This document shows positions 1-64,000 of a stretch of 64,000 nucleotides of DNA, in pieces; position 1 is the first letter of the stretch; every line of letters starts with the position of its first letter. The stretch is from Microcoleus sp. bin38.metabat.b11b12b14.051 (lineage in GTDB: Bacteria; Cyanobacteriota; Cyanobacteriia; Cyanobacteriales; Microcoleaceae), in NCBI RefSeq assembly GCF_013299165.1, contig NZ_JAAFKD010000013.1, positions 1-64,000 of the forward strand, written 5' to 3'. A program made the translations under genes and the position numbers. The notes beneath the pieces were generated by a model, which ran no database searches, was not told the origin of the DNA, and saw only the letters and a program-made list of their open reading frames with translations.

Positions 1-319
1 TTCTTTTTTCTAGGTTCAGTTATTTGTGCCTTAAGGTCGCGGTGTGAACCGCTCTCTCTCTGGCGCTTTATTAATATACTTATTTCGCCAAGGGTTGTCA
101 AGCTTTTTGTGAAAATATTTTTGATTATTTTTGAAACCTATACACTGCAAGGGTTTTACGTATTTGTCTAAGCTTACATACTCGATCGCCCTTTCTGCTT
201 TTCCGGACATCACCTATTTTGGGCGGTAATGGTAAGGTTTTTTCCTGGGACTCTGCCGCGAATGGGTAGAATATCTCTACAGACAGATGTTCTATATATA
301 TGTGTTCGATCGCCCTCCC
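1..319. other. Intergenic region upstream of the Liv-type operon
   Basis: I see no convincing gene here. Short open frames on both strands lack a ribosome-binding site and recognisable composition. A palindromic GTAGA/TCTAC motif lies near 266-280, but its spacing (nine bases between GTA and TAC) does not fit the NtcA consensus of eight. Confidence 0.5.
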
Positions 320-1579
320 ATGAAAAAACCGGCTCCTCGTCCTACAGCGTTGTTCCTTACCTGCGCTTCACTGCTGATTGGTTGCAGTCAGACCAACACT
401 CCTCAGACATCTACTAATACAGCGTCTCCAGGTACTTCACCAACTCCCACAGCTACGCCACAGGCTGCGGGTGCAGGGAACTCTACCGCTATTCCGGTTG
501 GGGTTGGGGTGGCGCAAACTAGCAATGTGGCTTTACTCGGCCAGGAACAGGTGGCTGGGGCTAAAATTGCTGAGAAGTATTTCAACGATAAGGGTGGTGT
601 CGATGGAACCCCGATTAGACTGGTATTCCAAGATACGGGTGGAGATGAACAAGGGGCGATCAATGCCTTCAATACTCTAATTAATCAGGATAAGGTTGTG
701 GGTATTGTGGGCCCAACTCTATCGCAGCAGGCTTTTGGTGCCGATCCGATCGCCGATCGCGCCAAAGTTCCCGTACTCGCACCCTCCAACACCGCTAAAG
801 GCATTCCCCAGATTGGCGATTATGTGGCCAGAGTCTCCGCCCCTGTCGCTGTGGTAGCACCTAATGCGGTTAAAGCAGCCCTCAAGCAAAATCCCAATAT
901 TAAGAAAGTAGCAGTGTTTTTTGCTCAAAATGATGCTTTCAGCAAATCTGAGACTGAAACTTTCCAGAAAACCGTTAAAGAGATGGGGCTGGAATTGGCA
1001 ACAGTCCAAAAATTCTTGACTACTGATACAGATTTCCAATCCCAAGCCACTAATGCGATCAATGTCAAGCCCGATTTGATAATTATTTCCGGGTTGGCGG
1101 CAGATGGAGGCAATTTAATTAAGCAATTGCGGGAGTTGGGCTACAAAGGCGTTATCATTGGCGGCAACGGTTTGAATACTTCCAATGTATTTACTGTTTG
1201 CAAGGCTCTTTGCGATGGGGTTTTGATTGCTCAAGCATACAGCCCGGAATATCAGAATGAAATTAATAAGGCTTTCCGCGATGCTTATCGCGCTCAATTC
1301 AAGAAGGAACCACCTCAGTTTAGCGCTCAGGCTTTCACGGGCGTACAAGTTTTTGTGGAGTCATTAAAGGCAATTAATGCTCAGTCTAAGGTTAGCGAAA
1401 AGCCTTTACCCGAATTGCGTACAAAGCTTAATGAGCAGTTGTTGACAGGCAAGTACGATACGCCTTTGGGGGAAATTTCTTTTACACCGGAAGGTGAAAT
1501 AAATCAAAAAGATTTTTACGTGGCACAAATCAAAATGGATGCGGATGGAGTTAATGGGAAGTTTGAATTTTTGAAATAA
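320..1579 (+). CDS. Branched-chain/neutral amino-acid ABC transporter substrate-binding lipoprotein
   Basis: This is a periplasmic binding protein of the Leu/Ile/Val (Peripla_BP_6, type I fold) family that captures amino acids for an ABC importer. An in-frame ATG at 287 exists, but I prefer the ATG at 320 because it opens directly into a lipoprotein signal peptide: MKK, a hydrophobic stretch, then the lipobox LLIGC with the modified cysteine at residue 22. A Thr/Pro/Ala-rich linker (about residues 28-55) tethers the body to the membrane. The body carries family-like segments such as GVAQTSNVALLGQEQVAGA and GIVGPTLS. Two permease genes follow on the same strand (121 bp, then 191 bp gaps). The closest known cyanobacterial systems are the Nat/Liv transporters; the exact substrate cannot be read from sequence. 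Confidence 0.88.
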   Translation: MKKPAPRPTALFLTCASLLIGCSQTNTPQTSTNTASPGTSPTPTATPQAAGAGNSTAIPVGVGVAQTSNVALLGQEQVAGAKIAEKYFNDKGGVDGTPIRLVFQDTGGDEQGAINAFNTLINQDKVVGIVGPTLSQQAFGADPIADRAKVPVLAPSNTAKGIPQIGDYVARVSAPVAVVAPNAVKAALKQNPNIKKVAVFFAQNDAFSKSETETFQKTVKEMGLELATVQKFLTTDTDFQSQATNAINVKPDLIIISGLAADGGNLIKQLRELGYKGVIIGGNGLNTSNVFTVCKALCDGVLIAQAYSPEYQNEINKAFRDAYRAQFKKEPPQFSAQAFTGVQVFVESLKAINAQSKVSEKPLPELRTKLNEQLLTGKYDTPLGEISFTPEGEINQKDFYVAQIKMDADGVNGKFEFLK

Positions 1580-1700
1580 AGCAAGTTCGGCAAGGGATTT
1601 CGGAGTGGATTTAACGGATCTAGTCAAAAAATAGGACAGTAGTTTTTGAGCCTATTTGTGATTGAATGGTTTAATGTTGATGCCTAATTCGTGACTGGCG

Positions 1701-2651
1701 ATGGACTTAACTCTGTTTCTGCAACAATTTCTGAATGGTTTGTCGATCGGCAGTGTGTATGCTATTTTCGCGCTGGGATACACGCTAGTATTTTCGATTT
1801 TGGGGATTATTAATTTTGCTCACGGTGCAGTGTTTACCTTGGGTGCTTATTTCACCTATGCACTGATGGGGGGCGCTTTCGGTTTTAACGGGTTGTTGGC
1901 TAATGCGAGAATTCCCGTGCAATTGCCTTTTGCTGTGGCGCTAATTTTGGGTAGTACACTGGCTGGTTTGGTGGGAGTAATGGTGGAAAGAGTTGCTTTT
2001 TTGCCTTTGCGTCGCAGAAACTCTGATCCTCTATTAACGGTGGTTTCGAGTTTGGGGGCGGCGGTGGCGATCGCAAATATCATTCAATATCTTGTCGGGG
2101 CTGAGATTTACACTTTTCCGGCTAATACTTACGGCAATTTGCCAGCAGCTATTAATTTTGGTACGGCGGATCAACAGATTCCGATTCGCACTGTGCAAAT
2201 AGTGATTTTTGTGGTGGCGGTGGCGATTGTTAGTCTGCTAACTTACTTGATAAATTTCACTAAGTTTGGTAAGGCTATGCAGGCTGTGGCTGAAGATGCT
2301 ACTACTTCTAGTTTATTGGGGATTGATACCGATCGATATATTGTGTTGACGTTTTTTGTGAGTAGTTTTCTGGCTGGTTTGGCGGGGAGTTTGGTTGGTT
2401 CTAGCGTGAGTATTGCTGGACCGTATTTTGGGATTGCTTTTGGTTTGAAGGGTTTGGCGGTGATTGTGCTTGGGGGGTTGGGGAGTATTCCTGGGGCGGT
2501 TTTGGGTGGGTTTATGATTGGTTTGGTGGAGGCTTTTGTGCCGGGAGATTTTTCGGCTTATAAGGATGCTGTGGCTTTTGCGATATTGTTTGTGATGTTG
2601 TTGGTGAGGCCGCAGGGTTTGTTTGGGCGGCGTTTGATTGAAAAGGTGTAA
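1701..2651 (+). CDS. Branched-chain amino-acid ABC transporter permease (LivH family)
   Basis: This is an inner-membrane permease of the LivH/BPD_transp_2 family, 316 residues with about eight hydrophobic segments. Its N-terminus has the family pattern FLNGLSIGSVYAIFALGYTL and the INFAHGA motif, and a conserved GLKGLAVIVLGGLGSIPGA loop lies near residues 250-270, where these permeases contact their ATPase. It should form the translocation channel with the LivM-type protein encoded next. It begins 121 bp after the binding-protein gene on the same strand, so co-transcription is likely. The ATP-binding subunits (LivG and LivF types) are not in this window, so they must be encoded elsewhere or shared with another transporter. 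Confidence 0.92.
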   Translation: MDLTLFLQQFLNGLSIGSVYAIFALGYTLVFSILGIINFAHGAVFTLGAYFTYALMGGAFGFNGLLANARIPVQLPFAVALILGSTLAGLVGVMVERVAFLPLRRRNSDPLLTVVSSLGAAVAIANIIQYLVGAEIYTFPANTYGNLPAAINFGTADQQIPIRTVQIVIFVVAVAIVSLLTYLINFTKFGKAMQAVAEDATTSSLLGIDTDRYIVLTFFVSSFLAGLAGSLVGSSVSIAGPYFGIAFGLKGLAVIVLGGLGSIPGAVLGGFMIGLVEAFVPGDFSAYKDAVAFAILFVMLLVRPQGLFGRRLIEKV

Positions 2652-2842
2652 GATGATTCGGCGATTGAAATTGGGGCAACCACGGGGGGATTGACCCTAC
2701 AGAAACTAATTAGATCGGAATGATTTAACCGCAGAGTACGCAGAGTACGCAGAGAAAGAGAAGAGAGAAATGAATGATTATGATGGGACTGGATTTGAGA
2801 TAATGTTGGTATTTAAGTATGTTTATTGTTTAAAATAAAATT

Positions 2843-3778
2843 ATGGGTACGTTTTTTACTACTTACGGTTTTTTGATTGTCTCGATGTTGCTGGGTGCAA
2901 TGTTGGGATTGTCGCTATATTTGCCTTTGATGACTGGACAATTGTCTCTCGCTAGCCCGGGTTTTTATGCTTTGGGTGGCTATATTGCGGCGATTTTGTC
3001 TACGACGGTGTTTCAACAGACAGGAGGTTTGTTTCCTCTGCCATTGCTGTTAGTAGAGATGATAATTGCAGGGGCTGTTTCGGGGTTGCTGGGTATTTTG
3101 GTGGGAGTTCCGGCGCTGCGGTTGCGGGGGATTTATTTGGCGATCGCAACTATTGCTTTTGTGGAGATTCTGCGGGTATTATCGCTGAATCTGGACATCA
3201 CCGGCGGGGCGGTGGGCATTTTTGGGATTCCGCAGCCGTTTGGAACGCCGATCGACTATTTGTGGATTGTACTGCCTTTGTTGCTGGTCAGCATGGCGAT
3301 TCTGTATCGGCTGGAACGCATCCGGGTGGGGCGGGCTTTTGCGGCGATTCGGGCTGATGAGTTGGCGGCTGATGCGATCGGCATTAACCCAACTTTTTAT
3401 AAGGTTCTGGCTTTTACATTGGGTGCTATTTTAGCAGGGGTTGTCGGTGCGGTTAGCGCGCATTTCCTTAATACTTGGAACGCCCGTCAAGGTACTTTTG
3501 ATGCTGGGATTATTTACTTGACTTCTGTGTTAATTGGTGGTAGCAGAACGTTTGTGGGGTCGGTTTTGGGCGGAATGGTTTTTACTGCTTTACCGGAGGT
3601 TTTGAGGGGGATGGCGACTATTCAGGGATTGCCGGTTTGGTTGGCGCAATTTCTGCGGGATGGGCGGTTAATTATTTTTGGGTTGCTGATTGTCGTGGGG
3701 ACGATATTTTTTCCGCAAGGGTTGGTGACACCGGAATTGTTGAAGAGGTGGAGGAAGGGCGATCGGACTTCTGTTTAA
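2843..3778 (+). CDS. Branched-chain amino-acid ABC transporter permease (LivM family)
   Basis: This is the second channel subunit of the Liv/Nat-type importer, 311 residues with about eight to nine hydrophobic segments. Typical LivM features are the early LPLMTGQLSLASPGFYALGGY segment (motif around QLSLA..GF.A.GAY), RLRGIYLAIATIAF, the cytoplasmic GRAFAAIRADELAADAIGI loop that contacts the ATPase, and TSVLIGGSRTFVGSVLGG near the C-terminus. The 191-bp gap from the LivH gene contains short CGCAGAGTACG direct repeats of a kind scattered over this genome; no separate promoter is obvious. The gene ends the recognisable operon: the next downstream frames are unrelated small genes, not the expected ATPases. 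Confidence 0.92.
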   Translation: MGTFFTTYGFLIVSMLLGAMLGLSLYLPLMTGQLSLASPGFYALGGYIAAILSTTVFQQTGGLFPLPLLLVEMIIAGAVSGLLGILVGVPALRLRGIYLAIATIAFVEILRVLSLNLDITGGAVGIFGIPQPFGTPIDYLWIVLPLLLVSMAILYRLERIRVGRAFAAIRADELAADAIGINPTFYKVLAFTLGAILAGVVGAVSAHFLNTWNARQGTFDAGIIYLTSVLIGGSRTFVGSVLGGMVFTALPEVLRGMATIQGLPVWLAQFLRDGRLIIFGLLIVVGTIFFPQGLVTPELLKRWRKGDRTSV

Positions 3779-3894
3779 AAACAGATAACGTTACGATAGC
3801 AATATCATCTTGAACCACATCTGAGTATCCTTGATTAATTATCTCACAGATCGTTTATGATAAATGTATCCTCGTAGGTCTGGGAGTTTAAACT

Positions 3895-4113
3895 ATGTCT
3901 CTCGCTGAGTTAATTCCTTTGGTAAACAATCTGAGCCAGTCAGACAAATTATCACTTTTAAAACTCCTAGCTGTGCAAATCCCAAAGCCTGAACTACAAG
4001 TTATCTTTTCTGCATCAGAGTATCCGGTTTGGTCGCCCTACGACGCAACGGAAGCTGCAAACATTCTGATGCAGATGATTCGAGATGACCGAGAGGCATC
4101 TACTCATGCCTAG
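3895..4113 (+). CDS. Small hypothetical protein paired with a retropepsin-like gene
   Basis: I do not recognise this 72-residue soluble protein. It starts with MSLAELIPLVNNLSQSDKL, a helix-rich pattern (leucine-rich, amphipathic) that resembles the start of many small antitoxin-like or adaptor proteins, and has a central YPVWSPYDATEAAN segment. A GGGAG motif lies about 7 bp before the ATG. Its stop overlaps the start of the aspartyl-protease-like gene by 8 bp, which indicates translational coupling and a shared function. No DNA-binding motif is evident, so calling it an antitoxin would be a guess. Confidence 0.6.
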   Translation: MSLAELIPLVNNLSQSDKLSLLKLLAVQIPKPELQVIFSASEYPVWSPYDATEAANILMQMIRDDREASTHA

Positions 4114-4498
4114 TTCGATCGAGTTTCCCTTTTCTGACGATGAACCATTACCCACGATTCCCATCACTCTGAGTCATGCAGGCTTTTCTGTCTCCGCGAA
4201 TGCACTGCTAGATACTGGTTCTGCGGTCAACCTATTACCTTATGACATAGGGCTGCAATTAGGTGCAATTTGGGAGGAACAAACTATCCGCTTGCCATTG
4301 GCTGGAAATCTTGCAATGGTTGAGGCGCGGGGTGTATTTGTGCAGGTTCAAATTGGGAATCTGGAACCAGTTCGTCTAGCATTTGCCTGGGCAGAATCCT
4401 CTCAAGTACCCTTAATTCTTGGGCAAACAAACTTCTTTCGAGAATTTGATGTTTGTTTTCAGAGATCGCGATGCAACATCGAGATTATTCGCTTCTAA
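4106..4498 (+). CDS. Retropepsin-like aspartyl protease family protein
   Basis: This 130-residue protein has the hallmarks of the single-domain clan AA aspartyl proteases: a hydrophobic-hydrophobic-DTG-Ser/Ala motif (ALLDTGSAVNLLP, Asp36) and, near the C-terminus, the ILGQTNFF segment that corresponds to the ILG motif of retropepsins. Members act as dimers, each giving one Asp to the active site. I chose the ATG at 4106, which overlaps the previous gene and has GAGAGG upstream, over an in-frame ATG at 4085 that would extend it by seven residues without a ribosome site. There is no signal peptide, so it is probably cytoplasmic. Such small genes are common in cyanobacteria; their targets are unknown. 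Confidence 0.72.
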   Translation: MPSSIEFPFSDDEPLPTIPITLSHAGFSVSANALLDTGSAVNLLPYDIGLQLGAIWEEQTIRLPLAGNLAMVEARGVFVQVQIGNLEPVRLAFAWAESSQVPLILGQTNFFREFDVCFQRSRCNIEIIRF

Positions 4499-4655
4499 TC
4501 AGGGTAGATGTTGATCTGTAAAAAAGAGAGGGGCGATCGTATCCACACAAAGAGTGCGATCGCCAACCTTATGACTTAAAATAGAAGATATCTATAGCTC
4601 TGCGGTCAAGATGGATAGGAATCCGTCAACCCTCAAATCCACTTTGGTAAACCTT

Positions 4656-5153
4656 CTATCTATTCTCAGTTTTATAGCAAGCACGACCACCGTCACCCAC
4701 AAAAATCCGACCCTCACCAGTAAAGGGATTTGCCACGTAAAAATTAGGCGAGTATTTCTGCCTGCACCAGTCATTCAAATGATAGGAATTTTGTCGGCTT
4801 GTGAAAGTGGCTTGCCATTGTGAACCAGACTGACCGCTAGCCGTGATAGAACCTTCTAAACCTGCATTACGCCCAGATAACGAAGCGTTGGTTTTAGCTT
4901 CGCTTTGGCTAGAGCCTGACTCTGAAATCGTAACCTGACATCTAACGTGCGTATCAGCTAAATTAGCGACAATCTGGCCATTAGAGGCATTAATTTTGCT
5001 TGCACAGTAAGCATCCCAATCAGATTGACCCAAGTCTCCTAACTTAACATTAACTAATCCTGCCATTACTGGTGATTGCAAACCTACAAAGATGCTGGTT
5101 GCGATCACACTTGAACCTACGATGATACTTGCAGCTTTTTTCAGAATTTTCAT
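4656..5153 (-). CDS. Secreted hypothetical protein with paired cysteines
   Basis: This is a 165-residue protein with a clear Sec signal peptide: KILKK, then a hydrophobic stretch to about residue 24, and a probable cleavage after SPVMA (residue 31). The mature part contains four cysteines (YCASK, VRCQV, WCRQK, ACYKT) that could form two disulfides in the periplasm or outside the cell. It ends with a GEGRIFVGDGG segment. I do not recognise a family. It is on the minus strand, alone, followed by another minus-strand hypothetical gene further upstream in genome orientation (5319-5609), 165 bp away. Confidence 0.65.
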   Translation of the reverse strand: MKILKKAASIIVGSSVIATSIFVGLQSPVMAGLVNVKLGDLGQSDWDAYCASKINASNGQIVANLADTHVRCQVTISESGSSQSEAKTNASLSGRNAGLEGSITASGQSGSQWQATFTSRQNSYHLNDWCRQKYSPNFYVANPFTGEGRIFVGDGGRACYKTENR

Positions 5154-5318
5154 GAATCAAAAATTGATAGATTTGCAGGACAGTGGCATCACTACATTTG
5201 ACAGCAATGCGCTTTCATTGAATCCAGATAGGGTAGTGCAATACCTTTCTCCTTGCGTCCGCCCATAAGACATCGCTAAGTGGATCTAGCTATTCAGCTA
5301 ATTACAACCTGGAATTTC

Positions 5319-5609
5319 TTAGCTGCCTAATTTCCTCCAAACTTCATCCAAGGAATTGCCTATACCTGGCGCAATAGAATCAAAAGCTGTATTGTCTTCT
5401 AACAAACGCTCATCACCTTTGCGAACTTGTAGATACCATTGACCTCCCCGTCTCCAGTAGTGATCGTGCAGGACAACACTGTCACGTTTGAGACTACCTT
5501 CGTCTCCTGAACACAGAAGGTGAGGATCCTCTCTACCGTCCCTACCCATCTTATAGTAGAGACCTGAAGGTCTGTGGAATTCAATATAGTTACTCCAAGA
5601 AATCGCCAT
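5319..5609 (-). CDS. Small hypothetical protein
   Basis: This is a 96-residue protein that I do not recognise. It is rich in charged and aromatic residues (SWSNYIEFHRPSGLYYKMG, DHYWRRGGQWYL), with no signal peptide or membrane segment, and its composition looks like real protein rather than a chance frame. It lies on the minus strand before the secreted protein gene at 4656-5153, so the two may be co-transcribed. A shorter frame in another phase (5399-5584) overlaps it and is less protein-like. Confidence is limited because no family motif supports it. Confidence 0.45.
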   Translation of the reverse strand: MAISWSNYIEFHRPSGLYYKMGRDGREDPHLLCSGDEGSLKRDSVVLHDHYWRRGGQWYLQVRKGDERLLEDNTAFDSIAPGIGNSLDEVWRKLGS

Positions 5610-6121
5610 AATGGTTACCTTTGGCTATTGAGGGTTTTCACAAAAGAAAGTTTCAGCATAACTATTAATTGTCCCGTAGTTGCAGTACAATACTCTTCCT
5701 GGTCGGCTTATCCCGCACACCTGCGGTTTAAATCTGAACAGTTTGAACTACTTTTGCTCTGCCTTAACCCAATCAAAACCCAAGACCGATCGCCCTGTCA
5801 GTCGGATTGAGTTGGAACTTTTCCCGAAAAATTTGCTCAAATGTCGGAAAGATCGGATAGTATCGGAAAAACCTACCTATCTGACCGATCGATAGACATC
5901 GCAAAAGCCTGAAAACTGGTAGATGAAATTCTGTTCACCAATACAGGCGATGAAACTAATTTTTATCTCTTTGCGTATGATAGACCGATCGCACAAAACT
6001 GAAAAGCGAAAAAAGACGGAAAAAGACGGGTATTTCTAAAATTTGGATGCAAGGCGGAAAAAGACTGATAAAGGCGGATAAAGACGGCTATACTAACCCT
6101 AGTTCTCTGACACCCCTACTG
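5610..6121. other. Intergenic region without a supported gene
   Basis: Only short frames without ribosome sites occur here. Near 6000-6090 there is a run of AAAAGACGG/ATAAAGACGG short repeats immediately before the HTH gene; an in-frame ATG at 6047 lies inside these repeats and is probably not the real start. Confidence 0.5.
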
Positions 6122-6628
6122 ATGGACACTGCCCATATATTGCAATTTGTAGATGAAGTGCTCAGCGCGAAGACAGGCAAACGTCTAAATGACTTGCAGC
6201 GTAAAATTATCGAGGGAATACTGAATCGACAAAAGTATTCTGATATTGCAGATACTTACGGTTGTACGGCAGGTCATGCTAAGGATATAGGTTACGAGCT
6301 TTTGCAAATGCTATCTGATGTTTTTGATGAACCAGTTGATAAAGGTAATCTGGAATCTGTTCTAGAACGGCAATTAAATCTCAATATCAATTTGGGCGAT
6401 CGCACTACTAATTTTGGTAATAGCAACACAATTAACTATATCAATGCTTGCTCAGAAGTACCCACTACTACCCCCGATAAAAGTCAGCCTCCGAATCCTG
6501 AATCTCAGGGCAACAAGAATCAAGTTAAGATTGAAGCGGTGGGTAAGTTACGGCAGCTTGGCTTGAGCGATGAGCAAATTGCAGAGGTGCTAGGGTTAGC
6601 CTTGGAGGTAGTGAAGCAGATGGATTGA
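6122..6628 (+). CDS. vMAP-type N-terminal HTH domain protein (effector-less)
   Basis: The first 80 residues match the helix-turn-helix adaptor seen at the N-terminus of many large cyanobacterial NACHT, WD40 and vWA-MoxR-associated proteins: ILQFVDEVLSAKTGKRLNDL, then LQRKIIEGILNRQKYSDIAD and a recognition helix around CTAGHAKDIGYELLQML. In those proteins it precedes an ATPase or effector; here the protein stops at 168 residues after an Asn-rich linker and a short helical C-terminus (LGLSDEQIAEVLGLALEVV), which itself looks like a second small HTH. The start at 6122 (MDTAHILQF) fits the domain edge better than the ATG at 6047. A Uma2 gene begins 32 bp downstream. It may be a stand-alone regulator or the remnant of a larger conflict protein; I cannot decide. 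Confidence 0.6.
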   Translation: MDTAHILQFVDEVLSAKTGKRLNDLQRKIIEGILNRQKYSDIADTYGCTAGHAKDIGYELLQMLSDVFDEPVDKGNLESVLERQLNLNINLGDRTTNFGNSNTINYINACSEVPTTTPDKSQPPNPESQGNKNQVKIEAVGKLRQLGLSDEQIAEVLGLALEVVKQMD

Positions 6629-6660
6629 TAAATAAAGAACTTTTTAGAGGTATAAGTTTT

Positions 6661-7302
6661 ATGTTTGCAGTCGTCACGCCAGAAAAAATTCATTTACCCC
6701 CAGGAACAGTTATGAAGTTTCCTGGTACTTGGCAGGATTATCAAGCTCTTGTGCAACAATTAGGAGACCGTCAGATTCCGCGCATCAAGTATCGGCCGGG
6801 AGAGATTTTGTTGATGTCTCCTTTACCCGTACATGGACGACAATCTCATATTATTGGAATGGTGGCAATGGTTCTGCTAGATTATTTGGGGCTAGAGTAT
6901 GAAGCGTTTACGCCGATTACGATGGATTTGCCGGAGGTAAGGGGGATTGAACCTGATTATTGCTTTTATATCGATAATTGGGCGGCGATCGCAGGCAAGG
7001 ATCGGATTGCTTGGGGTGTGGAACCACCGCCGGATTTGGCGATCGAAGTTGATGTCACTAGCTACACGGATGTGGATGATTACTTGCCTTACCGAGTACC
7101 GGAAGTTTGGTTGTTCAAGCAGAATCGGTTGAGGATTTATGGTTTGGAAGGCGAGGGCTATGTGGAAACCTCGGTCAGTCGTTTTTTCCCTAATTTTAAG
7201 ATATCAGAACTTGTTTTGGAGTGTTACCAAATGTCGCGCGATCGCAATACAAGCATGGCGATTCGAGAGTTGCGGCGAAAAGTTGAGATGGAGAATGCTT
7301 AG
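6661..7302 (+). CDS. Uma2 family (DUF820) putative endonuclease
   Basis: This protein belongs to the Uma2/DUF820 family, greatly expanded in cyanobacteria and built on a PD-(D/E)XK nuclease fold. Visible family features are PGEILLMSPLPVHGRQS, EPDYCFYI (the PD part), PPDLAIEVDVTSYTD (the E-x-D strand) and YRVPEVWLF. The usual final Lys of the core motif is not clear, so catalytic activity is uncertain. I start it at the ATG at 6661 (213 residues); a longer frame from 6625 would overlap the HTH gene. It is 32 bp downstream of the HTH gene and probably in the same transcript. Cellular role is unknown for the family. Confidence 0.8.
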   Translation: MFAVVTPEKIHLPPGTVMKFPGTWQDYQALVQQLGDRQIPRIKYRPGEILLMSPLPVHGRQSHIIGMVAMVLLDYLGLEYEAFTPITMDLPEVRGIEPDYCFYIDNWAAIAGKDRIAWGVEPPPDLAIEVDVTSYTDVDDYLPYRVPEVWLFKQNRLRIYGLEGEGYVETSVSRFFPNFKISELVLECYQMSRDRNTSMAIRELRRKVEMENA

Positions 7303-7472
7303 ACAAGATGGCATAAATCTTTGATTGATAAGCCAACCGCAGATTCAAGGCAGATAAACACAGATGAACGCAGATAATTTCCAGATAGTCTGCGAATGAA
7401 TGCAAGAGGTATAAACGATGAAGAAGGACTAAAGTCCTTACTACGAACCTGTTTTAGTCTTAGGCATTAAAT

Positions 7473-9338
7473 CTAGATAATATTGTGCCAAATCTTAATA
7501 GTTTTGTCGCTGCTACCGCTAGCCAGAAACTCTCCTTCTGGACTAAAATTCACGGAATAAACCGAATTTGTATGCCCGGAAATATTACAGATTTCTCCAC
7601 CATCTTTAACTTGCCAAATTTTAATAGTTTGATTGCTGCTGCTGGCAATAACCTCGCCATCGGGACTAAATGCGATCGAATCAACATACCAAGAATGACC
7701 TGCAATTGTTAAAACTTCTTGCCAATCTTTTGCCCACCAAATTTTGATTGTATTGTCGTGACTTCCGCTTGCCAGAAACTCTCCGTTTGGACTGAAAGCT
7801 ACACAGCGAACGCAGTCTGTATGACCTGTCAGCGTCCGAATTAGCTTGCCATCTTTGACTCGCCAAATCTTGATGGTTCTGTCCCAACTGCTGCTAGCCA
7901 AAGTTTCTCCATCTGGGCTAAATGCCACAAAATAAACTAAGTTAATATGACCGGAAAGGGTGCGGATTTCTTGTCCGTCTTTCATTCGCCAAAGTTTGAT
8001 TGTTTTGTCCCAACTGCTGCTAGCGAGAGTTTCTCCGTCGGGACTGAAGGCTAAGCCATAAACTGAGTTAATGTGACCGGAAAGTGTGCGGATTTCTTGT
8101 CCGTCTTTCATCCGCCAAAGTTTGATTTTTTTGTCGTGGCTGCTGCTAGCAAGTGTCTTTCCGTCGGGGCTGAAAGCTACTGTGTGAACTGAGTTAGTGT
8201 GTCCTGCGATAGTTACTATTTCTTGCCCGTCTTCTACTTGCCAAAGTTTGATTGTTTTGTCATCGCTACTACTGGCGATCACTTCTCCGTTGGGGCTGAA
8301 AGCTACAGACGAAATTAAGTTTTTGTGTCCGGTTAATGTGTGAATACATTGCCAGTTATGGGTTTTCTGTGGTGGCGAGTTGGGCTTGGTGGCGGGTTTG
8401 ACTGGTTTGGTGCTTATTTGGGGAATGCTGAGTTTAATTGCTGCTTCTGGATTCAGTTGTGTTAATACTTCTACAGCCGTTTGATAGCGGCGGTTGGTAG
8501 CATTTTCGATCATTTTATCTAAAATCTTACCCAGTTGTTCACTCACCGGGTTGTTCGCTAAATACTGCCGCCAAATCCAGGCATCTTCGCCGGGATCGAA
8601 GAGGTCGAAGGGGGAAACTTGAGTTAGCAAATACAGGCAAGTTACGCCTAAACTGTATAAGTCGCTAGTAAAAAATGCTTTACCTCGGGCTTGTTCGGGG
8701 GCGATGTATTCGGGGCTGCCGATGCTGGTTCCTGTTTTGAGTAAGGCTGTACCTGTGGCTATTTTAGCGGCGCCAAAGTCTACTATTACTAATTGTTTGT
8801 CGGCGCGGCGGATGATGTTTCCGGGCTTGATGTCTCGGTGAATTACGTTGTGGGAATGGATGAAGTGCAGGACTGGTAGTAAGCTGTTGAGTAAGTCTTG
8901 AATTTGAGTTTCTGTAAATGTGCCTTCTGTTGTTACAATTTGTGCTAGGTTTTGTCCGTCGATGAATTCTTGGACTACATATTGTCGGTTGTCTTGGATT
9001 GAATAGGCTAAGAGTTCGGGAATTTGAGGGTGTTTTCCTAATTCATCTAATCGCATTGCTTCTTGTTCAAAAAGTTCGGCGGCTTTTTTGCTGTTGCGAT
9101 TGCTGGCTGATGGGATGAGTTGGGTTTCTGCTGGTAAAAATTGTTTGATGACGCAGCGTGGTTTTGATGGTTTGTCTTCGTCAACGGCGAGGAATGTTCT
9201 GCCAAAACCTCCTTGTCCGATCGCCTTTATGGCCCGGTATCTGTCGCGCAACAGCAATTTTGCTCGGCAATTTCGGCAAATTTTGGCTGCATCCGGGTTT
9301 TGGGGCTGGGAACAGTTGGGGTTTAAGCAGTAACTCAT
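7473..9338 (-). CDS. Serine/threonine protein kinase with C-terminal WD40 propeller
   Basis: This 621-residue cytoplasmic kinase has three parts. Residues 1-30 form a zinc ribbon with four cysteines (C4, C9, C21, C24). Residues 33-295 are a Hanks-type kinase with the glycine loop IGQGGFGRTF, the VIKQF lysine, HRDIKPGNI, DFGAAKI and the activation segment GSPEYIAPEQARG. From about residue 334, seven WD40 repeats of roughly 41 residues follow (each GH...VAFSPDGE.LASSS.D.TIK.W), enough for a complete propeller that should bind a partner or substrate. Repeats three and four are nearly identical, suggesting recent internal duplication. This zinc ribbon-kinase-WD40 layout is typical of filamentous cyanobacteria; the signal is unknown. 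Confidence 0.93.
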   Translation of the reverse strand: MSYCLNPNCSQPQNPDAAKICRNCRAKLLLRDRYRAIKAIGQGGFGRTFLAVDEDKPSKPRCVIKQFLPAETQLIPSASNRNSKKAAELFEQEAMRLDELGKHPQIPELLAYSIQDNRQYVVQEFIDGQNLAQIVTTEGTFTETQIQDLLNSLLPVLHFIHSHNVIHRDIKPGNIIRRADKQLVIVDFGAAKIATGTALLKTGTSIGSPEYIAPEQARGKAFFTSDLYSLGVTCLYLLTQVSPFDLFDPGEDAWIWRQYLANNPVSEQLGKILDKMIENATNRRYQTAVEVLTQLNPEAAIKLSIPQISTKPVKPATKPNSPPQKTHNWQCIHTLTGHKNLISSVAFSPNGEVIASSSDDKTIKLWQVEDGQEIVTIAGHTNSVHTVAFSPDGKTLASSSHDKKIKLWRMKDGQEIRTLSGHINSVYGLAFSPDGETLASSSWDKTIKLWRMKDGQEIRTLSGHINLVYFVAFSPDGETLASSSWDRTIKIWRVKDGKLIRTLTGHTDCVRCVAFSPNGEFLASGSHDNTIKIWWAKDWQEVLTIAGHSWYVDSIAFSPDGEVIASSSNQTIKIWQVKDGGEICNISGHTNSVYSVNFSPEGEFLASGSSDKTIKIWHNII

Positions 9339-9390
9339 TCGATTTTGGATTTTGGATTTTGGATTTTGGATTTTAGATTTTAGATAAGAC

Positions 9391-9565
9391 GGCGGTTGAA
9401 ACCGCGTCTACACGAACCAAGTCTGCACTTCGGCAAGCTCAGCGACCACCTCCGCAGACTAAGAAACATCACGCGATTTTCATGGCCGGTTCTTCAACCC
9501 GCGGAGGTGGTCGCTGAGCTTGTCGAAGTGCGGGTTTTGTTTGTGTCGCCGCGGTTTCAACCGCC
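9391..9565. repeat. Long imperfect inverted repeat (MITE-like)
   Basis: The two ends are inverted copies: GGCGGTTGAAACCGC at 9391-9405 and GCGGTTTCAACCGCC at 9551-9565. Inside them a second pair of about 31 bp (GCACTTCGGCAAGCTCAGCG near 9426, and its complement ending near 9530) matches almost perfectly. No coding capacity and no clear target duplication were found. The preceding 9340-9385 is a run of GATTTT(A/G) short repeats. Confidence 0.65.
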
Positions 9566-9588
9566 GGGTATTCTGCGAGTTGGGGAAA

Positions 9589-9717
9589 GAAGGACTGAAG
9601 TCCTCACTACGAACCTTTAAGAAGGACTGAAGTCCTCACTACGAACCTTTAAGAAGGACTGAAGTCCTCACTACGAACCTAATTTTTAAGAAGGACTGAA
9701 GTCCTCACTACGAACCT
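9589..9717. repeat. Tandem/dispersed repeat, four copies of a ~27-bp GGACTGAAGTCC unit
   Basis: Four copies of GAAGGACTGAAGTCCTCAC followed by TACGAACCT, spaced 32, 32 and 37 bp. The core GGACTGAAGTCC is palindromic. Related copies occur near 7423, 18390, 44911 and 59711. Confidence 0.75.
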
Positions 9718-9733
9718 TGGGAAATTAACTGTT

Positions 9734-10693
9734 TTAGAAGTTCCACATGACTGGGTTGTCATCTAAACTATCTGTAACTGTTCGCCCGATCGCGTCAATC
9801 TCTTTTAAGTCCTCCTGACTCAACTTTATCTCGGCAGCTTTCGCATTGTCGGTGGCTTGTTTTGCGTCGCGGGCGCCGACAATTGCATTGGTTTGTGGCT
9901 GTGCAATCAACCATGCTAATGCTAAGTTTCCTAAGCTTGTCTGGTGGCGATCGGCAATTGGCCTGAGTTGATTTAATGCTGTTTGCACTCGGGCATAATT
10001 TTCTGTGATGAACAGCTTATTTTTGGCGCGGTGATCGCCTTCTGCAAATTTGTGCTCTGGCCCGAATTTACCTGTCAATATTCCTTGAGCTAGAGATGAA
10101 TAGGCAATGATTGAGATATGATTGTCGGCACAGTAGGGCATGGCGTCTTTTTCTACCGATCGCCAAAACAAAGAATAGGGCGGTTGTAGGCTGTCGATGC
10201 GTCCGTGTTGGGCGGCTTCTGCTATCTGGGCGCGGGAAAAGTTGGAAACGCCGATCGCCCGAATCTTCCCCTGTTCCTTTAATTTGTTCAGCGCGTCCAT
10301 TGTTTCGGTAATTGGTACAGATTCGGAATTCCAAGTGCCGGCGGGCCAGTGGATTTGGTAAAGGTCGATATAATCGGTGTTGAGGTTTTTTAGCGATCGA
10401 TCGCACGCCTCGACTACCAAATCGGGTTTCAGGTGGTTGGCGAAGACTTTGCTAGCATAAATTACTTGCGATCGCACATCCGACAGCGCTTTACCGATAA
10501 TTTGTTCGGAATGTCCTTCGCCGTAAACCTCAGCGGTATCAAAGGTAGTAATACCGGCATCAAAAGCGGCGCGCATGGCTTTGACAGTTTCGGCATCGTC
10601 AATTCCCACCCACATCCGTTTCCCGGCTTGCCAAGTCCCCATAATGATCGGGGTAATTTGAATTTCTGATGTCCCTAATTGTCGCTTTTCCAT
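9734..10693 (-). CDS. Aldo/keto reductase family oxidoreductase
   Basis: This 319-residue protein is an NADPH-dependent aldo/keto reductase with a TIM-barrel fold. The catalytic tetrad is complete: D52 and Y57 in FDTAEVYGEGHSE, K82 in IYASKVF, and H115 in LYQIHWP. Further family motifs are GVSNF, SIIAYSSLAQGILTGKFG and the cofactor-binding AIVGARDAKQATDN near the C-terminus. Length and motifs fit the YajO/Tas-like group that reduces small aldehydes or ketones. It stands alone on the minus strand, divergent from the DUF1802 gene, with 126 bp between their starts that should hold both promoters. The physiological substrate cannot be deduced. Confidence 0.9.
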   Translation of the reverse strand: MEKRQLGTSEIQITPIIMGTWQAGKRMWVGIDDAETVKAMRAAFDAGITTFDTAEVYGEGHSEQIIGKALSDVRSQVIYASKVFANHLKPDLVVEACDRSLKNLNTDYIDLYQIHWPAGTWNSESVPITETMDALNKLKEQGKIRAIGVSNFSRAQIAEAAQHGRIDSLQPPYSLFWRSVEKDAMPYCADNHISIIAYSSLAQGILTGKFGPEHKFAEGDHRAKNKLFITENYARVQTALNQLRPIADRHQTSLGNLALAWLIAQPQTNAIVGARDAKQATDNAKAAEIKLSQEDLKEIDAIGRTVTDSLDDNPVMWNF

Positions 10694-10819
10694 AGCTACA
10701 GCCCTAATTTGAATTTTTACTATTTACTATCAAGCTATCTAATTTTAACAGAAAAAAGTTGCTATAATTACTTTAAAGTACCAATTCTCTCGGTTTGGTG
10801 AAAACCCAAATCAATTCCT

Positions 10820-11431
10820 ATGAAATCCACCACTCGTGCGCTAAAAGAATGGAATGTAGCCGTTAATGCTTTGGAAACAGGCAGAACGATTGTGCTGTTG
10901 CGAAAGGGAGGCATTCGCGAGCAAGCAGGACAGTTTAATGTGGCTGACAAGCAGGTTTTGCTATATCCAACTTTTGAACACCAACAGCCGGATTTGTTGA
11001 AGCCGGATTTGGCGAGTCAGGTAAAAATTGTAGAATCTGGTTGGCATCCAGAAAATATTAGGATTGGCAGTTGGGCTGAAATTACTGATGCTTTTTTGGT
11101 GGCTTGGGAGCCAGCAATTAAGGCGCTGTTTCCTTACCATGTTTGGAATGAAAAATTTGTAGCCGATCGCCTGAAATGGAAACAAAATCAGCCAATTTAT
11201 ATTTTATTGCTGCGCGCTTACCGCCTCGCAGAAATAGCAGAAATCCCTTACATTTCTGAATACGGTGGTTGCCGTTCTTGGATTGATTTGGCGGCTCCGA
11301 TTTCGCTGGAGGGCAGTGAAGCTGTTTTGAGCGATCGAGAATACGCGGCACGCTCAAACGAAATCCGCAGTCTGATGGCGAATCCTCCTAATGCCGATGC
11401 TTTGGCAAAAATCACAACGCTGGCGGTTTAA
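10820..11431 (+). CDS. DUF1802 family protein
   Basis: This 203-residue soluble protein fits DUF1802, a family common in cyanobacteria. Characteristic stretches are ALKEWNVAVNALETGRTIVL, LLRKGGIRE near residue 32, YPTFEHQQPDLLKP, and LLLRAYRL. The N-terminal segment recurs in proteins where it sits beside restriction-like or nucleotide-handling domains, but no biochemical function is established for the family. The ATG at 10820 matches the usual N-terminus. It is monocistronic as far as can be seen, divergent from the aldo/keto reductase. Confidence 0.82.
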   Translation: MKSTTRALKEWNVAVNALETGRTIVLLRKGGIREQAGQFNVADKQVLLYPTFEHQQPDLLKPDLASQVKIVESGWHPENIRIGSWAEITDAFLVAWEPAIKALFPYHVWNEKFVADRLKWKQNQPIYILLLRAYRLAEIAEIPYISEYGGCRSWIDLAAPISLEGSEAVLSDREYAARSNEIRSLMANPPNADALAKITTLAV

Positions 11432-11692
11432 AATTTATGCACGTATAACTTGTTGCAAGTAGATAGAATGTATTGGTATTGTTGTATGGGTAGCAAGGAT
11501 GAGGCTTTTTAAGCCGATACCAAAAATATACTTTCTGGGTTTGGCTGGTGTTTTCCAATTATCTGTTACACATTATATCTGTACGATCGCTCCGATGAAT
11601 GTTCGTCAATGGAAGGGAAGCATCCAGACTTTACAGGATGGCTGCTGTGAAATCGACAGGCAGATCGATGGCGCTAGCAAGGAAGGTGGGCG

Positions 11693-14600
11693 ATGAGTCA
11701 GATCCAGCGCACTGTCTTGATTGTCGATCGCAGCCCGGAAGACTGCCAGATGTACCAGCGGTACCTACTGCGCGATCGCGAATACCAGTACAAAATCGTC
11801 GCAGCGCAGTCTGGCAAAGAAGGGCTGGGGCTGTGGGAAGGGCACCAGCCGGATCTGGTGTTGCTCGATTATCGGCTGCCAGATATGGACGGTTTGGAAT
11901 TTATCGCCCAACTGCGAAGCAAAATAGTATCGCAACAATATTTGCCTGTAATTGTGGTGGCGGGGTTCGGTAACGAGACGATCGCCGTCGAAGCAATCAA
12001 AGCCGGCGCCCAAGACTATCTAATCAAAGAACAAATTGCGCCGGATAGTTTGCGGCTGGCGGTGAACGGGACGATCGAAAAAGCTCAATTGCACGCCAAG
12101 TTGCAACAAAACGAAGAACGCTTGCACCTAGCTTTGAAAGCCGCTGGCATGGGTACTTGGGAATGGCAAATTCCTAACAATTGTGTGGTGTGGTCTAATC
12201 TGGTAGGGCCGATTTTTGGTCTGCCACTAGGTACTTCTCTGGCAAGTTATGAAGATTTTATCCAACTTGTGCATCCCGAAGACCGGGAAATTATTGGTCG
12301 GGCTATAACCCGTACCCTTGAGACAGGGATTAATTATGAAGTTGAATTTCGCACTGTCTGGGCCGATGGCTCGCTGCATTGGGTAGGCGCTAAAGGGCAA
12401 CTTTACTATGACTGGGCGGACAAACCGCTGCGGCTCCTGGGGACAGTGGTAGACCTCACTTTGTCGAAACAGGCAGAAGCAGAACGCCTGCAACAAGTTA
12501 AGCGAGAGCGGGCGATCGCCCTGATTGCCCAACAAGTTCACCAATCGCTAGATTTAGAGAGTGTTTTGCACACAACCGTAGAGTCGGTGCGACAGTTTCT
12601 CGACACGGATCGGGCGATCGTGTTTCGTTTGCAGCCGGATGGCGACGGCACTGTGGTAGCAGAGTCGGTGGGGCCTCCGTGGCGATCAATCCTAGCTTCC
12701 CAAATCTACGATCCCTGTTTGGCCGAGAGTTATCTCGAACCCTACCGTCAAGGATTGGTGACGGCAAAAACAGATATTTACGATGGCTCGATCGACCCTT
12801 GTCACGTCGAATTGCTGACTCAATTTCAAATCAGAGCAAATCTAGTTGTACCGATCTTGCACGAAAACCAGTGTTGGGGACTGCTGATAGTCCATCACTG
12901 CCAAGCCCCCCGCCTGTGGCAACCCTTAGAAACTGATTTGCTACAGCAGTTGGCTCAGCAAGTGAGCATCGCCATCCGGCAAGCCGAGCTCTATCAGCAA
13001 GCACAACACGAACTGCAAGAGCGCCAGCGCACAGAAGCAATTTTGCGGGACAGCGAAGAACGCTTCCGCCAGTTAGCAGAAAACATCAATGCTGTGTTCT
13101 GGATTTCCGATTATCCCTCACGGCGATTGATTTATGTCAGTCCCGCTTACGAACGGCTGTGGGGATTGAACCCCCAGTGTTTGTATGACGATCCTCAGGT
13201 TTGGCTGGATTTGGTGCATCCAGAACACCGCGAATCCAACGCGCGAGCGTTTCAGGAAAAAGCGGTTCAGGGCAAGTTCGATGAAGAGTACCGGATTGTT
13301 TTACCCTCGGGCGCTGTACGCTGGGTGAGAGACCGCTGTTTTCCGGTCAAAGACGAGGCAGGAAATATTTATCGGTTCACAGGGATTACTGAGGATATTA
13401 CCGATCGCAAACAGGCAGAAATCGCTTTGCAAGAAAGCGAACGCCAGTTTGGAACTCTGGCAGAAGCCTCTCCCACTGCCATTTTCCGGTTCGATCTTGA
13501 AAATAACTGTCTCTATGTCAACCGCCGTTGGGGGGAAATGACGGGGCGATCGGTAGAAGATGCCTTGGGGATGGGATGGCTGCAAACTTTGCATCCCGAG
13601 GAACACGAGCGTCTGGCGAGGGAATGGGTGCAGTGGTGTGAACAACCTGAGCCTAGGGGAATTTACCAGAACGAGGGCAGGCACGTACACCCGGACGGCA
13701 GCATTACCTGGTACTACACGCAGTCGCTGCCCTACCTAGACAGCAGTGGAACGGTGACGGGCTACGTGGGAACTCTGATCGACATTACCGATCGCAAACA
13801 AGCTGAGGAACAGATCCGCCACAGCGAAGAACGCTATCGATATTTAGCCGAATCAATCCCGCAATTGGTATGGACAGCAAACGTTGAGGGGATGTTGCTC
13901 GATGTCAACCAACGCTGGTTAGATTTCACGGGCTTGACGCTAGCACAAGCTCAAGCCGAAGGTTGGCCGGCGGTTATCCATCCTGAGGATGTCTCTATGA
14001 TGGGCGATCGCTGGATGTCTGCTCAACAACAGGGCAGCCCTTATCAAGCCGAAGGTCGATTGCGGCGCTGCGACGGCGTTTATCGCTGGTTTCTGCACCA
14101 AGCTATTCCCGTGAAGAATGAATTCGATCGGGTACTGAAATGGTTCGGTACGGCGACTGATATTGAAGACCAAAAATGCTTGGAAGAGCAGCGCGAGAGT
14201 ATATTACAGCAGGAAAAAGCTCTGCGCGCAGCAGCGGAAAAAGCTAACCGCAGTAAGGATGAGTTTCTGGCTGTGCTTTCTCACGAATTGCGATCGCCCC
14301 TGAATCCAATCTTGGGATGGACGCAACTGCTGCAAACTCAAGCCTTGAATGCGGCTCAAACTGCTAAAGCTTTAGAAACGATCGAACGCAATGCCAAATT
14401 GCAGACTCAATTGATTGACGATTTGCTCGATATTGCGGGGATTATGCACGGCAAAATGCGTTTGAACTCAGCCCCGCTGAATTTGACTTTGGCTGTGGAA
14501 TCTGCGATCGATACGGTGAAAGCGGCAGCCGCTGCGAAGTCGATCGAGATTTATCCGCTGCTGTCGGAGTTGGGGCTGGTGTTGGGCGATGCGGTGCGAC

Positions 14601-14992
14601 TCCAGCAAATTATCTGGAACTTGCTGTCGAATGCGATTAAGTTTACTCCGAATGGTGGCAGAGTGGAGGTGCGTCTGGAGCGATCGGACGTTAGCGGATC
14701 TCTGGCAGAGGATCGGGCGATGATTGTCGTCAGCGATACTGGTAAAGGCATCCACCCTGACTTTTTGCTGTCTATTTTTGATTCTTTCTACCAGGAAGAT
14801 GTGTCTCTGACGCGCAAATATGGCGGGCTGGGATTGGGATTGGCGATCGTCCGCCACTTAGTGGAAGCACACGAGGGAACGATTGTCGCCGAGAGTGGGG
14901 GCGAGAATCAGGGTTCTACTTTTACGGTGAGTTTGCCGCTTTTGAACTCTGAGCTAGAAATGAATGTTGTAGAGAAAGTGCGATCGGCTTAA
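11693..14992 (+). CDS. Hybrid sensor histidine kinase (REC-PAS-GAF-PAS-PAS-PAS-HisKA-HATPase), possible cyanobacteriochrome
   Basis: This 1099-residue cytoplasmic signalling protein begins with a response-regulator receiver domain (residues 1-125, phosphoacceptor D59 in [13 protein letters not shown]). A PAS domain (about 145-270), a GAF domain (about 285-445) and three PAS/PAC units (about 460-840) follow, then HisKA with H864 ([13 protein letters not shown]) and an HATPase with [20 protein letters not shown] and [12 protein letters not shown]. There are no membrane segments. The GAF domain carries DPCHVELL followed by ANLVVPI (Cys370-His371), the pattern of the bilin-binding Cys-His pair of cyanobacteriochromes, so it may sense light; this is inference. 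The N-terminal receiver suggests input from another kinase. A 65-codon frame ending in an ATGA overlap with this start (11499-11696) is doubtful. Confidence 0.93.
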
Positions 14993-15026
14993 CAATCTTT
15001 CCCCAAGTTTGCAATGTTGAGATCTT

Positions 15027-15285
15027 GCGCTTCAGCGCTATCTTAGGTACGTAGTTGCGCTTCAGCGCTATCTTAGGTACGTAGTTGCGCTTCAGCGCTA
15101 TCTTAGGTACGTAGTTGCGCTTCAGCGCTATCTTAGGTACGTAGTTGCGCTTCAGCGCTATCTTAGGTACGTAGTTGCGCTTCAGCGCTATCTTAGGTAC
15201 GTAGTTGCGCTTCAGCGCTATCTTAGGTACGTAGTTGCGCTTCAGCGCTATCTTAGGTACGTAGTTGCGCTTCAGCGCTATCTTA
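15027..15285. repeat. 30-bp tandem repeat, 8.6 copies
   Basis: Eight identical 30-bp units starting GCGCTTCAGCGCTATCTTAG and ending with GTACGTAGTT, plus a partial ninth. Each has the hairpin GCGCT-tc-AGCGC. Because 30 is a multiple of three, a spurious minus-strand frame with KIALKRNYVP repeats crosses it. It lies between two convergent genes; GCGCTTAAGCGC follows at 15301. Confidence 0.9.
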
Positions 15286-15346
15286 ACATATAAGATAATA
15301 GCGCTTAAGCGCAACAACATACTTTGATTTAAAATGGTGAACGATT

Positions 15347-16024
15347 TCATTCCTCTTTAACAGTTTTTAATGTACTTTTCGAGAGGCGCCCTTCCACGAA
15401 ACCCAGCCCAAAATCCGCAGCTAAGGCGATCGCAGCCGCCGGAATTGCCCCTGCTAAAAGTAACTGATTGTTGACTGTAGCAACGCCGCGAAAAATCAAC
15501 ACGCCCAAACCGCCGGCACCAATTGCTGCGGCAATGGTTGCTAGCCCGATCGCAATTACCGCAGCAACTCGCACGCCCGCCAGAATCACGCCCAAGGCTA
15601 GGGGAAGTTCCACTTGCCATAACAGTTGCATATCGGTCATTCCCATGCCTGTGCCGGCCGTCACAATCGCCGGATCGACGCCGATAATGCCCGTGTAAGT
15701 GTTGCGGATAATCGGCAGTAGGGAATAGAGAGTGAGGGCGATGATTGCCGTGCGATCGCCGATTCCGCCCAAAATTGGCACTGGAATTAACAAACCAAAC
15801 AAAGCCAAACTAGGAATTGTTTGCATAATATTCGCAATGCCCAAAATCGGCTTTTTCAATTTCGGTTTTCTGGTAACTAAAATCCCTAGAGGAATCCCCA
15901 CAATAGTAGATATCACAATCGCGACTATTACTAAATATAAGTGTTCGAGCGACCTCTGAATCATCTCAGCGCCATAGCGGTTAATAAAATTCATCATTGG
16001 GTAATTCATGATTGCTAACAGCAT
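15347..16024 (-). CDS. ABC transporter permease, glycine betaine/choline (OpuBB/ProW-like)
   Basis: This 225-residue inner-membrane protein is a short permease of the osmoprotectant family (BPD_transp_1). It shows about five to six hydrophobic segments, the early STIVGIPLGILVTRKP region, IMQTIPSLALFGLLIP and the ATPase-contact loop GTGMGMTDMQLLWQVELPLA (EAA-like loop), all typical of OpuBB/OpuBD/ProW short forms. It is 14 bp downstream of the ATPase gene on the minus strand, so the pair is one transcription unit. A substrate-binding protein and a second permease, usual in Opu systems, are not present here. Substrate could be glycine betaine, choline or a related quaternary amine. Confidence 0.87.
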   Translation of the reverse strand: MLLAIMNYPMMNFINRYGAEMIQRSLEHLYLVIVAIVISTIVGIPLGILVTRKPKLKKPILGIANIMQTIPSLALFGLLIPVPILGGIGDRTAIIALTLYSLLPIIRNTYTGIIGVDPAIVTAGTGMGMTDMQLLWQVELPLALGVILAGVRVAAVIAIGLATIAAAIGAGGLGVLIFRGVATVNNQLLLAGAIPAAAIALAADFGLGFVEGRLSKSTLKTVKEE

Positions 16025-16038
16025 TCAAATTTAGCTAA

Positions 16039-16779
16039 TTAAAAAGATTCCAAAAATGCGCGAGCTTCTGGATGCTGAGATTGCAGAAATTCATCCGGTG
16101 CCGCCAATTCAACTAACCTTCCGTCTTGCATCAAACCAATTCTAGAGGCTAAATAAAAAGCTTCTTGAATGCCGTGAGTCACAAAAATCACTGTTTTAGA
16201 TAGTTGCTGTTGCAATTGATAGAATTCCCGCTGCAATTCCAGGCGAGTAATAGGATCTAAAGCACCAAACGGTTCGTCCATTAACAGCAGCGGAGGGTCG
16301 GCTGCAAGTGCTCTGGCGACGCCTACCCGCTGTCGTTGTCCGCCGGATAACTGATGGGGATAGCGTTTGGCGAAGTGCTGGGGATCGAGGTTGACTAATT
16401 CTAACAGTTGGCGGACGCGAGATTTAATGCGATCGCCCTCCCAGCCTTCCAATTTTGGCACTAAACCGACGTTTTGCTCAACGGTAAAGTGGGGAAACAA
16501 GCCGATTTCTTGAATCACATAGCCAATTTTTCGCCGCAGTTGAATTGAATCCCACTGAGTTGTCGGTTTTCCCATGACAATCACTTCGCCAGTGGTTGGC
16601 GTCAGTAAGTTGTTAATCAATTTCATGGTGGTAGATTTGCCACTTCCGCTGCGTCCCAGCAATACTAAAATTTCTCCTTGGTACACTTTAAAATTGAGTT
16701 TTTCTACTAAATGTCTGCGGTTGAGGCGATATGTAACGTCGAGGCATTCGACAGCAACTTCACGATTATTGACAGGCAT
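16039..16779 (-). CDS. ABC transporter ATP-binding protein, glycine betaine/choline type (OpuBA/ProV-like)
   Basis: This 246-residue ATPase energises the adjacent permease. It has Walker A (GRSGSGKST, residues 42-50), the Q-loop VIQEIGLFPHFTV, the signature LSGGQRQRVGVARAL, Walker B LLLMDEPFGALDP and the H-loop VTHGIQEA. The IGLFPHFTVEQN and DPQHFAKRYPHQLSGG segments are typical of the quaternary-amine branch. Unlike longer OpuA/ProV proteins it ends shortly after the H-loop and has no C-terminal CBS pair, which in ProV-type transporters senses ionic strength. It starts upstream of the permease (14-bp gap). Confidence 0.9.
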   Translation of the reverse strand: MPVNNREVAVECLDVTYRLNRRHLVEKLNFKVYQGEILVLLGRSGSGKSTTMKLINNLLTPTTGEVIVMGKPTTQWDSIQLRRKIGYVIQEIGLFPHFTVEQNVGLVPKLEGWEGDRIKSRVRQLLELVNLDPQHFAKRYPHQLSGGQRQRVGVARALAADPPLLLMDEPFGALDPITRLELQREFYQLQQQLSKTVIFVTHGIQEAFYLASRIGLMQDGRLVELAAPDEFLQSQHPEARAFLESF

Positions 16780-16815
16780 GATTAGTTTCGATGATGTTGG
16801 TTGTAATAAATTTTA

Positions 16816-17030
16816 ACAGTTGACAGTTGACAGTTAACAGCTTGCCCCGAGCGGAGTCGAGGGGTTGACAGTTGACAGAAGAGCCCGCCCGCGAAGTCGA
16901 GGGGTTGACAGTTGACAGCGAAGTTTTTAGGCAGGGGATTTAAGCCCCTGCCTAAAAACAATCCACCTAAAGGTGGGGGCTTAAATCCCCTGTGATGACG
17001 GTCAATTTTCGAGCATCGCAAATCTAAAAT
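16816..17030. repeat. Intergenic repeats with perfect palindromic hairpin
   Basis: Copies of TTGACAGTTGACAG alternate with GCGAAGTCGAGGGG-like units. At 16924-16958 there is a perfect inverted repeat, arms TTTTTAGGCAGGGG and CCCCTGCCTAAAAA, which could terminate transcription in both directions between the two minus-strand genes. A second hairpin (CCACCT-aaa-GGTGG) follows. Confidence 0.7.
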
Positions 17031-17588
17031 CTAACATTTAAAATTGTCTTGGTTTTGCCATTCTAGCAATAATGCCCGACATTGGAGGCAAGTTAATTTT
17101 TTGAGCAAGTCGCGAATTCCTTCTGGGGTGACAGGATATGCAGCACCGATGAATTCGGGGTTTACTGTGGCTGTCGGCTGCAATTCTGCTACAAAACCGT
17201 AGAGTTTTTGATTGGAGAATGAGCTGTTGATTGCCCAGCCTGTGGTGTTGATTGGTTGGATGCGGGCGATCGCACTTTCGTTGACACCTAGTTCTTTTTT
17301 GATTATAGCTGGAACTGCGGCTGCTGGCGTTGTGTCTTCTGGTAAACGACCGCCGGGAAAGTCGAGGGTTGCTGCTGCTACGCCGGGGCGATACATGGGT
17401 GGCGGAAACAGCAATTTGTCAGCTTGAATTGTTAAGACTACCACTGAATCTGCTCTTTCTACTCGCCAATATTCTACTATTTGTCCTTCGGTTGTTTCGA
17501 GATGTTCGCCAATTAGTTTTACCCAATTAGAGTTGATTTCTACAAATCTGTCTAGGGTTTTCCAGTGGGATTTTTCAGTTGAGTTCAT
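17031..17588 (-). CDS. Nudix-like protein with degenerate Nudix box
   Basis: This protein (185 residues from the ATG at 17588; an upstream ATG at 17642 would add 18) resembles Nudix hydrolases of the ADP-ribose/nucleoside-diphosphate type: EYWRVERADSVVVLTIQ precedes FPGGRLPEDTTP and a helix ending KKELGV. The canonical box G-x5-E-x7-REUxEE-xGU is only partly kept: the REUxEE core reads roughly AIIKKE, so at least two metal-binding glutamates are replaced. It may be a non-catalytic or altered member. The C-terminal half (AAYPVTPEGIRDLLKKL) is typical in length. It is alone on the minus strand. Confidence 0.65.
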   Translation of the reverse strand: MNSTEKSHWKTLDRFVEINSNWVKLIGEHLETTEGQIVEYWRVERADSVVVLTIQADKLLFPPPMYRPGVAAATLDFPGGRLPEDTTPAAAVPAIIKKELGVNESAIARIQPINTTGWAINSSFSNQKLYGFVAELQPTATVNPEFIGAAYPVTPEGIRDLLKKLTCLQCRALLLEWQNQDNFKC

Positions 17589-17650
17589 GTTGGCAGGAGG
17601 TTCGGAAACGGATGTAATGGATGTAACGGATGGATATTGCACGAGGCCCA

Positions 17651-17714
17651 GAAACCGGGTTTTTTTGCGTCTACTTCGTTGCAGCCCACAGATTGGGTAA
17701 AAAACCCGGTTTCT
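17651..17714. repeat. Dispersed palindromic element (AAACCGGGTTTTT family)
   Basis: Inverted arms GAAACCGGGTTTTTTT and AAAAAACCCGGTTTC flank about 35 bp. It belongs to the same family as the 27.8-28.5 kb tandem array. The rest of 17643-18017 has no gene I can support. Confidence 0.75.
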
Positions 17715-18017
17715 AAGAGTCGGAGTGCGTCCAAGACTGAGGAATTAAAAACTTCCTAGCCGTCGGGTGCGGTTGAGATAAATCAGATGTTTTTATCGAT
17801 CGTAATTGATAATTGTCGATCGCCCCAATAGTCGATCGGTCTTTTCAACCTTGACCCGATTTTTCCCTCGCGATTGTAAATTTTTGCTACAACAATACAC
17901 ATCTGCCCCAATAATTCAGTAGCATAAGCTACATAATCAAATTTATCTGCGCCTTCCCCAGGGTTATCGAAACCCAGCAAGGAATGCAGACTCTTAGCTC
18001 GACAGACAGGAGTAGTT

Positions 18018-18284
18018 ATGCAACTGCAAACGGATATTCGTACTTGGCAACCGCAACAAACCCTAGCCAGCGCCGCGACTGCCTTTGACTGGACAAAATT
18101 TGGCTGCGTCGTACCTGCACCCAAATTGGCTCCTTCGATGTGGGTAAAATTGTTCAATCCGCCAACAGCATTCAGTTTTGACGAAGCATGGCTGTTGTGT
18201 CAGCACTCGGAGGAAAAGTGGCTGGCTTGGATTCCTGATTATGGGGAAATTTTGTTGAGTACAAATGAATTTTGTGCTACTTAA
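18018..18284 (+). CDS. Small cyanobacterial hypothetical protein
   Basis: This is an 88-residue soluble protein with composition typical of a real gene and a GGAG ribosome site 5 bp before the ATG. Notable segments are RTWQPQQTLASAATAFDW, APSMWVKLF and EEKWLAWIPDYGEILL; the tryptophan-rich C-terminal half suggests a compact fold. I do not recognise a family or function. It is followed after 150 bp by a bidirectional terminator hairpin. Confidence 0.6.
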   Translation: MQLQTDIRTWQPQQTLASAATAFDWTKFGCVVPAPKLAPSMWVKLFNPPTAFSFDEAWLLCQHSEEKWLAWIPDYGEILLSTNEFCAT

Positions 18285-18437
18285 TAGAGAATTAGAGTTT
18301 TGCAATCCATATGCTGAGGGCTGCACAGCATATTTTTGGACAAAACCCAGTTTCTGGAAAAAAATCTCGTTTTTAGTTCTCAGAAATTAAGAAGGACTAA
18401 AGTCCTCACTACGAACCAATTAATTGACATTTTGTCA

Positions 18438-18474
18438 ACAAAAAGAGCAATAGAAAACCTATTGCTCTTTTTGT
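18438..18474. terminator. Bidirectional rho-independent terminator
   Basis: Perfect 16-bp stem ACAAAAAGAGCAATAG / CTATTGCTCTTTTTGT with a short AAAAC loop; A/T-rich arms give a U-run on either strand. It serves the minus gene at 18523-18951 and possibly the plus gene at 18018. Confidence 0.85.
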
Positions 18475-18522
18475 GTAAAAACACTCTCTAGTTTTTGTTT
18501 TCAGACAGCGGAACTTACTCGC

Positions 18523-18951
18523 TTATTTGCAAACTGCACGGTTATTTGCGTTTCTGACAATCGTGCCTACTTTGCCATTAATCTGGATCGGGTTCTTGGT
18601 GCTCGCCCGGATCAAGCGGGGCTGTTTACCCAGACATTCTTTGATGGATTCTGACCAAGTGGTGAGAGCGCGGGTGTATTCTGTACGAGTCGCTGGCGCG
18701 CGAAACTCATCGGTAATTAGGTGATCGGTAGTGATGCTAGTGTCAGTAGCAACATTGGTAATAATAGGAAAGTCAAAGGCTTTGGGCAATGTTCTTTCAG
18801 GAATTTTGCCCGGTACCATTTGGTACTTCATAGATCCGCCCTTGTAGTCAATACCTGCTTGGGGGGCTGTTTGAGCGAAGCTGGGAATAGGCAAGCTGGC
18901 TACCAATACGGTGCAGCAACTCCAAAATAATTTCGATTTCATCCGATTCAT
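18523..18951 (-). CDS. Secreted hypothetical protein
   Basis: This 142-residue protein has a Sec signal peptide (MNRMKSKLFW, then a hydrophobic core and cleavage after SFAQ/A near residue 27). The mature part has two cysteines (KECLGK and the C-terminal AVCK) that may pair. Segments such as KGGSMKYQMVPGKIPERTL and TEYTRALTTWSESIKECLG do not point to a family I know. It is exported to the periplasm or beyond. A strong terminator lies 49 bp after its stop. An in-frame ATG four codons downstream is an alternative start. Confidence 0.65.
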   Translation of the reverse strand: MNRMKSKLFWSCCTVLVASLPIPSFAQTAPQAGIDYKGGSMKYQMVPGKIPERTLPKAFDFPIITNVATDTSITTDHLITDEFRAPATRTEYTRALTTWSESIKECLGKQPRLIRASTKNPIQINGKVGTIVRNANNRAVCK

Positions 18952-19403
18952 CTCCTCAACTTTATGACGGTTAGCATTAATTAGGTAGGGGTAAAAAACA
19001 TTAGCTTGAATTATAAAAAAATTGATGCTAATGAAATTTTATCTGAATTTTTACTACCTAATTTATTACCAGATATCTTCAAAAATGTAAAAACTGGTTG
19101 GTCTGACAAACTGTAGAATTATTTCAGTTGAGTAAGACATTTACACATCTGAATTTGTTACAGCGTTGGGGACTCGGTTTTACCAGAAGGATTCATTTTC
19201 GATCGATGTCATTGGAACTTTATCAAATTTTGTGTCAGATATCAAGTTTTGTCGATCGCCTGTGCTGTTTTAACACTGTCCCAGCAGGTCGATCGCGCTT
19301 TAAGTGTTACGCGCTATACCAGGGCGAGAAAGATGGTACAGTGCATCGATGGGCGTTTGAGTATTTTCAGGCGACAATAGGCAGAGAAGGGGCTTGAAAA
19401 TAG
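18952..19403. other. Intergenic region before era
   Basis: The first 150 bp are A/T-rich and should carry the promoter of the minus-strand gene. An 89-codon plus frame at 19128-19397 has no ribosome site or family resemblance and I do not accept it as a gene. Confidence 0.4.
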
Positions 19404-20360
19404 GTGAATTTAGTGGAAGATAGCAAGGTTATAGACTTATCAGCAATCATGAGTGTTCCCGCGGCTCCTGCGGGGTACAAATCCGGCTTCGTGGGTATTA
19501 TCGGGCGCACCAATGTCGGCAAATCCACGTTGATGAATCAGTTGGTGGGGCAGAAAATTGCGATTACTTCGCCGGTGTCTCAGACAACGCGCAACAGGCT
19601 GCGGGGCATCCTGACGACGGATGCAGCACAAATTATTTTTGTTGATACTCCGGGAATTCACAAGCCGCATCACGAACTGGGTAAGGTTTTGGTGCAGAAT
19701 GCGCGCGCTGCGATTCAGTCTGTGGATGTGGTGCTGTTTGTGGTGGATGGTTCGGTGGAATCCGGCGGGGGCGATCGATATATTATCGAAATTCTCAGCA
19801 ATTGCAAAGTTCCGGTGATTCTGGGGATGAATAAGCTAGACGAACAACCGGAGGATTCCGTGTTGATCGATCGCACTTACGAACAAATTGTCAATCCTGA
19901 GTGGCCAGTCGTCAAATTTTCGGCTCTAACGGGCGAGGGTGTGGAACCGCTGCAACAATTGTTAATCGAACATCTGGAGGTTGGGCCCTATTATTATCCG
20001 CCAGATTTGGTCACAGATCAGCCGGAACGCTTTATTATGGGCGAGTTGATTCGGGAACAGATTTTGCTGCTGACGCGGGAAGAAGTGCCGCATTCCGTCG
20101 CAATCGCGATCGACATTGTTCAAGAAGAAGCCAAAATCACGCGCATTCTGGCGACGATTCACGTCGAACGGGATTCGCAAAAAGGTATTTTAATCGGTAA
20201 AAGCGGCAGTATGCTCAAGTCGATCGGCAGTGCAGCCCGCGAACAGATTCAAAAGTTAATTGAAGGTAAGGTATATTTGGAGCTCTTTGTCAAGGTGCAG
20301 CCGAAGTGGCGGCAGTCTCGCACTCGTTTAGCAGAATTGGGCTATCGGGTGGAAGAGTAA
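19404..20360 (+). CDS. era: GTPase Era
   Basis: Era is an essential GTPase that binds 16S rRNA near its 3' end during small-subunit assembly. The G1 motif GRTNVGKST is at residues 34-42, G3 is DTPG (VDTPGIHKPHHELG), and G4 is NKLD. The C-terminal KH RNA-binding domain is present: the GxxG-like loop in IGKSGSMLKSIGSAAREQI and the ending VYLELFVKVQPKWR. The frame opens with GTG at 19404 (318 residues); GTG at 19413 and ATG at 19449 (303 residues) are also possible and the start is not settled by a ribosome site. Acting alone here, no operon partner is visible. Confidence 0.95.
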   Translation: MNLVEDSKVIDLSAIMSVPAAPAGYKSGFVGIIGRTNVGKSTLMNQLVGQKIAITSPVSQTTRNRLRGILTTDAAQIIFVDTPGIHKPHHELGKVLVQNARAAIQSVDVVLFVVDGSVESGGGDRYIIEILSNCKVPVILGMNKLDEQPEDSVLIDRTYEQIVNPEWPVVKFSALTGEGVEPLQQLLIEHLEVGPYYYPPDLVTDQPERFIMGELIREQILLLTREEVPHSVAIAIDIVQEEAKITRILATIHVERDSQKGILIGKSGSMLKSIGSAAREQIQKLIEGKVYLELFVKVQPKWRQSRTRLAELGYRVEE

Positions 20361-20529
20361 AACTTTGGCAGTTGGTCGATCGTTTCCCTTTCAAGTCTGA
20401 AGACGCGATCGTTTCCCGCTTCTAGCAATTCTGTAGGTCGCTGCACAGAATGGGAAGCCTGAAATCCTTTCCTGTAAAGGATACATTCTATGCAGCTTCA
20501 CAGAAAAATGGTATTACCGAGTGTTTTTT

Positions 20530-20754
20530 ATGAACTACCGAAACCACATCACGATCGAAGCAAATAAACGCGGTGGTAAGCCTTGTGTACGCGGCTTGCG
20601 AATTACGGTTTATGAAGTGCTTGAGTACCTGGCTTCCGAGATGACCGAAGCAGAAATTCTTGACGATTTTCCCGATTTGACGCGAGAAGATTTAAAAGCC
20701 TGTATAGCTTATGCTGCTGACCGTGAGCGTCGGTTTATGACTGCGACATTATGA
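20530..20754 (+). CDS. DUF433 family antitoxin-like protein
   Basis: This 74-residue protein has the DUF433 signature: ITIEANKRGGKPCVRGLRIT, VYEVLEYLASEMTEAEILDD and FPDLTREDLKACIAYAADRE. DUF433 proteins are winged-helix-like antitoxins normally followed at once by a DUF5615 PIN-like toxin. Here only a 27-codon frame (20752 on) follows and it does not resemble DUF5615, so the toxin is lost or encoded elsewhere. I start it at the ATG at 20530 (MNYRNH) instead of 20521 because family members begin there. No other genes are close. Confidence 0.83.
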   Translation: MNYRNHITIEANKRGGKPCVRGLRITVYEVLEYLASEMTEAEILDDFPDLTREDLKACIAYAADRERRFMTATL

Positions 20755-21024
20755 AGATGAGAGTTTATCGCTGCTTGCTTTATCATAATGCACCGATCGC
20801 CGAGAGTGTGCGATCGACTCTAAATGCTCTCTAATCTAAAATCTCCTAATATAGATAGGTTTTTTCATTGCGGCGGCTTCAGTGATTGAGTCGAATCGTG
20901 CGGCGAATTCTATCGAGGAAAGGAGATTCTGATAGGGAGTAAGAACGGGTTGACATACATCCTTGATTTGCGGTACTATTGGACTCTATGCAGTATTGTA
21001 CCCCAACTTCGATACAATGTATAA

Positions 21025-21031
21025 GTTAAAC
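21025..21031 (+). other. Possible left boundary (GTTRRRY core) of an integron cassette
   Basis: GTTAAAC matches the R' core consensus GTTRRRY and lies 27 bp before the start codon of the cassette gene. With the attC site at 21748-21839 it would bound a cassette of about 0.8 kb. A 7-bp match alone is weak; the support is positional. Confidence 0.4.
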
Positions 21032-21057
21032 TTCATAAATTTTATTTAAGAAATTCA

Positions 21058-21753
21058 ATGAGTGATAAAACTTGGAATACTCAAGAAATACTAGATTTCT
21101 GTCCAGAAAATTTAACAGATAATGTTGCCGTTTATGTGGCATCAGTTAGAAGCAAGATAGCTCGGATATTATTTATAGTAGATAGTTTTAATGTTACTGA
21201 AGATCTGACATTAAAACTTATATCTGATCAATTTATCAAGACTCAGCTTAAAGTTGAAATTTATATTGAATCTATAGCTTCAAATCTTCATTCACTGGCA
21301 GATGTTTTAGCACAAATCATTAATGAAATAGTTCTGAAGCCTTTACTACCCTGTGCTGAACATATCAGTAGTGAAAAAGTTGATATTAATAAAGTTAACA
21401 CTAAATTAGATGGGTTAACACTAGATTCAGTGAAGGACAGATATATTAGCCAGATAATTGAGAGTATTAATAACCTATCTAGCTCGTCGGAATTTTTATA
21501 TATTTCAAGTTTTGTTAATACGATTAAGCATCGCAGGTTATTGGATACAACTTTCCATCTTAAAGTTGACAGTGGAAGCCTAATAGATGTAGGTTTCAAA
21601 TTAGATAAATTCGACTATAAAGGAAGTCATTTTCCAGAAATGTCATGTCGTAGCATCGTAATAGATTACAGAGAGAAACTAATAGATTTTATTTTTGACA
21701 TAGGTAATAGCGTAAATAATTATTGCCGTGCAAACTACATCCAAACAGTCTAA
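21058..21753 (+). CDS. Integron gene-cassette protein of unknown function
   Basis: I do not recognise this 231-residue protein. It is noticeably A/T-rich compared with its neighbours and rich in Ile, Leu, Asp and Ser, largely helical in appearance (NVAVYVASVRSKIARILFIV, then LKLISDQFIKTQLKVEIYIE), without signal peptide or membrane span. It could be a HEPN-like or other all-helical protein, but no RxxxxH motif is evident. Its stop codon lies inside the RYYYAAC core of an attC site, and a GTTRRRY core sits just upstream of the start: exactly the arrangement of a mobile integron cassette. The unusual base composition agrees with transfer. Confidence 0.6.
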   Translation: MSDKTWNTQEILDFCPENLTDNVAVYVASVRSKIARILFIVDSFNVTEDLTLKLISDQFIKTQLKVEIYIESIASNLHSLADVLAQIINEIVLKPLLPCAEHISSEKVDINKVNTKLDGLTLDSVKDRYISQIIESINNLSSSSEFLYISSFVNTIKHRRLLDTTFHLKVDSGSLIDVGFKLDKFDYKGSHFPEMSCRSIVIDYREKLIDFIFDIGNSVNNYCRANYIQTV

Positions 21754-21839
21754 CAAGCACTTGCACACGGAACGGCGGCATACGCTGCTAGTTGTGTAGT
21801 AAACTCCATTGCCGTCCGGTGAAGCGCAGGCCGTTATCT
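21748..21839 (+). other. attC recombination site of an integron cassette
   Basis: The site starts with GTCTAAC (R'' core, RYYYAAC) overlapping the stop of the cassette gene and ends near GTTATCT (imperfect R'). Between them, L'' CACTTGCAC and L' GTGAAGCG are complementary except for one extra G on the left arm, and CGGAaCGGC pairs with GCCGTCCG except for one extra A. These extrahelical bases on one strand are the defining feature of attC hairpins. The loop is about 32 nt. The rest of 21840-22059 holds nothing I recognise. Confidence 0.75.
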
Positions 21840-22059
21840 CGTAAACGCTGCCTGACTTTGGAGATGGTTCGGAAGCTCGCTCGAAAATTAATAATTCCGC
21901 CTCAGATTTTCATTTCCGCCCGATGAGTCGGTACAAACCCTCACTAACAATAGAACCGCATTCAAACAACTGTACAGTAAAACGAAAGTCATTTGAATTT
22001 CCGCAAAAGTTGTCTTTCCACCGGAGAGATAGATAGAAATTTTGCTGATCAAAGTCATA

Positions 22060-22581
22060 TCAGTTTAAATTGAAGTTGTCAGGACGTGCGGGAAAATTCA
22101 ATTCGGTTTTGACAAGCCAGCGATCGATGATTTGATAAATTTGGTGGACCTGTTGACTGGAATAGCCATTTGCCAACATCCAACTTTCAAACGGATTAGC
22201 GCCAGATGAAATATATTGCAATATTGCATCAAATTCTGATTCTGATATGCCGTAAGTCATGAGAAAATCAGCTTGATTCGTAGGAATAATACCATCAGCC
22301 ATTAGTTGCATGATTGGGCGTTGGTTTTCTTGCACTATTACTAATAAAAACTCACGAATCTCGCTTTGACGATCGACAGTTAAGCGGCGTTCCTTCATTT
22401 GCCGATTAAGTTGAAGTTGGACGCGACTGATACCACCATTAGTCAACCAACTTCTCATATCATCGATCGCACTTGATGTGGGGCGAAATCGATCTGTTAG
22501 TAATAAGGCGATCGCTCCTTCAAAACTCCTACGGAGAACGGAGCGCCAATCATCATGTTCTAGATATTCAATCAGTGCCAT
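22060..22581 (-). CDS. Hypothetical protein
   Basis: This 173-residue, probably cytoplasmic helical protein is not known to me. Segments: IEYLEHDDWRSVLRRSFEGA, AIDDMRSWLTNGGISRVQLQ, RQSEIREFLLVIVQENQRPI and NGYSSQQVHQIYQIIDRWLV. No catalytic motif or membrane segment is visible. The ATG at 22581 gives a plausible N-terminus. It sits between the integron cassette and a truncated ATPase fragment, in a region full of broken genes, but itself looks intact. Confidence 0.55.
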   Translation of the reverse strand: MALIEYLEHDDWRSVLRRSFEGAIALLLTDRFRPTSSAIDDMRSWLTNGGISRVQLQLNRQMKERRLTVDRQSEIREFLLVIVQENQRPIMQLMADGIIPTNQADFLMTYGISESEFDAILQYISSGANPFESWMLANGYSSQQVHQIYQIIDRWLVKTELNFPARPDNFNLN

Positions 22582-22648
22582 GTCTGGTGGTATTCGGCAA
22601 ATGGGGATATTTCGTCTTTACTAATTATAGACGATCAGTCCGAGTTGG

Positions 22649-23095
22649 TTGAACGATCGCGGCGAACTGATCCCTGATGCACTCCTGCAAGCGTTTCTCG
22701 CATTTTGGCTGCAACATGGCGAACCGTTGCTTAAAAGTGCGTCTTATCCCGAAATTGCCCCACATTTGGTGTTGATGGCGTTTCTGCATCGGGTGATTAA
22801 TGGTGGGGGAACGCTGGAGAGAGAATATGCGATCGGACGCGATCGCATGGATTTGTGTTTGCGTTATGGTGAAGTCACATTAGGCATTGAACTGAAGGTT
22901 TGGCGGACTCGGAAAGTCGATCCGTTGAGTAAAGGGTTGGAACAGTTGGATGGGTATTTGGCACGATTGGGACAAGATTCCGGTTGGTTGGTGATATTCG
23001 ATCGCAGAGATAATGCACCGGAATTAGAAGAGCGGTTGAATACTGAAATTCATACTACTCCTATGGGGCGATCGATCACATTGATTCGAGCGTGA
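22649..23095 (+). pseudogene. C-terminal remnant of an AAA-type ATPase with PD-(D/E)XK nuclease domain
   Basis: The 148 codons match only the C-terminal part of a family of cyanobacterial ATP-binding proteins that end in a restriction-like domain: SYPEIAPHLVLMAFLHRV, then GGGTLEREYAIGRDRMDLCL, the nuclease motif D-x(n)-E-x-K in RMDLCLRYGEVTLGIELKVW, and GLEQLDGYLARLGQDSGWLV with a proper end at VIFDRR...IRA. The ATPase domain that should precede it is missing; the frame is open only back to about 22649 with a TTG and no ribosome site. I conclude the gene is 5'-truncated by a deletion or rearrangement. The nuclease core looks intact, so expression as a solo domain cannot be excluded. Confidence 0.7.
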
Positions 23096-23155
23096 ATATT
23101 TTGTGATGAATGTTTCGATTTTGGCGATCGGCGAGGGTGTTCTATCAGCTCTATT

Positions 23156-23426
23156 TCACCCATCAAGTGGACTTGTCACACCCCGTCCACCTCGATTTAA
23201 TACATGAGTATAAATCATCATTACTTAACAGATTTTTCACTTCTTCACGGGTTAAAACAACAGGCAAATGCCGAGTTTGTCTAGCTCTTTCGATATTTTT
23301 AATATTAGGAAAATCGACCCTTAGCACTTGACGATAAAGGAATAAAAGTGCTGAAAGCGCAATATTTTGAGTGGAAGGAGCAATTTTTAGGTCAGTAGCA
23401 AGATAGGAAAGATCAGCCCGAATCTC
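23156..23426 (-). pseudogene. Integron integrase (IntI-type tyrosine recombinase) pseudogene
   Basis: Read on the minus strand, 23426-23226 encodes EIRADLSYLATDLKIAPSTQ and then SALLFLYRQVL...NIERARQTRHLPVVLTREEV, the N-terminal core-binding domain of integron integrases. The frame then shifts: ATG-led codons from about 23216 read MIYTHVLNRGGRGVTSPLDG and stop at 23156, the exact C-terminal signature of IntI proteins including the catalytic Tyr. The middle (Arg, His-x-x-Arg box and the IntI-specific insertion) is missing, and a stop precedes the first part. So the gene is dead by internal deletion. It lies 1.3 kb from an attC site, supporting a decayed chromosomal integron. Confidence 0.8.
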
Positions 23427-23528
23427 TCAAATATCAAGTGAATTTCTGTATCGTTGGGCGATCGATTTTCGGTGCGAGTTGTCAGGATTTGCTGCACCAA
23501 TTCGGGATAATCTAATTTCTCCACTGTA

Positions 23529-23618
23529 CAATCTCCGTTGATGGTAATGGCAAAAGCTCAGATTGCGATCGACTCTTTTGGTTATGAATCGGTTTATCAA
23601 GAATTGCAGTTGAACTAA
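23529..23618 (+). pseudogene. Duplicated 3' fragment of the gene at 30179-30598
   Basis: The frame reads QSPLMVMAKAQIAIDSFG and ends YQELQLN-stop, nearly identical to residues 102-125 of the protein encoded at 30179-30598 (QSPLMVMPKAQIAIDSFG). The flanking DNA (CTAACA-AGAGTTA and AGCCAAAGAAACC) also matches that locus. It is a truncated copy without a start. Confidence 0.75.
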
Positions 23619-23640
23619 CAAGAGTTAGCCATCGAGCCAA

Positions 23641-23706
23641 AGAAACCTGGTTTTTTGCTGAATCTGCGGGCTGAAACGAAAAATTTTGGGGGAAAACCCG
23701 GTTTCT
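23641..23706. repeat. Dispersed palindromic element (AAACCGGGTTTTT family)
   Basis: Arms AGAAACCTGGTTTTTT and GGAAAACCCGGTTTCT flank about 33 bp, followed by the tail GACTACCCGTGCGTAAGTCC shared by other copies. The rest of 23619-23771 carries no gene. Confidence 0.7.
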
Positions 23707-23771
23707 GACTACCCGTGCGTAAGTCCGATCGCCAAAAGTGAGATCAATAATGAGTATAGATCGCCCGTGAT

Positions 23772-25289
23772 ATGCACTATGATACTAAAAAGCTCAGTCC
23801 GCAAACTACTGCTACTAACATAAATCTCATGCTGGGACAAACACTCGCAGGACGTTACCACATCATAAAACACTTGGGAGGCGGTGGCTTTGGTCAGACA
23901 TACCTGGCTGAAGATAAAAAGCGATCGGGTAATCCTCGGTGTGTCGTCAAGCAACTCAAGCCATATTATAACGATCCGCAGACTCTACAGATAGCTAGAC
24001 GTTTATTTAAAACCGAAACAGAAACCCTCCACCTCTTAGGGACTCATCCTCTGATTCCTGAACTCTTGGATAGCTTTGAGGAAAATCAGGAATTTTATTT
24101 GGTTCAGGAGTTAATTGAGGGCAGAGATTTAAGTAAAGAACTTATTCCTGGTAAACGCTTTAGCGAGTCTGAAGTTATTGCTATTTTGCAGAATATTATC
24201 GAAATATTAGTATTTGTTCAGCAGCACAAAGTCATCCACCGGGATATTAAACCTCCTAATTTAATGAGGCGCAATTCTGACAAAAAAATATTTTTAATAG
24301 ATTTTGGGGCTGTCAAACAAGTTACTTCTCAAATAGTTAACTCCGGGGGATATACGCCGCCAACTGTTACGATTGGTACAGACGGCTATATGCCTGCGGA
24401 ACAAAAGGACGGACATCCTAATTTTTGTAGTGATATTTATGCTGTTGGCATGATTGGCATTGAATGTCTTACTGGCATATCTCCTCACCAGTTCCCAAAA
24501 GATGCTAATGGTGAGGTTGTTTGGCGCAATTATGCACAAGTTAGCGATACTTTGGCTAAGATTTTAAACAAAATGGTGCGCTATCATTTTCGCGATCGCT
24601 ACCAGTCAGCAGCAGAAGTCTTGCAAGCTTTCAACAATTTGAAAACTCGACAAGTTGCCACTCCGGTAGCTTCTACTGTAGTATCATCTCCTAATTTATT
24701 CGCATTAATGAATACCTGGACGCGAGATCATAAAATTAGTTTGACTGGGATTGGTTTGGCTGTCGTATTTAGTGTAGCTGCCTTTTTTACACCAGAAATT
24801 AGAAAAATGATGGGATTGGATGCTGGGGATAATTTTGCGAGTTATGAAAACACAGACAATGGGATTAAGATGAAATATCCCGATACTTGGAACAAACAAG
24901 AAGAGTCTAACGCAGTTAGCAAAGAGATTGTTCAGTTTATTTCACCTAAAGAAAGTGATACAGATGGGTTTCAAGAACTTGTGATTGTCTCGGCTGAACC
25001 TACAAAAGATTTGACTCTGGATGAGTTTACGAAATTATCTAAGCAAGAAATTCCGAAGTTAGATAAAAATACTAAGATTACTGAAGAAGGTGCATCTACT
25101 CTGGCAGGAAAGAACGGGTATAAAGTTGTTTATACGGCTAAGGACGGGAATTTGGAGTTTAAAAAAATGGAGGTTTGGACGATGAAAAATAACAAGGCTT
25201 ATTCGGTTACTTATGTGGCGGAAGCGGGGAAGTATGAGAAGTTTTTGCCGATTGTTGACAAGGTGATTAAGTCGCTGGAAGTTAAATGA
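23772..25289 (+). CDS. Membrane serine/threonine kinase with extracytoplasmic PsbP-like domain
   Basis: This 505-residue protein has a Hanks-type kinase domain (about residues 24-285): glycine loop LGGGGFGQTYLA, catalytic lysine in CVVKQLK, HRDIKPPNL, DFGAVKQ, and the activation loop GTDGYMPAEQKDG. One transmembrane helix follows (ISLTGIGLAVVFSVAAFF, about 319-336). The C-terminal 150 residues outside the membrane resemble PsbP/DUF1795 domains (DNGIKMKYPDTW, then TLDEFTKLSKQEI and a final YEKFLPIVDKVIKSLE). Kinase-TM-PsbP fusions are known among cyanobacterial Spk proteins; the outer domain probably senses a ligand. The ATG at 23829 (MLGQTLAGRYH) is an alternative and closer to the kinase start. 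Confidence 0.9.
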   Translation: MHYDTKKLSPQTTATNINLMLGQTLAGRYHIIKHLGGGGFGQTYLAEDKKRSGNPRCVVKQLKPYYNDPQTLQIARRLFKTETETLHLLGTHPLIPELLDSFEENQEFYLVQELIEGRDLSKELIPGKRFSESEVIAILQNIIEILVFVQQHKVIHRDIKPPNLMRRNSDKKIFLIDFGAVKQVTSQIVNSGGYTPPTVTIGTDGYMPAEQKDGHPNFCSDIYAVGMIGIECLTGISPHQFPKDANGEVVWRNYAQVSDTLAKILNKMVRYHFRDRYQSAAEVLQAFNNLKTRQVATPVASTVVSSPNLFALMNTWTRDHKISLTGIGLAVVFSVAAFFTPEIRKMMGLDAGDNFASYENTDNGIKMKYPDTWNKQEESNAVSKEIVQFISPKESDTDGFQELVIVSAEPTKDLTLDEFTKLSKQEIPKLDKNTKITEEGASTLAGKNGYKVVYTAKDGNLEFKKMEVWTMKNNKAYSVTYVAEAGKYEKFLPIVDKVIKSLEVK

Positions 25290-25317
25290 TTTAATTAGAT
25301 TGATGTGGCAATATGGT

Positions 25318-25461
25318 CAGGGCTATTTCATTCTCTTGTAGGGGCGGTGCCCCCGTGCCCGCCCGAGCTCTGAAACACCGGCAAAATCCTGGATTAAGAG
25401 GGTAGGCACGGGGGCACTACCCCTACAAAACCCTCGTTTTTTCGAGAATGAAATAGCCCTG
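25318..25461. mobile_element. MITE-like element with 18-bp perfect terminal inverted repeats
   Basis: Ends are CAGGGCTATTTCATTCTC and its exact complement GAGAATGAAATAGCCCTG. Both sides carry the direct repeat CAATATGGT (25309-25317 and 25462-25470), a 9-bp target duplication. The 144-bp body has no coding capacity and contains inverted copies of the GGCGGGCACGGGGGCACCG repeat. It must depend on a transposase encoded elsewhere. Confidence 0.85.
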
Positions 25462-25584
25462 CAATATGGTTCAGTTAGTTGAGCGTGTCATTGCGCTTCG
25501 GGAGAGCAATCGCAAAGACTACTGCGGTACTCAATTAACTGTATACCAACAGTCCGGCGGAGGTTAAAACCGCCGCCTCAAAGC

Positions 25585-25638
25585 GAAAGTCCTCTAAAGA
25601 GGACTGAAGAACTCCTCAGTCCTCTTTAGAGGACTTTC
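25585..25638. repeat. Long palindrome around GTCCTCTAAAGAGGAC
   Basis: Arms GAAAGTCCTCTAAAGAGGAC and GTCCTCTTTAGAGGACTTTC are inverted copies around a short spacer. It is flanked by smaller palindromes (GGCGG..CCGCC; CCAGGGGTTTAAACCCCTGG). The rest of 25462-25756 has no supported gene. Confidence 0.7.
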
Positions 25639-25756
25639 ACTATTAGCCAGGGGTTTAAACCCCTGGCGGACTGACGGGTTAAGCCGACTGCTATGGTAGG
25701 GGCGATGGATAATGCGTGGCTGCCCTCGCTCAACTTGAAATCTGCTGTAAGAATGA

Positions 25757-27748
25757 CTAGCGCACAGTCAAATTGTACCTACCGCGATCGCCTTTGTTAA
25801 CAGCATTGACAGCTACGCGATAGGTGCCAGTGGCGGGTAAGGTGAGGGTAACGGCAGAATTAGAGTTTGATTTGCTGATGTCGTCATTTTCGGCCAGCTT
25901 TTTTCCTTGAGAGTCCAAGATGACCACATAGGTATCAAAATCACTACTTTCTACGGTAATAGTTACTGATTGGCCGGCGCGGCCTTTAAAGGTATGTAGC
26001 TCGTACAGACTCCCATCAGAGGGAAGGGCAGAGGATTTACCAGGTATTAATGAGCCATTTGTGGCGAGTAGGGTGGTAGACTGTTGAGTAGATTGTTGAG
26101 GAGTTGATGACCTCCCTTGAAGTTGTCTAATATTGTTTAGCGCCCGTTGGTACTCCTCTTTCTTTCCTTCTTGCTGATACAAGTCTGCTGCTTTTTGGAA
26201 ATCTTGTATCGCTACCTGATTGTCTCCTAATCTTGAGCGAGCAACACCCCGGTTGCTGTAGGCTTGGGCTAAGTTGGGGTTAATTTTCAGGGCTTGGTTG
26301 TAATCTTGTATCGCACCCTGCTTGTCTCCTAAGTATGAGCGGGCATTACCCCGGTTGTAGTAGACTTCGGCTAAGTTGGGGTCAATTTTCAGAGCTTGGT
26401 TGTAATCTTGTATCGCACCCTGATTGTCTCCTAATTCTGAGCGGGTCAAACCCCGGTTGTTGTAGGGATTGGCATTATTGGGGTCAATTTTCAGGGCTTG
26501 GTTATAATCTGTGATCGCACCCTGATTGTCTCCTAAGTATGAGCGGGCATTACCCCGATTGTTGTAGGAATTGGCATTATTGGGGTTGATTTTCAGGGCT
26601 TGGTTATAATCTGTGATCGCACCCTGATTGTCTCCTAATTTTGAGCGGGCATTACCGCGGTTATAGTAGGCTTCGGCTAAGTTGGGGTCAATTTTTAGGG
26701 CTTGGTTGTAATCTTGTATCGCTCCCTGTTTATCTCCTAAGTCTGAGCGGGCAGCACCCCGGTTGCTGTAGGCAACGGCTAAGTTGGGGTTAATGTTCAG
26801 GGCTTGGTTGTAATCTTGTATCGCACCCTGTTTGTCTCCTAATTTATGTCGGGCAAGACCCCGGTTGCTGTAAGCAGGAGCATAATTAGGATTAAGCTGA
26901 ATCGCTCGATCGAAAGCAGCGATAGCACCTTGATAATCTCCTTTCTGATACTTATCCTCACCCTGAATAAAGAAATCATCAGCTTTCGGCCCTGTCGCCA
27001 CAGGAGCACTCGGAACCTTCACCCCCAAATCCACCCTCGTCGAAGCCAACAATCTCAAACTCGTATTAATCGGAATCCCCAGATTAAAACCAGTTTTAGC
27101 AATTTGAATATTCTGATTAATACTGCTAGATTCTACCTGCCTCGTATCCGCCCTCCCGTGAATTCCCACCACCTCGCCATTCTCATTCAGCACCGGCCCG
27201 CCGCTCATTCCCGGCAGCGTATTGTTACTATAAACTAAACTATAACCATCATCATTTATTGGCTTAGAAGCATTAGCAGTAATCCGCCCATCGGTGAAAT
27301 TGTAAATTGACGTATTAATCGCCGCTGAAGTCTTCGGAAACCCTGCCACATAAGCCGCTTTCCCTTCCGTCGCCAAATCAGAATTACCAATCTTAGCAAC
27401 CGTATAACTTTTAGTGCTAGTAAACTCTACAACTGCTAAGTCAACACTTGGCAATTTTTTTACACTGCTGTAATTGAGAGCATAGCGACTACCATCGGGC
27501 GTGACAATCTCATATTTAGCTTGAGGATCTTTGAAAACGTGACGCGCACTGAGAACCGTGTAAGTGTTGCCTTCTTTCTTGACAATTACTCCCGAACCAG
27601 GTTCTTTACTGTCAATTAGTACAGTGATTGATTTGGCAATTTGACCGACTTGATCCGCTGACATGGCGTAAACTGCGGACGGTTGGGCGATGACAATAGT
27701 TGCAGTTACACCAATTAATGCTGCTGATAGTCCGTGATGGAAGTTCAT
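25757..27748 (-). CDS. Secreted trypsin-like protease with TPR repeats and PPC domain
   Basis: This 663-residue exported protein starts with a signal peptide (cleavage near VYAM, residues 27-29). Residues 35-245 are a trypsin-like domain with the complete triad H70 (LSARHVF), D103 (VDLAVVEF) and S182 (GMSGGPVL). From about 255 to 530 come eight tetratricopeptide repeats of 34 residues, seven of them almost identical (AYSNRGLARHKLGDKQGAIQ type), which should present a peptide- or protein-binding surface. The C-terminus (about 575-663) is a PPC-like beta domain (GQSVTITVESSDFDTYVV and ATGTYRVAVNA), usual in secreted proteases. It is followed by a COP23 gene upstream on the same strand beyond a tandem repeat. 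The uniform TPR units suggest recent expansion. Confidence 0.9.
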   Translation of the reverse strand: MNFHHGLSAALIGVTATIVIAQPSAVYAMSADQVGQIAKSITVLIDSKEPGSGVIVKKEGNTYTVLSARHVFKDPQAKYEIVTPDGSRYALNYSSVKKLPSVDLAVVEFTSTKSYTVAKIGNSDLATEGKAAYVAGFPKTSAAINTSIYNFTDGRITANASKPINDDGYSLVYSNNTLPGMSGGPVLNENGEVVGIHGRADTRQVESSSINQNIQIAKTGFNLGIPINTSLRLLASTRVDLGVKVPSAPVATGPKADDFFIQGEDKYQKGDYQGAIAAFDRAIQLNPNYAPAYSNRGLARHKLGDKQGAIQDYNQALNINPNLAVAYSNRGAARSDLGDKQGAIQDYNQALKIDPNLAEAYYNRGNARSKLGDNQGAITDYNQALKINPNNANSYNNRGNARSYLGDNQGAITDYNQALKIDPNNANPYNNRGLTRSELGDNQGAIQDYNQALKIDPNLAEVYYNRGNARSYLGDKQGAIQDYNQALKINPNLAQAYSNRGVARSRLGDNQVAIQDFQKAADLYQQEGKKEEYQRALNNIRQLQGRSSTPQQSTQQSTTLLATNGSLIPGKSSALPSDGSLYELHTFKGRAGQSVTITVESSDFDTYVVILDSQGKKLAENDDISKSNSNSAVTLTLPATGTYRVAVNAVNKGDRGRYNLTVR

Positions 27749-27811
27749 AAATTTAATGTGAAATAGAGTGTTTTTTTACTGTAAATAAATCACGAGTTAG
27801 GCATGAAAGCC

Positions 27812-28471
27812 CAAGAAACCGGGTTTTTAGATAACCTTCTGGCTACAACGAAAATTTTGGGAAAAACCCGGTTTCTCACCACTCGCTAGGGCCAAAGAAA
27901 CCGGGTTTTTTGCGGTTTCTCCCGGCTACAACGAAATTTTTGGGAAAAAACCCGGTTTCTCACCACTCGCTAGGGCCAAAGAAACCGGGTTTTTTGCGGT
28001 TTCTCCCGGCTACAACGAAATTTTTGGGAAAAAACCCGGTTTCTCACCACTCGCTAGGGCCAAAGAAACCGGGTTTTTTGCGGTTTCTCCCGGCTACAAC
28101 GAAATTTTTGGGAAAAAACCCGGTTTCTCACCACTCGCTAGGGCCAAAGAAACCGGGTTTTTTGCGGTTTCTCCCGGCTACAACGAAATTTTTGGGAAAA
28201 AACCCGGTTTCTCACCACTCGCTAGGGCCAAAGAAACCGGGTTTTTTGCGGTTTCTCCCGGCTCTAACGAAATTTTTGGGGAAAAACCCGGTTTCTCACC
28301 ACTCGCTAGGGCCAAAGAAACCGGGTTTTTTGCGGTTTCTCCCGGCTACAACGAAAATTTTGGGGAAAAACCCGGTTTCTCACCACTCGCTAGGGCCAAA
28401 GAAACCGGGTTTTTTGCGGTTTCTCCCGGCTACAACGAAAATTTTGGGGAAAAACCCGGTTTCTCACCACC
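27812..28471. repeat. 84-bp tandem array of the AAACCGGGTTTTT palindrome (about 8 copies)
   Basis: Seven regular 84-bp units start at 27891, 27975, 28059, 28143, 28227, 28311 and 28395, preceded by a divergent copy at 27812. Each contains arms GAAACCGGGTTTTTT and AAAAAACCCGGTTTC. Because 84 is divisible by three, an artefactual plus-strand frame with 28-residue repeats runs through it; I do not regard this as a gene. Confidence 0.92.
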
Positions 28472-28477
28472 CATGAA

Positions 28478-29023
28478 TCAAGGAGAAATAGGAGAAACAT
28501 TATCCTCAACAGGTACATCATCTAAATATCTATCCACATCAACAGAACCAGACCCTGTTTCAGATAAAATATATCCAGATGCCAACCCACGACGATCCAT
28601 TAATCTTTGCAATGTAGCATCAGCATCACTTCCTCGCTTGAGAGTGAATAACAAAGTCCTATTCGTACAAGCATCATCTTTATTAATAGCAGCACAAACC
28701 ACTGATTCTCCGTTCAGCCTCCCAGTATTGATATATTTGAGAGTACCGTTATCGTAGTTTCGCTGAAATCTTTTAGCTACTTCTTGACAGCGTTTTTCTG
28801 CTGTCCAGGGCGGCGGAAAATAGTTGTTAGAAACCCAGCGAACCACCGGCACATTGCCGCGCGGGGTGCGAGCCAAGGTAACAGGCTGTCTGTTGAGAAC
28901 AGCGCAGAAAAAGCTATTGTTTCCCGCATGGCTGGGTTGAGAAAATATCGCACTTGTGCCGATCGAGACAACTAAGCCTGTCAGCAGTCCAGTCAGAACT
29001 TTGGACTTCATAGTAATGCCCAT
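28478..29023 (-). CDS. COP23 domain protein, secreted
   Basis: This 181-residue protein (177 from the internal ATG at 29011, which is the likelier start: MKSKVLTGLL) has a signal peptide ending near SQPSHA and then the COP23 domain: FFCAVLNRQPVTLARTPRGN, PVVRWVSNNYFPPPWTAEKRC, QEVAKRFQRNYDNGTLKYIN, CAAINKDDAC and LFTLKRGSDADATLQRLMD. Four or five conserved cysteines likely form disulfides outside the membrane. COP23 (circadian oscillating 23-kDa protein) was first described in Cyanothece as a membrane-associated protein under clock control; its function is unknown. COP23 genes commonly sit near trypsin-like protease genes in cyanobacteria, as here. Confidence 0.85.
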   Translation of the reverse strand: MGITMKSKVLTGLLTGLVVSIGTSAIFSQPSHAGNNSFFCAVLNRQPVTLARTPRGNVPVVRWVSNNYFPPPWTAEKRCQEVAKRFQRNYDNGTLKYINTGRLNGESVVCAAINKDDACTNRTLLFTLKRGSDADATLQRLMDRRGLASGYILSETGSGSVDVDRYLDDVPVEDNVSPISP

Positions 29024-29207
29024 ATTTCTAAAATCTCACAGAGCGATTAGCTTTGAATTTATTAACGATTAATAATTTTCATAAATTATCTCACAGTTGA
29101 GCTAGATTTGCAACCTCGAATTTATGGTAATTCTTGATTTGATAGAATTTTGAGTAATTTGCACAGTCGGGCCTTGTCTGGGAGCATCTCAGTTTTGCTT
29201 TAAAAGT

Positions 29208-29374
29208 CAATACGGTTCACTTAAAACTGATCCCCCCTAACCAGGGCGGGCACGGGGGCACCGCCCCTACAAAGGGGAGTAGGGGGTGGGACAAGAAAGC
29301 TCTCAAAGTCCCCCTTTTTAAGGGGGATTTAGGGGGATCTCCGGGGCATAAATAGTGTTAAGTCAACCGTATTG
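29208..29374. mobile_element. MITE-like element with 17-bp inverted ends and direct-repeat flanks
   Basis: The left end CAATACGGTTCACTTAA and right end TTAAGTCAACCGTATTG are inverted with one mismatch. The direct repeat CTTTAAAAGT abuts both ends (29198-29207 and 29375-29384), a target duplication of about 10 bp. The 167-bp body includes the GGCGGGCACGGGGGCACCG repeat and GGGGGATC palindromes and encodes nothing. Confidence 0.8.
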
Positions 29375-29384
29375 CTTTAAAAGT

Positions 29385-29750
29385 GGTGGTGAGGTTGACT
29401 TCTGAGGTAATTGTTAATCTCCGATCATCTTGCTCCCCTACCTTAGCAAGGCAGGGCTGCTGGGGGAGTTTCGTTGCTGCACTGTGGCTGTATGTGCGCT
29501 ATGCGTGGGTTCTGGATTGGTCTCAAAATCTTCAAAGTCTTTGATAGCAAGGATTTTCCGTAAGGTTTAGCAGCAGGCGGTGCAGTCGCGTCTCCTCCTT
29601 GGCACTACACCTAGTATGCTAACCAGTAGTAACACTATTACTGATTAGGTTTATGATAGTTACATATTCATTGGTATTCTTTACATAAGAGATACTAATA
29701 GTTAGACTACTGTAAGTACGCTAAAGTATTAATTGAGTAGTTATTAATTA
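29385..29750. promoter_or_regulatory. Upstream region of the XRE regulator operon
   Basis: No gene seen. A hairpin-forming CTCCCC...GGGGGAG repeat lies near 29431-29469. The palindrome AGTAA-cacta-TTACT near 29626-29640, about 115 bp before the regulator start, is a candidate operator; the sequence from there on is A/T-rich. Confidence 0.35.
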
Positions 29751-29975
29751 ATGGTTGTGAAAATCAGGCTTAAAGATGTCAGGACATCAAGATCGATCTC
29801 CCAAAACGAGTTAGCTAGAATACTAGAGATGTCCCTGGCTAACATTCAAAAAATTGAGAGAAACAAGGCAAAATCTATTCCCTTGGACACTTTAGATCGG
29901 CTGTGTGAAGTTCTAAATTGCGAAGTCGGTGATTTGCTAGTTAGAGTCAGCGATGGAGAGTTAGAAGCATCGTGA
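29751..29975 (+). CDS. XRE/Cro-C1 family transcriptional regulator
   Basis: This 74-residue protein is a single HTH_3 domain: IRLKDVRTSRSISQNELARI, recognition region MSLANIQKIERNKAKSIPL and LDRLCEVLNCEVGDLLV. It resembles the small YozG/Xre group that recognises DNA as a dimer and usually autoregulates. Its stop overlaps the GTG start of the next gene by four bases (GTGA), so three genes (29751, 29972, 30179) form a tight operon. A small regulator at the head of such an operon is typical of mobile or conflict modules, but the partners are not known families. Confidence 0.85.
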   Translation: MVVKIRLKDVRTSRSISQNELARILEMSLANIQKIERNKAKSIPLDTLDRLCEVLNCEVGDLLVRVSDGELEAS

Positions 29976-30175
29976 GCGAAAACCAGCAGCCCGAACAAGT
30001 CACTTCTAGCCATTCTGTTACTGAACGCTGGCGATGCACAGCAATGGAAAAGAAATATAGTTGGAAGTTATTACGGATTGAGCGCAACCAAAATAATCCC
30101 GTTCTCAAGTGGGATTGCATTTTTAATGGCAAAACTGAATTCCCCGATTACATGGAAGAAACCGAGGAGGATTAA
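29972..30175 (+). CDS. Small hypothetical protein of the XRE operon
   Basis: This 67-residue protein starts with GTG overlapping the stop of the regulator gene and ends 3 bp before the next gene. It is charged and Trp-containing (ERWRCTAMEKKYSWKLL, RNQNNPVLKWDCIFNGKTEF), with an acidic end (EETEED), no signal peptide and no known motif. Tight coupling to both neighbours is the main evidence that it is real. Confidence 0.6.
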   Translation: MSENQQPEQVTSSHSVTERWRCTAMEKKYSWKLLRIERNQNNPVLKWDCIFNGKTEFPDYMEETEED

Positions 30176-30178
30176 CCA

Positions 30179-30598
30179 ATGGGTAGAAAGTACATAATTT
30201 TTCGTGCCGAATTGACTGAAGATGAGGGGGAAGATAATCGGTTGTTAGCCCACACTGGCGCATACACTGATATTCTTGCAGAGTATTTTGATTCATCCAA
30301 TCAGCCTATCCCCGCGCCCGGATACAGATTGCTGGAGTTTCACTGCGCTGATGGTTCCGGTTCTAGCACTCACTATCGTACAGGAGACTGGGAAGTTGTG
30401 AGGGTCGAGGAGTACCCAACTGCTGTACCGACTCACGAGTTTGAGGCGATTGTTGTTGGATATTGCAAGTATGTTCCGGTTCAATCTCCGTTGATGGTAA
30501 TGCCAAAAGCTCAGATTGCGATCGACTCTTTTGGTGATGAATCGACTTATCAAGAATTCGTCAAGAGCGATGCAGTTAAAAATTATACTCCAGTTTAA
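30179..30598 (+). CDS. Hypothetical protein, last gene of the XRE operon
   Basis: This 139-residue soluble acidic protein is not recognised. It reads RKYIIFRAELTEDEGEDNRL, YTDILAEYFDSSNQPIPAPG, YRTGDWEVVRVEEYPTAVP and ends with QSPLMVMPKAQIAIDSFG. GAGG lies about 9 bp before the ATG. A truncated copy of its 3' end occurs 7 kb upstream (23529-23618), so this segment has been copied within the genome. Its function presumably belongs with the regulator encoded two genes before it. Confidence 0.6.
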   Translation: MGRKYIIFRAELTEDEGEDNRLLAHTGAYTDILAEYFDSSNQPIPAPGYRLLEFHCADGSGSSTHYRTGDWEVVRVEEYPTAVPTHEFEAIVVGYCKYVPVQSPLMVMPKAQIAIDSFGDESTYQEFVKSDAVKNYTPV

Positions 30599-30645
30599 CT
30601 AACAGGAGTTATACATCTAGCCAAAGAAACCGGGTTTTTATCTAC

Positions 30646-30813
30646 CAATACTTCGGACAGTTTTAGGGGCTAATCGAGTACCCCAAACCCAGGCGGGCTT
30701 AGTTGTGGACTATTTTTTGACAGTTAAGTCTAGCCCTAACTTTCAAAAAATGTGTTAAAAATGGCTTGCCCTGTAAAGCTTACAGGGGCTTTAAAAAACT
30801 GTCCGAAGTATTG
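30646..30813. mobile_element. MITE-like element with CTTCGGACAGTTTT ends
   Basis: Left end CAATACTTCGGACAGTTTTA and right end beginning TAAAAAACTGTCCGAAGTATTG (22 bases, only partly matching) are inverted. TA dinucleotides flank CTTCGGACAG on both sides, as expected for an IS630/Tc1-type target, so it may be a 160-bp non-autonomous derivative of an IS630-like element. The interior is non-coding. Half of an AAACCGGGTTTTT element ends just before it (30625-30640). Confidence 0.72.
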
Positions 30814-31034
30814 ATGGAAGTTGGCTATTTACCCACGCTACGATTAAGACCGAACATCTAACCATTAACGGCAAAAAAGCAGTGCGATTGTATGAATTGT
30901 ATGACGACGAGTTTCCCGCAGGCATTGTCACTTATGTTGCTACAGGGAAAAAAGAAACAATTATGCTAAGCTGTCGCGCATTTAAATTGGGAATTCGGAA
31001 CGATGCTCAGAGCAACGTTCCACTCATTGTTTGA
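30814..31034 (+). pseudogene. Truncated open frame cut by the MITE-like element
   Basis: An open frame without a start runs from the right edge of the element to a TGA at 31032-31034. It reads WLFTHATIKTEHLTINGKKA, VRLYELYDDEFPAGIVTYVA and ends NVPLIV. The composition is protein-like, so it is probably the C-terminal piece of a gene interrupted by the insertion. I do not know the family. From 31035 to 31250 nothing else is supported apart from the hairpin below. Confidence 0.5.
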
Positions 31035-31207
31035 TTTTTTTTGATATGCAATTTAAATACAGAACAGCTTAATGACTCTTTACTCCGGCAGTGATACTGA
31101 AAAGCAAGTTCGGCAAATTCAAGATTCGATTCGCATTACTCAATAGCAGTCAAGAACTTAAATTCGGCACGTTCAACAAGAAGGCTTTGTGCATCTGGTT
31201 GAGCCAA

Positions 31208-31237
31208 CAATCCCCGTATCTGGATAGTCGGGGATTG
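31208..31237 (-). terminator. Hairpin downstream of the NAD kinase gene
   Basis: Arms CAATCCCCG and CGGGGATTG with a 12-base loop, 14 bp beyond the stop codon of the minus-strand kinase gene. There is no clear U-run, so its role as a terminator is tentative. Confidence 0.5.
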
Positions 31238-31250
31238 TCAACAACAACTA

Positions 31251-32168
31251 TTAAGGCAATTCAACGGAACTCGGTTTAGCAATGTGAGGCAAGCCCCAAC
31301 CCAATTTTTCCCGCAAAATGTGGAAAAACTCAAAGGATTTGATCCTAACAAAGCGGGCTGGGTAGGGCGATCGCTCGATTTGCACCCAATCTTCCGGTAA
31401 AACATAACATCCGCCGTTCCCATCTACCACCATTACCAGGCGGTTAGGACTCGCAGGTAAAATTTTGACCGGCTCGGTGTTAGAAAACACCAAAGCCCGC
31501 GAAGCCATTGAATGCGGACAAATCGGCAGCAATTGCAGTACCGGTACTCCGGGAATAATTACAGGCCCGCCGGCAGAAAGCGCGTAAGCTGTCGATCCAG
31601 TCGGAGTCGAGATAATTACTCCATCTGCGGCAATGTCCACAGATGCGTGCTGACCGATCGCCACTTCAAAATGACACATACAAGTCAGAGGTTCGCGGTG
31701 CAGCACCATTTCATTGAGACAAAGCGCTTCCCAAAGGCAGTCGTTTTCTCGAAACAGGCGCACAGCCAACATCGATCTTTCTTCTATTTCGTATTCTCCG
31801 GCGATCGCCTTTTCCAAAGCTTGCGGGAGCAAGTTTAGGTAAGTTTCTGTTAAAAAGCCCATGTGACCGGTATTGACAGTCAGCAGCGGCACTCCGATGG
31901 GAGCAACTTGGCGAAATGCCGACAGCACAGTGCCGTCGCCACCCAAAACCACTGCAAACTCCATGTCGCTGTCAAAACCGGGGGGGACAAGTTGGTCGAT
32001 CGGAGTGTGGCACATGGGGCGATCGGGACTAGAATAGCCCAAAATTCCCCCGGCACCGGAAACCGCACAGACCTCCCAGCCGCGAGCAGTCAGCTTGTCT
32101 TTCAACTCTTCGGCGATGCGACAAGAGACTGGTTTAACGTCGTTGTATATAATCCCAGCTTTCGGCAC
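31251..32168 (-). CDS. NAD(+) kinase
   Basis: This 305-residue cytoplasmic enzyme phosphorylates NAD(+) to NADP(+) with ATP or polyphosphate. Diagnostic motifs: LGGDGTVL (GGDG at residues 76-79), [10 protein letters not shown], the NE/D motif in [31 protein letters not shown], and [13 protein letters not shown]. Length is right for the cyanobacterial group-1 enzymes (about 305). Cyanobacteria usually have two NAD kinases; which paralogue this is cannot be settled here, so I give no symbol. The start is 1 bp after the stop of the ycf39-like gene upstream, so both form one minus-strand operon. Confidence 0.94.
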
Positions 32169-32169
32169 T

Positions 32170-33147
32170 TTAAAATGTGAAAGGCATTTTTTGTTTACTC
32201 CGTTTTTTAGTCTTAAGCTGCTCGTACTCTATTTCCTTGAGCTTCTTCATAATCAGATTAAAGTATTCTTCGAGATAAGACTCCAAAGTTGTAGTTTCTT
32301 TAGGGTCGATTCCGAAGACGCTGTAAACTTCATCCATCGGAGCTTTCAAGGGTTTTCCGGCTGCTAAAACTTCTGAAAAAGCCAATCTGTCAGCTACGTT
32401 CCAACTCCACTGAAAGAACTTAGCAAATTGACGGGTAGCCTGCAACAAGGCATCAGGCGTGCGCGTGATTTTGGCTTGTTTGCCAGAAAGCCGCTCGCAC
32501 AACCGCACGATTTCTTCAGCATCCCAAGCGCGATTTCCCACCACCGGAAAGGTTTTCTTAACGGTTTCTGGAACAGAAAGGGCTTTGACGGCAAATTTAG
32601 CTACGTCCTGAGTGTTCATATAGGCAAGGGCTGACGGCTTGTTGGGCAGCCAGACTCCTTGAGCGTCCAAAATCGGCATTGCGTACAGGCTTAGGAGTCC
32701 TTGCAAAAATCCGCAAGGTCTCAAGATCGTGTAATCTAAACCGGATTCTGCTAAAAACAACTCGGTACAGCGCTTGATTTCCAACAAGGGGACTTGGGGA
32801 TATTTCTCGGCATCGAGAAATGAGAAGAAGATGTAACGCTTGACGCCTGCTGCTGCTGCTGCTTGGATCAGCGATACTTTTCCGTCCCAGTCTACTCTTT
32901 TGATGCTGACAGAATCGGCTGCGCTGGCTGTTGCTGCATCGATGATAGCACTGACGCCTTCTAGTGCAGCAGTCAGGCTGTCGGGCTGGCAAAGGTTCCC
33001 CGGTACAAGTTCAGCGCCCCATTCTTTCAAAAAGGCAGCTTTTCGGTAACTTCTGACTAAGCAGCGCACCTGGTAGCCCTCGTCTAGGGCGCGGCGGGCT
33101 ATTTGGCGGCCGAGAGTGCCGGTGGCACCTACAATCAATAAAGTCAT
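32170..33147 (-). CDS. Ycf39-like atypical short-chain dehydrogenase
   Basis: This 325-residue protein is an NAD(P)-binding atypical SDR of the NmrA/Ycf39 group: [18 protein letters not shown] (Rossmann glycine motif, residues 7-13), [56 protein letters not shown] and [20 protein letters not shown]. In Synechocystis, Ycf39 binds Hlip proteins and helps deliver chlorophyll to newly made photosystem II D1 protein; this is established for the family and inferred here. The canonical Tyr-x3-Lys of active SDRs is not clear, in keeping with a non-enzymatic role. It precedes the NAD kinase gene by 1 bp. Confidence 0.88.
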
Positions 33148-33606
33148 CTAGGGATTTATTTATGAATCTTAAACTTTCTATACAATAGTATCAGGTCTTT
33201 CTCAGTTTTTTATAAAAACTTAACAGAAACCTGAAATCATCTCATTAAGCGATCGCCCCGACAGGAGGCGCCAGCTCGAAGGCCCGAGGCGTCCGGCGTC
33301 CGCCATCAGACAAAAGTTAAGAAAAAATCTGCAAAAACTCTAAGTTATGAGAAAGAATTCCTTGAGGGCCTCTCTCTTGTAAGCGAGAAATTAAAAGAAG
33401 ACTATTGATTTCTCGAATCCTCTTCCTTGCACGTCACTGTCAAGCGGTCAACCCAACGGCTACACGATCGGGATCTTCTGTCCCAGGCCAACTGACAACT
33501 GAGGGCGGGCACGGGGGCACCGCCCCTACCAACTGACAACTGACAACTGTCAACTGCACCAGATTTTTTGTTAGAAAAACCCGGTTTCAGCGTCCGGGAT
33601 GATAAC
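33148..33606. other. Repeat-bearing intergenic region
   Basis: No gene seen. It holds one GGGCGGGCACGGGGGCACCG repeat near 33503, several ACTGACAACTG units around 33480-33555 and a half copy of the AAACCGGG family (AAAAACCCGGTTTC near 33576). Confidence 0.5.
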
Positions 33607-33714
33607 TTACTCTTCGCCACCGCCTTGGAGTTTCAGCAGCAGGAAGCCTCCGCCGATACCGACGAAAATGAGGGAAAAAGACAAAAAGGCCGCACTCAGA
33701 AATTCAGGGTTCAT
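33607..33714 (-). CDS. petM: Cytochrome b6-f complex subunit 7 (PetM)
   Basis: This 35-residue membrane peptide reads MNPEFLSAAFLSFSLIFVG and ends LLLKLQGGGEE. The single hydrophobic helix, the LLLKLQG end and the acidic tail fit PetM, a small subunit of the thylakoid cytochrome b6-f complex that passes electrons between photosystem II and I. AAGGA lies 12 bp before the ATG. It is too short for ordinary gene finding, but the match to the family pattern is good. It is monocistronic on the minus strand; the upstream 33715-33830 should hold its promoter. Confidence 0.85.
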   Translation of the reverse strand: MNPEFLSAAFLSFSLIFVGIGGGFLLLKLQGGGEE

Positions 33715-34124
33715 TTGTTTTAGAGTTCCTTGACGATTGCAAATTAAATAAACATAATTTGACATTACCCGCTATCTCATCAACGGGGATTCTTAATTCA
33801 GCCACCTACCTTAAAATTAGCTGTCTCTTGCGAGCAATTGCTCAACTATTGAACCGTACCGAAGTACCAATCAAACCGTCGAGTTTAGATAATCTGTGCT
33901 GGTGCGTCTGAATCAAGCCTACTAGGATACAGGCCTAGAGTTTGGGCGTGTCCCGCCCTACTTTTGGATAAAAAATTTTAGTTTGGCTGGTTTCTAGGTC
34001 AGGTTTAGCTGGAGGTAACTGTTTTGATAGTGGCTGGGTATCCCACTTGAGATTACTACTTCTTGACCAATCGTTCCACTTGTTGATCGCGCTTTAACGT
34101 ATCAACAGTGTTACAGCTTGTGCC

Positions 34125-34295
34125 ATGGTAGGTATTTTACTGTATCAAGTTACCTTTGATCAACGATCGGCATCGCAGAAGTTCACAGCCTGTGTTAAGA
34201 AGGCGGCGAGGCAATCGCCAGTCACGGATGCGCTGGTTTTTCGCTATTTTCAGGCGATTTTTGGGAAATTAGCCGACGAAATGCTAAGATTTTAG
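34125..34295 (+). CDS. Possible small protein upstream of pdxA
   Basis: A 56-codon frame starts with ATG at 34125 and ends 36 bp before the pdxA start. It reads VGILLYQVTFDQRSASQKF, PVTDALVFRYFQAIFGKLA and is basic with a helical C-terminus. I do not recognise it; no good ribosome site precedes it. It may be a chance frame. The remaining 33715-34124 shows nothing else. Confidence 0.25.
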   Translation: MVGILLYQVTFDQRSASQKFTACVKKAARQSPVTDALVFRYFQAIFGKLADEMLRF

Positions 34296-34331
34296 TACGC
34301 AAATTCCTCTATTTTGTGGGAGAGAACTGCC

Positions 34332-35378
34332 TTGAGTCTCGATCGGGAATCAAAACTAGCTGTAACTCTGGGAGATCCGGCGGGAATTGGCCCGGAAGTG
34401 ATTCTCAAGGCCTTGGCAGATCCGGCTGCTGCTGTGATGGCGACGGTTTTCGGCGATCGGGCAATTTTGCAGCAAACTTACGATAAGTTGCGATCGATCG
34501 ATCCTGCACAATCTTTGGCAAATCCCGAAACATTAAACATTATTGATATCCCACACGTCAGCAAGTGGGGAGCGATTGTCCCGGGTGTGGGCTCAGCAGC
34601 GAGCGGGGCGGCTAGCTTTGAGTATATGGAAAAAGCGATCGCCCGTACCCTCGCCGGCGAATTTGGTGCGATCGTCACCGGCCCGATTTCCAAAACTTGC
34701 TGGCAAGCAGCCGGTTACAATTATCCAGGACAAACAGAACTCCTGGCAGAAAAAGCCAAATCGCAGCGGTTCGGAATGCTGTTTGCCGCCACATCTCCAC
34801 ACAGCGGCTGGACGCTGGTAACTTTACTCGCTACCACACATATTTCCCTGCGTCAAGTACCCGACGCTTTGAATCCAGAATTGCTGAGCGAAAAACTCGA
34901 ATTGCTGGTAGAGTGTTTGCGGGAAGATTTTGGACTGGAAAGACCAAAAATTGCGATTTCAGGGTTAAATCCTCACAGCGGCGAAAATGGCAAACTGGGA
35001 AATGAAGAGCAAGACTGGATGATAGCTTGGTTGGAAACGCAGCGCGATCGCTTTCCTCAAGTGCAGTTAGACGGGCCAATACCCCCAGATACCATGTGGG
35101 TAAAACCAGCTAAAGTTTGGTACGGTTTAGCCAAACAAGCTCACGACGGTTACTTGGCAATGTATCACGACCAAGGCTTGATTCCTGTAAAATTGATGGC
35201 TTTCGATCGAGCAGTCAACACGACAATTGGCTTGCCTTTTGTCCGCACGTCTCCCGATCACGGCACAGCTTTTGATATTGTAGGTCAAGGACTTGCCGAT
35301 GCCTCCAGCATGAAAGCAGCATTGCAGTTGGCTGCCCAGTTGGCTAGTCGCAGAACAGCAGTTAAAATAGGGCGATAG
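34332..35378 (+). CDS. pdxA: 4-hydroxythreonine-4-phosphate dehydrogenase
   Basis: PdxA oxidises 4-phosphooxy-threonine in the deoxyxylulose 5-phosphate-dependent pathway to pyridoxal phosphate (vitamin B6). Motifs: [15 protein letters not shown] at the N-terminus, [32 protein letters not shown], the metal-site histidine in [25 protein letters not shown], and [19 protein letters not shown] plus [17 protein letters not shown] near the end. I choose the TTG at 34332 (348 residues) because GGGAGAG sits 7 bp before it; the frame is open to a TTG at 34314. Cytoplasmic homodimer with a divalent metal. It is followed after 123 bp by an unrelated large gene. Confidence 0.93.
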
Positions 35379-35501
35379 CTATAGTACCTCTGAGACTGCG
35401 AAAAAATTATGTTATTTCTATCGCTCTTGGCACGCGCGCCACGCAACAAGCAAGCTGGTCATTTTAGTCGATCGGTTAAAATCAGATTTTGGTAACACAC
35501 T

Positions 35502-38500
35502 ATGACAGCATCTAATGATAATCCCAGCCAACTATATCAGCCAGAAAAAGAGGTTTCTGAGGCAAATATGCCACTTCCTAAAGCTGGAGATCAACTTCAG
35601 GAATTGCTAGTCATACTGACAGAATTGCAGTTATTAAAAAAAACCAAAAAGGGAGCCACCGAGCTAAAGTTACCGCTATCAGAAAAGTCTAGGGATCGAA
35701 TAGAGGAGGAAGAAAATCGGCGCAATCAATTGTCTTTTCGGATCGAACCACCTGCGATCATACCGGAAATATTGAATAACAATGAAGAGATCCCATCTCA
35801 AAGACGAGAAAACCACGATCGGGAACCTAATTCATCTAAAACAGCGAAGGTAGCCAATAATTATCGACCCTCCGAGGAAGATTTAGAACAAGCAGTTGAG
35901 GAGTTTAAGCGGTTGCAGCAACTGCTGTTTGAAAGGGATTTGCCAGAATTTTATAGTAATGTTTTTAGCGTGGAACAAAGGTTAGAAAACTTTGAAAAGC
36001 TAATGTCTGAGCCGAAAGAGTTGATGAATTTAATGAAACCGTTAATTCCGGAATTGGTGAAAGAAGAATTAGAGCGGTTAAAGTCGGAATTAAATAAGGC
36101 GATCGAACTAGCAAGCAACAATCAAACTAATCGCCTAGAAGTGCAGGGAAAATTAGCAGATTTAGAAAATCAAATTGCTGAATTTTACCAGCAGATCCCG
36201 CATCCCGAACAGTTAATGAAGCGGCTGATGCCGGTGGTAGGCGATCTGCTCAACCGCAGGCTAGAGGAGTCGAAGTCAGAAATAGCTTCGGCGATCGCAC
36301 CGACAGTCAATCAAGTAATTCACAATCAAAATGGGCTGGAAGAAAAAGTAGTAGTAATTGAAGATAAAGTTGCGAATATTCAGCAGCGTTACCAGCAGCA
36401 GCCTGAAGATTTAATCAAGCAGCTAGTACCGATAGTTAGCGACTTGCTCAGCCGCAAAATTAGTGAATTAAAATTAGAGGTTGTAGAAGCTGTCGCACCG
36501 TCAGTACAAGTAAGAATAGCTTGGGTAGAAATAGAAGAAAAAGTATTGAGCATCATCGAGCGCCGGCTGGCGGTGCAACAGTCACAAATCCAGACGCCAG
36601 AAGAGATTAGGGCTATGGTAATCCCAGCAATCACTGATTTGCTGAACCGGAAAATTGATGAATCAAGATTAGAGGTAGCAGCGGCGATTGAACCTTTGAT
36701 TGAATCAGCAATTCTGCAAAGAGAAGTTCAAGGAAAATTCAGCGACGTAGAAAGCAGGCTAAATAATCTTCAGCGCCAGCAAAAGTCTCAACCGGAAGAA
36801 ATCATGGCAAGGTTGATGCCGTTAATGATTGAGTCGCTGAATCGGAAAATTGATGAGACAAAGTTAGAGGTGAAAGAGGCGATCGCCCCGGCTGTCAACA
36901 CCGCTATTGAAAACAGCGGTATTGCAGGACAATTATTAAAGAATGACAATAAAATAGTCGAACTTCAGCAGCAATTTTTAGCCGAAATCGAAGGCTTGAT
37001 GGCAAGAATCATGCCCGCGATTGTAGAGATGCTGTCCCGAAACATCCGGGAAGCTAAGTTAGAGATAGAATCTGCGATCGCCCCCGCTGTAGATGCCATC
37101 ATTCAGCATCAAAGGATTGATGAAAGACTCGGGAATATCGAACAAAAAATTGTGGCGATCGAACACCGAATTTATGAATCGACAGACTTGTTTACCGATT
37201 TACTCAAACCTTTGATTGACGAGCTGATGGTTAGCCATCACGCCCAACTCGAAAAATCAGTTATCGAATCTATTTTACCATTGTTAGATGAAGTTGTGGG
37301 TTATAATTACAAACTCAACGGTAAAGTCGAGGAACTGGAACGCAAAATAGCCAATGCAGAATGGGGAAGCAATCGGGAACAAATAGCATCCACAATTAAA
37401 CAGATATTTCCCGAAATGATGCTCCAAACAATTAATGAGTCGAGACCATCATTTACCGAAACCATAGCGCCGATAATAGATGAAGTAATTAATACCAAAA
37501 CCCGAGAAAACAAGCAGTCGATGGGAATAGCCATATCTCCGGCGATTCCTGTGGGAATAAGCCACAGAATCAGTGAATCGCCAGATGAAATTGCGATGGC
37601 GATCGCACCGGAAATGGCCTCGGCTATCAAACAGCAAATCGTTATCAAGCAAGAAGCCATGTCGGATGCCCTCTATCCGATCATCGGCAGCACAATTTTA
37701 AAATACATGGCTGAGACGATGCGGGAGATTAATGAAAAACTAGAATCATCTTTAAGTCCTGAGGGAATTACTCGCAAAATAAAATCCAAAATCCAGGGCA
37801 TTTCTGAAGCAGAATTGCTGATGAAAGAAACAACCCCGCTGACTGTTAAAGCTGTCTTTTTAATCCAAACAGCATCGGGCTTAGTAATTGCAGCAGTGCA
37901 GCAGTCTGAACGCGAACAGTTAGAATCAGATATGGTAGCGGGGATGCTGACTGCTATTCGCTCTTTTGTCAACGATTGTATAGTTCAGTCGGGAAATATT
38001 GCCGAGATTGATGCTATAGAATACGGCACATCTACGATTGTATTAGAAGTAGCGGGTTCGTGTTATCTAGCAGTAGTGGTGCAAGGAGAAACGCGCCAGT
38101 GGTTTAAGTACAAAATGCGAGCCATATTCAAAAATATTATTGAAGAATACGGCAATCAAATCCAGTCATTTAACGGCGATCCCACCAGTGTGCCGGCAGA
38201 AGTAAACTCAAACTTGGAAAAATTAATCGTCGCGACAGAGGTTAAAGTAAAATCTGCTAAGCCGCCAATTTTACCAATTATCGGTTTAGCAGCCTTAGGT
38301 TTAATTGGCGTACCTTGGGGCATTCATCAATACCGCAGCACAATTGCAGCGAGGTTAGAAGCAGATACGAATTTAGCTTTACAATCTGCTCCGGAGTTAT
38401 CGGTTTATCGCCTCGCGGTAGATGTTAAAGATCGAGTTTTGGAGATTTCAGGACGAGTGCCAAATCAAAAACTGCGATCGCAAGCGGGAAAAATTGCTCA

Positions 38501-39110
38501 GGATACAGCTCCCCAATTAAGAATTGACAATAAAATTATAGCCGTTGAAGTACCTCCCGATCCGATTTTAGCCGAAGCCGATGTCAAGCGCACGACCGCT
38601 CTTTTGAATAAACTAGAAAACATTGATATCTCGGCTCGCTATGCAGAGGGGAAAGTCACCGTTGCAGGTAGCGTGAGCCAAGCGGCAGATGCTCAGAAAA
38701 TAACTCAAGCTTTTGAGAAAATCCCGGGGGTGAAGTCTGTAACAAATACAGTGACAGTTGAAACTCAACCGTCGTTAAAGGCAATGGGAATTAAGCTTTA
38801 TTTCAGTACGGGTTCAGCAATTTTGCCTCCTAAAGACGTAGCAGAAAAGGTGAGCAAAGTCAAGGAATATATGGAAAAAAATAGCACGAAGAATTTGAGG
38901 ATAATTGGCTACAGCGATTTTAAAAGCAGTCCTGCGGAAAATCAAAATTTGGCGCTGGAAAGGGCGAAAAATGTGAAAGCTGCTTTGGTTAAACAAGGGA
39001 TAAACGGCAATAGAATACAAGTTGCTTCTACGAAGGGTCGTCCCGAAGGTGTGGAGCCAAATCAATCGCTGTCGCTGAGCAGATTGGTAGTATTTGAGGT
39101 GGTAAATTAA
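35502..39110 (+). CDS. Large coiled-coil protein with roadblock-like, BON and OmpA domains
   Basis: This 1202-residue protein has a long helical N-terminal part. From about residue 175 to 760 a unit of roughly 75-85 residues recurs (PEELMKRLMPVVGDLLNRR type, then E..K.E...AIAP.V and a coiled segment). Residues 785-905 resemble a longin/roadblock-like domain (VFLIQTASGLVIAAV...MVAGMLTAIRSFV). A single transmembrane helix follows (ILPIIGLAALGLIGVPWGI, about 921-940), then two BON-like domains and a C-terminal OmpA-like peptidoglycan-binding domain (LYFSTGSAILPP, NQNLALERAKNVKAAL). The OmpA end is altered: the usual NRRVEI motif reads SRLVVFEV. It is probably anchored in the inner membrane with the C-terminus in the periplasm, linking a cytoplasmic scaffold to the wall (inference). 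Confidence 0.78.
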   Translation: MTASNDNPSQLYQPEKEVSEANMPLPKAGDQLQELLVILTELQLLKKTKKGATELKLPLSEKSRDRIEEEENRRNQLSFRIEPPAIIPEILNNNEEIPSQRRENHDREPNSSKTAKVANNYRPSEEDLEQAVEEFKRLQQLLFERDLPEFYSNVFSVEQRLENFEKLMSEPKELMNLMKPLIPELVKEELERLKSELNKAIELASNNQTNRLEVQGKLADLENQIAEFYQQIPHPEQLMKRLMPVVGDLLNRRLEESKSEIASAIAPTVNQVIHNQNGLEEKVVVIEDKVANIQQRYQQQPEDLIKQLVPIVSDLLSRKISELKLEVVEAVAPSVQVRIAWVEIEEKVLSIIERRLAVQQSQIQTPEEIRAMVIPAITDLLNRKIDESRLEVAAAIEPLIESAILQREVQGKFSDVESRLNNLQRQQKSQPEEIMARLMPLMIESLNRKIDETKLEVKEAIAPAVNTAIENSGIAGQLLKNDNKIVELQQQFLAEIEGLMARIMPAIVEMLSRNIREAKLEIESAIAPAVDAIIQHQRIDERLGNIEQKIVAIEHRIYESTDLFTDLLKPLIDELMVSHHAQLEKSVIESILPLLDEVVGYNYKLNGKVEELERKIANAEWGSNREQIASTIKQIFPEMMLQTINESRPSFTETIAPIIDEVINTKTRENKQSMGIAISPAIPVGISHRISESPDEIAMAIAPEMASAIKQQIVIKQEAMSDALYPIIGSTILKYMAETMREINEKLESSLSPEGITRKIKSKIQGISEAELLMKETTPLTVKAVFLIQTASGLVIAAVQQSEREQLESDMVAGMLTAIRSFVNDCIVQSGNIAEIDAIEYGTSTIVLEVAGSCYLAVVVQGETRQWFKYKMRAIFKNIIEEYGNQIQSFNGDPTSVPAEVNSNLEKLIVATEVKVKSAKPPILPIIGLAALGLIGVPWGIHQYRSTIAARLEADTNLALQSAPELSVYRLAVDVKDRVLEISGRVPNQKLRSQAGKIAQDTAPQLRIDNKIIAVEVPPDPILAEADVKRTTALLNKLENIDISARYAEGKVTVAGSVSQAADAQKITQAFEKIPGVKSVTNTVTVETQPSLKAMGIKLYFSTGSAILPPKDVAEKVSKVKEYMEKNSTKNLRIIGYSDFKSSPAENQNLALERAKNVKAALVKQGINGNRIQVASTKGRPEGVEPNQSLSLSRLVVFEVVN

Positions 39111-39457
39111 ATTTGGTAATTAGTAATTGGTAATGGGTAATGGGTAATGGGTAATTGGTAAATAAGAGTCGGCGAATGGAATTCGCGACTACACAAACGA
39201 TGTCCGCCTCCGCGGACTGAAGAGGTCGGCGGTTGAAACCAGGCCTATAGGAAGAAAGTGTAGCGCGATCGGGGACGCTCGCACTCAGATATGATTCGGA
39301 TGTCACCGGATTTGAACTCACGCCTTGATGATATTTAAAACATCCTAATGACTAACAACTACTGACGGCAGGACTAATGAGTAATGACTAATGACGGCAG
39401 GACTAATGAGGGCGGGCACGGGGGCACCGCCCCTACCTACCTACTGACTAATGACTC
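39111..39457. other. Repeat-rich intergenic region
   Basis: No gene seen. It carries GGTAATTGGTAATGGGTAA short repeats (39114-39160), a GGCGGTTGAAACC unit, ACTAATGACGGCAGG repeats and a GGGCGGGCACGGGGGCACCG copy near 39410. Confidence 0.55.
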
Positions 39458-40249
39458 TTAATTTAATTGAACTCGCCCGGAGGTAAATGCTTGTATTCGA
39501 TCGCCCGCCAAGCATACTAACAACCGGCCGCATCCGTCAATCCCGGCCGCTTCTCCGCAGATGGTTTCCGAGGAAAGCTCGATCGCCACATTACACCCAA
39601 TCAGCGCATCGCGGCGGCGCAATTCCGGTAACAGCCGCGCTAAACCGGACTTGGAGGGTGGCTTGTCGGTGGTGGAAAACATATCGCCTAGTTCGAGTAA
39701 ATAGCGCCGCAGTCGATCGAGCAAACAGAGTTCATCTGGCACATTACTAACAATAGAATGCAAGCTTACCGCATTGCCGATCGCTCTTGTATCCAATCCC
39801 GCAGCCGCGAAATCTACGCAGCGGTTGACTCCTATTCCGACAACCGTCCGAGTGCCGAAAGTGTTACCGGAAGTGGCTTCACAGAGAATTCCGGCTAATT
39901 TTTGGCGATCGATCCAGACATCATTCGGCCATTTCAGGCGCAGCATATCACGACATTCGGGCACCAAATCCTCGATCGCAAAAATCACAGCTAAACCAAC
40001 TGCTAAACTGAGTCCGGGTAATAGATTCGGGTTGAGGTTGTCGAGGACAAAACTTGCAGTTAAAACACCTGTTGGGGAATGCCAAGTGCGATCGTGTTGT
40101 CCGCGCCCGCTGGTTTGCCGCTTAGTAAATATTACATCTCCGTGGTGCAGTTGGTCTGCGCGGGCGATCGCCCAGGTGTTGGTACTCGCACAGGTATCTA
40201 AGGTGTGCAGCCAGTGACGCACTAACTCATTATCAACAGTATTTATCAA
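39458..40249 (-). CDS. birA: Biotin--[acetyl-CoA-carboxylase] ligase
   Basis: This 263-residue enzyme makes biotinyl-AMP and transfers biotin to the acetyl-CoA carboxylase carrier protein. Visible motifs: STNTWAIARADQLHHGDVIF, the biotinyl-AMP loop SGRGQHDRTWHSPTGVL, LKWPNDVWIDRQKLAGILCE and VVGIGVNRCVDF. There is no N-terminal DNA-binding domain, so it is a monofunctional (group I) ligase, as usual in cyanobacteria, and does not act as a repressor. The loop reads GRGQHD where Escherichia coli has GRGRRG, a common variation. The C-terminal beta domain is present (IDGCGRLLVCL). Single gene on the minus strand. Confidence 0.92.
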   Translation of the reverse strand: MINTVDNELVRHWLHTLDTCASTNTWAIARADQLHHGDVIFTKRQTSGRGQHDRTWHSPTGVLTASFVLDNLNPNLLPGLSLAVGLAVIFAIEDLVPECRDMLRLKWPNDVWIDRQKLAGILCEATSGNTFGTRTVVGIGVNRCVDFAAAGLDTRAIGNAVSLHSIVSNVPDELCLLDRLRRYLLELGDMFSTTDKPPSKSGLARLLPELRRRDALIGCNVAIELSSETICGEAAGIDGCGRLLVCLAGDRIQAFTSGRVQLN

Positions 40250-40593
40250 CCTTACCTCAGTAGGAATATCCCCTATCCTCTCAACTTCATTATTTTCTAA
40301 TTTATTGAGATTTTTTCATATCATTTTTCACGAAAATTATATCGCACGGTGCATATTAATTATTCATCTCTCTATTCTCTTCCTCTGTGTTCTCTGTGTT
40401 CTCTGCGGTTAAATCATATTGTATAACTCTGAAATTTATCCCAAATTTATGCCATTTCAATACGTAATCCTAGGGAGTAAGAAACCCAGTTTCTTCGTAT
40501 ATATCTAGTTGAAAAACCAATATTTATCCCAGAAAACGGGTTTCTTTAGCCTTAGTTTTACCCTGAAAAAAGACAAGCAATCACCAGCACCAT
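40250..40593. repeat. Intergenic region with a dispersed palindrome
   Basis: A diverged AAACCGGG-family element lies at 40481-40557 (arms GAAACCCAGTTTCTTC and AGAAAACGGGTTTCTT). CTCTGTGTTCTCTG repeats occur at 40386-40410. No gene seen. Confidence 0.55.
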
Positions 40594-41520
40594 TTACGCT
40601 GATTTCCCTTGCATTTCCAGCAACTCAGGAATCGTCACAAACCGATATCCCTGCTGTTTCAAACCAGCAATCATCTCCGGTAAAGCCTTAATAGTACGCG
40701 ATCGATCGCCCCCGCCGTCGTGCATCAACACGATCGCCCCCGGCTTCGCACCCTTCAACACATTCTCCACAAAAGCCGACGGTTGAGCGCGCGGATCGGT
40801 ATCGGCAGAAGTTACCGACCACATCACCACAGAATAATTATGTTCCTTAGCATACTTAGCCAAACCATTATTCAAAACTCCTCCCGGCGGACGGAAATAA
40901 GTCGTCTTAACTCCCGTCGTTTCGTAAATAAGTTTTGCCGTGCGATCGATTTCATTAGCCGCTGTCGCCGCATCCATCCCATCGTACCAATGATGCCACG
41001 TATGATTACCGATCGCGTGACCTTGGGCCACAACTCGGCGAGCAATTTCGGGAGAACTTTCTAGAGATTTACCTATCCAAAAAAATGTAGCTTTAACATC
41101 ATTTTGCTTAAAAATATCCAGCATTTGTTCAGTCGTTTCCGGCCACGGCCCGTCATCAACAGTTAGCGCAATAACTTTCTGAGAATATTTGATTGTTCCC
41201 TCAAAAACAGTTTTTCCCTGAAACTGTTCCGGTGGCACAAAAGTCAAGCGTTTTTCTTTAGATTCCAATACAGTGAGAAGTTTCTCAAATGTGCGATCGA
41301 GATTAAAGCCTGTTTGATTGTCCCCAACCTCGTTTGGTAACGGATTTATCGTTAAGGATTGGTCGAGGTTCTGCACCGCGGCGGTTGCAGGCTTGTCACT
41401 TCCTTGTTGATTTCCGGGCAGTAGCGTACCTATGATAAAGCTCATTGCAGCCGCAGTCAGGGCGATCGCCACAAAACGCCATTTTTTTCGCAGTCTTTGA
41501 AACAGATGATTTCCGGTCAC
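40594..41520 (-). CDS. Polysaccharide deacetylase family protein (NodB homology domain)
   Basis: This 308-residue protein has an N-terminal membrane anchor or signal (about residues 15-34) and a carbohydrate esterase family 4 domain outside the membrane. Motif 1 is TVDDGPWPET (catalytic base and metal Asp), motif 2 is GNHTWHHW (metal His pair), motif 3 RPPGG, then VMWSVTSADTDP and IVLMHDGGGDRSRTI (catalytic His). It probably removes acetyl groups from peptidoglycan or another polysaccharide of the envelope. All metal ligands are present. It is alone on the minus strand, divergent from the tRNA array. Confidence 0.9.
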   Translation of the reverse strand: MTGNHLFQRLRKKWRFVAIALTAAAMSFIIGTLLPGNQQGSDKPATAAVQNLDQSLTINPLPNEVGDNQTGFNLDRTFEKLLTVLESKEKRLTFVPPEQFQGKTVFEGTIKYSQKVIALTVDDGPWPETTEQMLDIFKQNDVKATFFWIGKSLESSPEIARRVVAQGHAIGNHTWHHWYDGMDAATAANEIDRTAKLIYETTGVKTTYFRPPGGVLNNGLAKYAKEHNYSVVMWSVTSADTDPRAQPSAFVENVLKGAKPGAIVLMHDGGGDRSRTIKALPEMIAGLKQQGYRFVTIPELLEMQGKSA

Positions 41521-41891
41521 TTGAAATTCCTTTCATTCCACACTGCCGATAATGATAATGGGAATTTCAGGGAAAAGAAACCTAATTTTTAATAAATATG
41601 TCTCAGCGGGGATTGACAGCGGCATCGGAAGGGCGATCGAATGCGATGGGATGCGGGCGATCGGCATAACCGCGATTTCAATCGCCGGGTGTATCTTTAG
41701 GGCGATCGGTCAGCAGGCCCTCAAAAAAAATTATTGTAGTACAGTTCAAACATCGGATTTACCTCGGGCTACAGCACCAGTTTAGCAGCCGAACGTCTTG
41801 ATTTATCGTTGTTTTTGGGGCGAGAGTGTTGGTGGGGGCGATCGACACCCACCTTAAAAAACCAAATTTAAAAAAAACTTGTATTACCCCC

Positions 41892-41921
41892 TTGACAGTC
41901 TCGTAGTACGCAGTGTAGTAT
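41892..41921 (+). promoter_or_regulatory. Candidate sigma70-type promoter of the tRNA array
   Basis: TTGACA at 41892-41897 and TAGTAT at 41916-41921 with an 18-bp spacer lie about 185 bp before the first tRNA. The leader between contains GGCGGT (from about 42023) paired with ACCGCC (near 42080), a possible folded pre-tRNA leader. The preceding 41521-41890 has no supported gene. Confidence 0.6.
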
Positions 41922-42108
41922 AAATGTATGGCGAAGGGGAAAAGCCTCAAAGCTTTATTCCAAAAGCAATACGAACTTTGAAAACAGAATAGATAATTAA
42001 TAGTGTCACATAATTGCGGACATTGGCGGTATAGACTCCGGTAACAAAAGCCCGATCGGGTTGTAGTACGCGGAATCAACCGCCATCCCGTCCAAACAGA
42101 AATCTTGT

Positions 42109-42181
42109 GGGGTTGTAGCTCAATTGGGAGAGCGTCGCTCTGTCACAGCGAAGGTAGCGGGATCGAAACCCGTCAGCCCCG
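42109..42181 (+). tRNA. tRNA-Asp(GTC)
   Basis: First gene of the array. Acceptor GGGGTTG/CAGCCCC, anticodon loop CTGTCAC. The T-loop reads ATCGAAA, with A in place of the nearly invariant T54, and CCA is not encoded. Confidence 0.85.
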
Positions 42182-42397
42182 TGAGGCGATTTTAGATTTT
42201 AGATTTTGGATTTTGGATTTTGAATGTTTTGATTTGAAATTTTCATATTTTCATCTTAAAAAATTGAGATTTAAAATTGAGATTTAAAATTGAGATTTTA
42301 GAGAAAATCTGCAATTGAATTACTTCGGTATTTCAAACGAGATAATACCAATTTCTCTGCGGGAAGGCATCGCCTACAAAACCCGTTGGGATTCCCT

Positions 42398-42471
42398 GGT
42401 TAGGTGGCTGAGTGGCTCAAAGCGTCGGTCTGCAAAACCGAATTTCGCGGGTTCAAATCCCGCCCTAACCT
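42398..42471 (+). tRNA. tRNA-Cys(GCA)
   Basis: Acceptor GGTTAGG/CCTAACC is perfect, anticodon loop CTGCAAA, T-arm GCGGG-TTCAAAT-CCCGC. The 216 bp before it consist of GATTTT(A/G)-type short repeats and a GGGAAGGCATCGCCTAC repeat. Confidence 0.93.
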
Positions 42472-42550
42472 CTGTTCCTATTTATTCACAGGAGCAATCT
42501 AAAATTCCCAAAAGCAATCCCAAATCTAAAATCTAAAATCTAAAATCAAT

Positions 42551-42624
42551 AGTGCTGTAGGCAAATGGTTTAAGCCGCTTGGTTTTCACCCAAGTGATTG
42601 CGGGTTCAACTCCCGTCAGCACTT
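42551..42624 (+). tRNA. tRNA-Glu(TTC)
   Basis: Acceptor AGTGCTG/CAGCACT, anticodon loop TTTTCAC, T-arm GCGGG-TTCAACT-CCCGT. The first pair A1-T72 is unusual for tRNA-Glu, which normally has G1-C72. Confidence 0.85.
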
Positions 42625-42635
42625 CCAAAATTCCA

Positions 42636-42717
42636 GGGTTGGCCCTCCTATTGGCGTGGGTAGCTGTCTGTAAAACAGTAGCTTAAAGCGTTGCTGGTTC
42701 AATTCCAGCCCGACCCA
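42636..42717 (+). tRNA. tRNA-Tyr(GTA)
   Basis: Class II tRNA with a long variable arm. Acceptor GGGTTGG/CCGACCC, anticodon loop CTGTAAA, T-arm GCTGG-TTCAATT-CCAGC. Confidence 0.9.
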
Positions 42718-42791
42718 TGCGATTTTAGATTTTAGATTTTAAATTTTGGATTTCAAGATTTAAGATTTGAGATTTAAGATTGTAAATTGTG

Positions 42792-42860
42792 CAAAAAACC
42801 CGGTTTCTGAGAAAAATTTTGCATCTCTACTAGAGATATTGAGATAGAAACCGGGTTTTT
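42792..42860. repeat. Dispersed palindromic element inside the tRNA array
   Basis: Arms AAAAAACCCGGTTTCT and AGAAACCGGGTTTTT, here in the opposite order to most copies, followed by GAGTAAGTCC. Confidence 0.75.
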
Positions 42861-42908
42861 GACCCCCGCGAGTAAGTCCTGTGTAGTTAATATGCAGTTC
42901 CAAAACAA

Positions 42909-42983
42909 GAGAATGTGTTGTAACTGGACAACAATTCAGCTTGCGCAACTGAAAAATTGAGGGTTCAAATCCCTCCGTTCTCG
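42909..42983 (+). tRNA. tRNA-like gene with a 9-nt anticodon loop (Ala TGC or Arg GCG?)
   Basis: Acceptor GAGAATG/CGTTCTC and T-arm GAGGG-TTCAAAT-CCCTC are sound. The anticodon stem TTCAG/CTGAA encloses nine bases, CTTGCGCAA, so the anticodon could be TGC or GCG. Function and identity are uncertain. Confidence 0.6.
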
Positions 42984-42991
42984 CTCATTGA

Positions 42992-43078
42992 GGAGAGGTG
43001 GCCGAGAGGCTTATGGCGCTTTCCTGCTAAGAAAGAGCGGCTTAACAACCGCCGTGGGTTCAAATCCCACCTTCTCCG
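42992..43078 (+). tRNA. tRNA-Ser(GCT)
   Basis: Class II with a good variable arm (AGCGG-CTTAACAA-CCGCC type). Acceptor GGAGAGG/CTTCTCC, anticodon loop CTGCTAA, T-arm GTGGG-TTCAAAT-CCCAC. Confidence 0.93.
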
Positions 43079-43082
43079 TTTT

Positions 43083-43155
43083 CCCCCGATAGCTCAGTTG
43101 GTAGAGTGCTTGTGTGAAGAACAAGAAGTCGTCAGTTCGATACTGACTTGGGGGA
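43083..43155 (+). tRNA. tRNA-Phe(GAA)
   Basis: Acceptor CCCCCGA/TTGGGGG, anticodon loop GTGAAGA, T-arm GTCAG-TTCGATA-CTGAC. Position 1 is C rather than G, unusual for tRNA-Phe. Confidence 0.88.
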
Positions 43156-43161
43156 TTGCGT

Positions 43162-43234
43162 TGCCTTATAGCTCAATTGGTAGAGCTGCACGCTGTTAAC
43201 GTGATGGTTGTAGGTTCGATTCCTACTGAGGCAG
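43162..43234 (+). tRNA. tRNA-Asn(GTT)
   Basis: Acceptor TGCCTTA/TGAGGCA, anticodon loop CTGTTAA, T-arm GTAGG-TTCGATT-CCTAC. Seven bases separate it from tRNA-Phe, so they are surely co-transcribed. The anticodon stem has one mismatch at its base. Confidence 0.9.
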
Positions 43235-43267
43235 CCATTTTTTATAGGAATTATGCACGGGTGGCCA

Positions 43268-43332
43268 GAAACCGGGTTTTTTACGAAGATTCTTCGCTGT
43301 AGTCCGTAGATTAGGTAAAAAACCCGGTTTCT
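43268..43332. repeat. Dispersed palindromic element inside the tRNA array
   Basis: Arms GAAACCGGGTTTTTT and AAAAAACCCGGTTTC flank about 34 bp, very like the copy at 17651. Confidence 0.78.
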
Positions 43333-43363
43333 TTGGTTATAAATGTGCAATTTCCGTTTAAAT

Positions 43364-43439
43364 TGCCTGGTAGACAAATTGGTAAAGTCGCCTGTCTCTG
43401 AAACAGGAATTTATGTAGGTTCAAAGCCTACCCAGGCAT
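43364..43439 (+). tRNA. tRNA-Gln(CTG)
   Basis: Acceptor TGCCTGG/CCAGGCA perfect, anticodon loop CTCTGAA, T-arm GTAGG-TTCAAAG-CCTAC. Confidence 0.9.
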
Positions 43440-43447
43440 TGAATTAT

Positions 43448-43521
43448 TCGGAAGTCGCCTAATTGGTATGGCACCGCTCTTTGAAAGCGGAATAATGCAG
43501 GTTCAAACCCTGCCTTCCGAG
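43448..43521 (+). tRNA. tRNA-Gln(TTG)
   Basis: Acceptor TCGGAAG/CTTCCGA, anticodon loop CTTTGAA, T-arm GCAGG-TTCAAAC-CCTGC. Its D-arm closely resembles that of the interrupted gene at 47372. Confidence 0.92.
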
Positions 43522-43551
43522 TTCTGCTTTTCCAAAAGCAGTAATGATGAT

Positions 43552-43625
43552 GCTCCTGTAGCCCAATTGGCAGAGGCCGCAAGCTCAAATCTTGTGTGTT
43601 ACTGGTTCAAATCCAGTCAGGAGTA
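43552..43625 (+). tRNA. tRNA with Leu anticodon CAA on a class I body
   Basis: Acceptor GCTCCTG/CAGGAGT, anticodon loop CTCAAAT, T-arm ACTGG-TTCAAAT-CCAGT. The variable loop has only about five bases, although bacterial tRNA-Leu should be class II. Confidence 0.82.
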
Positions 43626-43651
43626 CCAAATTTTCAACTGAGTTTCTACTT

Positions 43652-43732
43652 GCTCTTGTGGCGGAATTGGCAGACGCGGCAGACTTAAAATCTGTTCTAT
43701 TTTGATTGTGAGTTCGAGTCTCACCTGGAGCA
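43652..43732 (+). tRNA. tRNA-Leu(TAA)
   Basis: Proper class II leucine tRNA, 81 nt, anticodon loop CTTAAAA. It lacks the group I intron typical of the chromosomal cyanobacterial tRNA-Leu(UAA). One mismatch (T6-T67) in the acceptor stem. Confidence 0.88.
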
Positions 43733-43736
43733 TGAA

Positions 43737-43810
43737 CGGAATGTGGCGCAACTTGGTAGCGCGGCGGCTTTGGGAGCCGAAGGTTGCAGGTTCAAATCCT
43801 GCCATTCCGA
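43737..43810 (+). tRNA. tRNA-Pro(TGG)
   Basis: Acceptor CGGAATG/CATTCCG, anticodon loop TTTGGGA, T-arm GCAGG-TTCAAAT-CCTGC; canonical. Confidence 0.94.
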
Positions 43811-43814
43811 CTTT

Positions 43815-43888
43815 ACCTCTGTGATGTAATTGGAAAACATCACTCGCTTAGAACGAGTGTTTTGCTGGTTCGAGTCCAGTCAGGGGTA
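43815..43888 (+). tRNA. tRNA with Leu anticodon TAG on a class I body (copy 1)
   Basis: Acceptor ACCTCTG/CAGGGGT, anticodon stem ACTCG/CGAGT, loop CTTAGAA, T-arm GCTGG-TTCGAGT-CCAGT. Short variable loop GTTTT instead of a long arm. Confidence 0.82.
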
Positions 43889-43922
43889 TTGGGTATCAAA
43901 ACCCAAAAATGCGATCGATTTT

Positions 43923-43996
43923 ACCCTTGTAGCCCAATTGGTAGAGGCGCTAGATTTAGGATCTAGTCAGTGCTGGTTCGATGCCAGTCAGGGGTA
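43923..43996 (+). tRNA. tRNA with Leu anticodon TAG on a class I body (copy 2)
   Basis: Acceptor ACCCTTG/CAGGGGT, anticodon stem CTAGA/TCTAG, loop TTTAGGA, T-arm GCTGG-TTCGATG-CCAGT, short variable loop. It is related to copy 1 in acceptor and T-arm. Confidence 0.82.
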
Positions 43997-44007
43997 TTTG
44001 GTAACAT

Positions 44008-44083
44008 CGCGGGTGAAGTAGCCTGGGTAGGCTTGGAGGTCTCATAAGCCTCTTCATAGCAGGTTCAACTCCTGTCCCCGCTA
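44008..44083 (+). tRNA. tRNA-Met(CAT), initiator-like
   Basis: CGCGGGT/CCCCGCT with a C1-T72 mismatch, as in initiator tRNAs, and anticodon loop CTCATAA. T7-C66 is a second mismatch, and the GGG/CCC anticodon-stem pairs of initiators are not fully kept. CCA follows the discriminator A in the DNA. Confidence 0.75.
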
Positions 44084-44093
44084 CCAAAAATGC

Positions 44094-44162
44094 AGGTGTG
44101 ATGTAATTGGCAATATCAGGCTTTTGTATGGCCTTGTTGCAAGTTAAAATATCGCCATCTAG
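44094..44162 (+). tRNA. Decayed tRNA-Thr(TGT)-like gene
   Basis: D-arm ATGTAATTGGCAAT and anticodon arm AGGCT-TTTGTAT-GGCCT are recognisable, but the T-arm (GCAAG-TTAAAAT-ATCGC) does not pair and the acceptor has mismatches. Probably a pseudo-tRNA. Confidence 0.45.
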
Positions 44163-44169
44163 TCGGCGT

Positions 44170-44243
44170 GCTGGTGTAGCTCAATTAGGCAGAGCAACTG
44201 ATTTGTAATCAGTCGGTTGTAGGTTCAATTCCTATCACCAGCT
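44170..44243 (+). tRNA. tRNA-Thr(TGT)
   Basis: Acceptor GCTGGTG/CACCAGC, anticodon loop TTTGTAA, T-arm GTAGG-TTCAATT-CCTAT; canonical. Confidence 0.94.
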
Positions 44244-44251
44244 CCACAATT

Positions 44252-44322
44252 GCGAATATGGTGTAATGGTAGCATTCGAGTCTTCCAAACTCTAGGCACG
44301 AGTTCAAGTCCCATCATCCGCT
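44252..44322 (+). tRNA. tRNA-Gly(TCC)-like, degenerate
   Basis: Anticodon loop CTTCCAA and the D-arm are fine. The acceptor GCGAATA/CATCCGC has two mismatches and the T-stem pairs poorly, so activity is doubtful. Confidence 0.6.
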
Positions 44323-44327
44323 TTTGC

Positions 44328-44395
44328 AGTCCTGTAACTCAACGGTAGAGTGTTTGCCTTACAAGTAAGAGCGGGGTAATATCCTGCCAGGACTA
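44328..44395 (+). tRNA. tRNA-Val(TAC)-like, degenerate T-loop
   Basis: Acceptor AGTCCTG/CAGGACT is perfect and the anticodon loop is CTTACAA. The variable loop is reduced to about one base and the T-loop reads GTAATAT rather than TTCRANT. Confidence 0.65.
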
Positions 44396-44404
44396 CCAAT
44401 TTAC

Positions 44405-44477
44405 GGGGGTGTAGCTCAATGGATAGAGCGCCGCGCTTCGGACGCGGATGTTGTGGGTTCGAGTCCTACCACTCTCG
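44405..44477 (+). tRNA. tRNA-Arg(TCG)
   Basis: Acceptor GGGGGTG/CACTCTC (two G-T pairs), anticodon stem CCGCG/CGCGG, loop CTTCGGA, T-arm GTGGG-TTCGAGT-CCTAC. Last gene of the first block. Confidence 0.9.
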
Positions 44478-44558
44478 TTGTTTTTGCTAGAATTTAAGGA
44501 GGTTGATTCAATTGAATGATTAATTTTTTAGATTCCAAAACTTACATATCAGGCCTAA

Positions 44559-44622
44559 GAAACCGGGCTTTTATCTAATCTGTTGGCTACAGCTAAAGAT
44601 TTTCTCCAAAAACCCAGTTTCT
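44559..44622. repeat. Dispersed palindromic element
   Basis: Arms GAAACCGGGCTTTTAT and CCAAAAACCCAGTTTCT with the tail GACTATTGATGTGTAAGTC. Confidence 0.68.
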
Positions 44623-44652
44623 GACTATTGATGTGTAAGTCTTATGTTAAAC

Positions 44653-44884
44653 GCGATCGCACTTTTGCGTATCCCAACCTTTGGAGCCTACATACTTTAG
44701 TATGAGAGGAAAGGTAACGCTGTCAAAAAACAGCGTGCGTTTGTAAACGAGGAGTGCAGTGAACCCGATAGGTAGGCTTAAAAGTAGCCATCCTTTAAAG
44801 AGTGTGTAGTAACTCATCGGCGGAGTCCCTCTAGTAACTCAGAAAACGCAATGCTCTGATAACTTATACGCAAAGTGCGATCGC
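44653..44884 (+). ncRNA. Candidate structured RNA between tRNA array and RNA ligase gene
   Basis: The ends are complementary over about 19 bp: GCGATCGCACTTTTGCGTAT on the left and ATACGCAAAGTGCGATCGC on the right (one bulge). Inside are several hairpins: CATACT-tt-AGTATG, ACGCTGT-caaaaa-ACAGCGT, GTTTGTAAAC and a GGCTT/AGTAGCC arm, with no reading frame. A long closing stem with an internal folded region resembles the plan of bacterial Y RNAs, but I see no decisive Y-RNA signature. It could also be a small non-autonomous element with inverted ends. Part of the end pairing is the common HIP1 palindrome. Confidence 0.45.
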
Positions 44885-44990
44885 ACTATTTGAACTGAAT
44901 TTATTTGGTTCGTAGTGAGGACTTTAGTCCGCAAATTCAGAGGACTAAAGTCCGAACGATCGAACTGTAAGATTAGAAGGAGTTTCCCCC

Positions 44991-46277
44991 ATGCCTGTAA
45001 TTGTAATGGAAGTCAAAACCGCGCAAAATCATCCCAATGCTGATGCGCTCCATCTCTATAGTTTTGAAGCTCCGGGGCATGATGCCATACAAATTGTTGC
45101 CAACTCAGAAAACATTTATGATGTTGGCGATATCGTTGCCATAGCGTTAACTGATTCTGTGTTGAAAAACGGCACTAAAATCACACCTACAAAACTCCGA
45201 GGCGTTTATTCCTTTGGCATGGCTTTGGGGAAAGTTGACGAAGCAATCGGCACTGATTTGTCGGCAATTTATTGTCAAGAAACGGTAGAGCAATCGGCAC
45301 AAATGCAAACATGGCCGAGCATCGAACTGCTCTACAATCTCCGCCGCAGTTTAGAATTACTCGGGGAAACTCCTAAGATAATTTATCGAGCTAAAATTAA
45401 ACTCGACGGTACTAATGGAGGCATTCAAATCTTTACCGATGGTAAAGTTGTTGTCCAAAGTCGATCGCAAATCATTGACACGAAAAACGACAATCTCGGC
45501 TTTGCTAATTGGGTGAATCAAAATATCGATTTTTTCTCTCGATTGGCAAGTTCCGAACACGCAACTATCTTTGGGGAATGGTGCGGTAAAGGGATTCAGA
45601 AACGGACTGCTGTATCTGAGATCGATCGCAAAATCTTCGCGGTGTTTGCAGTTCAATTTGGCGGCGTGGATGGCAAAATTGCCAAACTGGAAATCCGCCC
45701 TGACAAAATCGCTGATTTCTTGCCTAAACATCCCGATATTTTCGTCTTGCCTTTTTACGGAGAACCGTTTGTTTTAGATTTTGGCGATTCAGAGCAACTA
45801 ACATCAGTTGTTGATACCATCAATCAAGTGGTTGATGTTGTAGAAAAAGTCGATCCTTGGGTGAAAGAAACTTTCGGCATCGCAGGAATTGGCGAAGGAT
45901 TGGTGCTGTTTCCCGAAAGCGGCGAACTTGCGGAAAGGCTGTCCTATGCAGAACTGCTGTTCAAAGCTAAAGGCGAAAAACACCAAGCTGTCAAAACCAA
46001 ACAACCTGTTCAAATCAACCCAGAAGTTGCTGAAAGTATTGACGATTTTGTGAATCTTTTTGTCACACCTGCTCGCCTAGAACAAGGGGTAACAGAAGTT
46101 TGTGGCGGTCACTTTAATATGGACAAAATCGGAGCATTTTTAAAGTGGTTTAATGCTGATGTACAGAAAGAAAGTGTTGCCGAACTAGAGGCTAGTCAAC
46201 TAACCTGGAAAGATGTCAACAAAGCAGTGATGAACGCAGCTAAAAAATGGTATCAAGAACAGGCTAAATCTTTGTAG
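44991..46277 (+). CDS. tRNA-binding domain fused to Rnl2-type RNA ligase
   Basis: This 428-residue protein joins two RNA-handling modules. Residues 1-105 are a tRNA-binding OB domain of the EMAP-II/Arc1p/MetRS C-terminal type (VKTAQNHPNADALHLYSFEA, IQIVANSENIYDVGDIVAIAL, KITPTKLRGVYSFGMALG). Residues 125-335 are a nucleotidyltransferase core of RNA ligases: motif I KLDGTN with the adenylated Lys137, motif III FGEWCGKG, motif IV EGLVLF and motif V KAKGEKH. The last 85 residues are helical, as in T4 Rnl2. It should seal nicks in RNA with 3'-OH and 5'-phosphate ends, with tRNA as the obvious substrate. A strong AAGGAG lies 9 bp before the ATG. It sits between two tRNA blocks on the same strand. 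No kinase/phosphatase partner is visible. Confidence 0.88.
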   Translation: MPVIVMEVKTAQNHPNADALHLYSFEAPGHDAIQIVANSENIYDVGDIVAIALTDSVLKNGTKITPTKLRGVYSFGMALGKVDEAIGTDLSAIYCQETVEQSAQMQTWPSIELLYNLRRSLELLGETPKIIYRAKIKLDGTNGGIQIFTDGKVVVQSRSQIIDTKNDNLGFANWVNQNIDFFSRLASSEHATIFGEWCGKGIQKRTAVSEIDRKIFAVFAVQFGGVDGKIAKLEIRPDKIADFLPKHPDIFVLPFYGEPFVLDFGDSEQLTSVVDTINQVVDVVEKVDPWVKETFGIAGIGEGLVLFPESGELAERLSYAELLFKAKGEKHQAVKTKQPVQINPEVAESIDDFVNLFVTPARLEQGVTEVCGGHFNMDKIGAFLKWFNADVQKESVAELEASQLTWKDVNKAVMNAAKKWYQEQAKSL

Positions 46278-46299
46278 TTATTCGGGGAAAGGATCATGG

Positions 46300-46359
46300 T
46301 AGGGTGCGTCGCTTCTTAAATAGTTGTAATTCGCCAGAATAGTCGGGCGACGCACCCTA
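46300..46359. repeat. Inverted repeat with TAGGGTGCGTCGC ends
   Basis: TAGGGTGCGTCGC and GCGACGCACCCTA flank about 34 bp. A sister copy lies at 51881-51942. Confidence 0.75.
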
Positions 46360-46395
46360 CTGTTGGCTTTGTAGTTATTGCAACCATAAATCAAA

Positions 46396-46459
46396 GAAAC
46401 TGGGTTTTTTACCGAATCTGCGATTAACAATGAAGTATTTTCGCAAAAACCCGGTTTCT
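46396..46459. repeat. Dispersed palindromic element
   Basis: Arms GAAACTGGGTTTTTT and AAAAACCCGGTTTC, followed by TGACCACCCATGCGTGAGTC. Confidence 0.72.
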
Positions 46460-46508
46460 GACCACCCATGCGTGAGTCCTATTAATATTGCAAATCAACA
46501 AAAAATAC

Positions 46509-46582
46509 GGGAGTGTAACTCAACTGGATAGAGTGTCGAGCTTCTACCTCGAATGTTGTAGGTTCAAGTCCTACCACTCCTG
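46509..46582 (+). tRNA. tRNA-Arg(TCT)
   Basis: First gene of the second block. Acceptor GGGAGTG/CACTCCT, anticodon stem TCGAG/CTCGA, loop CTTCTAC, T-arm GTAGG-TTCAAGT-CCTAC. Confidence 0.9.
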
Positions 46583-46588
46583 CTGAAT

Positions 46589-46662
46589 GGGTTCGTAGCT
46601 TAATTGGTAAAGCATCTAACTGGCTGTTAGAAAGATATCGGTTCAAATCCGATCGCAATCCA
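46589..46662 (+). tRNA. tRNA-Ala(GGC) with bulged acceptor
   Basis: Anticodon stem TCTAA/TTAGA, loop CTGGCTG, T-arm ATCGG-TTCAAAT-CCGAT. The acceptor GGGTTCG pairs with CGCAATCC only if one 3' base is bulged. Confidence 0.75.
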
Positions 46663-46670
46663 CCAACTTT

Positions 46671-46744
46671 GGGTCTGTAGCTTAATCGGAAAAGTGCCTA
46701 GTTCGCAACTAGGAAAATGTCGGTTCGAGTCCGACCAGTATCCA
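46671..46744 (+). tRNA. tRNA-Ala(CGC) with bulged acceptor
   Basis: Anticodon stem CCTAG/CTAGG, loop TTCGCAA, T-arm GTCGG-TTCGAGT-CCGAC. The acceptor GGGTCTG pairs with CAGTATCC with one extra 3' base. Confidence 0.75.
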
Positions 46745-46752
46745 CCCAAAAA

Positions 46753-46847
46753 GGGGTCATAGCTCAATTGGTAGAGCGCTTGCTTTGCACGCAAGAGGTT
46801 AGGAGTACCCTTCGGGAAGGCTTCGCCTACGATTCTCCTTGATTCCA
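46753..46847 (+). tRNA. tRNA-Ala(TGC) with a ~22-bp insertion in the T-loop
   Basis: Acceptor GGGGTCA/TGATTCC, D-arm GCTCAATTGGTAGAGC and anticodon arm CTTGC-TTTGCAC-GCAAG are canonical. The T-stem AGGAG/CTCCT is intact, but its loop is split by about 22 bases containing CCCTTCGGGAAGGCTTCGCC, a short repeat common in cyanobacteria. Without removal the TTCGATT loop cannot form. Confidence 0.75.
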
Positions 46848-46851
46848 CTGC

Positions 46852-46926
46852 GGTGTCTGAAGCCAAAGCGGTAGCGGCGCTGGTTTGTGGAACCAGTAAT
46901 AGCGGGTTCAATTCCCGTCAGACACC
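46852..46926 (+). tRNA. tRNA-His(GTG)
   Basis: Eight-pair acceptor GGTGTCTG/CAGACACC gives the histidine-specific G-1:C73 pair. Anticodon stem CTGGT/ACCAG, loop TTGTGGA, T-arm GCGGG-TTCAATT-CCCGT. Confidence 0.93.
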
Positions 46927-46930
46927 CCTC

Positions 46931-47013
46931 GGAAGATGCCGCTAAACGGTTGGCAACTGGTCTCGAAAACCAGGGTACAGGTAACTGTAAGGGTTCGATT
47001 CCTTCATCTTCCT
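46931..47013 (+). tRNA. tRNA-Ser(CGA)
   Basis: Class II. Acceptor GGAAGAT/ATCTTCC, anticodon stem CTGGT/ACCAG, loop CTCGAAA, long variable arm. The T-stem AAGGG/CCTTC has one A-C mismatch, shared with the next serine gene. Confidence 0.87.
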
Positions 47014-47047
47014 TGTAATATCAAATCTGCTTAGTTGCACCGATAAT

Positions 47048-47207
47048 TATAGGGAAACAGCACTGCTGTGTTCCTACGGATAGGTTGCGATGTGGCAGGA
47101 ATTTGATTCACCACCGGAAGCCGAGAAGCGAGGCGCTGTGCTGATAACGCAGAGGTAGAAGGGGCAGTACCTTCCCGGTGGATTTCCTATAGTTTAGCTA
47201 TGGGAAT
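47048..47207 (+). ncRNA. Candidate structured segment between the two serine tRNAs
   Basis: Three successive hairpins can be drawn: GGAAACAGCA-c-TGCTGTGTTCC near 47052-47073, a larger one closed by CCACCGG (47111) and CCGGTGG (47175), and CCTATAG/CTATGGG near 47186-47204. No tRNA fold or reading frame is evident. It may be spacer RNA removed during processing. Confidence 0.35.
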
Positions 47208-47226
47208 CATGGATACTTTGCATCAT

Positions 47227-47312
47227 GGAAGATGCCGCTAAATGGCCAGCAACTTGTCTTGAAAACAAGGGTACAGGTAACACCTGTAAGGGTTCGATTC
47301 CTTCATCTTCCT
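47227..47312 (+). tRNA. tRNA-Ser(TGA)
   Basis: Class II, nearly identical to tRNA-Ser(CGA) in acceptor and T-arm; anticodon stem CTTGT/ACAAG, loop CTTGAAA. The pair probably arose by duplication and anticodon change. Confidence 0.88.
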
Positions 47313-47371
47313 TAATGAAATATTCTTGCACTTCGTAGATAGATTTGTTATCCTGTACGAATAGGAAGTTT

Positions 47372-47629
47372 GGGGAGGTCGCCTAATTGGAATGGCACCG
47401 TAAAAACTAGGTAAAGCGGCTCTCAAAAGGACGATCGAGTTTGTTGAGTAGGGTAAAAAGTTGCTTCGCGACGTTCCCTGAAAGCGCAAATTGGCAGCGG
47501 GTTGCAGAGGCACTGAAAGGAATTAACAGTCCGAGATGGGGGTAGTTCCCGTCTGCTTACAGGTAGTAAGGAAGCGCGTTTCCTGAAAGTTGCTGTCGAT
47601 CGATGCGGGTTCGAGTCCCGTCCTCTCCA
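47372..47629 (+). tRNA. Interrupted tRNA-like gene with ~185-nt structured insert
   Basis: The 5' part (GGGGAGG-TC-GCCTAATTGGAATGGC-A-CCG) matches a tRNA up to the anticodon stem and resembles tRNA-Gln(TTG). The 3' part (GCGGG-TTCGAGT-CCCGT-CCTCTCC-A) supplies the T-arm and a fitting acceptor strand. Between them lies folded sequence with hairpins such as GATGGG/CCCGTC and CTTAC/GTAAG. CCGT can pair with GCGG downstream, leaving a T-G pair like a group I 5' splice site, and CTCTCAAA follows as in the cyanobacterial tRNA-Leu intron. A full group I core and a matching 3' anticodon-stem strand are not found, so it may be a decayed intron or a composite pseudogene. Confidence 0.5.
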
Positions 47630-47812
47630 TTTGTGATTGAAAAGCAAGGAGTGTCAATCCGTGCGCTGACATCAGCTTATCTCGTTTTGAGACCGATCGC
47701 CCTTTCCTACAATTGTCTCTAGGGATGCGGGCGATCGCGCATTTGAAAAGCGACTGCTACGATGGTTTCAGCCTTGGTGATTTCCAAAACTTCTTAACAA
47801 ACAAGATTAAAC

Positions 47813-48394
47813 ATGAGAAAACTCATATATTACGTGGCTTGCACGGTTGATGGGTTTATTGCTCGCGAAGATGGCTCCTTTGATTGTTTTCCGATCGCAG
47901 GAGAGCATTTTGCCGATTTGTTCGATCGCTTTCCCGAAACTATTCCGGCGCACCTTCACGAAGCACTAGGCATTAGTGCGGGTAATCAGCAGTTTGATGC
48001 TGTTTTGATGGGACGCAAAACCTATGAAGTCGGGCTAAACGTGGGTTTGACGAATCCTTATCCCAGCTTGAAGCAGTATGTCTTTTCGCGCAGTATGCAA
48101 GCCAGCCCAGATGGGAATGTTGCACTGGTGTCAGACAATGCTGTTGAATTGGTGAAGGAATTGAAGCAGGAAACGGGTAAAGATATCTGGCTGTGCGGTG
48201 GCGGTGAGTTAGCCGCAACGGTGGTTTCTGAGATTGACGAGATGATCGTCAAGTTGAATCCGGTAGTCATTGGGGCGGGAATTCCGATGTTTGCAAGGGC
48301 GATCGCGCCGACAAGTGTCGAATTGGTCGATCGGCAAATTTACAGCAACGGTTTCATGCTGCTGCATTATCGAGTGAAACACCTCGATGACTAA
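47813..48394 (+). CDS. Dihydrofolate reductase family protein (RibD C-terminal domain)
   Basis: This 193-residue protein belongs to the DHFR/RibD_C fold family (YwjB/YyaP-like). Features: RKLIYYVACTVDGFIAREDG at the N-terminus, VLMGRKTYEVGL, KQYVFSRSM, DIWLCGGGELAATVVSEIDE (nucleotide-binding GGG) and LNPVVIGAGIPMF. It presumably reduces a small substrate with NADPH; it is not the true folate enzyme or the riboflavin enzyme, and the substrate is unknown. It begins 180 bp after the tRNA array and ends 16 bp before a broken exonuclease frame. Confidence 0.87.
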   Translation: MRKLIYYVACTVDGFIAREDGSFDCFPIAGEHFADLFDRFPETIPAHLHEALGISAGNQQFDAVLMGRKTYEVGLNVGLTNPYPSLKQYVFSRSMQASPDGNVALVSDNAVELVKELKQETGKDIWLCGGGELAATVVSEIDEMIVKLNPVVIGAGIPMFARAIAPTSVELVDRQIYSNGFMLLHYRVKHLDD

Positions 48395-48410
48395 AACTTA
48401 GGTAAAATTT

Positions 48411-48542
48411 ATGATTAATTTAAAACAATTCAACTATTATCTAGTCCTCGATCTAGAAGCAACCTGCTGCGACAAAGGATCGATCGCCCGAAATCACATG
48501 GAAATTATCGAGATTGGCGCTGTGATGAAAGTTATGCCCTAG
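48411..48542 (+). pseudogene. N-terminal fragment of a 3'-5' exonuclease (DEDD family)
   Basis: The 43 codons read INLKQFNYYLVLDLEATC, then HMEIIEIGAVMK before a premature stop. LVLDLEATC and EIIEIGAV are the ExoI motif (D-x-E) and following strand of RNase T/KapD-like exonucleases of about 190 residues. The rest of the gene is missing. Confidence 0.75.
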
Positions 48543-48696
48543 ACGGAAGAGTTTTGGCGGGCTGACTATTCATCTCGAACCGGATGTTGCAGAAATGTTT
48601 CCTGACTCTGAAGCAGTGAATGAAGCTCTAAGATTTTTGATGAGATTTATGAAAGATAATAAGTATTCTGTGGGTAATATTAGAGGCAATGGCTAG
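48541..48696 (+). pseudogene. Antitoxin-like C-terminal fragment
   Basis: An open frame without a start reads GLTIHLEPDVAEMFPDSEAV, NEALRFLMRF and stops at 48694. The PDVAEMFPDSEAVNEALR pattern resembles C-termini of small BrnA/CopG-type antitoxins. Only a remnant. Confidence 0.4.
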
Positions 48697-48702
48697 CAGT
48701 TA

Positions 48703-48798
48703 GTGAAGGCGATCGCGATCGAACAAGGTATGCGTTTTGCCATTCGTGAAGGCGATCGTACCGTCGGTGCGGGTGTCGTCTCCAAAATTCAGCGGTAG
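48703..48798 (+). pseudogene. C-terminal fragment of elongation factor Tu
   Basis: The 31 codons read [20 protein letters not shown] and [15 protein letters not shown], the C-terminal end of EF-Tu domain III ([16 protein letters not shown]). The other 380 residues are absent. A terminator hairpin follows directly, so the 3' end of a tuf transcription unit seems to have been copied here. Confidence 0.8.
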
Positions 48799-48819
48799 CG
48801 TTTTGCTGAATTCACAAGT

Positions 48820-48861
48820 AACAGAAAAGCCAAACCTATTCGGGTAATTGGCTTTTCTGTT
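48820..48861 (+). terminator. Rho-independent-type terminator after the tuf fragment
   Basis: Perfect 14-bp stem AACAGAAAAGCCAA / TTGGCTTTTCTGTT around a 14-base loop, with T-rich sequence after it. Confidence 0.82.
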
Positions 48862-48939
48862 TGCTTGTTTCTTCTGTACAATAATTAGTGGGGCGTAGCA
48901 CCAGAAGTTTATGAAAAAAATCTGAAAGAAATAATAGCA

Positions 48940-50361
48940 ATGAGCCAGGAATTATGTCAAGCTGTTTGTCATGAGGATTTTGAGAGAGTTATCGCTCTCC
49001 TACATCGGGGAGATGATATAAATTTTAGAGATGAAAGTTGCTCAGATAGTACCCCTCTACACCAAGCAATTATGAGAGGATACTTCAAGATGGCTGAAAT
49101 ATTAATTGCTAGGGGCGCAGATGTTAATGCAACAGACAGAGATAACGATACACCTCTACATTCATCTATCTCCTATAAAAATCTAGAGTTAGCAAAATTG
49201 CTAATTGACTCTGGTGCTGATATAAATTTCCGGTGCGGTACTGGTTCTGTTGACACTCCTTTACACGCAGCAGCTTTTCGGAACCAACCCAGGATTGTTG
49301 AGGCACTTGTTGCTGCTGGAGCAGATATCAACATAGTCAATTGTCATGGGGCAACCCCAATTCAGATTGCAGCTCGGAGAGGACATCGAGAAATTATCGA
49401 AATACTATTATCTCAAGGTGCTCTTGTCAACATATACATTTCTGCTGCACTCGGCAATATCCAGGAGGTTGAGTCTTACCTCGAACAAGGGGGCGATCCA
49501 AATGCTCCAATCGGACGAGAACCTTACGGGCATACTTTATTGTACTTCGCAGCAGCAAATAACCAAATTGAGGTAGCTGAGCTACTAATTAATTATGGTG
49601 CAGATGTGAATAGAGAATGCGATCAAGGTTTTTATCCTTTGATCGCTGCTTCGCAGTTTGGTTTTGTAGAAATGGTACAGCTATTAATCGATCGCGAAGC
49701 TGATGTTAGCGTCGTCATAGATTTCGGGCATGGAGCGTTAGAATTAGCAGCAGAGAACGGACACAAAGAGGTTGTGCAAATTTTGCTCGAACGCGGACTG
49801 TCATTAGAGGGAACCGCTGACGGCTATGAAAATCATATCGAGCGAGCGATGGATGAAGCGGCTGCGGGAGGACACAAAGATGTTATGAGGTTTTTACTCT
49901 TGCAAGGAGTAACAATTAGCAAAACAGCTATTCACGCTGCTGCGGAGCGGGGACACAAACCCATTGTAGAGCTTCTCATCGCTTTTGGAGCTGATGTTAA
50001 TGCTAAGGACTATAGCGAATATACAGCATTACAGAAAGCAGCTCTAGAGGGACATTTGGAAATTGTGCACCTTTTGTTGATTTCAGGAGCCTATGTCAAT
50101 GCTAGAGATAATAACAGATATACAGCTTTACACAAAGCAGTTTCACGCGGTCACTTAAATATTGTACGATCGCTCTTAGCTTCGGGAGCAGAGGTGAATC
50201 CACGGAATCAACGAGGCTGTACCCCAATTCAATTGGCCAGGTGCGGAAATCAACAAGATATAGTTGAGGTTTTGATGGCTCAATCGCTTAAAATTGGATT
50301 AGATATGCGATCGGTTTGTAGTTCATGCCAATACAGACGATCGCGCTCGCACTTAAATTAA
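48940..50361 (+). CDS. Ankyrin repeat protein
   Basis: This 473-residue protein consists of about thirteen ankyrin repeats (33 residues each: TPLHQAIMRGYFKMAEILIA, RGADVNATDRDNDTPLHSSI, and so on), with one irregular stretch around residues 165-180 and a longer unit near 290. It forms an elongated protein-binding solenoid. There is no signal peptide or membrane segment, so it should be cytoplasmic; the C-terminus ends with a Cys pair (VCSSCQY). The partner is unknown. It follows the gene graveyard after 141 bp and is probably transcribed alone. Confidence 0.93.
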   Translation: MSQELCQAVCHEDFERVIALLHRGDDINFRDESCSDSTPLHQAIMRGYFKMAEILIARGADVNATDRDNDTPLHSSISYKNLELAKLLIDSGADINFRCGTGSVDTPLHAAAFRNQPRIVEALVAAGADINIVNCHGATPIQIAARRGHREIIEILLSQGALVNIYISAALGNIQEVESYLEQGGDPNAPIGREPYGHTLLYFAAANNQIEVAELLINYGADVNRECDQGFYPLIAASQFGFVEMVQLLIDREADVSVVIDFGHGALELAAENGHKEVVQILLERGLSLEGTADGYENHIERAMDEAAAGGHKDVMRFLLLQGVTISKTAIHAAAERGHKPIVELLIAFGADVNAKDYSEYTALQKAALEGHLEIVHLLLISGAYVNARDNNRYTALHKAVSRGHLNIVRSLLASGAEVNPRNQRGCTPIQLARCGNQQDIVEVLMAQSLKIGLDMRSVCSSCQYRRSRSHLN

Positions 50362-50439
50362 ATGCTTGAATTAAAAGCTATGTGAGGTCGATCGTGTAAA
50401 CTAAATTTAGTCCTGTTAATCAAATGCGCCGATCCTGCA

Positions 50440-50982
50440 ATGAAAACCCTAGCTAAATGGTCTGTAGGTGACTACCACCGCATGATAGAAGCAGGCATTC
50501 TGCGCGATCGCCGTGTAGAGTTGCTAGCTGGTGAAGTTTACGAAATGAGTCCAGAAACCCCAATCCACTACAATACTATCAGACGAGACAGTAAATACCT
50601 CGAAGAACTGCTCGCCGGTCAAGCTGATGTCCGCTGCAATGGGCCAATCACACTCTCGGATTCGGAACCAGAACCAGATATTGCGATCGTGCGATCGCCC
50701 GAATCTGCTTACAACGATCGCCATCCCGAACCTCAAGACATATTTTGGATCGTAGAGATTGCTCAAACTAGCTTGAGAAAAGACTTAGAATTGAAATCTG
50801 CTATCTATGCTGCGGCTGGAATTCAGGAATATTGGGTGTTGGATTTATCTGCCAAACATACGATCGTGTTCCGATATCCTGAACATGGCGAATACGCGAT
50901 CGAGCAAAAGCTCGAAGACGGAATCATTATACCGCTCGCATTTCCCGACATTCGGGTATCCGTTGAGAGACTTTTGGGTTGA
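50440..50982 (+). CDS. Uma2 family (DUF820) putative endonuclease
   Basis: This is a 180-residue member of the Uma2 family with the more complete nuclease-like core: LLAGEVYEMSPETPIHYNTI at the start, EPEPDIAIVRSPESAY (PD), DIFWIVEIAQTSLRKDLELK (E-x-x with a downstream Lys) and AAAGIQEYWVLDL. It is only distantly similar to the Uma2 protein at 6661. Its role is unknown. It is 78 bp downstream of the ankyrin gene on the same strand. Confidence 0.85.
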   Translation: MKTLAKWSVGDYHRMIEAGILRDRRVELLAGEVYEMSPETPIHYNTIRRDSKYLEELLAGQADVRCNGPITLSDSEPEPDIAIVRSPESAYNDRHPEPQDIFWIVEIAQTSLRKDLELKSAIYAAAGIQEYWVLDLSAKHTIVFRYPEHGEYAIEQKLEDGIIIPLAFPDIRVSVERLLG

Positions 50983-51133
50983 ATAAGATTGATCTTATTG
51001 ACAAAATCGCCGGCGATTTTCTAGGGGATAGCTTCGATCGCCCTTACAGAAAACTCGCGATCGGGCGATCGGCACAAATATTTACAAAAATAATTGATTT
51101 TTCAGAACAGTTGTGTTAAAGTAGTCTAGATGC

Positions 51134-51207
<74 letters not shown>

Positions 51208-51314
51208 TCCTCAAACAACATAGTACAATACCAATACCCGCAAGCTGTGGTGATATCGTCAATCTAAAATATTGACAATAATATCTGTGTCAATCAGCTT
51301 GTACAATAATTCCC

Positions 51315-51848
51315 ATGAACATCCAGCAATTTGTTGACAATTCCCTCGGACAATGGCGATCGCAGCGCAGCGCCCATCACTTGACTTTCCGACACTTTGA
51401 AGCGATCGAGTCAGTCATTGATATCGTTGCACTCTCACCCGATGATGCTGCCGTAATCGACCTCTGCAAATCTTACGACATCGACCCAGCCCAAGCAGTC
51501 AACCCCTTTCAGATGGCATGGGAAGGCCAGTCAGATTGGGATGAAAACGCCGAAATGAAAGGCAGTTGCATCCTCGTACCAATCCCAGATCCGACACTCC
51601 CCAATCGCGGTAAACTGCTGCGAGACCAAGGATATGCCGAAACCATTCCCGCCGCCGCAGACTATCACATCACAGACGATGGTACCTTTGTCCTCCTGAC
51701 AAGCTACGACAACGCCGCAGCCGAAGAAAAAATTTGGTTCGCCAATCCCAACCTGCGCTTCCGTGTTTCCCTGATCAAAACCAGCAAAGGAAGTGGAGTT
51801 GTCACCGCATCATTTTCTTCAGAAATTCGATCGCTCTCCGGGAAATAA
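51315..51848 (+). CDS. cpeS: Phycobiliprotein lyase, CpeS/CpcS family
   Basis: This 177-residue protein is a lipocalin-like bilin lyase of the CpcS/CpeS family that attaches phycobilins to the central cysteine (position 82/84) of phycobiliproteins. Family segments: IQQFVDNSLGQWRSQRSAHH, VDIVALSPDDAAVIDLCKSY, GSCILVPIPDPTLPNRGKLL, and EEKIWFANPNLRFRVSLIK. Next to cpeT and the phycoerythrin linker genes it probably loads phycoerythrobilin, which is why I use cpeS; by sequence alone it could be a CpcS/CpeU type. The start has no strong ribosome site. Confidence 0.82.
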   Translation: MNIQQFVDNSLGQWRSQRSAHHLTFRHFEAIESVIDIVALSPDDAAVIDLCKSYDIDPAQAVNPFQMAWEGQSDWDENAEMKGSCILVPIPDPTLPNRGKLLRDQGYAETIPAAADYHITDDGTFVLLTSYDNAAAEEKIWFANPNLRFRVSLIKTSKGSGVVTASFSSEIRSLSGK

Positions 51849-51880
51849 TACCACTATCAAAAATATTGCAACAGTCTCTG

Positions 51881-51942
51881 TAGGGTGCGTCGCCACAAAC
51901 AATCCCTAATTTTCATCGACAAAATCCGGGCGACGCACCTTA
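51881..51942. repeat. Inverted repeat with TAGGGTGCGTCGC ends
   Basis: TAGGGTGCGTCGCC and GGGCGACGCACCTTA flank about 33 bp between cpeS and cpeT; sister of 46300-46359. It could act as an intercistronic hairpin. Confidence 0.72.
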
Positions 51943-52025
51943 CCCAAAAAGCGGACAAAACAAGCAAAACAATTGTTGAGCGATAACACTTTTACTCGCT
52001 GCTATAAAAAATTCAAAAACAGCTT

Positions 52026-52625
52026 ATGAATTCAGTAAAAAGTAACGATTTAATAACTCTGGCTCAATGGATGGCAGGGGATTTCAGCAACTACAAACAA
52101 TCCTTTGAAAAACCACAAAAATTTGCCCACATTCATGTATTTTTCCGACCCTTACCCTTTGAATTTTTCAATGCTATCGGATTTTACTCCGAGCAAGTTT
52201 ACGACCATGACCTGTGGACTCCCTACCGTCAAGGAGTCCACAAATTAATAGACCAAGGCTCGCAAATCTATATTGAAAATTACAGTCTCAACGATCCAGT
52301 ACAGTATGCAGGCGCAGCACGCGAACTAAGCATTCTCAAGACAATTAAACCGGATTGCATTCAAAGGCGGTACAATTGCTCAATGGTTTTCAAACGAGAC
52401 GGAGAAATGTTTCGTGGTAGTGTAGAGCCAGGAAACCAGTGTCTCATCGAAAAAAAAGGTTGTTCAACCTACCTAATCAGCGACGTGGAAATTACCGAAA
52501 CAACCTGGAGCAGTCTCGATCGCGGTATGGATGTAAATACTCACCAACAGATTTGGGGCTCGGACTTTGGCTCTTTATTCTTTGAAAAGCGTCAAAGTTT
52601 TGCCGCAGAACTACCTCCAGGCTAA
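52026..52625 (+). CDS. cpeT: Chromophore lyase CpeT
   Basis: This 199-residue protein matches the CpeT/CpcT family: ITLAQWMAGDFSNYKQSFE at the N-terminus, FAHIHVFFRPLP, FYSEQVYDHDLWTPYRQGVH, IYIENYSLNDPVQYAGAARE, and KGCSTYLISDVEITETTWSS. CpcT attaches phycocyanobilin to Cys153 of beta-phycocyanin; CpeT acts in phycoerythrin maturation, probably as a chaperone-like or lyase factor for the beta subunit. It lies 177 bp after the cpeS-like gene and 206 bp before cpeC, within the phycoerythrin cluster. Confidence 0.9.
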   Translation: MNSVKSNDLITLAQWMAGDFSNYKQSFEKPQKFAHIHVFFRPLPFEFFNAIGFYSEQVYDHDLWTPYRQGVHKLIDQGSQIYIENYSLNDPVQYAGAARELSILKTIKPDCIQRRYNCSMVFKRDGEMFRGSVEPGNQCLIEKKGCSTYLISDVEITETTWSSLDRGMDVNTHQQIWGSDFGSLFFEKRQSFAAELPPG

Positions 52626-52831
52626 TTTAACCGCTGAATGACGAATTTCCAGGCATTGCAGCACGTACTCAAGCCATACCTATTGCTCCAAAACACTCCT
52701 GCACTATAAAAAACTGCCTGTAGCACATGAAAACAGCAAAATCAACTCCTCTGTTAAATTATGTAAAGTTTTCTAATAAAACATCTATTTATGGTAAATT
52801 CTCAGATAACACAATAGTGGAGATATTTTAA

Positions 52832-53710
52832 ATGGTTTTTGGACCTGCATCTCGACTTGGAGTCAGTTTATTTGAAGAAACACCCTGTTTAGAACTGATT
52901 CCAGGACGTTCAGAAGAAGAAGTAGAAACCATTATTCGTGCCGTCTACCGGCAAGTTTTGGGTAATGCTTACGTCATGGAAAGCGAACGGGCGACAGTTC
53001 CTGAATCGCAACTAAAAAGTGGTGCATTGAGCGTGCGCGAATTTGTCCGCGCTCTTGCAAAATCAGACGCTTACCGTTCTCGCTTTTTCGATACCTGTCC
53101 TCGGTATCGGTTTATTGAACTCAATTTCAAACATCTTCTCGGTCGCGCTCCCGATGGCCTAGAAGAAATGAGAGCTCATAGCACTATCTTAGATACCGAA
53201 GGCTTCGAGGCAGAAATTGATTCTTACCTCGACAGCGATGAATACCAAAACGCCTACGGCGAAAATATCGTTCCCTACTACCGAGGCTACAAAACTCAAC
53301 CAGGACAAAACATGGTTGGGTTTACTCATATGTTTGCTCTGTTGCGCGGAGCTTCCAGCAGCGATTTCAAAGGAAGTCTGTCTGGGAAAACCCCTGTTCT
53401 GAACAAATACGTGATTCAGGAAACCCCCCTCGCAATCATTCCCCCTTCCGGCGGTTCAGTTGGCGACGGTTGGGCATTCCAAGATCCTGGTATCAGCGCG
53501 CGCAGCCGTACAGGCTCGGGCACAGCAGCAGAAGGCAAAGTTTATCGCATTGAAGTGACAGCCTATCGTTCTCCTGGTGTGGTTAACCGAGTCTCGAAAT
53601 TCCGCCGCAGCAATCAAGTTTATTTCGTTCCATTTGATAAACTTTCCCAAGAATATCAACGCATCCACCAACAAGGCGGCGTAATTGCCAGCATCACTGC
53701 TGTCAACTAG
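52832..53710 (+). CDS. cpeC: Phycoerythrin-associated rod linker CpeC
   Basis: This 292-residue linker joins phycoerythrin hexamers in phycobilisome rods. Residues 25-165 are the PBS-linker domain ([76 protein letters not shown]). Residues 235-292 form the CpcD-like capping domain (KVYRIEVTAYRSPGVVNRVS, RIHQQGGVIASITAVN). The extra central segment and length of about 290 fit CpeC rather than CpeD/E. GGAG lies about 12 bp before the ATG. It heads the linker set cpeC-cpeD-cpeE. Confidence 0.9.
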   Translation: MVFGPASRLGVSLFEETPCLELIPGRSEEEVETIIRAVYRQVLGNAYVMESERATVPESQLKSGALSVREFVRALAKSDAYRSRFFDTCPRYRFIELNFKHLLGRAPDGLEEMRAHSTILDTEGFEAEIDSYLDSDEYQNAYGENIVPYYRGYKTQPGQNMVGFTHMFALLRGASSSDFKGSLSGKTPVLNKYVIQETPLAIIPPSGGSVGDGWAFQDPGISARSRTGSGTAAEGKVYRIEVTAYRSPGVVNRVSKFRRSNQVYFVPFDKLSQEYQRIHQQGGVIASITAVN

Positions 53711-53822
53711 AAACCGCTCAATTTTCTAGCTTCACGACTTGGGGAATCACATCCCTAAGCGTGTTTGCAAGCAATCCTTAATTCTCAGTTTAGAAGCGTT
53801 ATTTAGTCTTAGGAGAAACTCA

Positions 53823-54590
53823 ATGAGTGTGGTTTTAGATGCGCCAGTAGAACTTTGGTCTACTGCTAGTTCCGATGATACACAGGCTGTAATTCGTGCC
53901 GTTTACAAGCAAGTGTTGGGGAATCCCCACGTGATGGAAAGCGAACGCCTGACTGTGGCAGAATCCCAGTTGTGCGATGGTTCGATGACGGTACGGGAAT
54001 TTGTCCGCGCAGTAGCAAAATCTGACTTCTATCGCGGTCGGTATTTTGAATCCTGCGCTCCCTACCGCTTTGTCGAGCTAAACTTTAAACATTTGTTAGG
54101 TCGCGCTCCCCTAGACCAAGCAGAACTTTCCGAGCATATTCGCACCTGTATCGAAAAAGGCTACGATGCAGAAATTGACTCCTACCTCGACAGTCAAGAA
54201 TACCATGACAAATTTGGCGAAAATACAGTCCCTAATTATCAAGGAGCAAAAAGTCAAGTCGGACAAAAGCAACTCGGTTACAATCGCACCCTTTCCCTGT
54301 ATCAAGGTTACGCAGGAGTTGACAGTGCTTTTACCGCTTCTCGCTTAGTTGACTTCGTAGCTGGTAATAGCGGTAACAAAATTACTTTACCAAGCACAGG
54401 CGGTCGTATTAGTGCTTACAAAGATGCCACCGAAAAAATGTTCAAGATTGTAGTCAAGGGAGCTAAATTTGATAGCCCTCGCCGAGTGAGCAACACTGAA
54501 TATCTTGTCTCTGGTGCGAAGATGACTCCGCAAATTCAGCGCATCCATCGCGCCGGCGGAAAAATTGTCAGCATCACCGAAGTTGCTTAA
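53823..54590 (+). CDS. cpeD: Phycoerythrin-associated rod linker CpeD
   Basis: This 255-residue linker has the same two-domain plan: PBS-linker ([57 protein letters not shown]) and a C-terminal CpcD-like domain (KMFKIVVKGAKFDSPRRVSN, QIQRIHRAGGKIVSITEVA). I start at the ATG at 53823, preceded by TAGGAG; an in-frame ATG at 53739 would add 28 unlikely residues. It comes 112 bp after cpeC. CpeD versus CpeE is assigned by gene order, as the two are similar in sequence. Confidence 0.87.
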   Translation: MSVVLDAPVELWSTASSDDTQAVIRAVYKQVLGNPHVMESERLTVAESQLCDGSMTVREFVRAVAKSDFYRGRYFESCAPYRFVELNFKHLLGRAPLDQAELSEHIRTCIEKGYDAEIDSYLDSQEYHDKFGENTVPNYQGAKSQVGQKQLGYNRTLSLYQGYAGVDSAFTASRLVDFVAGNSGNKITLPSTGGRISAYKDATEKMFKIVVKGAKFDSPRRVSNTEYLVSGAKMTPQIQRIHRAGGKIVSITEVA

Positions 54591-54639
54591 GCCATAGAGT
54601 GATGGGGGAGTATCCCCGCAGTCAATTTACTTTTTGTTG

Positions 54640-54659
54640 CACAGGCAAAACAGCCTGTG
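54640..54659 (+). terminator. Intercistronic hairpin between cpeD and cpeE
   Basis: Stem CACAGGC/GCCTGTG with a six-base loop, 50 bp after cpeD. Without a strong U-run it may attenuate rather than stop transcription. Confidence 0.5.
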
Positions 54660-54902
54660 ACTCAGATGCCGGCTTTCTAGCCCACACCACACCAAAATAA
54701 TTTTTCTGCCAAACAGGGATGCTCCCTCCGTCTTGCTTATGACTTGAGATTTTTACTCGAGTGCCAAGGCTTCTGACTTTTTTGGTGACTGATTCTTTCT
54801 GACTTTTTTGTGAATTCAGAATCATTATTGAGCATTAAAAATCGCCAGAAGTTGTAACATTTTTTACATGGCAAAACAACTTTATTAAGTTTAGGAAAAA
54901 CC

Positions 54903-55670
54903 ATGTCCAGTTTAACAGCAACTTTCGTAAATGACCCAGTAGAACTGCGCTCTAATGCAACGGAAGACGACTTACAGTTAGTAATTCGCGCTGCTTACCG
55001 CCAAGTATTAGGAAACGCCCACTTGATGGAAAGCCAGCGTCTCACCAGCGCCGAATCCTTACTCCGCAATGGCGATATTACAGTACGCGAATTTGTCAGA
55101 CAAGTGGCAAAATCAGAACTCTATCAATCTCTGTTTTTTAACACCAATTCCCCCTATCGGTTTATTGAGTTAAACTGCAAGCATTTGCTCGGTCGCGCTC
55201 CTCTGGAACAAACAGAAATTGCTCAGCACGTCCAAACTTGCAACAGCAAAGGCTACGGAGCAGAAATCGATTCTTACATTGATAGTGACGATTATACCCA
55301 AAATTTTGGCGAAAATGTCGTTCCCTATCCTCGCAGCATTCGCAGCCAAACTGGCATCAAGAATGTCGGTTTTAATCGGATGGTTTCTTTGCTCGGAGGA
55401 GCATCCACTAGCGATACCAGCAATAAGCCTCAGTTAATTGCGACTGTTGCCAGCAATATACCTCAAAAAATCAAACTTTATAGCATTGGTTCCAGTGGAA
55501 CTTCTAGCACTACTGGCAAGCGTTTTCGGATTGTGGCGGGCAAATCTGGTGGTGCTAAAGTCAGAACGAGCAACATCAGCTATGAAGTTGGCTATGCTCA
55601 ACTTTCTCGGCAAATTCAGAGTATCCAAAAAAGTGGTGGCAAAATTATCAGCATTACTGAAGTTAGCTAA
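54903..55670 (+). CDS. cpeE: Phycoerythrin-associated rod linker CpeE
   Basis: This is a third linker, 255 residues: [77 protein letters not shown], then the CpcD-like cap ([39 protein letters not shown]). It should occupy another position of the phycoerythrin rod, probably distal. The 312-bp gap from cpeD has no gene but an A/T-rich stretch and hairpin, so it may have its own promoter or be processed. A strong terminator follows 57 bp after the stop. Confidence 0.87.
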
Positions 55671-55727
55671 ATTTCCTGAGGCTTCAGTTTTGTTTTGATT
55701 TAGCTTTGGTCTCTTCTACTTTCTCTA

Positions 55728-55753
55728 GAGCGAGTTTATTATTCGCTCTTTTT
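55728..55753 (+). terminator. Rho-independent terminator after cpeE
   Basis: Stem GAGCGA/TCGCTC with a nine-base loop, followed by TTTTT. Confidence 0.83.
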
Positions 55754-55800
55754 CCATGGGAAAAAAACCAAAAAATTGATTTATAGAAGAAGGAAGAGTT

Positions 55801-55868
55801 GGCAGTTTGCAAAAGGCAGACGGCAGTTTGCAAAAGGCAGTTTGCAAAAGGCAGTTTGCAAAAGGCAG
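55801..55868. repeat. Short tandem repeat of GGCAGTTTGCAAAA
   Basis: About four copies of the 14-bp unit, one followed by an interposed GGCAGAC. It lies between the cpeE terminator and cpeR and makes a spurious upstream extension of the cpeR frame. Confidence 0.8.
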
Positions 55869-55941
55869 AAGGAAAAAATATTTGGTGGGAGAGTGTTTAG
55901 GAGTGTTTCTCAAATCTAATATCTCAAATCTAAAATCTAAA

Positions 55942-56250
55942 ATGGTATTACCTCCTATAGCCGACAAAAAAATGCAGGCTTGGATACGAAGTCGTCACCT
56001 AATTTTCTCAGGTCAATTTTTGATTTTTGAAACTTTAGACTACCCAGCAGTTGACAGATTTGAGGAATGTATTACGAGTTTAGGAGGATGCTTGATTTCT
56101 GTGGAACCTCTCAAACGAGTGTGGATGGGAAATCACAGACAAGTGATGCTCTATCAAGCGAAAGGAAGTTTGCATACACCTCATCACGAACTGCGACAAT
56201 ACTGGTTCAAATATGGTAGTTTTCAGACTAGATTTGATGAGAGAGTTTAA
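55942..56250 (+). CDS. cpeR: Phycoerythrin operon activator CpeR
   Basis: This 102-residue protein matches CpeR, which in Fremyella diplosiphon is needed for expression of the phycoerythrin genes in green light. Characteristic text: MQAWIRSRHLIFSGQFLIFE, TLDYPAVDRFEECITSLGG, EPLKRVWMGNHRQVMLYQAK and HHELRQYWFKYGSFQTRFDE. No classic DNA-binding motif is present; CpeR has been likened to a phosphatase-like fold. I start it at the ATG at 55942 (MVLPPIADKK), as the upstream extension is repeat sequence. It would regulate cpeBA, which must lie outside this window. Confidence 0.88.
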   Translation: MVLPPIADKKMQAWIRSRHLIFSGQFLIFETLDYPAVDRFEECITSLGGCLISVEPLKRVWMGNHRQVMLYQAKGSLHTPHHELRQYWFKYGSFQTRFDERV

Positions 56251-56362
56251 ACAAAGCAGGTTCGTGGTTAAAAAATGATTTCGGTGTTAAAATAATTTTT
56301 GTCAGTTGCACAAAGTTAATGTTTTTGTTTAAAGTAAGGAGAAGTCCTGCTCTGTTGCGGTT

Positions 56363-57028
56363 ATGGATATTCACGAAATTGAAGCGTCTCTAGAAAATTC
56401 TGATTTTCAATATCGACTCAAGGCGATCGCAGCTCTGAAAGATTATACACCAGAGATTGCCGTTCCTTTGCTAAAAGCTCGACTCAACGATCCAGAATTT
56501 TTAGTACGCACCTTTGTCAGTAGGGCGTTTGGACAGCAACAAACCGCCGAATCTTTCGCGGCTTTGCTGCAAATCATGAAATTTGATAACACTCCGAATG
56601 TGCGCGCCGAAGCTGCAAATTCCCTGTCCCTGTTTGGTAGGTGTGCTGCGTCTCATTTAGTGCTGACTTTTGTTCAAGATGACCACTGGCTGGTGCGTCG
56701 CAGCATTCTGGGGGCGCTGGTAGATATGGAGTGCTACAACGAACTTTTTGAGGTATGTGTCGAAGCGTTAGCTGGGGAAGATATGACGACGCAGGAAGCG
56801 GCGGTGGATGCACTCGGTGCTTTGGCCCGAAGCAGCCAGGAACAAGCTGCACTTGCTCGGTTGTTGGTGCTGGCTGGTTCTGAGTATGAAGGGATTCGCC
56901 AGCACACTGCATCGGCTTTGAAACATTTTGATGCTCCCGAGGCGAAGGAGGTGTTGAGTCAACTGCGCCAAGACTCTCACCATCGAGTGGTTGGTGCGGC
57001 TTTAGAAAATTTGCTTGAGAACAATTAA
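56363..57028 (+). CDS. cpeZ: HEAT-repeat bilin lyase/chaperone (CpeZ-like)
   Basis: This 221-residue protein consists of HEAT/PBS-lyase repeats (YRLKAIAALKDYTPEIAVPL, FLVRTFVSRAFGQQQTAESF, NVRAEAANSLSLFGRCAASH, LVRRSILGALVDMECYNELF, GIRQHTASALKHF). Length, repeat content and the position next to cpeR fit CpeZ, which helps CpeY attach phycoerythrobilin to alpha-phycoerythrin and stabilises the beta subunit. CpeY is not in this window. A CpcF-type partner or general E/F-type lyase is the alternative, so the symbol is tentative. Confidence 0.75.
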   Translation: MDIHEIEASLENSDFQYRLKAIAALKDYTPEIAVPLLKARLNDPEFLVRTFVSRAFGQQQTAESFAALLQIMKFDNTPNVRAEAANSLSLFGRCAASHLVLTFVQDDHWLVRRSILGALVDMECYNELFEVCVEALAGEDMTTQEAAVDALGALARSSQEQAALARLLVLAGSEYEGIRQHTASALKHFDAPEAKEVLSQLRQDSHHRVVGAALENLLENN

Positions 57029-57367
57029 GAATATTTCATGCAGTTTTATACCATTTTTCTAAAGTAGTGTTATACAATCACCCCCCCAACCCCCCCTTAC
57101 TAAGGGGGGGCTAAGAGTTCATCTCTAGCAAATCTTTATAAAATTGGTATTAGAGGCAAAAACCGGGTTTTTTCGGGAAATATAGTCTGGAGTGCGAGGA
57201 ATGTGAGTGGAAAAACCAATATCGTTGGGTTAAGCTGGTCAGGGAGCAAAAACGATGTAAAAAATAGACTCTGCGATTGCTTCGTTCCTCGCAATGACAC
57301 AACTGAACGGTATTGGGTGAAAAACCCGGTTTCTTAAATGTGCGTAATTCCTGGGATTGTTAACCGC
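57029..57367. repeat. Intergenic repeats
   Basis: A C-run/G-run palindrome (CCCCCCCTTACTAAGGGGGGG) cannot be quoted in full, but spans about 57080-57108. AAACCGGGTTTTTTCGGG at 57159 and AAAAACCCGGTTTC near 57321 are two far-apart arms of the dispersed family. No gene seen. Confidence 0.55.
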
Positions 57368-57979
57368 TCAAGCTTGACTGAACTGTTTTAAGCCTGCGAT
57401 TAAATTGTCAAAACAAAGACCAGATAAATCCTGTTCCTCAGAACTAAAGTGCTGTAAACAGACTGTTTTCAACTGTTCTAATCCACAGAGCATCGCCGCC
57501 ACGGGAACTCGCAATTCTTGATAAAGTAGTTCCATGTTTTCTAGTCCGGCTTGACTGGTAAATTCAGGATTTTTCGCTGCTATGCTATAGGAGACAGAGC
57601 GCAGGAAATGCCAAAAATCTCGCCAACAGGCTTCGGCGCGTTCTGGAGGATAGAGGTCATTACCTGGTTCGGCGATATTAGGAAAGTCGGCTAACACTTT
57701 TTCCCTGGCATTGGATACAAGATGAGGAGCTTGCTCTCGCAGCAATCTGGCTTGTTCTAACATTAAAGATGTATTGGGAAGCAGATTTTTGATATTTTCT
57801 AAATCTGCGTCGGTGAGATATCTACTTTCATCGTCAGCCTTTTGAAAAATGGTGATAACTTCATCTGGATAGAGGTTTTTCCAAGTGGCAAAGCTGACGA
57901 TTCTGGCTTTGGGAATTAATTGTTTGGCTCTTTCACTTAGTTGCATAGCTATTAAAAATGTACTGAGGTAGTTGGACAC
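57368..57979 (-). CDS. Phycobiliprotein-like paralogue
   Basis: This 203-residue protein (192 from the ATG at 57946) has the globin-like phycobiliprotein fold pattern, but only distant identity. The chromophore region reads PPERAEACWRDFWHFLRSVS: C118-x-R120-D121 corresponds to the conserved Cys84-x-Arg86-Asp87 that hold the bilin. The neighbouring YSIAAKNPEFTSQAGLENME and LYQELRVPVAAMLCGLEQL also fit the family. It differs from phycoerythrin, phycocyanin and allophycocyanin subunits, and its N-terminus (LSERAKQLIPKARIVSF) is extended. It lies antisense within the phycoerythrin cluster. It may be a bilin carrier, sensor or assembly factor. Confidence 0.75.
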   Translation of the reverse strand: MSNYLSTFLIAMQLSERAKQLIPKARIVSFATWKNLYPDEVITIFQKADDESRYLTDADLENIKNLLPNTSLMLEQARLLREQAPHLVSNAREKVLADFPNIAEPGNDLYPPERAEACWRDFWHFLRSVSYSIAAKNPEFTSQAGLENMELLYQELRVPVAAMLCGLEQLKTVCLQHFSSEEQDLSGLCFDNLIAGLKQFSQA

Positions 57980-58220
57980 AATCCAAGTTATAGACTAGAA
58001 TTATGAGAAGTTTTATTAAGATTTGTTACATTTAAGAAAATCAAAGATGAGAGTGTGGTACAAACTTTTCATTAGATGTAAGTGCGATCGCACCTTTGGT
58101 TTCATAACGAATGGTTTCATAACGAAATATTACTTTGTTATCCATAAAAGAGACTAGGTTTAGGGCGATCGCCTATTATCCTGTGTTCAGGCAGAGATTG
58201 AAGGAGCTAAATTATAATCT

Positions 58221-58955
58221 ATGTTTAAGCCATTTCAGCAATTTCTAGAAAAAGAACTGTTTGACAACTTTGCACTAGAGAGCCGTCCCATTCCCTCTGG
58301 ATTGGAGTCTGTGGTGAGTGAAAGAGGTAAAAATCCCGCCACGATTCAAAGTTGGTGCTATGAATGCCCAGAATTGAGAAAAATTCGCTACACCTACATC
58401 GATGCTGGGGAAACGGCGCAAATTTTCAATAGTGTGATTTATCCAAACCACAATTACGATGTGCCGTTGCTAGGGATAGATTTTTTAGCGTTTGGACAAA
58501 AGAAAATCTTGGTAGTGATCGATTTTCAGCCGTTATTTCGCGATCGGCCTTACATAGATAAGTATATCGAACCATTGACCGAAATTCGAGCTAAATACAG
58601 CTCGTTGGTACAAGACTTAGAAATGAAGTTTTATGATGCCAACCAGTATTTTTCCAAAAATTTGCTTTTTGCCAAAACCGACGCCGAAACAGTAGTCAAC
58701 CAATTGTTTCCCGCCTATCAAGAATACGTCCAGTTGTACTGGAAAATGCTACAGCAAGCTACTCCCCTGACAACTCCCGAAGAAGTTCAGCGGATTGTGA
58801 AAGCACAGAAAGATTACGACCAGTATAGTGCAGAAAGAGACCCCGCATCCGGGCTATTCGGCAGCTATTTTGGCCATGAATGGTCAGAGCGCTTTTTGTA
58901 CGAGTTTTTGTTTGAAGATGCTGTTCCCTTAGCGGTTCCCGCCGGGACAAAATAA
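58221..58955 (+). CDS. pebA: 15,16-dihydrobiliverdin:ferredoxin oxidoreductase
   Basis: PebA reduces biliverdin IXalpha at the 15,16 double bond with ferredoxin electrons, the first step to phycoerythrobilin. This 244-residue protein shows the ferredoxin-dependent bilin reductase pattern: [40 protein letters not shown] (with Asn/Asp of the active site), [11 protein letters not shown] and [20 protein letters not shown]. The start at 58221 is preceded by AAGGAG at about 11 bp spacing. It is 7 bp upstream of pebB, a two-gene operon in which PebA hands dihydrobiliverdin to PebB. Confidence 0.93.
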
Positions 58956-58962
58956 ATTTAAA

Positions 58963-59694
58963 ATGACTCTCTATCAGCCTTTTTTAGATTACGCGATTCC
59001 ACTACTAAGGGAGCGACTTGATTTAGCTCCCTATCCGATTCCGACCGGTTTTGAAAAAAAAGAATGTATCACGGGGAAAGGAAAAAAAGAGCAGTTGGTT
59101 GTCACTACTAGCTATGCTTTTCAATCCCCAAAACTGCGGCAGATTCGGGCGGCTCATGTTGAGGGTGGTGATGCTCTTCAGGTACTGAATTTTGTGATTT
59201 TCCCGCAAATTAATTATGATTTGCCTTTTTTTGGGGCGGATTTGGTGACTTTGCCGGGGGGACATTTGATTGCTTTGGATATGCAGCCGCTTTTTCACGA
59301 TGCGGCTTATCAGAAGCAATACTCAGAGCCAATTTTACCGATTTTTAACAAGTATCAAAAAGATTTGCCCTGGGGGGGAGATTTTCCTGAAGAGGCAAAA
59401 CCTTTCTTTTCTCCGGCTTTTCTGTGGACTCGTCCGAAGGAAACTGAGGCTGTGCAGACTCTGGTGTTTGATGCTTTTAAGGATTATCTACAAGCTTATC
59501 TCGATTTAGTCGATCGCGCGCAACCAGTCACTGACAGCGAGAGATTGGCCGAGATTCTTCAGGCGCAACGCAATTATATCAACTATCGGGCGGCTAAAGA
59601 TCCTGCTAGGGGAATGTTTCTGCGCTTTTATGGTGAGGAGTGGACTGAGGAGTATATTCACGGTTTTCTTTTCGACTTGGAACGGCATTTATAG
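58963..59694 (+). CDS. pebB: Phycoerythrobilin:ferredoxin oxidoreductase
   Basis: PebB reduces 15,16-dihydrobiliverdin to 3Z-phycoerythrobilin. The 243 residues match the family: [79 protein letters not shown] and [20 protein letters not shown]. The catalytic aspartate in [10 protein letters not shown] is present. It follows pebA by 7 bp and must be co-translated with it. Together they make the chromophore used by the CpeS/T/Z-type lyases in this cluster. Confidence 0.93.
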
Positions 59695-59710
59695 GAGAGT
59701 TAAGATTTGT

Positions 59711-59889
59711 TTGTGAGGACTTTAGTCCTCTGGATTGGCGGACTGAAGTCTGCACTACGAACCTCATTGGCGGACTGAAGTCCGCACTACGAACCTCATT
59801 GGCGGACTGAAGTCCGCACTACGAACCTCATTGGCGGACTGAAGTCCGCACTACGAACCTCATTGGCGGACTGAAGTCCGCACTACGAA
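59711..59889. repeat. 32-bp tandem repeat with GGACTGAAGTCC core
   Basis: Five units spaced 32 bp (starting 59737, 59769, 59801, 59833, 59865), each GGCGGACTGAAGTCCGCAC plus TACGAACCTCATT, and one divergent copy before. The core is palindromic. It lies between the convergent pebB and pentapeptide genes. Confidence 0.9.
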
Positions 59890-59895
59890 TGATAT

Positions 59896-60717
59896 TTAGT
59901 TTGCAAGACTTTGAGCTGTATTATTCCGAGTAAAACAATTCCAAGTACCTAATTCCTTGGAATCGCGACTGCAAAGCATCGCCCTGGCTTCCGCAGTCAA
60001 TCCTTGTACTAAGCTAAAATCAGCACCCGCAATACTTTGCAACTGGTCTAAATTCGCTCCTGTCAAATCAGCCGCCCGTAAATCTGCGCCCTGCAATTCA
60101 ACTCCAATTAACATCGCATTCCGCAAATAAGCACCAGTCAAAAAAGCATTCTGAAGATTAGCCCCGCTTAAAGCCGCTCCCTCTAAATTTGCTCCCGTTA
60201 AATCTGCTCCGCTGAGATAAGCACCTCGCAAATTACAGTAACTCAAATCCGCTCCTCGGAGATTGGCTGCATTCAAAAAAGCCCCGCTCAAACTAGCTTT
60301 TGGCCCAATAGCTTCGGATTTTTGATAATTAAATCCTTCCGGCCAAATGGTCTTGCTATCATATAAAGCTAGTTTGAATTTAGCTCCTTCTAGTTTGGCA
60401 CCGGCTAGATTGCAACCTTGTAAATCAGCTCGAAAAAAATAACTTTCTTGTAAATTTGCTCCGCTTAAATTGGCGTCTCGGAGATTGGCGCGCCGAAAGT
60501 CAACTCCCTGGAGATTGGCGCCTTGGAAATTCGTTTTGCTGAGGCTGGCGCCAATCAAATTTGCTCCGCTCAAATCAATCCCGGATAAATCCATTTGGCT
60601 GAGGTTGATTCCCTGGAGGTTGGTTTGAGCTAGGCTTTTACTGTGTTCAATAGCTTGTAAGACTTCTGTGAGAGTCAGGGGCTCTGAGAGGAAAAATGAG
60701 TGTTGACGAAGTGCCAT
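59896..60717 (-). CDS. Pentapeptide repeat protein
   Basis: This 273-residue protein is made mostly of A(D/N)Lxx pentapeptides in two blocks (about residues 35-115 and 140-225: LSGANLIGASLSKTNFQGAN, LRGADLSYCNLRGAYLSGAD), which fold as a right-handed quadrilateral beta-helix. A short insert around residues 118-140 (YDSKTIWPEGFNYQKSEAIG) separates them, a typical WP-EGF loop of cyanobacterial members. The N-terminus (SLSEPLTLTEVLQAIEHSKS type) is helical. Cytoplasmic, function unknown. It lies antisense inside the phycoerythrin cluster and may be unrelated to it. Confidence 0.9.
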   Translation of the reverse strand: MALRQHSFFLSEPLTLTEVLQAIEHSKSLAQTNLQGINLSQMDLSGIDLSGANLIGASLSKTNFQGANLQGVDFRRANLRDANLSGANLQESYFFRADLQGCNLAGAKLEGAKFKLALYDSKTIWPEGFNYQKSEAIGPKASLSGAFLNAANLRGADLSYCNLRGAYLSGADLTGANLEGAALSGANLQNAFLTGAYLRNAMLIGVELQGADLRAADLTGANLDQLQSIAGADFSLVQGLTAEARAMLCSRDSKELGTWNCFTRNNTAQSLAN

Positions 60718-60898
60718 TATATTTTTGAAGATTTATTGATGGAATTGCTCAAAGTTGTCCGGTGTCATTTATCCTAGGATTTGATTGATGAGCGATCGCC
60801 AGAAAGTTAATTTTCTTAACCAAAATTCGCTCTGATTCCGCTCCCATCCCCTTGACAAGGGGGACTTGCTTGATTCCTCTCGCTAAGCTGACACAGAA

Positions 60899-61507
60899 AT
60901 GCTGCTAACACCACCGATGACTATGATGGATTTCTTTCGCAAGAGTGAGGGCGTTTGGTTCACTCAGCGAACAGTCCACAATTTTGATACTGCTGCTGCT
61001 GATGAGTCGGGAGAATCTAATGTCATGATTGATGTCTTGTCAATTGATGATCCCAGAGTTTTAGAGGTTTGTCAACAGCAAAATGTAGATCCTGCTTTAG
61101 TTAGTGGGGGATGCAGTTTCATGTGGCAAGATAATTTGGATGATGCCATCCCCAACCAAAATTATGCTGCAATTTTGATCGATGTGCCGAATCCCCATAA
61201 CCCGAAGATGGGTAAGTTTCTCCGAAATCGCGGCTATGTTGAAGGGATTCCGGTGATTGGTATTTACAATTTTGCTGATGATGGGGTATTGACTATTGAA
61301 ACGGAATATGAGACAAATCAAGGACAGGAACGCTGTTGGTTTATTAACGATCATTTTCGCGTGCGGGTGATGACTGTTCAAATGAGCAATGGGGTTAAAC
61401 AAATGGCATACTGTTCTGAGCGTCGTTGTATTGCTCCATCTGTTTTAGAAGAGTTGTTGGAACACAATCGCTTGAGAGCTTCTGGGGCGGGTGCGGTGTC
61501 ACATTAA
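60899..61507 (+). CDS. Phycobiliprotein lyase, CpeS/CpcS family (second copy)
   Basis: This 202-residue protein is another lipocalin-like lyase: MDFFRKSEGVWFTQRTVHNF, SIDDPRVLEVCQQQNVDPAL, AAILIDVPNPHNPKMGKFLR, NRGYVEGIPVIGIYNFADDG and CWFINDHFRVRVMTVQM. It is divergent from the copy at 51315, so the two probably serve different subunits or act as a heterodimer (CpcS/CpcU or CpeS/CpeU style). Methionines at codons 7, 9 and 10 are alternative starts; family members usually begin just before the MDFF segment. It is followed by a small acidic protein gene and the HEAT lyase gene. Confidence 0.82.
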   Translation: MLLTPPMTMMDFFRKSEGVWFTQRTVHNFDTAAADESGESNVMIDVLSIDDPRVLEVCQQQNVDPALVSGGCSFMWQDNLDDAIPNQNYAAILIDVPNPHNPKMGKFLRNRGYVEGIPVIGIYNFADDGVLTIETEYETNQGQERCWFINDHFRVRVMTVQMSNGVKQMAYCSERRCIAPSVLEELLEHNRLRASGAGAVSH

Positions 61508-61594
61508 AGTACACAAATAAAAACCCGGCGATTGAAATCGCGGCTACAAAAACAAAGTCCGCCTACGCGGACTAATTATCCAACTATCAAAACT

Positions 61595-61873
61595 ATGTCT
61601 GAAAATGAAGATTTGACAACATTTGATCGCAATGAATCTGCCGAAGATTTAACAGAAGATTCAACACAGATAGAGGCTGAAGAATTGGTAGAAGTTATTG
61701 CAGACTTTGAGCTGTATCGGGAACGTTTGGTGAGTGAGACGATGGCGGCGGCACAAAAGGCCAAGCTACCACAGAAAGCAGCTATGGCGAAAATTGAGCC
61801 GGAACTTGCTAAAATTGATGCTGGATTAGATAGTCTCCGCGCTCAATTGGCGGCTATAACTACAAATAATTAG
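61595..61873 (+). CDS. Small acidic hypothetical protein of the phycoerythrin cluster
   Basis: This 92-residue protein (from the ATG at 61595; the open frame extends upstream) has an acidic, disordered start (SENEDLTTFDRNESAEDLTE) and a helical second half (YRERLVSETMAAAQKAKLP, AMAKIEPELAKIDAGLDSL) that could form a coiled coil. I do not recognise a named family. It is 9 bp upstream of the HEAT lyase gene, so a role together with that lyase is plausible. Confidence 0.65.
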   Translation: MSENEDLTTFDRNESAEDLTEDSTQIEAEELVEVIADFELYRERLVSETMAAAQKAKLPQKAAMAKIEPELAKIDAGLDSLRAQLAAITTNN

Positions 61874-61882
61874 GTGATAATT

Positions 61883-62764
61883 ATGGTCAATTCTAACGCT
61901 CAATCTCAGGACAATTCAATTTTGTTGGCTCATGCAGAAACAGATGCTTTGCTTCAACAAGTTACTGAACAAATAGATTTAGATACTTTTGATGCTAGTG
62001 ATGCTGAGCTTTTGAAGCGTCTGGTTGAATGTTTGGGAGATACGCGGGGGATGACTCGACTGCGTTGTGCGGAAACTCTGGCAGAAATTGGTGAAGATGC
62101 TACTCCTTTTTTGTTGGATGCTTTGGGAAATCATGTGAATCCGGTTGTGCGGCGTGCTGCTGGTAAAACTCTGACTTTGATTGGCGATCCGACTGCTGTT
62201 CCTAATTTAATTTATGCTTTGTTAAATGATGAGGATACGGTGGTTAAGGGTTCGTCAATTGGGGCGCTGGCGAGGATTGGGGAACCTTCTGTGCAGCCTT
62301 TGTTGGATATTTTAGCCTCTACTGATGTGCCGGAAAGTACGATCGGTCATGCGGCTTGGGCGTTGGCGTTTATTGGGGCGGGTGCGAAGGAGTATTTGTA
62401 TCGGGCGATCGCCTCTGATTCGCCTGTGGTGCGCGGGGCTGTGGTTGGGGCGATCGCCAAAGTAGCGCAGGAAGAGCCCAAAGCGGACTTATTTGAGATT
62501 TTGGTGAAGTCTCTAACGGATGTTGATGTTGACGTGCGCTGCGAGGCGGCGGCTGCTTTAGGAAATCTGGCATATAAGCCTGCAATCCCCAACCTGATTG
62601 AGTTACTGCACCACGGCGATGCCGAAAGTCGCAGGGCGGCGGCGTTGTCTTTGATGAAGGTGGGCGATCGAATTGCGATCGAGCCGCTACAAACCGCATT
62701 AGCTAAAGAATCGGAAGCCGCAGTGCAAGGCGTAATTAAGTTAGCAATTTCTCAAATTAAATAA
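61883..62764 (+). CDS. HEAT-repeat phycobilin lyase (CpcE/CpeF-like)
   Basis: This 293-residue protein consists of PBS-lyase HEAT repeats: MTRLRCAETLAEIGEDATPF, VVRRAAGKTLTLIGDPTAVP, VVKGSSIGALARIGEPSVQP, VVRGAVVGAIAKVAQEEPKA, DVRCEAAAALGNLAYKPAIP and ESRRAAALSLMKVGDRIAIE. E/F-type lyases attach or isomerise bilins on phycobiliproteins. Length and location in a phycoerythrin cluster suggest CpeF (MpeV-like), which acts on the doubly linked bilin of beta-phycoerythrin, but CpcE/PecE relatives look alike, so I give no symbol. GGTGA lies just before the ATG at 61883, favouring it over the ATG at 61874. Confidence 0.82.
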   Translation: MVNSNAQSQDNSILLAHAETDALLQQVTEQIDLDTFDASDAELLKRLVECLGDTRGMTRLRCAETLAEIGEDATPFLLDALGNHVNPVVRRAAGKTLTLIGDPTAVPNLIYALLNDEDTVVKGSSIGALARIGEPSVQPLLDILASTDVPESTIGHAAWALAFIGAGAKEYLYRAIASDSPVVRGAVVGAIAKVAQEEPKADLFEILVKSLTDVDVDVRCEAAAALGNLAYKPAIPNLIELLHHGDAESRRAAALSLMKVGDRIAIEPLQTALAKESEAAVQGVIKLAISQIK

Positions 62765-62772
62765 CTAAAAAT

Positions 62773-63246
62773 ATGACAGAATCAGGTACAGGGCGGATGT
62801 TACTTTCTCACAATTTTGATATGCCAGAGGGTGTCTTTCCGCAATTAAGTCGGGAAGATTTGACTCGGGTATTTGCTGAGGGTTTGAGTCAATATCCTCA
62901 GATTAAATGTCGTGAATTAAATCATCCGCACTGGATGGTAGAAGTTTTATTTTCTAATGATTTTTCTCCGCCTCAAGTCGGAGAGTTTTGCGCTCAAGCT
63001 TTGCACGATAAGCGGATGAGTCAGGGGAAAGCCGATGAGACTTTTCCCGATATTTTGATTTTAGCCGGCTTGAAAAAAACTCCGCCCTTGAGTGACAATC
63101 CTGAAGCTTTACAACCGGGAGAATGGGGAGTTGATGTGGTGGAAACTCAGTCTGCTGAGAGTTTCTTGATGGCGATGGGCTGGGATGAGAAAACATCCGG
63201 GAAAAGTATTGAGGATGTTTTCAAAGTTGAAAGGAGGAAGGGGTAA
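62773..63246 (+). CDS. Conserved hypothetical protein at the end of the phycoerythrin cluster
   Basis: This 157-residue protein starts 8 bp after the HEAT lyase gene, so it belongs to that operon. It reads MLLSHNFDMPEGVFPQLSRE, DLTRVFAEGLSQYPQIKCRE, MVEVLFSNDFSPPQVGEFCA and EWGVDVVETQSAESFLMAMG. No motif tells its function; the context suggests a part in phycoerythrin assembly or bilin handling. Soluble, no signal peptide. It is the last gene of the cluster on this side. Confidence 0.72.
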   Translation: MTESGTGRMLLSHNFDMPEGVFPQLSREDLTRVFAEGLSQYPQIKCRELNHPHWMVEVLFSNDFSPPQVGEFCAQALHDKRMSQGKADETFPDILILAGLKKTPPLSDNPEALQPGEWGVDVVETQSAESFLMAMGWDEKTSGKSIEDVFKVERRKG

Positions 63247-63319
63247 AAGCTTAAAAAGTCGTTTGGAAGGTAAAAAGTAAGTCCCGAAGCGCTGATTTTG
63301 ACCTTCACCAAACTATTAT

Positions 63320-63883
63320 CTATTTCTTTCCAATCAAAAGATTGAATTGAAGGTGATGCGGAGAACTAATTTTTAGCATTTTTTCTGGACAATCATGCTC
63401 ATCACTTATTGTCTCCCGTGTTGGTTTCTTATGAATATTAATATTTCTGATAGTGACGAATCGATAGACATAAGTATCAAGGAATTGCTTTGCGTACCAA
63501 AATTCTTTGCCAATTTTCTGACAATACGCGACAAAACACTGTGCACCTTTAAGTTGCTGAATAATTTTCTGTTCTGGGCTTGTTGTAGTTTTTGCCTTCA
63601 TCTCAATACAGAGGATAACTTTTTTCTTACCAGTATCAGCAACTATCACAAAATCTGCACGTTTGCATTCACCTTTTGAACCACCAAATATTGCTTTAGG
63701 TGCTGTAAAAGTATCTGCCTTGATGACAATAACTTGATCATCATTGGGCATTCCATGAATTGTGACAGAACAATTGGGGAGATCGGGTTCTCGGAGTGTC
63801 ACCTTCTTTTTACCGTAGCTATCTTCCAATGGCACTGTAGCACTTTCCTGAATCATCTCTTTCAGGATAGCAATATCAGACAT
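63320..63883 (-). CDS. Hypothetical protein with PD-(D/E)XK-like core
   Basis: This 187-residue protein has a segment like the core of restriction-fold nucleases: RADFVIVADTGKKKVILCIE, then MKAK, giving D-x(n)-E-x-K across two predicted strands, followed by a helix (EQKIIQQLKGAQCFVAYCQK). The N-terminus is a small beta-rich region (KKKVTLREPDLPNCSVTIHG). I do not know the family. Its ATG overlaps the stop of the upstream minus-strand gene by one base (TAATG), so the two form an operon, perhaps a restriction- or defence-type pair (inference). Confidence 0.65.
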   Translation of the reverse strand: MSDIAILKEMIQESATVPLEDSYGKKKVTLREPDLPNCSVTIHGMPNDDQVIVIKADTFTAPKAIFGGSKGECKRADFVIVADTGKKKVILCIEMKAKTTTSPEQKIIQQLKGAQCFVAYCQKIGKEFWYAKQFLDTYVYRFVTIRNINIHKKPTRETISDEHDCPEKMLKISSPHHLQFNLLIGKK

Positions 63884-64000
63884 TAATCCTGACTCCAGAC
63901 AATCGATTCCTGAATCCGGTTCATCGTTTCAATGGTTGTATCAAAACTGCGGGCTTCAATACCCATTTCTGGATCGATATCGGCTGGTGTAAGAGTTTGA
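63883..64000 (-). CDS. Partial gene at the window edge
   Basis: The last 38 codons of a minus-strand gene are inside the window: QTLTPADIDPEMGIEARSFD, TTIETMNRIQESIVWSQD-stop. The family cannot be named from this piece. It shares one base with the start of the nuclease-like gene. Confidence 0.6.
   Translation of the reverse strand, partial: QTLTPADIDPEMGIEARSFDTTIETMNRIQESIVWSQD

Follow-up and report, generated by a model that had tools for sequence, protein, structure and literature searches.

Long tRNA arrays (L-arrays) of cyanobacteria stay silent until translation is disturbed, and they aid survival under translational stress. They are also reputed to spread horizontally. For the Anabaena trn operon, the published account describes the sequence TGTAGTAT over the -10 box, footprinted with TrcR; deletion of trcR raises expression of trn itself, of rtcB and of one TIGR02452 and one HNH gene (PMC10272220). 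We find that this HNH gene adjoins the L-array. Jumbo phages are reported to bring together tRNAs and RNA ligases with Macro/NADAR and TROVE (PMC7824862). Among the titles and abstract openings of the literature matches listed, we found no ligase inside an L-array and no RNA joining the sarcin-ricin loop (SRL) to the GTPase-associated centre (GAC); the original L-array paper and the Burroughs and Aravind survey of RNA repair may mention parts of this combination.

The DNA analyzed here, called the window, comprises 64,000 nucleotides (positions 1-64,000 of contig NZ_JAAFKD010000013.1) of Microcoleus sp. bin38.metabat.b11b12b14.051 (GCF_013299165.1). We favor, at rather better than even confidence, the reading that it contains an L-array acting as a translation-stress island under TrcR control, which would combine tRNA replacement and RNA resealing with a decoy of the site where factors bind the ribosome. 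The array and its upstream region are laid out as follows:

41735..41742, plus strand: TrcR-like site TGTAGTAC, 5' of the promoter
41892..41921, plus strand: array promoter TTGACA-18-TAGTAT (10/12 matches, best plus-strand match), with CGTAGTAC immediately ahead of TGTAGTAT
41914-41921, plus strand: predicted TrcR-type operator TGTAGTAT overlapping the -10 box, from site comparison
41922..42107, plus strand: predicted transcript leader of the array, containing a TTTGAAAACAGAATAG motif
42062-42069, plus strand: further TGTAGTAC inside the leader
42108..44478, plus strand: tRNA block 1, 20 genes (ARAGORN, Rfam), in the order Asp, Cys, Glu, Tyr, Arg, Ser, Phe, Asn, Gln, Gln, Leu, Leu, Pro, Leu, Leu, Met, Thr, Gly, Val, Arg
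46509..47312, plus strand: tRNA block 2, 7 genes (ARAGORN, Rfam): Arg, Ala, Ala, Ala, His, Ser, Ser
46753-46847, plus strand: third Ala gene of block 2, bearing an insertion (Rfam)

ARAGORN located 24 plus-strand tRNA genes in 42108-47312, and Rfam at its gathering score added three (42636-42717, 44328-44395 and 46753-46847, with Tyr, Val and Ala anticodons read by eye), giving 27. A sequence-only reading of this DNA had counted 29 tRNA or tRNA-like genes; its two plus-strand blocks stand, and the further two genes were not found. An interrupted stretch near 47377-47632, with only a 12.6-bit tmRNA match, may be one of the two missing tRNA-like stretches. The 17 amino-acid identities of that reading, with Ile, Lys and Trp absent, are the same in the combined gene set, and its overall picture of two tRNA blocks flanking a TRBD-RNA ligase behind one promoter is confirmed. 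A further 42 tRNA genes were found outside the array in the host genome, and array tRNAs share 51-84% identity with their best match among outside copies for the same amino acid (of 429 candidates, 150 were scored, with no Asn copy among those 150). The array is a dense, one-strand set of many isoacceptors that is supernumerary to the housekeeping tRNAs. Spacers are less conserved than tRNA genes in all five arrays compared, from 0.91 versus 0.94 (L144) to 0.57 versus 0.93 (L151). The idea that the array supplies uncleavable tRNA variants fared badly, as the anticodon stem-loops of 24 array tRNAs differ from copies elsewhere at scattered positions that follow no rule. Judged by its sequence, the island is a cyanobacterial L-array of the same kind as the Anabaena trn operon, a kinship already proposed and now supported by the make-up of the array and its TrcR-type operator.

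Promoter-like matches occur in the window at chance level (11 versus 9.9 in shuffles), so the weight of the predicted promoter comes from its conservation. TTGACA plus TrcR-type sites lie ahead of 29 of the 35 array loci examined (22/25 in the genus and 7/10 others, the latter including two Nostoc plasmids and a Kovacikia plasmid), which supports conservation of the operator, and sites placed like TGTAGTAC at 41735..41742 precede many genus arrays. By its match to the footprinted Anabaena site, the window promoter carries a predicted operator corresponding to the one that TrcR represses in Anabaena trn. The leader presumably resembles rRNA-operon leaders; one search in the host for this likeness returned no long match. 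A candidate repressor in the host is a 114-aa RHH-like protein (PF01402 at 18 bits, below the 20.5 cut-off), called TrcR-like from the RHH match, an upstream motif and a divergent HNH neighbor. The upstream motif is GTAATATCAGTGTAGTAT, the published TrcR motif with two mismatches, for which a reversed-pattern control gave equal matches (4 versus 4).

Between the two tRNA blocks lies the ligase gene:

44991..46277, plus strand: TRBD-Rnl2-type RNA ligase, 428 aa (PF01588 + PF09414)

This open reading frame bears out the earlier identification of a TRBD-RNA ligase gene at this place, as both domains score above curated cut-offs: the PF01588 tRNA-binding domain at residues 4-83 (29.3 bits, cut-off 27) and PF09414 at residues 135-311 (42.6 bits, cut-off 27). 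The N-terminal domain matches PheRS-beta and YtpR-like domains. The protein contains KLDG (137-140), FGEWCG (194-199), EG (302-303) and KAK (325-327); K137, G140, E196, K325 and K327 are invariant in an alignment of 25 of the 120 listed proteins. Alignment with T4 Rnl2 over ~270 positions (E 2.5e-12), the C-terminal part included, shows the Rnl2-type nucleotidyltransferase motifs I, III, IIIa, IV and V and supports the family assignment. Rnl5 ligases combine an N-terminal OB-type domain with a nucleotidyltransferase. The window protein is not TIGR02306/Rnl5 by score (23.8 bits versus a cut-off of 151.15), and its best structural match in Foldseek is NgrRnl (E 5e-12, TM 0.3-0.4). Values of dN/dS against seven relatives (0.14-0.18) support the view that the ligase is under purifying selection.

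A search for the ligase beside other cyanobacterial tRNA arrays showed that the pairing recurs. At least 10 tRNA genes lie within 5 kb at 12 of 21 cyanobacterial ligase loci on genome contigs, and in the class sample all six ligase genomes carry the gene in the array. Within the genus, seven of 25 arrays have a ligase and 18 lack one, which leaves the notion of a special array wrapped around the ligase unsupported, and a tblastn search of the plasmid collection found no ligase. Genus genome counts alone are not significant (7/25 versus 0/4, Fisher p 0.55), and the argument for linkage rests on location and operators. A TrcR-like site lies within 100 bp of 4/8 array-less cyanobacterial ligases versus 2/96 other ORFs at the same loci (Fisher p 2e-4). 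The tRNA-binding domain was rejected as a condition for linkage; it is unnecessary, because ligases without it sit in arrays at L045 and L054. In a quick tree most array-linked ligases group in a single clade, which means that the linkage has few origins and that the loci cannot be treated as independent. The link between ligase and array is thus real but optional. Complementarity with RtcB was likewise rejected, as 53 of the 59 genomes have RtcB whether or not they carry an Rnl2-type ligase, and there is no trade-off. At 6/30 RtcB loci, the host's included, the upstream 330 bp contain a TrcR-like site; we do not weigh this as evidence.

Other array cargo was surveyed among ORFs of at least 100 aa. 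Sister arrays hold ADP-ribose hydrolases of three families (PARG/TIGR02452, Macro and NADAR), which supports the recurrence of such cargo. In 59 genomes, 12 of the 15 PARG genes lie inside tRNA arrays or small tRNA clusters, and 11 of these 12 have a TrcR-type site ahead. Because related arrays add these hydrolases, ADP-ribosylating damage is pointed to. The sequence-only reading had noted neither the operator nor the sister-array hydrolases nor the ribosome-mimic RNA described below. EF-Tu genes adjoin several arrays, and arrays also hold homing-endonuclease-like and transposase-like ORFs, some named by eye from sequence. The host has only nine PIN matches, two of them interrupted, a point against the favored reading. 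A Ro60-like vWA protein was rejected as an array partner, since its gene occurs in 34/59 genomes and is therefore not array-specific. It has no Pfam or NCBIfam match, no PDB relative and a poor model (pLDDT 59). Near some arrays weak YrlA matches lie upstream of it, but this model also gives matches at pairs of ordinary tRNAs, and no YrlA match was found at L054 or in the host.

The island also encodes a structured RNA between tRNA block 1 and the ligase gene:

44667..44871, plus strand: structured RNA of 205 nt with a sarcin-ricin-loop motif and a GTPase-associated-centre fold (Rfam, alignment, covariation)
44699..44709, plus strand: sarcin-ricin-loop-like motif AGTATGAGAGG (alignment)
44765..44820, plus strand: GAC/L11-domain-like part (LSU rRNA model positions 1093-1148, 46.5 bits, E 7.9e-12)

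We take the motif at 44699..44709, named also by way of the 23S rRNA of locus L296, to be the SRL, and model positions 1093-1148 to be the GAC or L11 domain. The RNA was recognized at 22 loci and not found at 10/25 genus array loci, some of them on short contigs. An alignment of 21 of the 22 (L034, partly masked, was left out) contains 49 pairs with 97.2% of cells paired; 17 pairs are changed on both sides versus 4.5 in shuffled and 1-2 in slid controls, the structure having been derived partly from the same alignment. Such pairs occur in 7/9 helices. The sarcin-ricin stem shows no double changes (0/4 pairs, 87.3% of cells paired); its motif is near-invariant, with AGTACGAGAGG replacing AGTATGAGAGG in the other 20 aligned copies. 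A conserved structure with compensatory changes is thus supported. The strict TrcR pattern was absent within 400 bp of five copies outside the genus (L042, L163, L255, L256 and L298). T4 rnaC and rnaD were rejected as relatives, their similarity being no better than that of shuffles. We are evenly divided on whether this is a new class of structured RNA that would join the SRL and the L11-binding centre in 205 nt, be made with tRNAs, ligase and sister-array hydrolases, and act as a decoy of the factor site against ribotoxins or antibiotics in cyanobacteria and, through its GAC half, in many phages.

The RNA might instead regulate, titrating L11, L10/L12 or a translational GTPase and so tuning the stringent response or the assembly of ribosomes. 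In favor of this, the RNA retains the sequence and three-way junction of the L11 domain, and EF-Tu genes lie beside several arrays, but regulation alone leaves the sarcin-ricin motif and the repair cargo unexplained, and we think it unlikely, if credible.

A phage-derived anti-defense cassette of tRNAs, ligase and GAC RNA, now cyanobacterial and acting against anticodon nucleases or as phage defense, also deserves some credence, though well short of even. Viral ligases surround the cyanobacterial clade (the tree includes 37 of the 80 viral loci; several viral contigs are near-identical), and 213 phage records match the ligase, all at <60% identity. GAC-like RNAs occur in phage tRNA clusters, for example in Pseudomonas phages pf16 and Astolliot, and the jumbo-phage combination introduced above (PMC7824862) points the same way. 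However, the cyanobacterial clade has its nearest relatives on the tree in two Deltaproteobacteria and not in viruses, the TrcR operator is of host type, and the neighbors of the window array look cellular by eye. The viral and phage copies hold the GAC part only: the SRL motif is absent from 33 viral stretches and from those of pf16 and Astolliot, and a gapped pattern found no viral contig with SRL and GAC together. This account concerns origin and can coexist with a stress island.

It is also conceivable, at rather long odds, that the array is a stress tRNA supply only, with ligase, hydrolases and RNA as passengers in a permissive silent region. Cargo is indeed patchy across arrays, which contain homing-endonuclease-like and transposase-like ORFs and reputedly move horizontally; the low dN/dS of the ligase, the TrcR-like sites on stand-alone ligases, the recurrence of three hydrolase families and the covariation in the RNA argue against it. 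Decay of a 23S rRNA fragment is a highly improbable origin for the RNA: Rfam sees only a 56-nt LSU piece, below the RF02541 gathering score (46.5 versus 50 bits), but the two motifs, here separated by ~55 nt, lie ~1.45 kb from each other in the 23S rRNA of L296, the flanking helices are its own and covary, and all 205 nt are conserved across families (177-244 bits versus 38 bits for the L296 23S).

If the locus is a TrcR-controlled translation-stress island, blocked or damaged translation would lift TrcR repression, and one transcript, possibly with internal starts, would yield ~27 spare tRNAs, the 205-nt RNA and the RNA ligase. We infer this co-transcription, and likewise tRNA sealing, repair and decoy action. 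The spare tRNAs would replace lost ones, and the ligase would reseal nicked tRNA or rRNA with 3'-OH and 5'-phosphate ends. PIN/VapC-type cuts leave such ends, and we propose that an end-healing enzyme would therefore be unnecessary. The mimic RNA may serve as a decoy, drawing off toxins or drugs directed at the sarcin-ricin loop or at the L11/thiostrepton site; alternatively, it may bind L11 or a translational GTPase. In related arrays, ADP-ribose hydrolases would counter ADP-ribosylating damage as well.

The cluster suggests a set of tools with which the cell would withstand attacks on translation. The recurrent ligase, hydrolases and SRL-GAC RNA make testable the idea that L-arrays respond in nature to RNA damage by toxins, at tRNA anticodons and at the ribosomal factor site. 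If true, the RNA would be a natural copy of the site on which thiostrepton-type drugs and sarcin-type toxins act, and would be relevant to antibiotic tolerance, toxin-antitoxin research and ribosome biology. For unannotated phage RNA, the GAC-like halves found in phage tRNA clusters indicate a function to search for.

Compared with known systems, the window array is closest in layout to the L-array of Anabaena PCC 7120, which is likewise a long one-strand array with TGTAGTAT over the -10 box and a second tRNA set, under a TrcR regulon that includes a TIGR02452 gene and the RNA ligase RtcB (PMC10272220). Unlike it, the window array itself holds a TRBD-Rnl2-type ligase and an RNA that mimics the factor centre. 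The plasmid arrays L161-L163 have neither inside, the mimic of L163 lying 3.7 kb past the last tRNA. T4 Rnl2 and phage Rnl2-like enzymes align with the window ligase in nucleotidyltransferase motifs and C-terminal part, but the window ligase has an N-terminal PheRS-beta/YtpR-type OB domain and is a cellular gene inside a tRNA array. The Rnl5 enzymes (Naegleria NgrRnl, Deinococcus DRB0094/TIGR02306) have a similar domain order, whereas the C-terminal part of the window ligase is Rnl2-like. Jumbo-phage RNA-repair sets share tRNAs and RNA ligases and have Macro and NADAR domains (PMC7824862); the window island, in contrast, is cellular, led by a predicted TrcR operator and equipped with an SRL-GAC RNA. 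Finally, the RNA has in common with the GAC and SRL of 23S rRNA the L11-domain sequence, the three-way junction and the AGUACGAGAGG motif, but brings both elements to ~55 nt from each other within 205 nt closed by helices of its own.

The tRNA array of the window is, on the evidence of its promoter region, a TrcR-type L-array, the long cyanobacterial tRNA operon known as trn in Anabaena PCC 7120. There, the silent trn operon is described as repressed by TrcR through TGTAGTAT, which overlaps the -10 box. Deletion of trcR is described as raising expression of trn together with rtcB, a TIGR02452 gene and an HNH gene; such an array is also cited as aiding survival under translation inhibitors (PMC10272220). 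On the plus strand, 42108-47312 holds 24 tRNA genes by ARAGORN and three more by Rfam. After Arg(tcg), 44404-44478, come a structured RNA and then the ligase gene, before the tRNAs resume with Arg(tct) at 46509.

Array features in the window
41892-41921, plus strand: array promoter/operator, TTGACAGTCTCGTAGTACGCAGTGTAGTAT
46753-46847, plus strand: tRNA-Ala with an insertion of ~20 nt, missed by ARAGORN

At 29 of 35 array loci (22/25 in the genus and 7/10 elsewhere), TTGACA with TrcR-type sites precedes the presumed first tRNA by no more than 420 bp. The combination was absent from that interval at L034, L036, L061, L158, L037 and L050; in the last two we found no Asp tRNA and the array starts at Arg. 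TTGACA followed within 4-20 nt by a TrcR-type site occurs 44 times in the 5.04 million strand-bases fetched, arrays included. As for the regulator, the host encodes a small ribbon-helix-helix protein that matches just under the Pfam cut-off. Its gene has the published TrcR motif upstream with 2 mismatches, in a search for which a reversed-pattern control gave equally many loose hits, and adjoins a divergent HNH gene, as trcR does in Anabaena. This gene is likely, at that strength, to encode TrcR. Of 30 rtcB loci from relatives, six (L244 and five others, the host's included) have TrcR-like sites upstream. The array leader (41922-42107) holds TTTGAAAACAGAATAG, a motif that recalls rRNA-operon leaders and has similar counterparts in many arrays looked at; it may have a role in antitermination or processing.

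The host genome (7.07 Mb, 99.85% complete) has at least 42 tRNA genes outside the array, from 150 of 429 candidates scored; among those 150 there was no tRNA for Asn or Ile(gat). Array tRNAs are 51-84% identical to the best same-amino-acid copy elsewhere in the host and their anticodon loops are still readable, so they are an old second set rather than recent duplicates. Dispersed repeats of the AAACCGGGTTTTT and ATTTTAGATTT types occupy array spacers (43239-43340, 42188-42753 and 46389-46490), the former type with many matching places in host and sister genomes. An EF-Tu gene adjoins several other arrays (L034, L036, L038, L147-L149, L153 and L154); the window retains an EF-Tu remnant downstream of its array (~48697-48789).

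The ligase combines a tRNA-binding domain (TRBD, PF01588) with an RNA_ligase domain (PF09414), and its closest proteins among the named matches listed come from the Microcoleus group. A profile of the catalytic part matches T4 Rnl2 (E 2.5e-12) with the nucleotidyltransferase motifs in register. Foldseek matched the AlphaFold model (mean pLDDT 82.7) to a Naegleria RNA ligase, T4 Rnl2 and PheRS-beta, with low TM-scores; the PheRS-beta sequence match covers residues 3-89. Pairwise dN/dS against seven array ligases is 0.14-0.18.

By our reading of DNA matches, with a dispersed repeat in the query left out, 25 of 29 genus genomes carry the orthologous array, and tRNA scans agree. Seven of these 25 have the ligase, against none of the other four. 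We compared 30 ligase loci taken from genome_contigs, 21 cyanobacterial and nine others. At least 10 same-strand tRNAs lie within 5 kb at 12 of the 21; L042, on a 5-kb contig, has three near the ligase, and eight have none nearby (L051 among them, on a 4-kb contig). Of the nine others, a Neisseriaceae bin (L061) has 18 tRNAs within 5 kb, L060 has one and six have none. Across a class sample of 388 genomes the ligase occurs in six, inside an array in all six, five of these being loci of the 30-locus set or the window itself when matched by coordinates. Among the 70 ligases of a quick tree, those of 14 array loci spanning several families share one branch (SH-aLRT 93, not starred), with L040 apart; the cyanobacterial ligases are surrounded by two Deltaproteobacteria, other bacteria and viruses. 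The linkage therefore arose rarely and was then kept. Of eight array-less cyanobacterial ligase genes, four (L041, L046, L047 and L048) are preceded at no more than 100 bp by a TrcR-like site, versus 2 of 96 other ORFs at the same loci (Fisher p 2e-4), an independent sign of a probable shared function. At L052, the last of the nine non-cyanobacterial loci, a deltaproteobacterial TRBD-ligase (8534-9190) lies beside six tRNA-Ser genes that run the other way. A related TRBD-less ligase follows a gene for RlaP nucleotidyltransferase, a named RNA-repair family (L171 7874-10229), on an 11-kb contig in which no tRNA genes were found.

The structured RNA came to light as a 56-nt LSU rRNA match (44765-44820) in a permissive Rfam scan; BLAST and alignment delimit a conserved unit of 205 nt (44667-44871), hereafter the mimic RNA. 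Its motif AGTACGAGAGG, in the window AGTATGAGAGG, is the sarcin-ricin-loop sequence, followed after ~55 nt by a three-way junction matching the GTPase-associated centre (GAC). Over 21 aligned sequences, 97.2% of cells are paired under a structure of 49 pairs, of which the RNAalifold consensus supplies 45 and a sarcin-ricin stem added by hand the other four. Seventeen pairs, in seven of nine helices, change on both sides (35 such cells) against 4.5 +/- 1.5 in shuffles and 1-2 when slid, a comparison that does not amount to a probability because the aligned sequences share ancestry and themselves supplied most of the structure. No double-changed pairs occur in the sarcin-ricin stem (87% paired) or helix 9 of this alignment.

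With nhmmer we found near-full-length copies at 22 distinct loci. Fifteen of them are among the 25 arrays of the genus, a further three are array loci too (L034, L036 and L042) and two are small tRNA clusters (L255 and L256); a Kovacikia plasmid copy lies 3.7 kb beyond the array and a Dolichospermum plasmid copy in a stretch without tRNAs. The remaining arrays that were examined gave no copy in the same search, among them L040, L043, L044, L054, L061, L161, L162 and L170. True 23S rRNA (L296) matches the profile over 63 positions only, at 38 bits. Exact AGTACGAGAGG was listed at 28 places in 6.1 million strand-bases: 26 in mimic RNAs (some loci overlap), one in true 23S and one elsewhere.

GAC-like parts, corresponding to the L11-domain half, also occur in 33 viral contigs (L263-L295), several near-identical to one another. 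One or more tRNAs lie within 2.5 kb in 24 of the fetched stretches and none does in the other nine; no stretch matches an rRNA-bearing plasmid over more than 225 bases. In L263, a GOLLD RNA lies beside the GAC-like RNA.

Unannotated GAC-like RNAs in Pseudomonas phages
L297 4001-4035: phage pf16, in or beside a tRNA cluster
L299 4001-4035: phage Astolliot, in or beside a tRNA cluster

Rnl2-type ligase, ADP-ribose hydrolases and an RNA copy of the ribosomal factor centre together point to RNA damage as the stress that the array answers. The damage would consist of severed tRNAs and of a ribosomal factor site that is cut, modified or hit by a drug. Toxins of the PIN type cleave the sarcin-ricin loop as well as tRNA anticodons, leaving 3'-OH and 5'-phosphate ends, which an Rnl2-type ligase can join. 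The mechanism is an inference; the data back the operator, the RNA fold and a cargo that recurs and is under selection.

The hydrolases are encoded by in-array ORFs that include TIGR02452/PARG (E 4e-105), Macro-domain and NADAR proteins; the window's own array has no ADP-ribose hydrolase gene. In another family (L170, genome G271), an unrelated, canonical Macro gene is flanked by tRNA-Thr and tRNA-Gly in a 24-gene array beside the ligase. Some arrays also carry homing-type endonucleases. A vWA protein is encoded near some arrays (L147 12044-14328, L035 17012-19335 and L163 9062-11262), with weak matches to the Y RNA-like YrlA upstream near some of them, and in the host outside the window (contig C13 75233-76663); protein and RNA are a possible Ro60-Y RNA module, not specific to arrays. 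PARG is present in 15 of 59 relatives' genomes. Of the 11 copies in the genus, ten are located within the array; two more, from other families, occur in small tRNA clusters with TrcR-like sites ahead (L255, eight tRNAs; L256, two), and three lie near no tRNA (L254, L257 and L258). A TrcR-type site precedes 11 of 12 clustered PARG genes, L158 being the exception. The TrcR regulon of Anabaena likewise includes a TIGR02452 gene.
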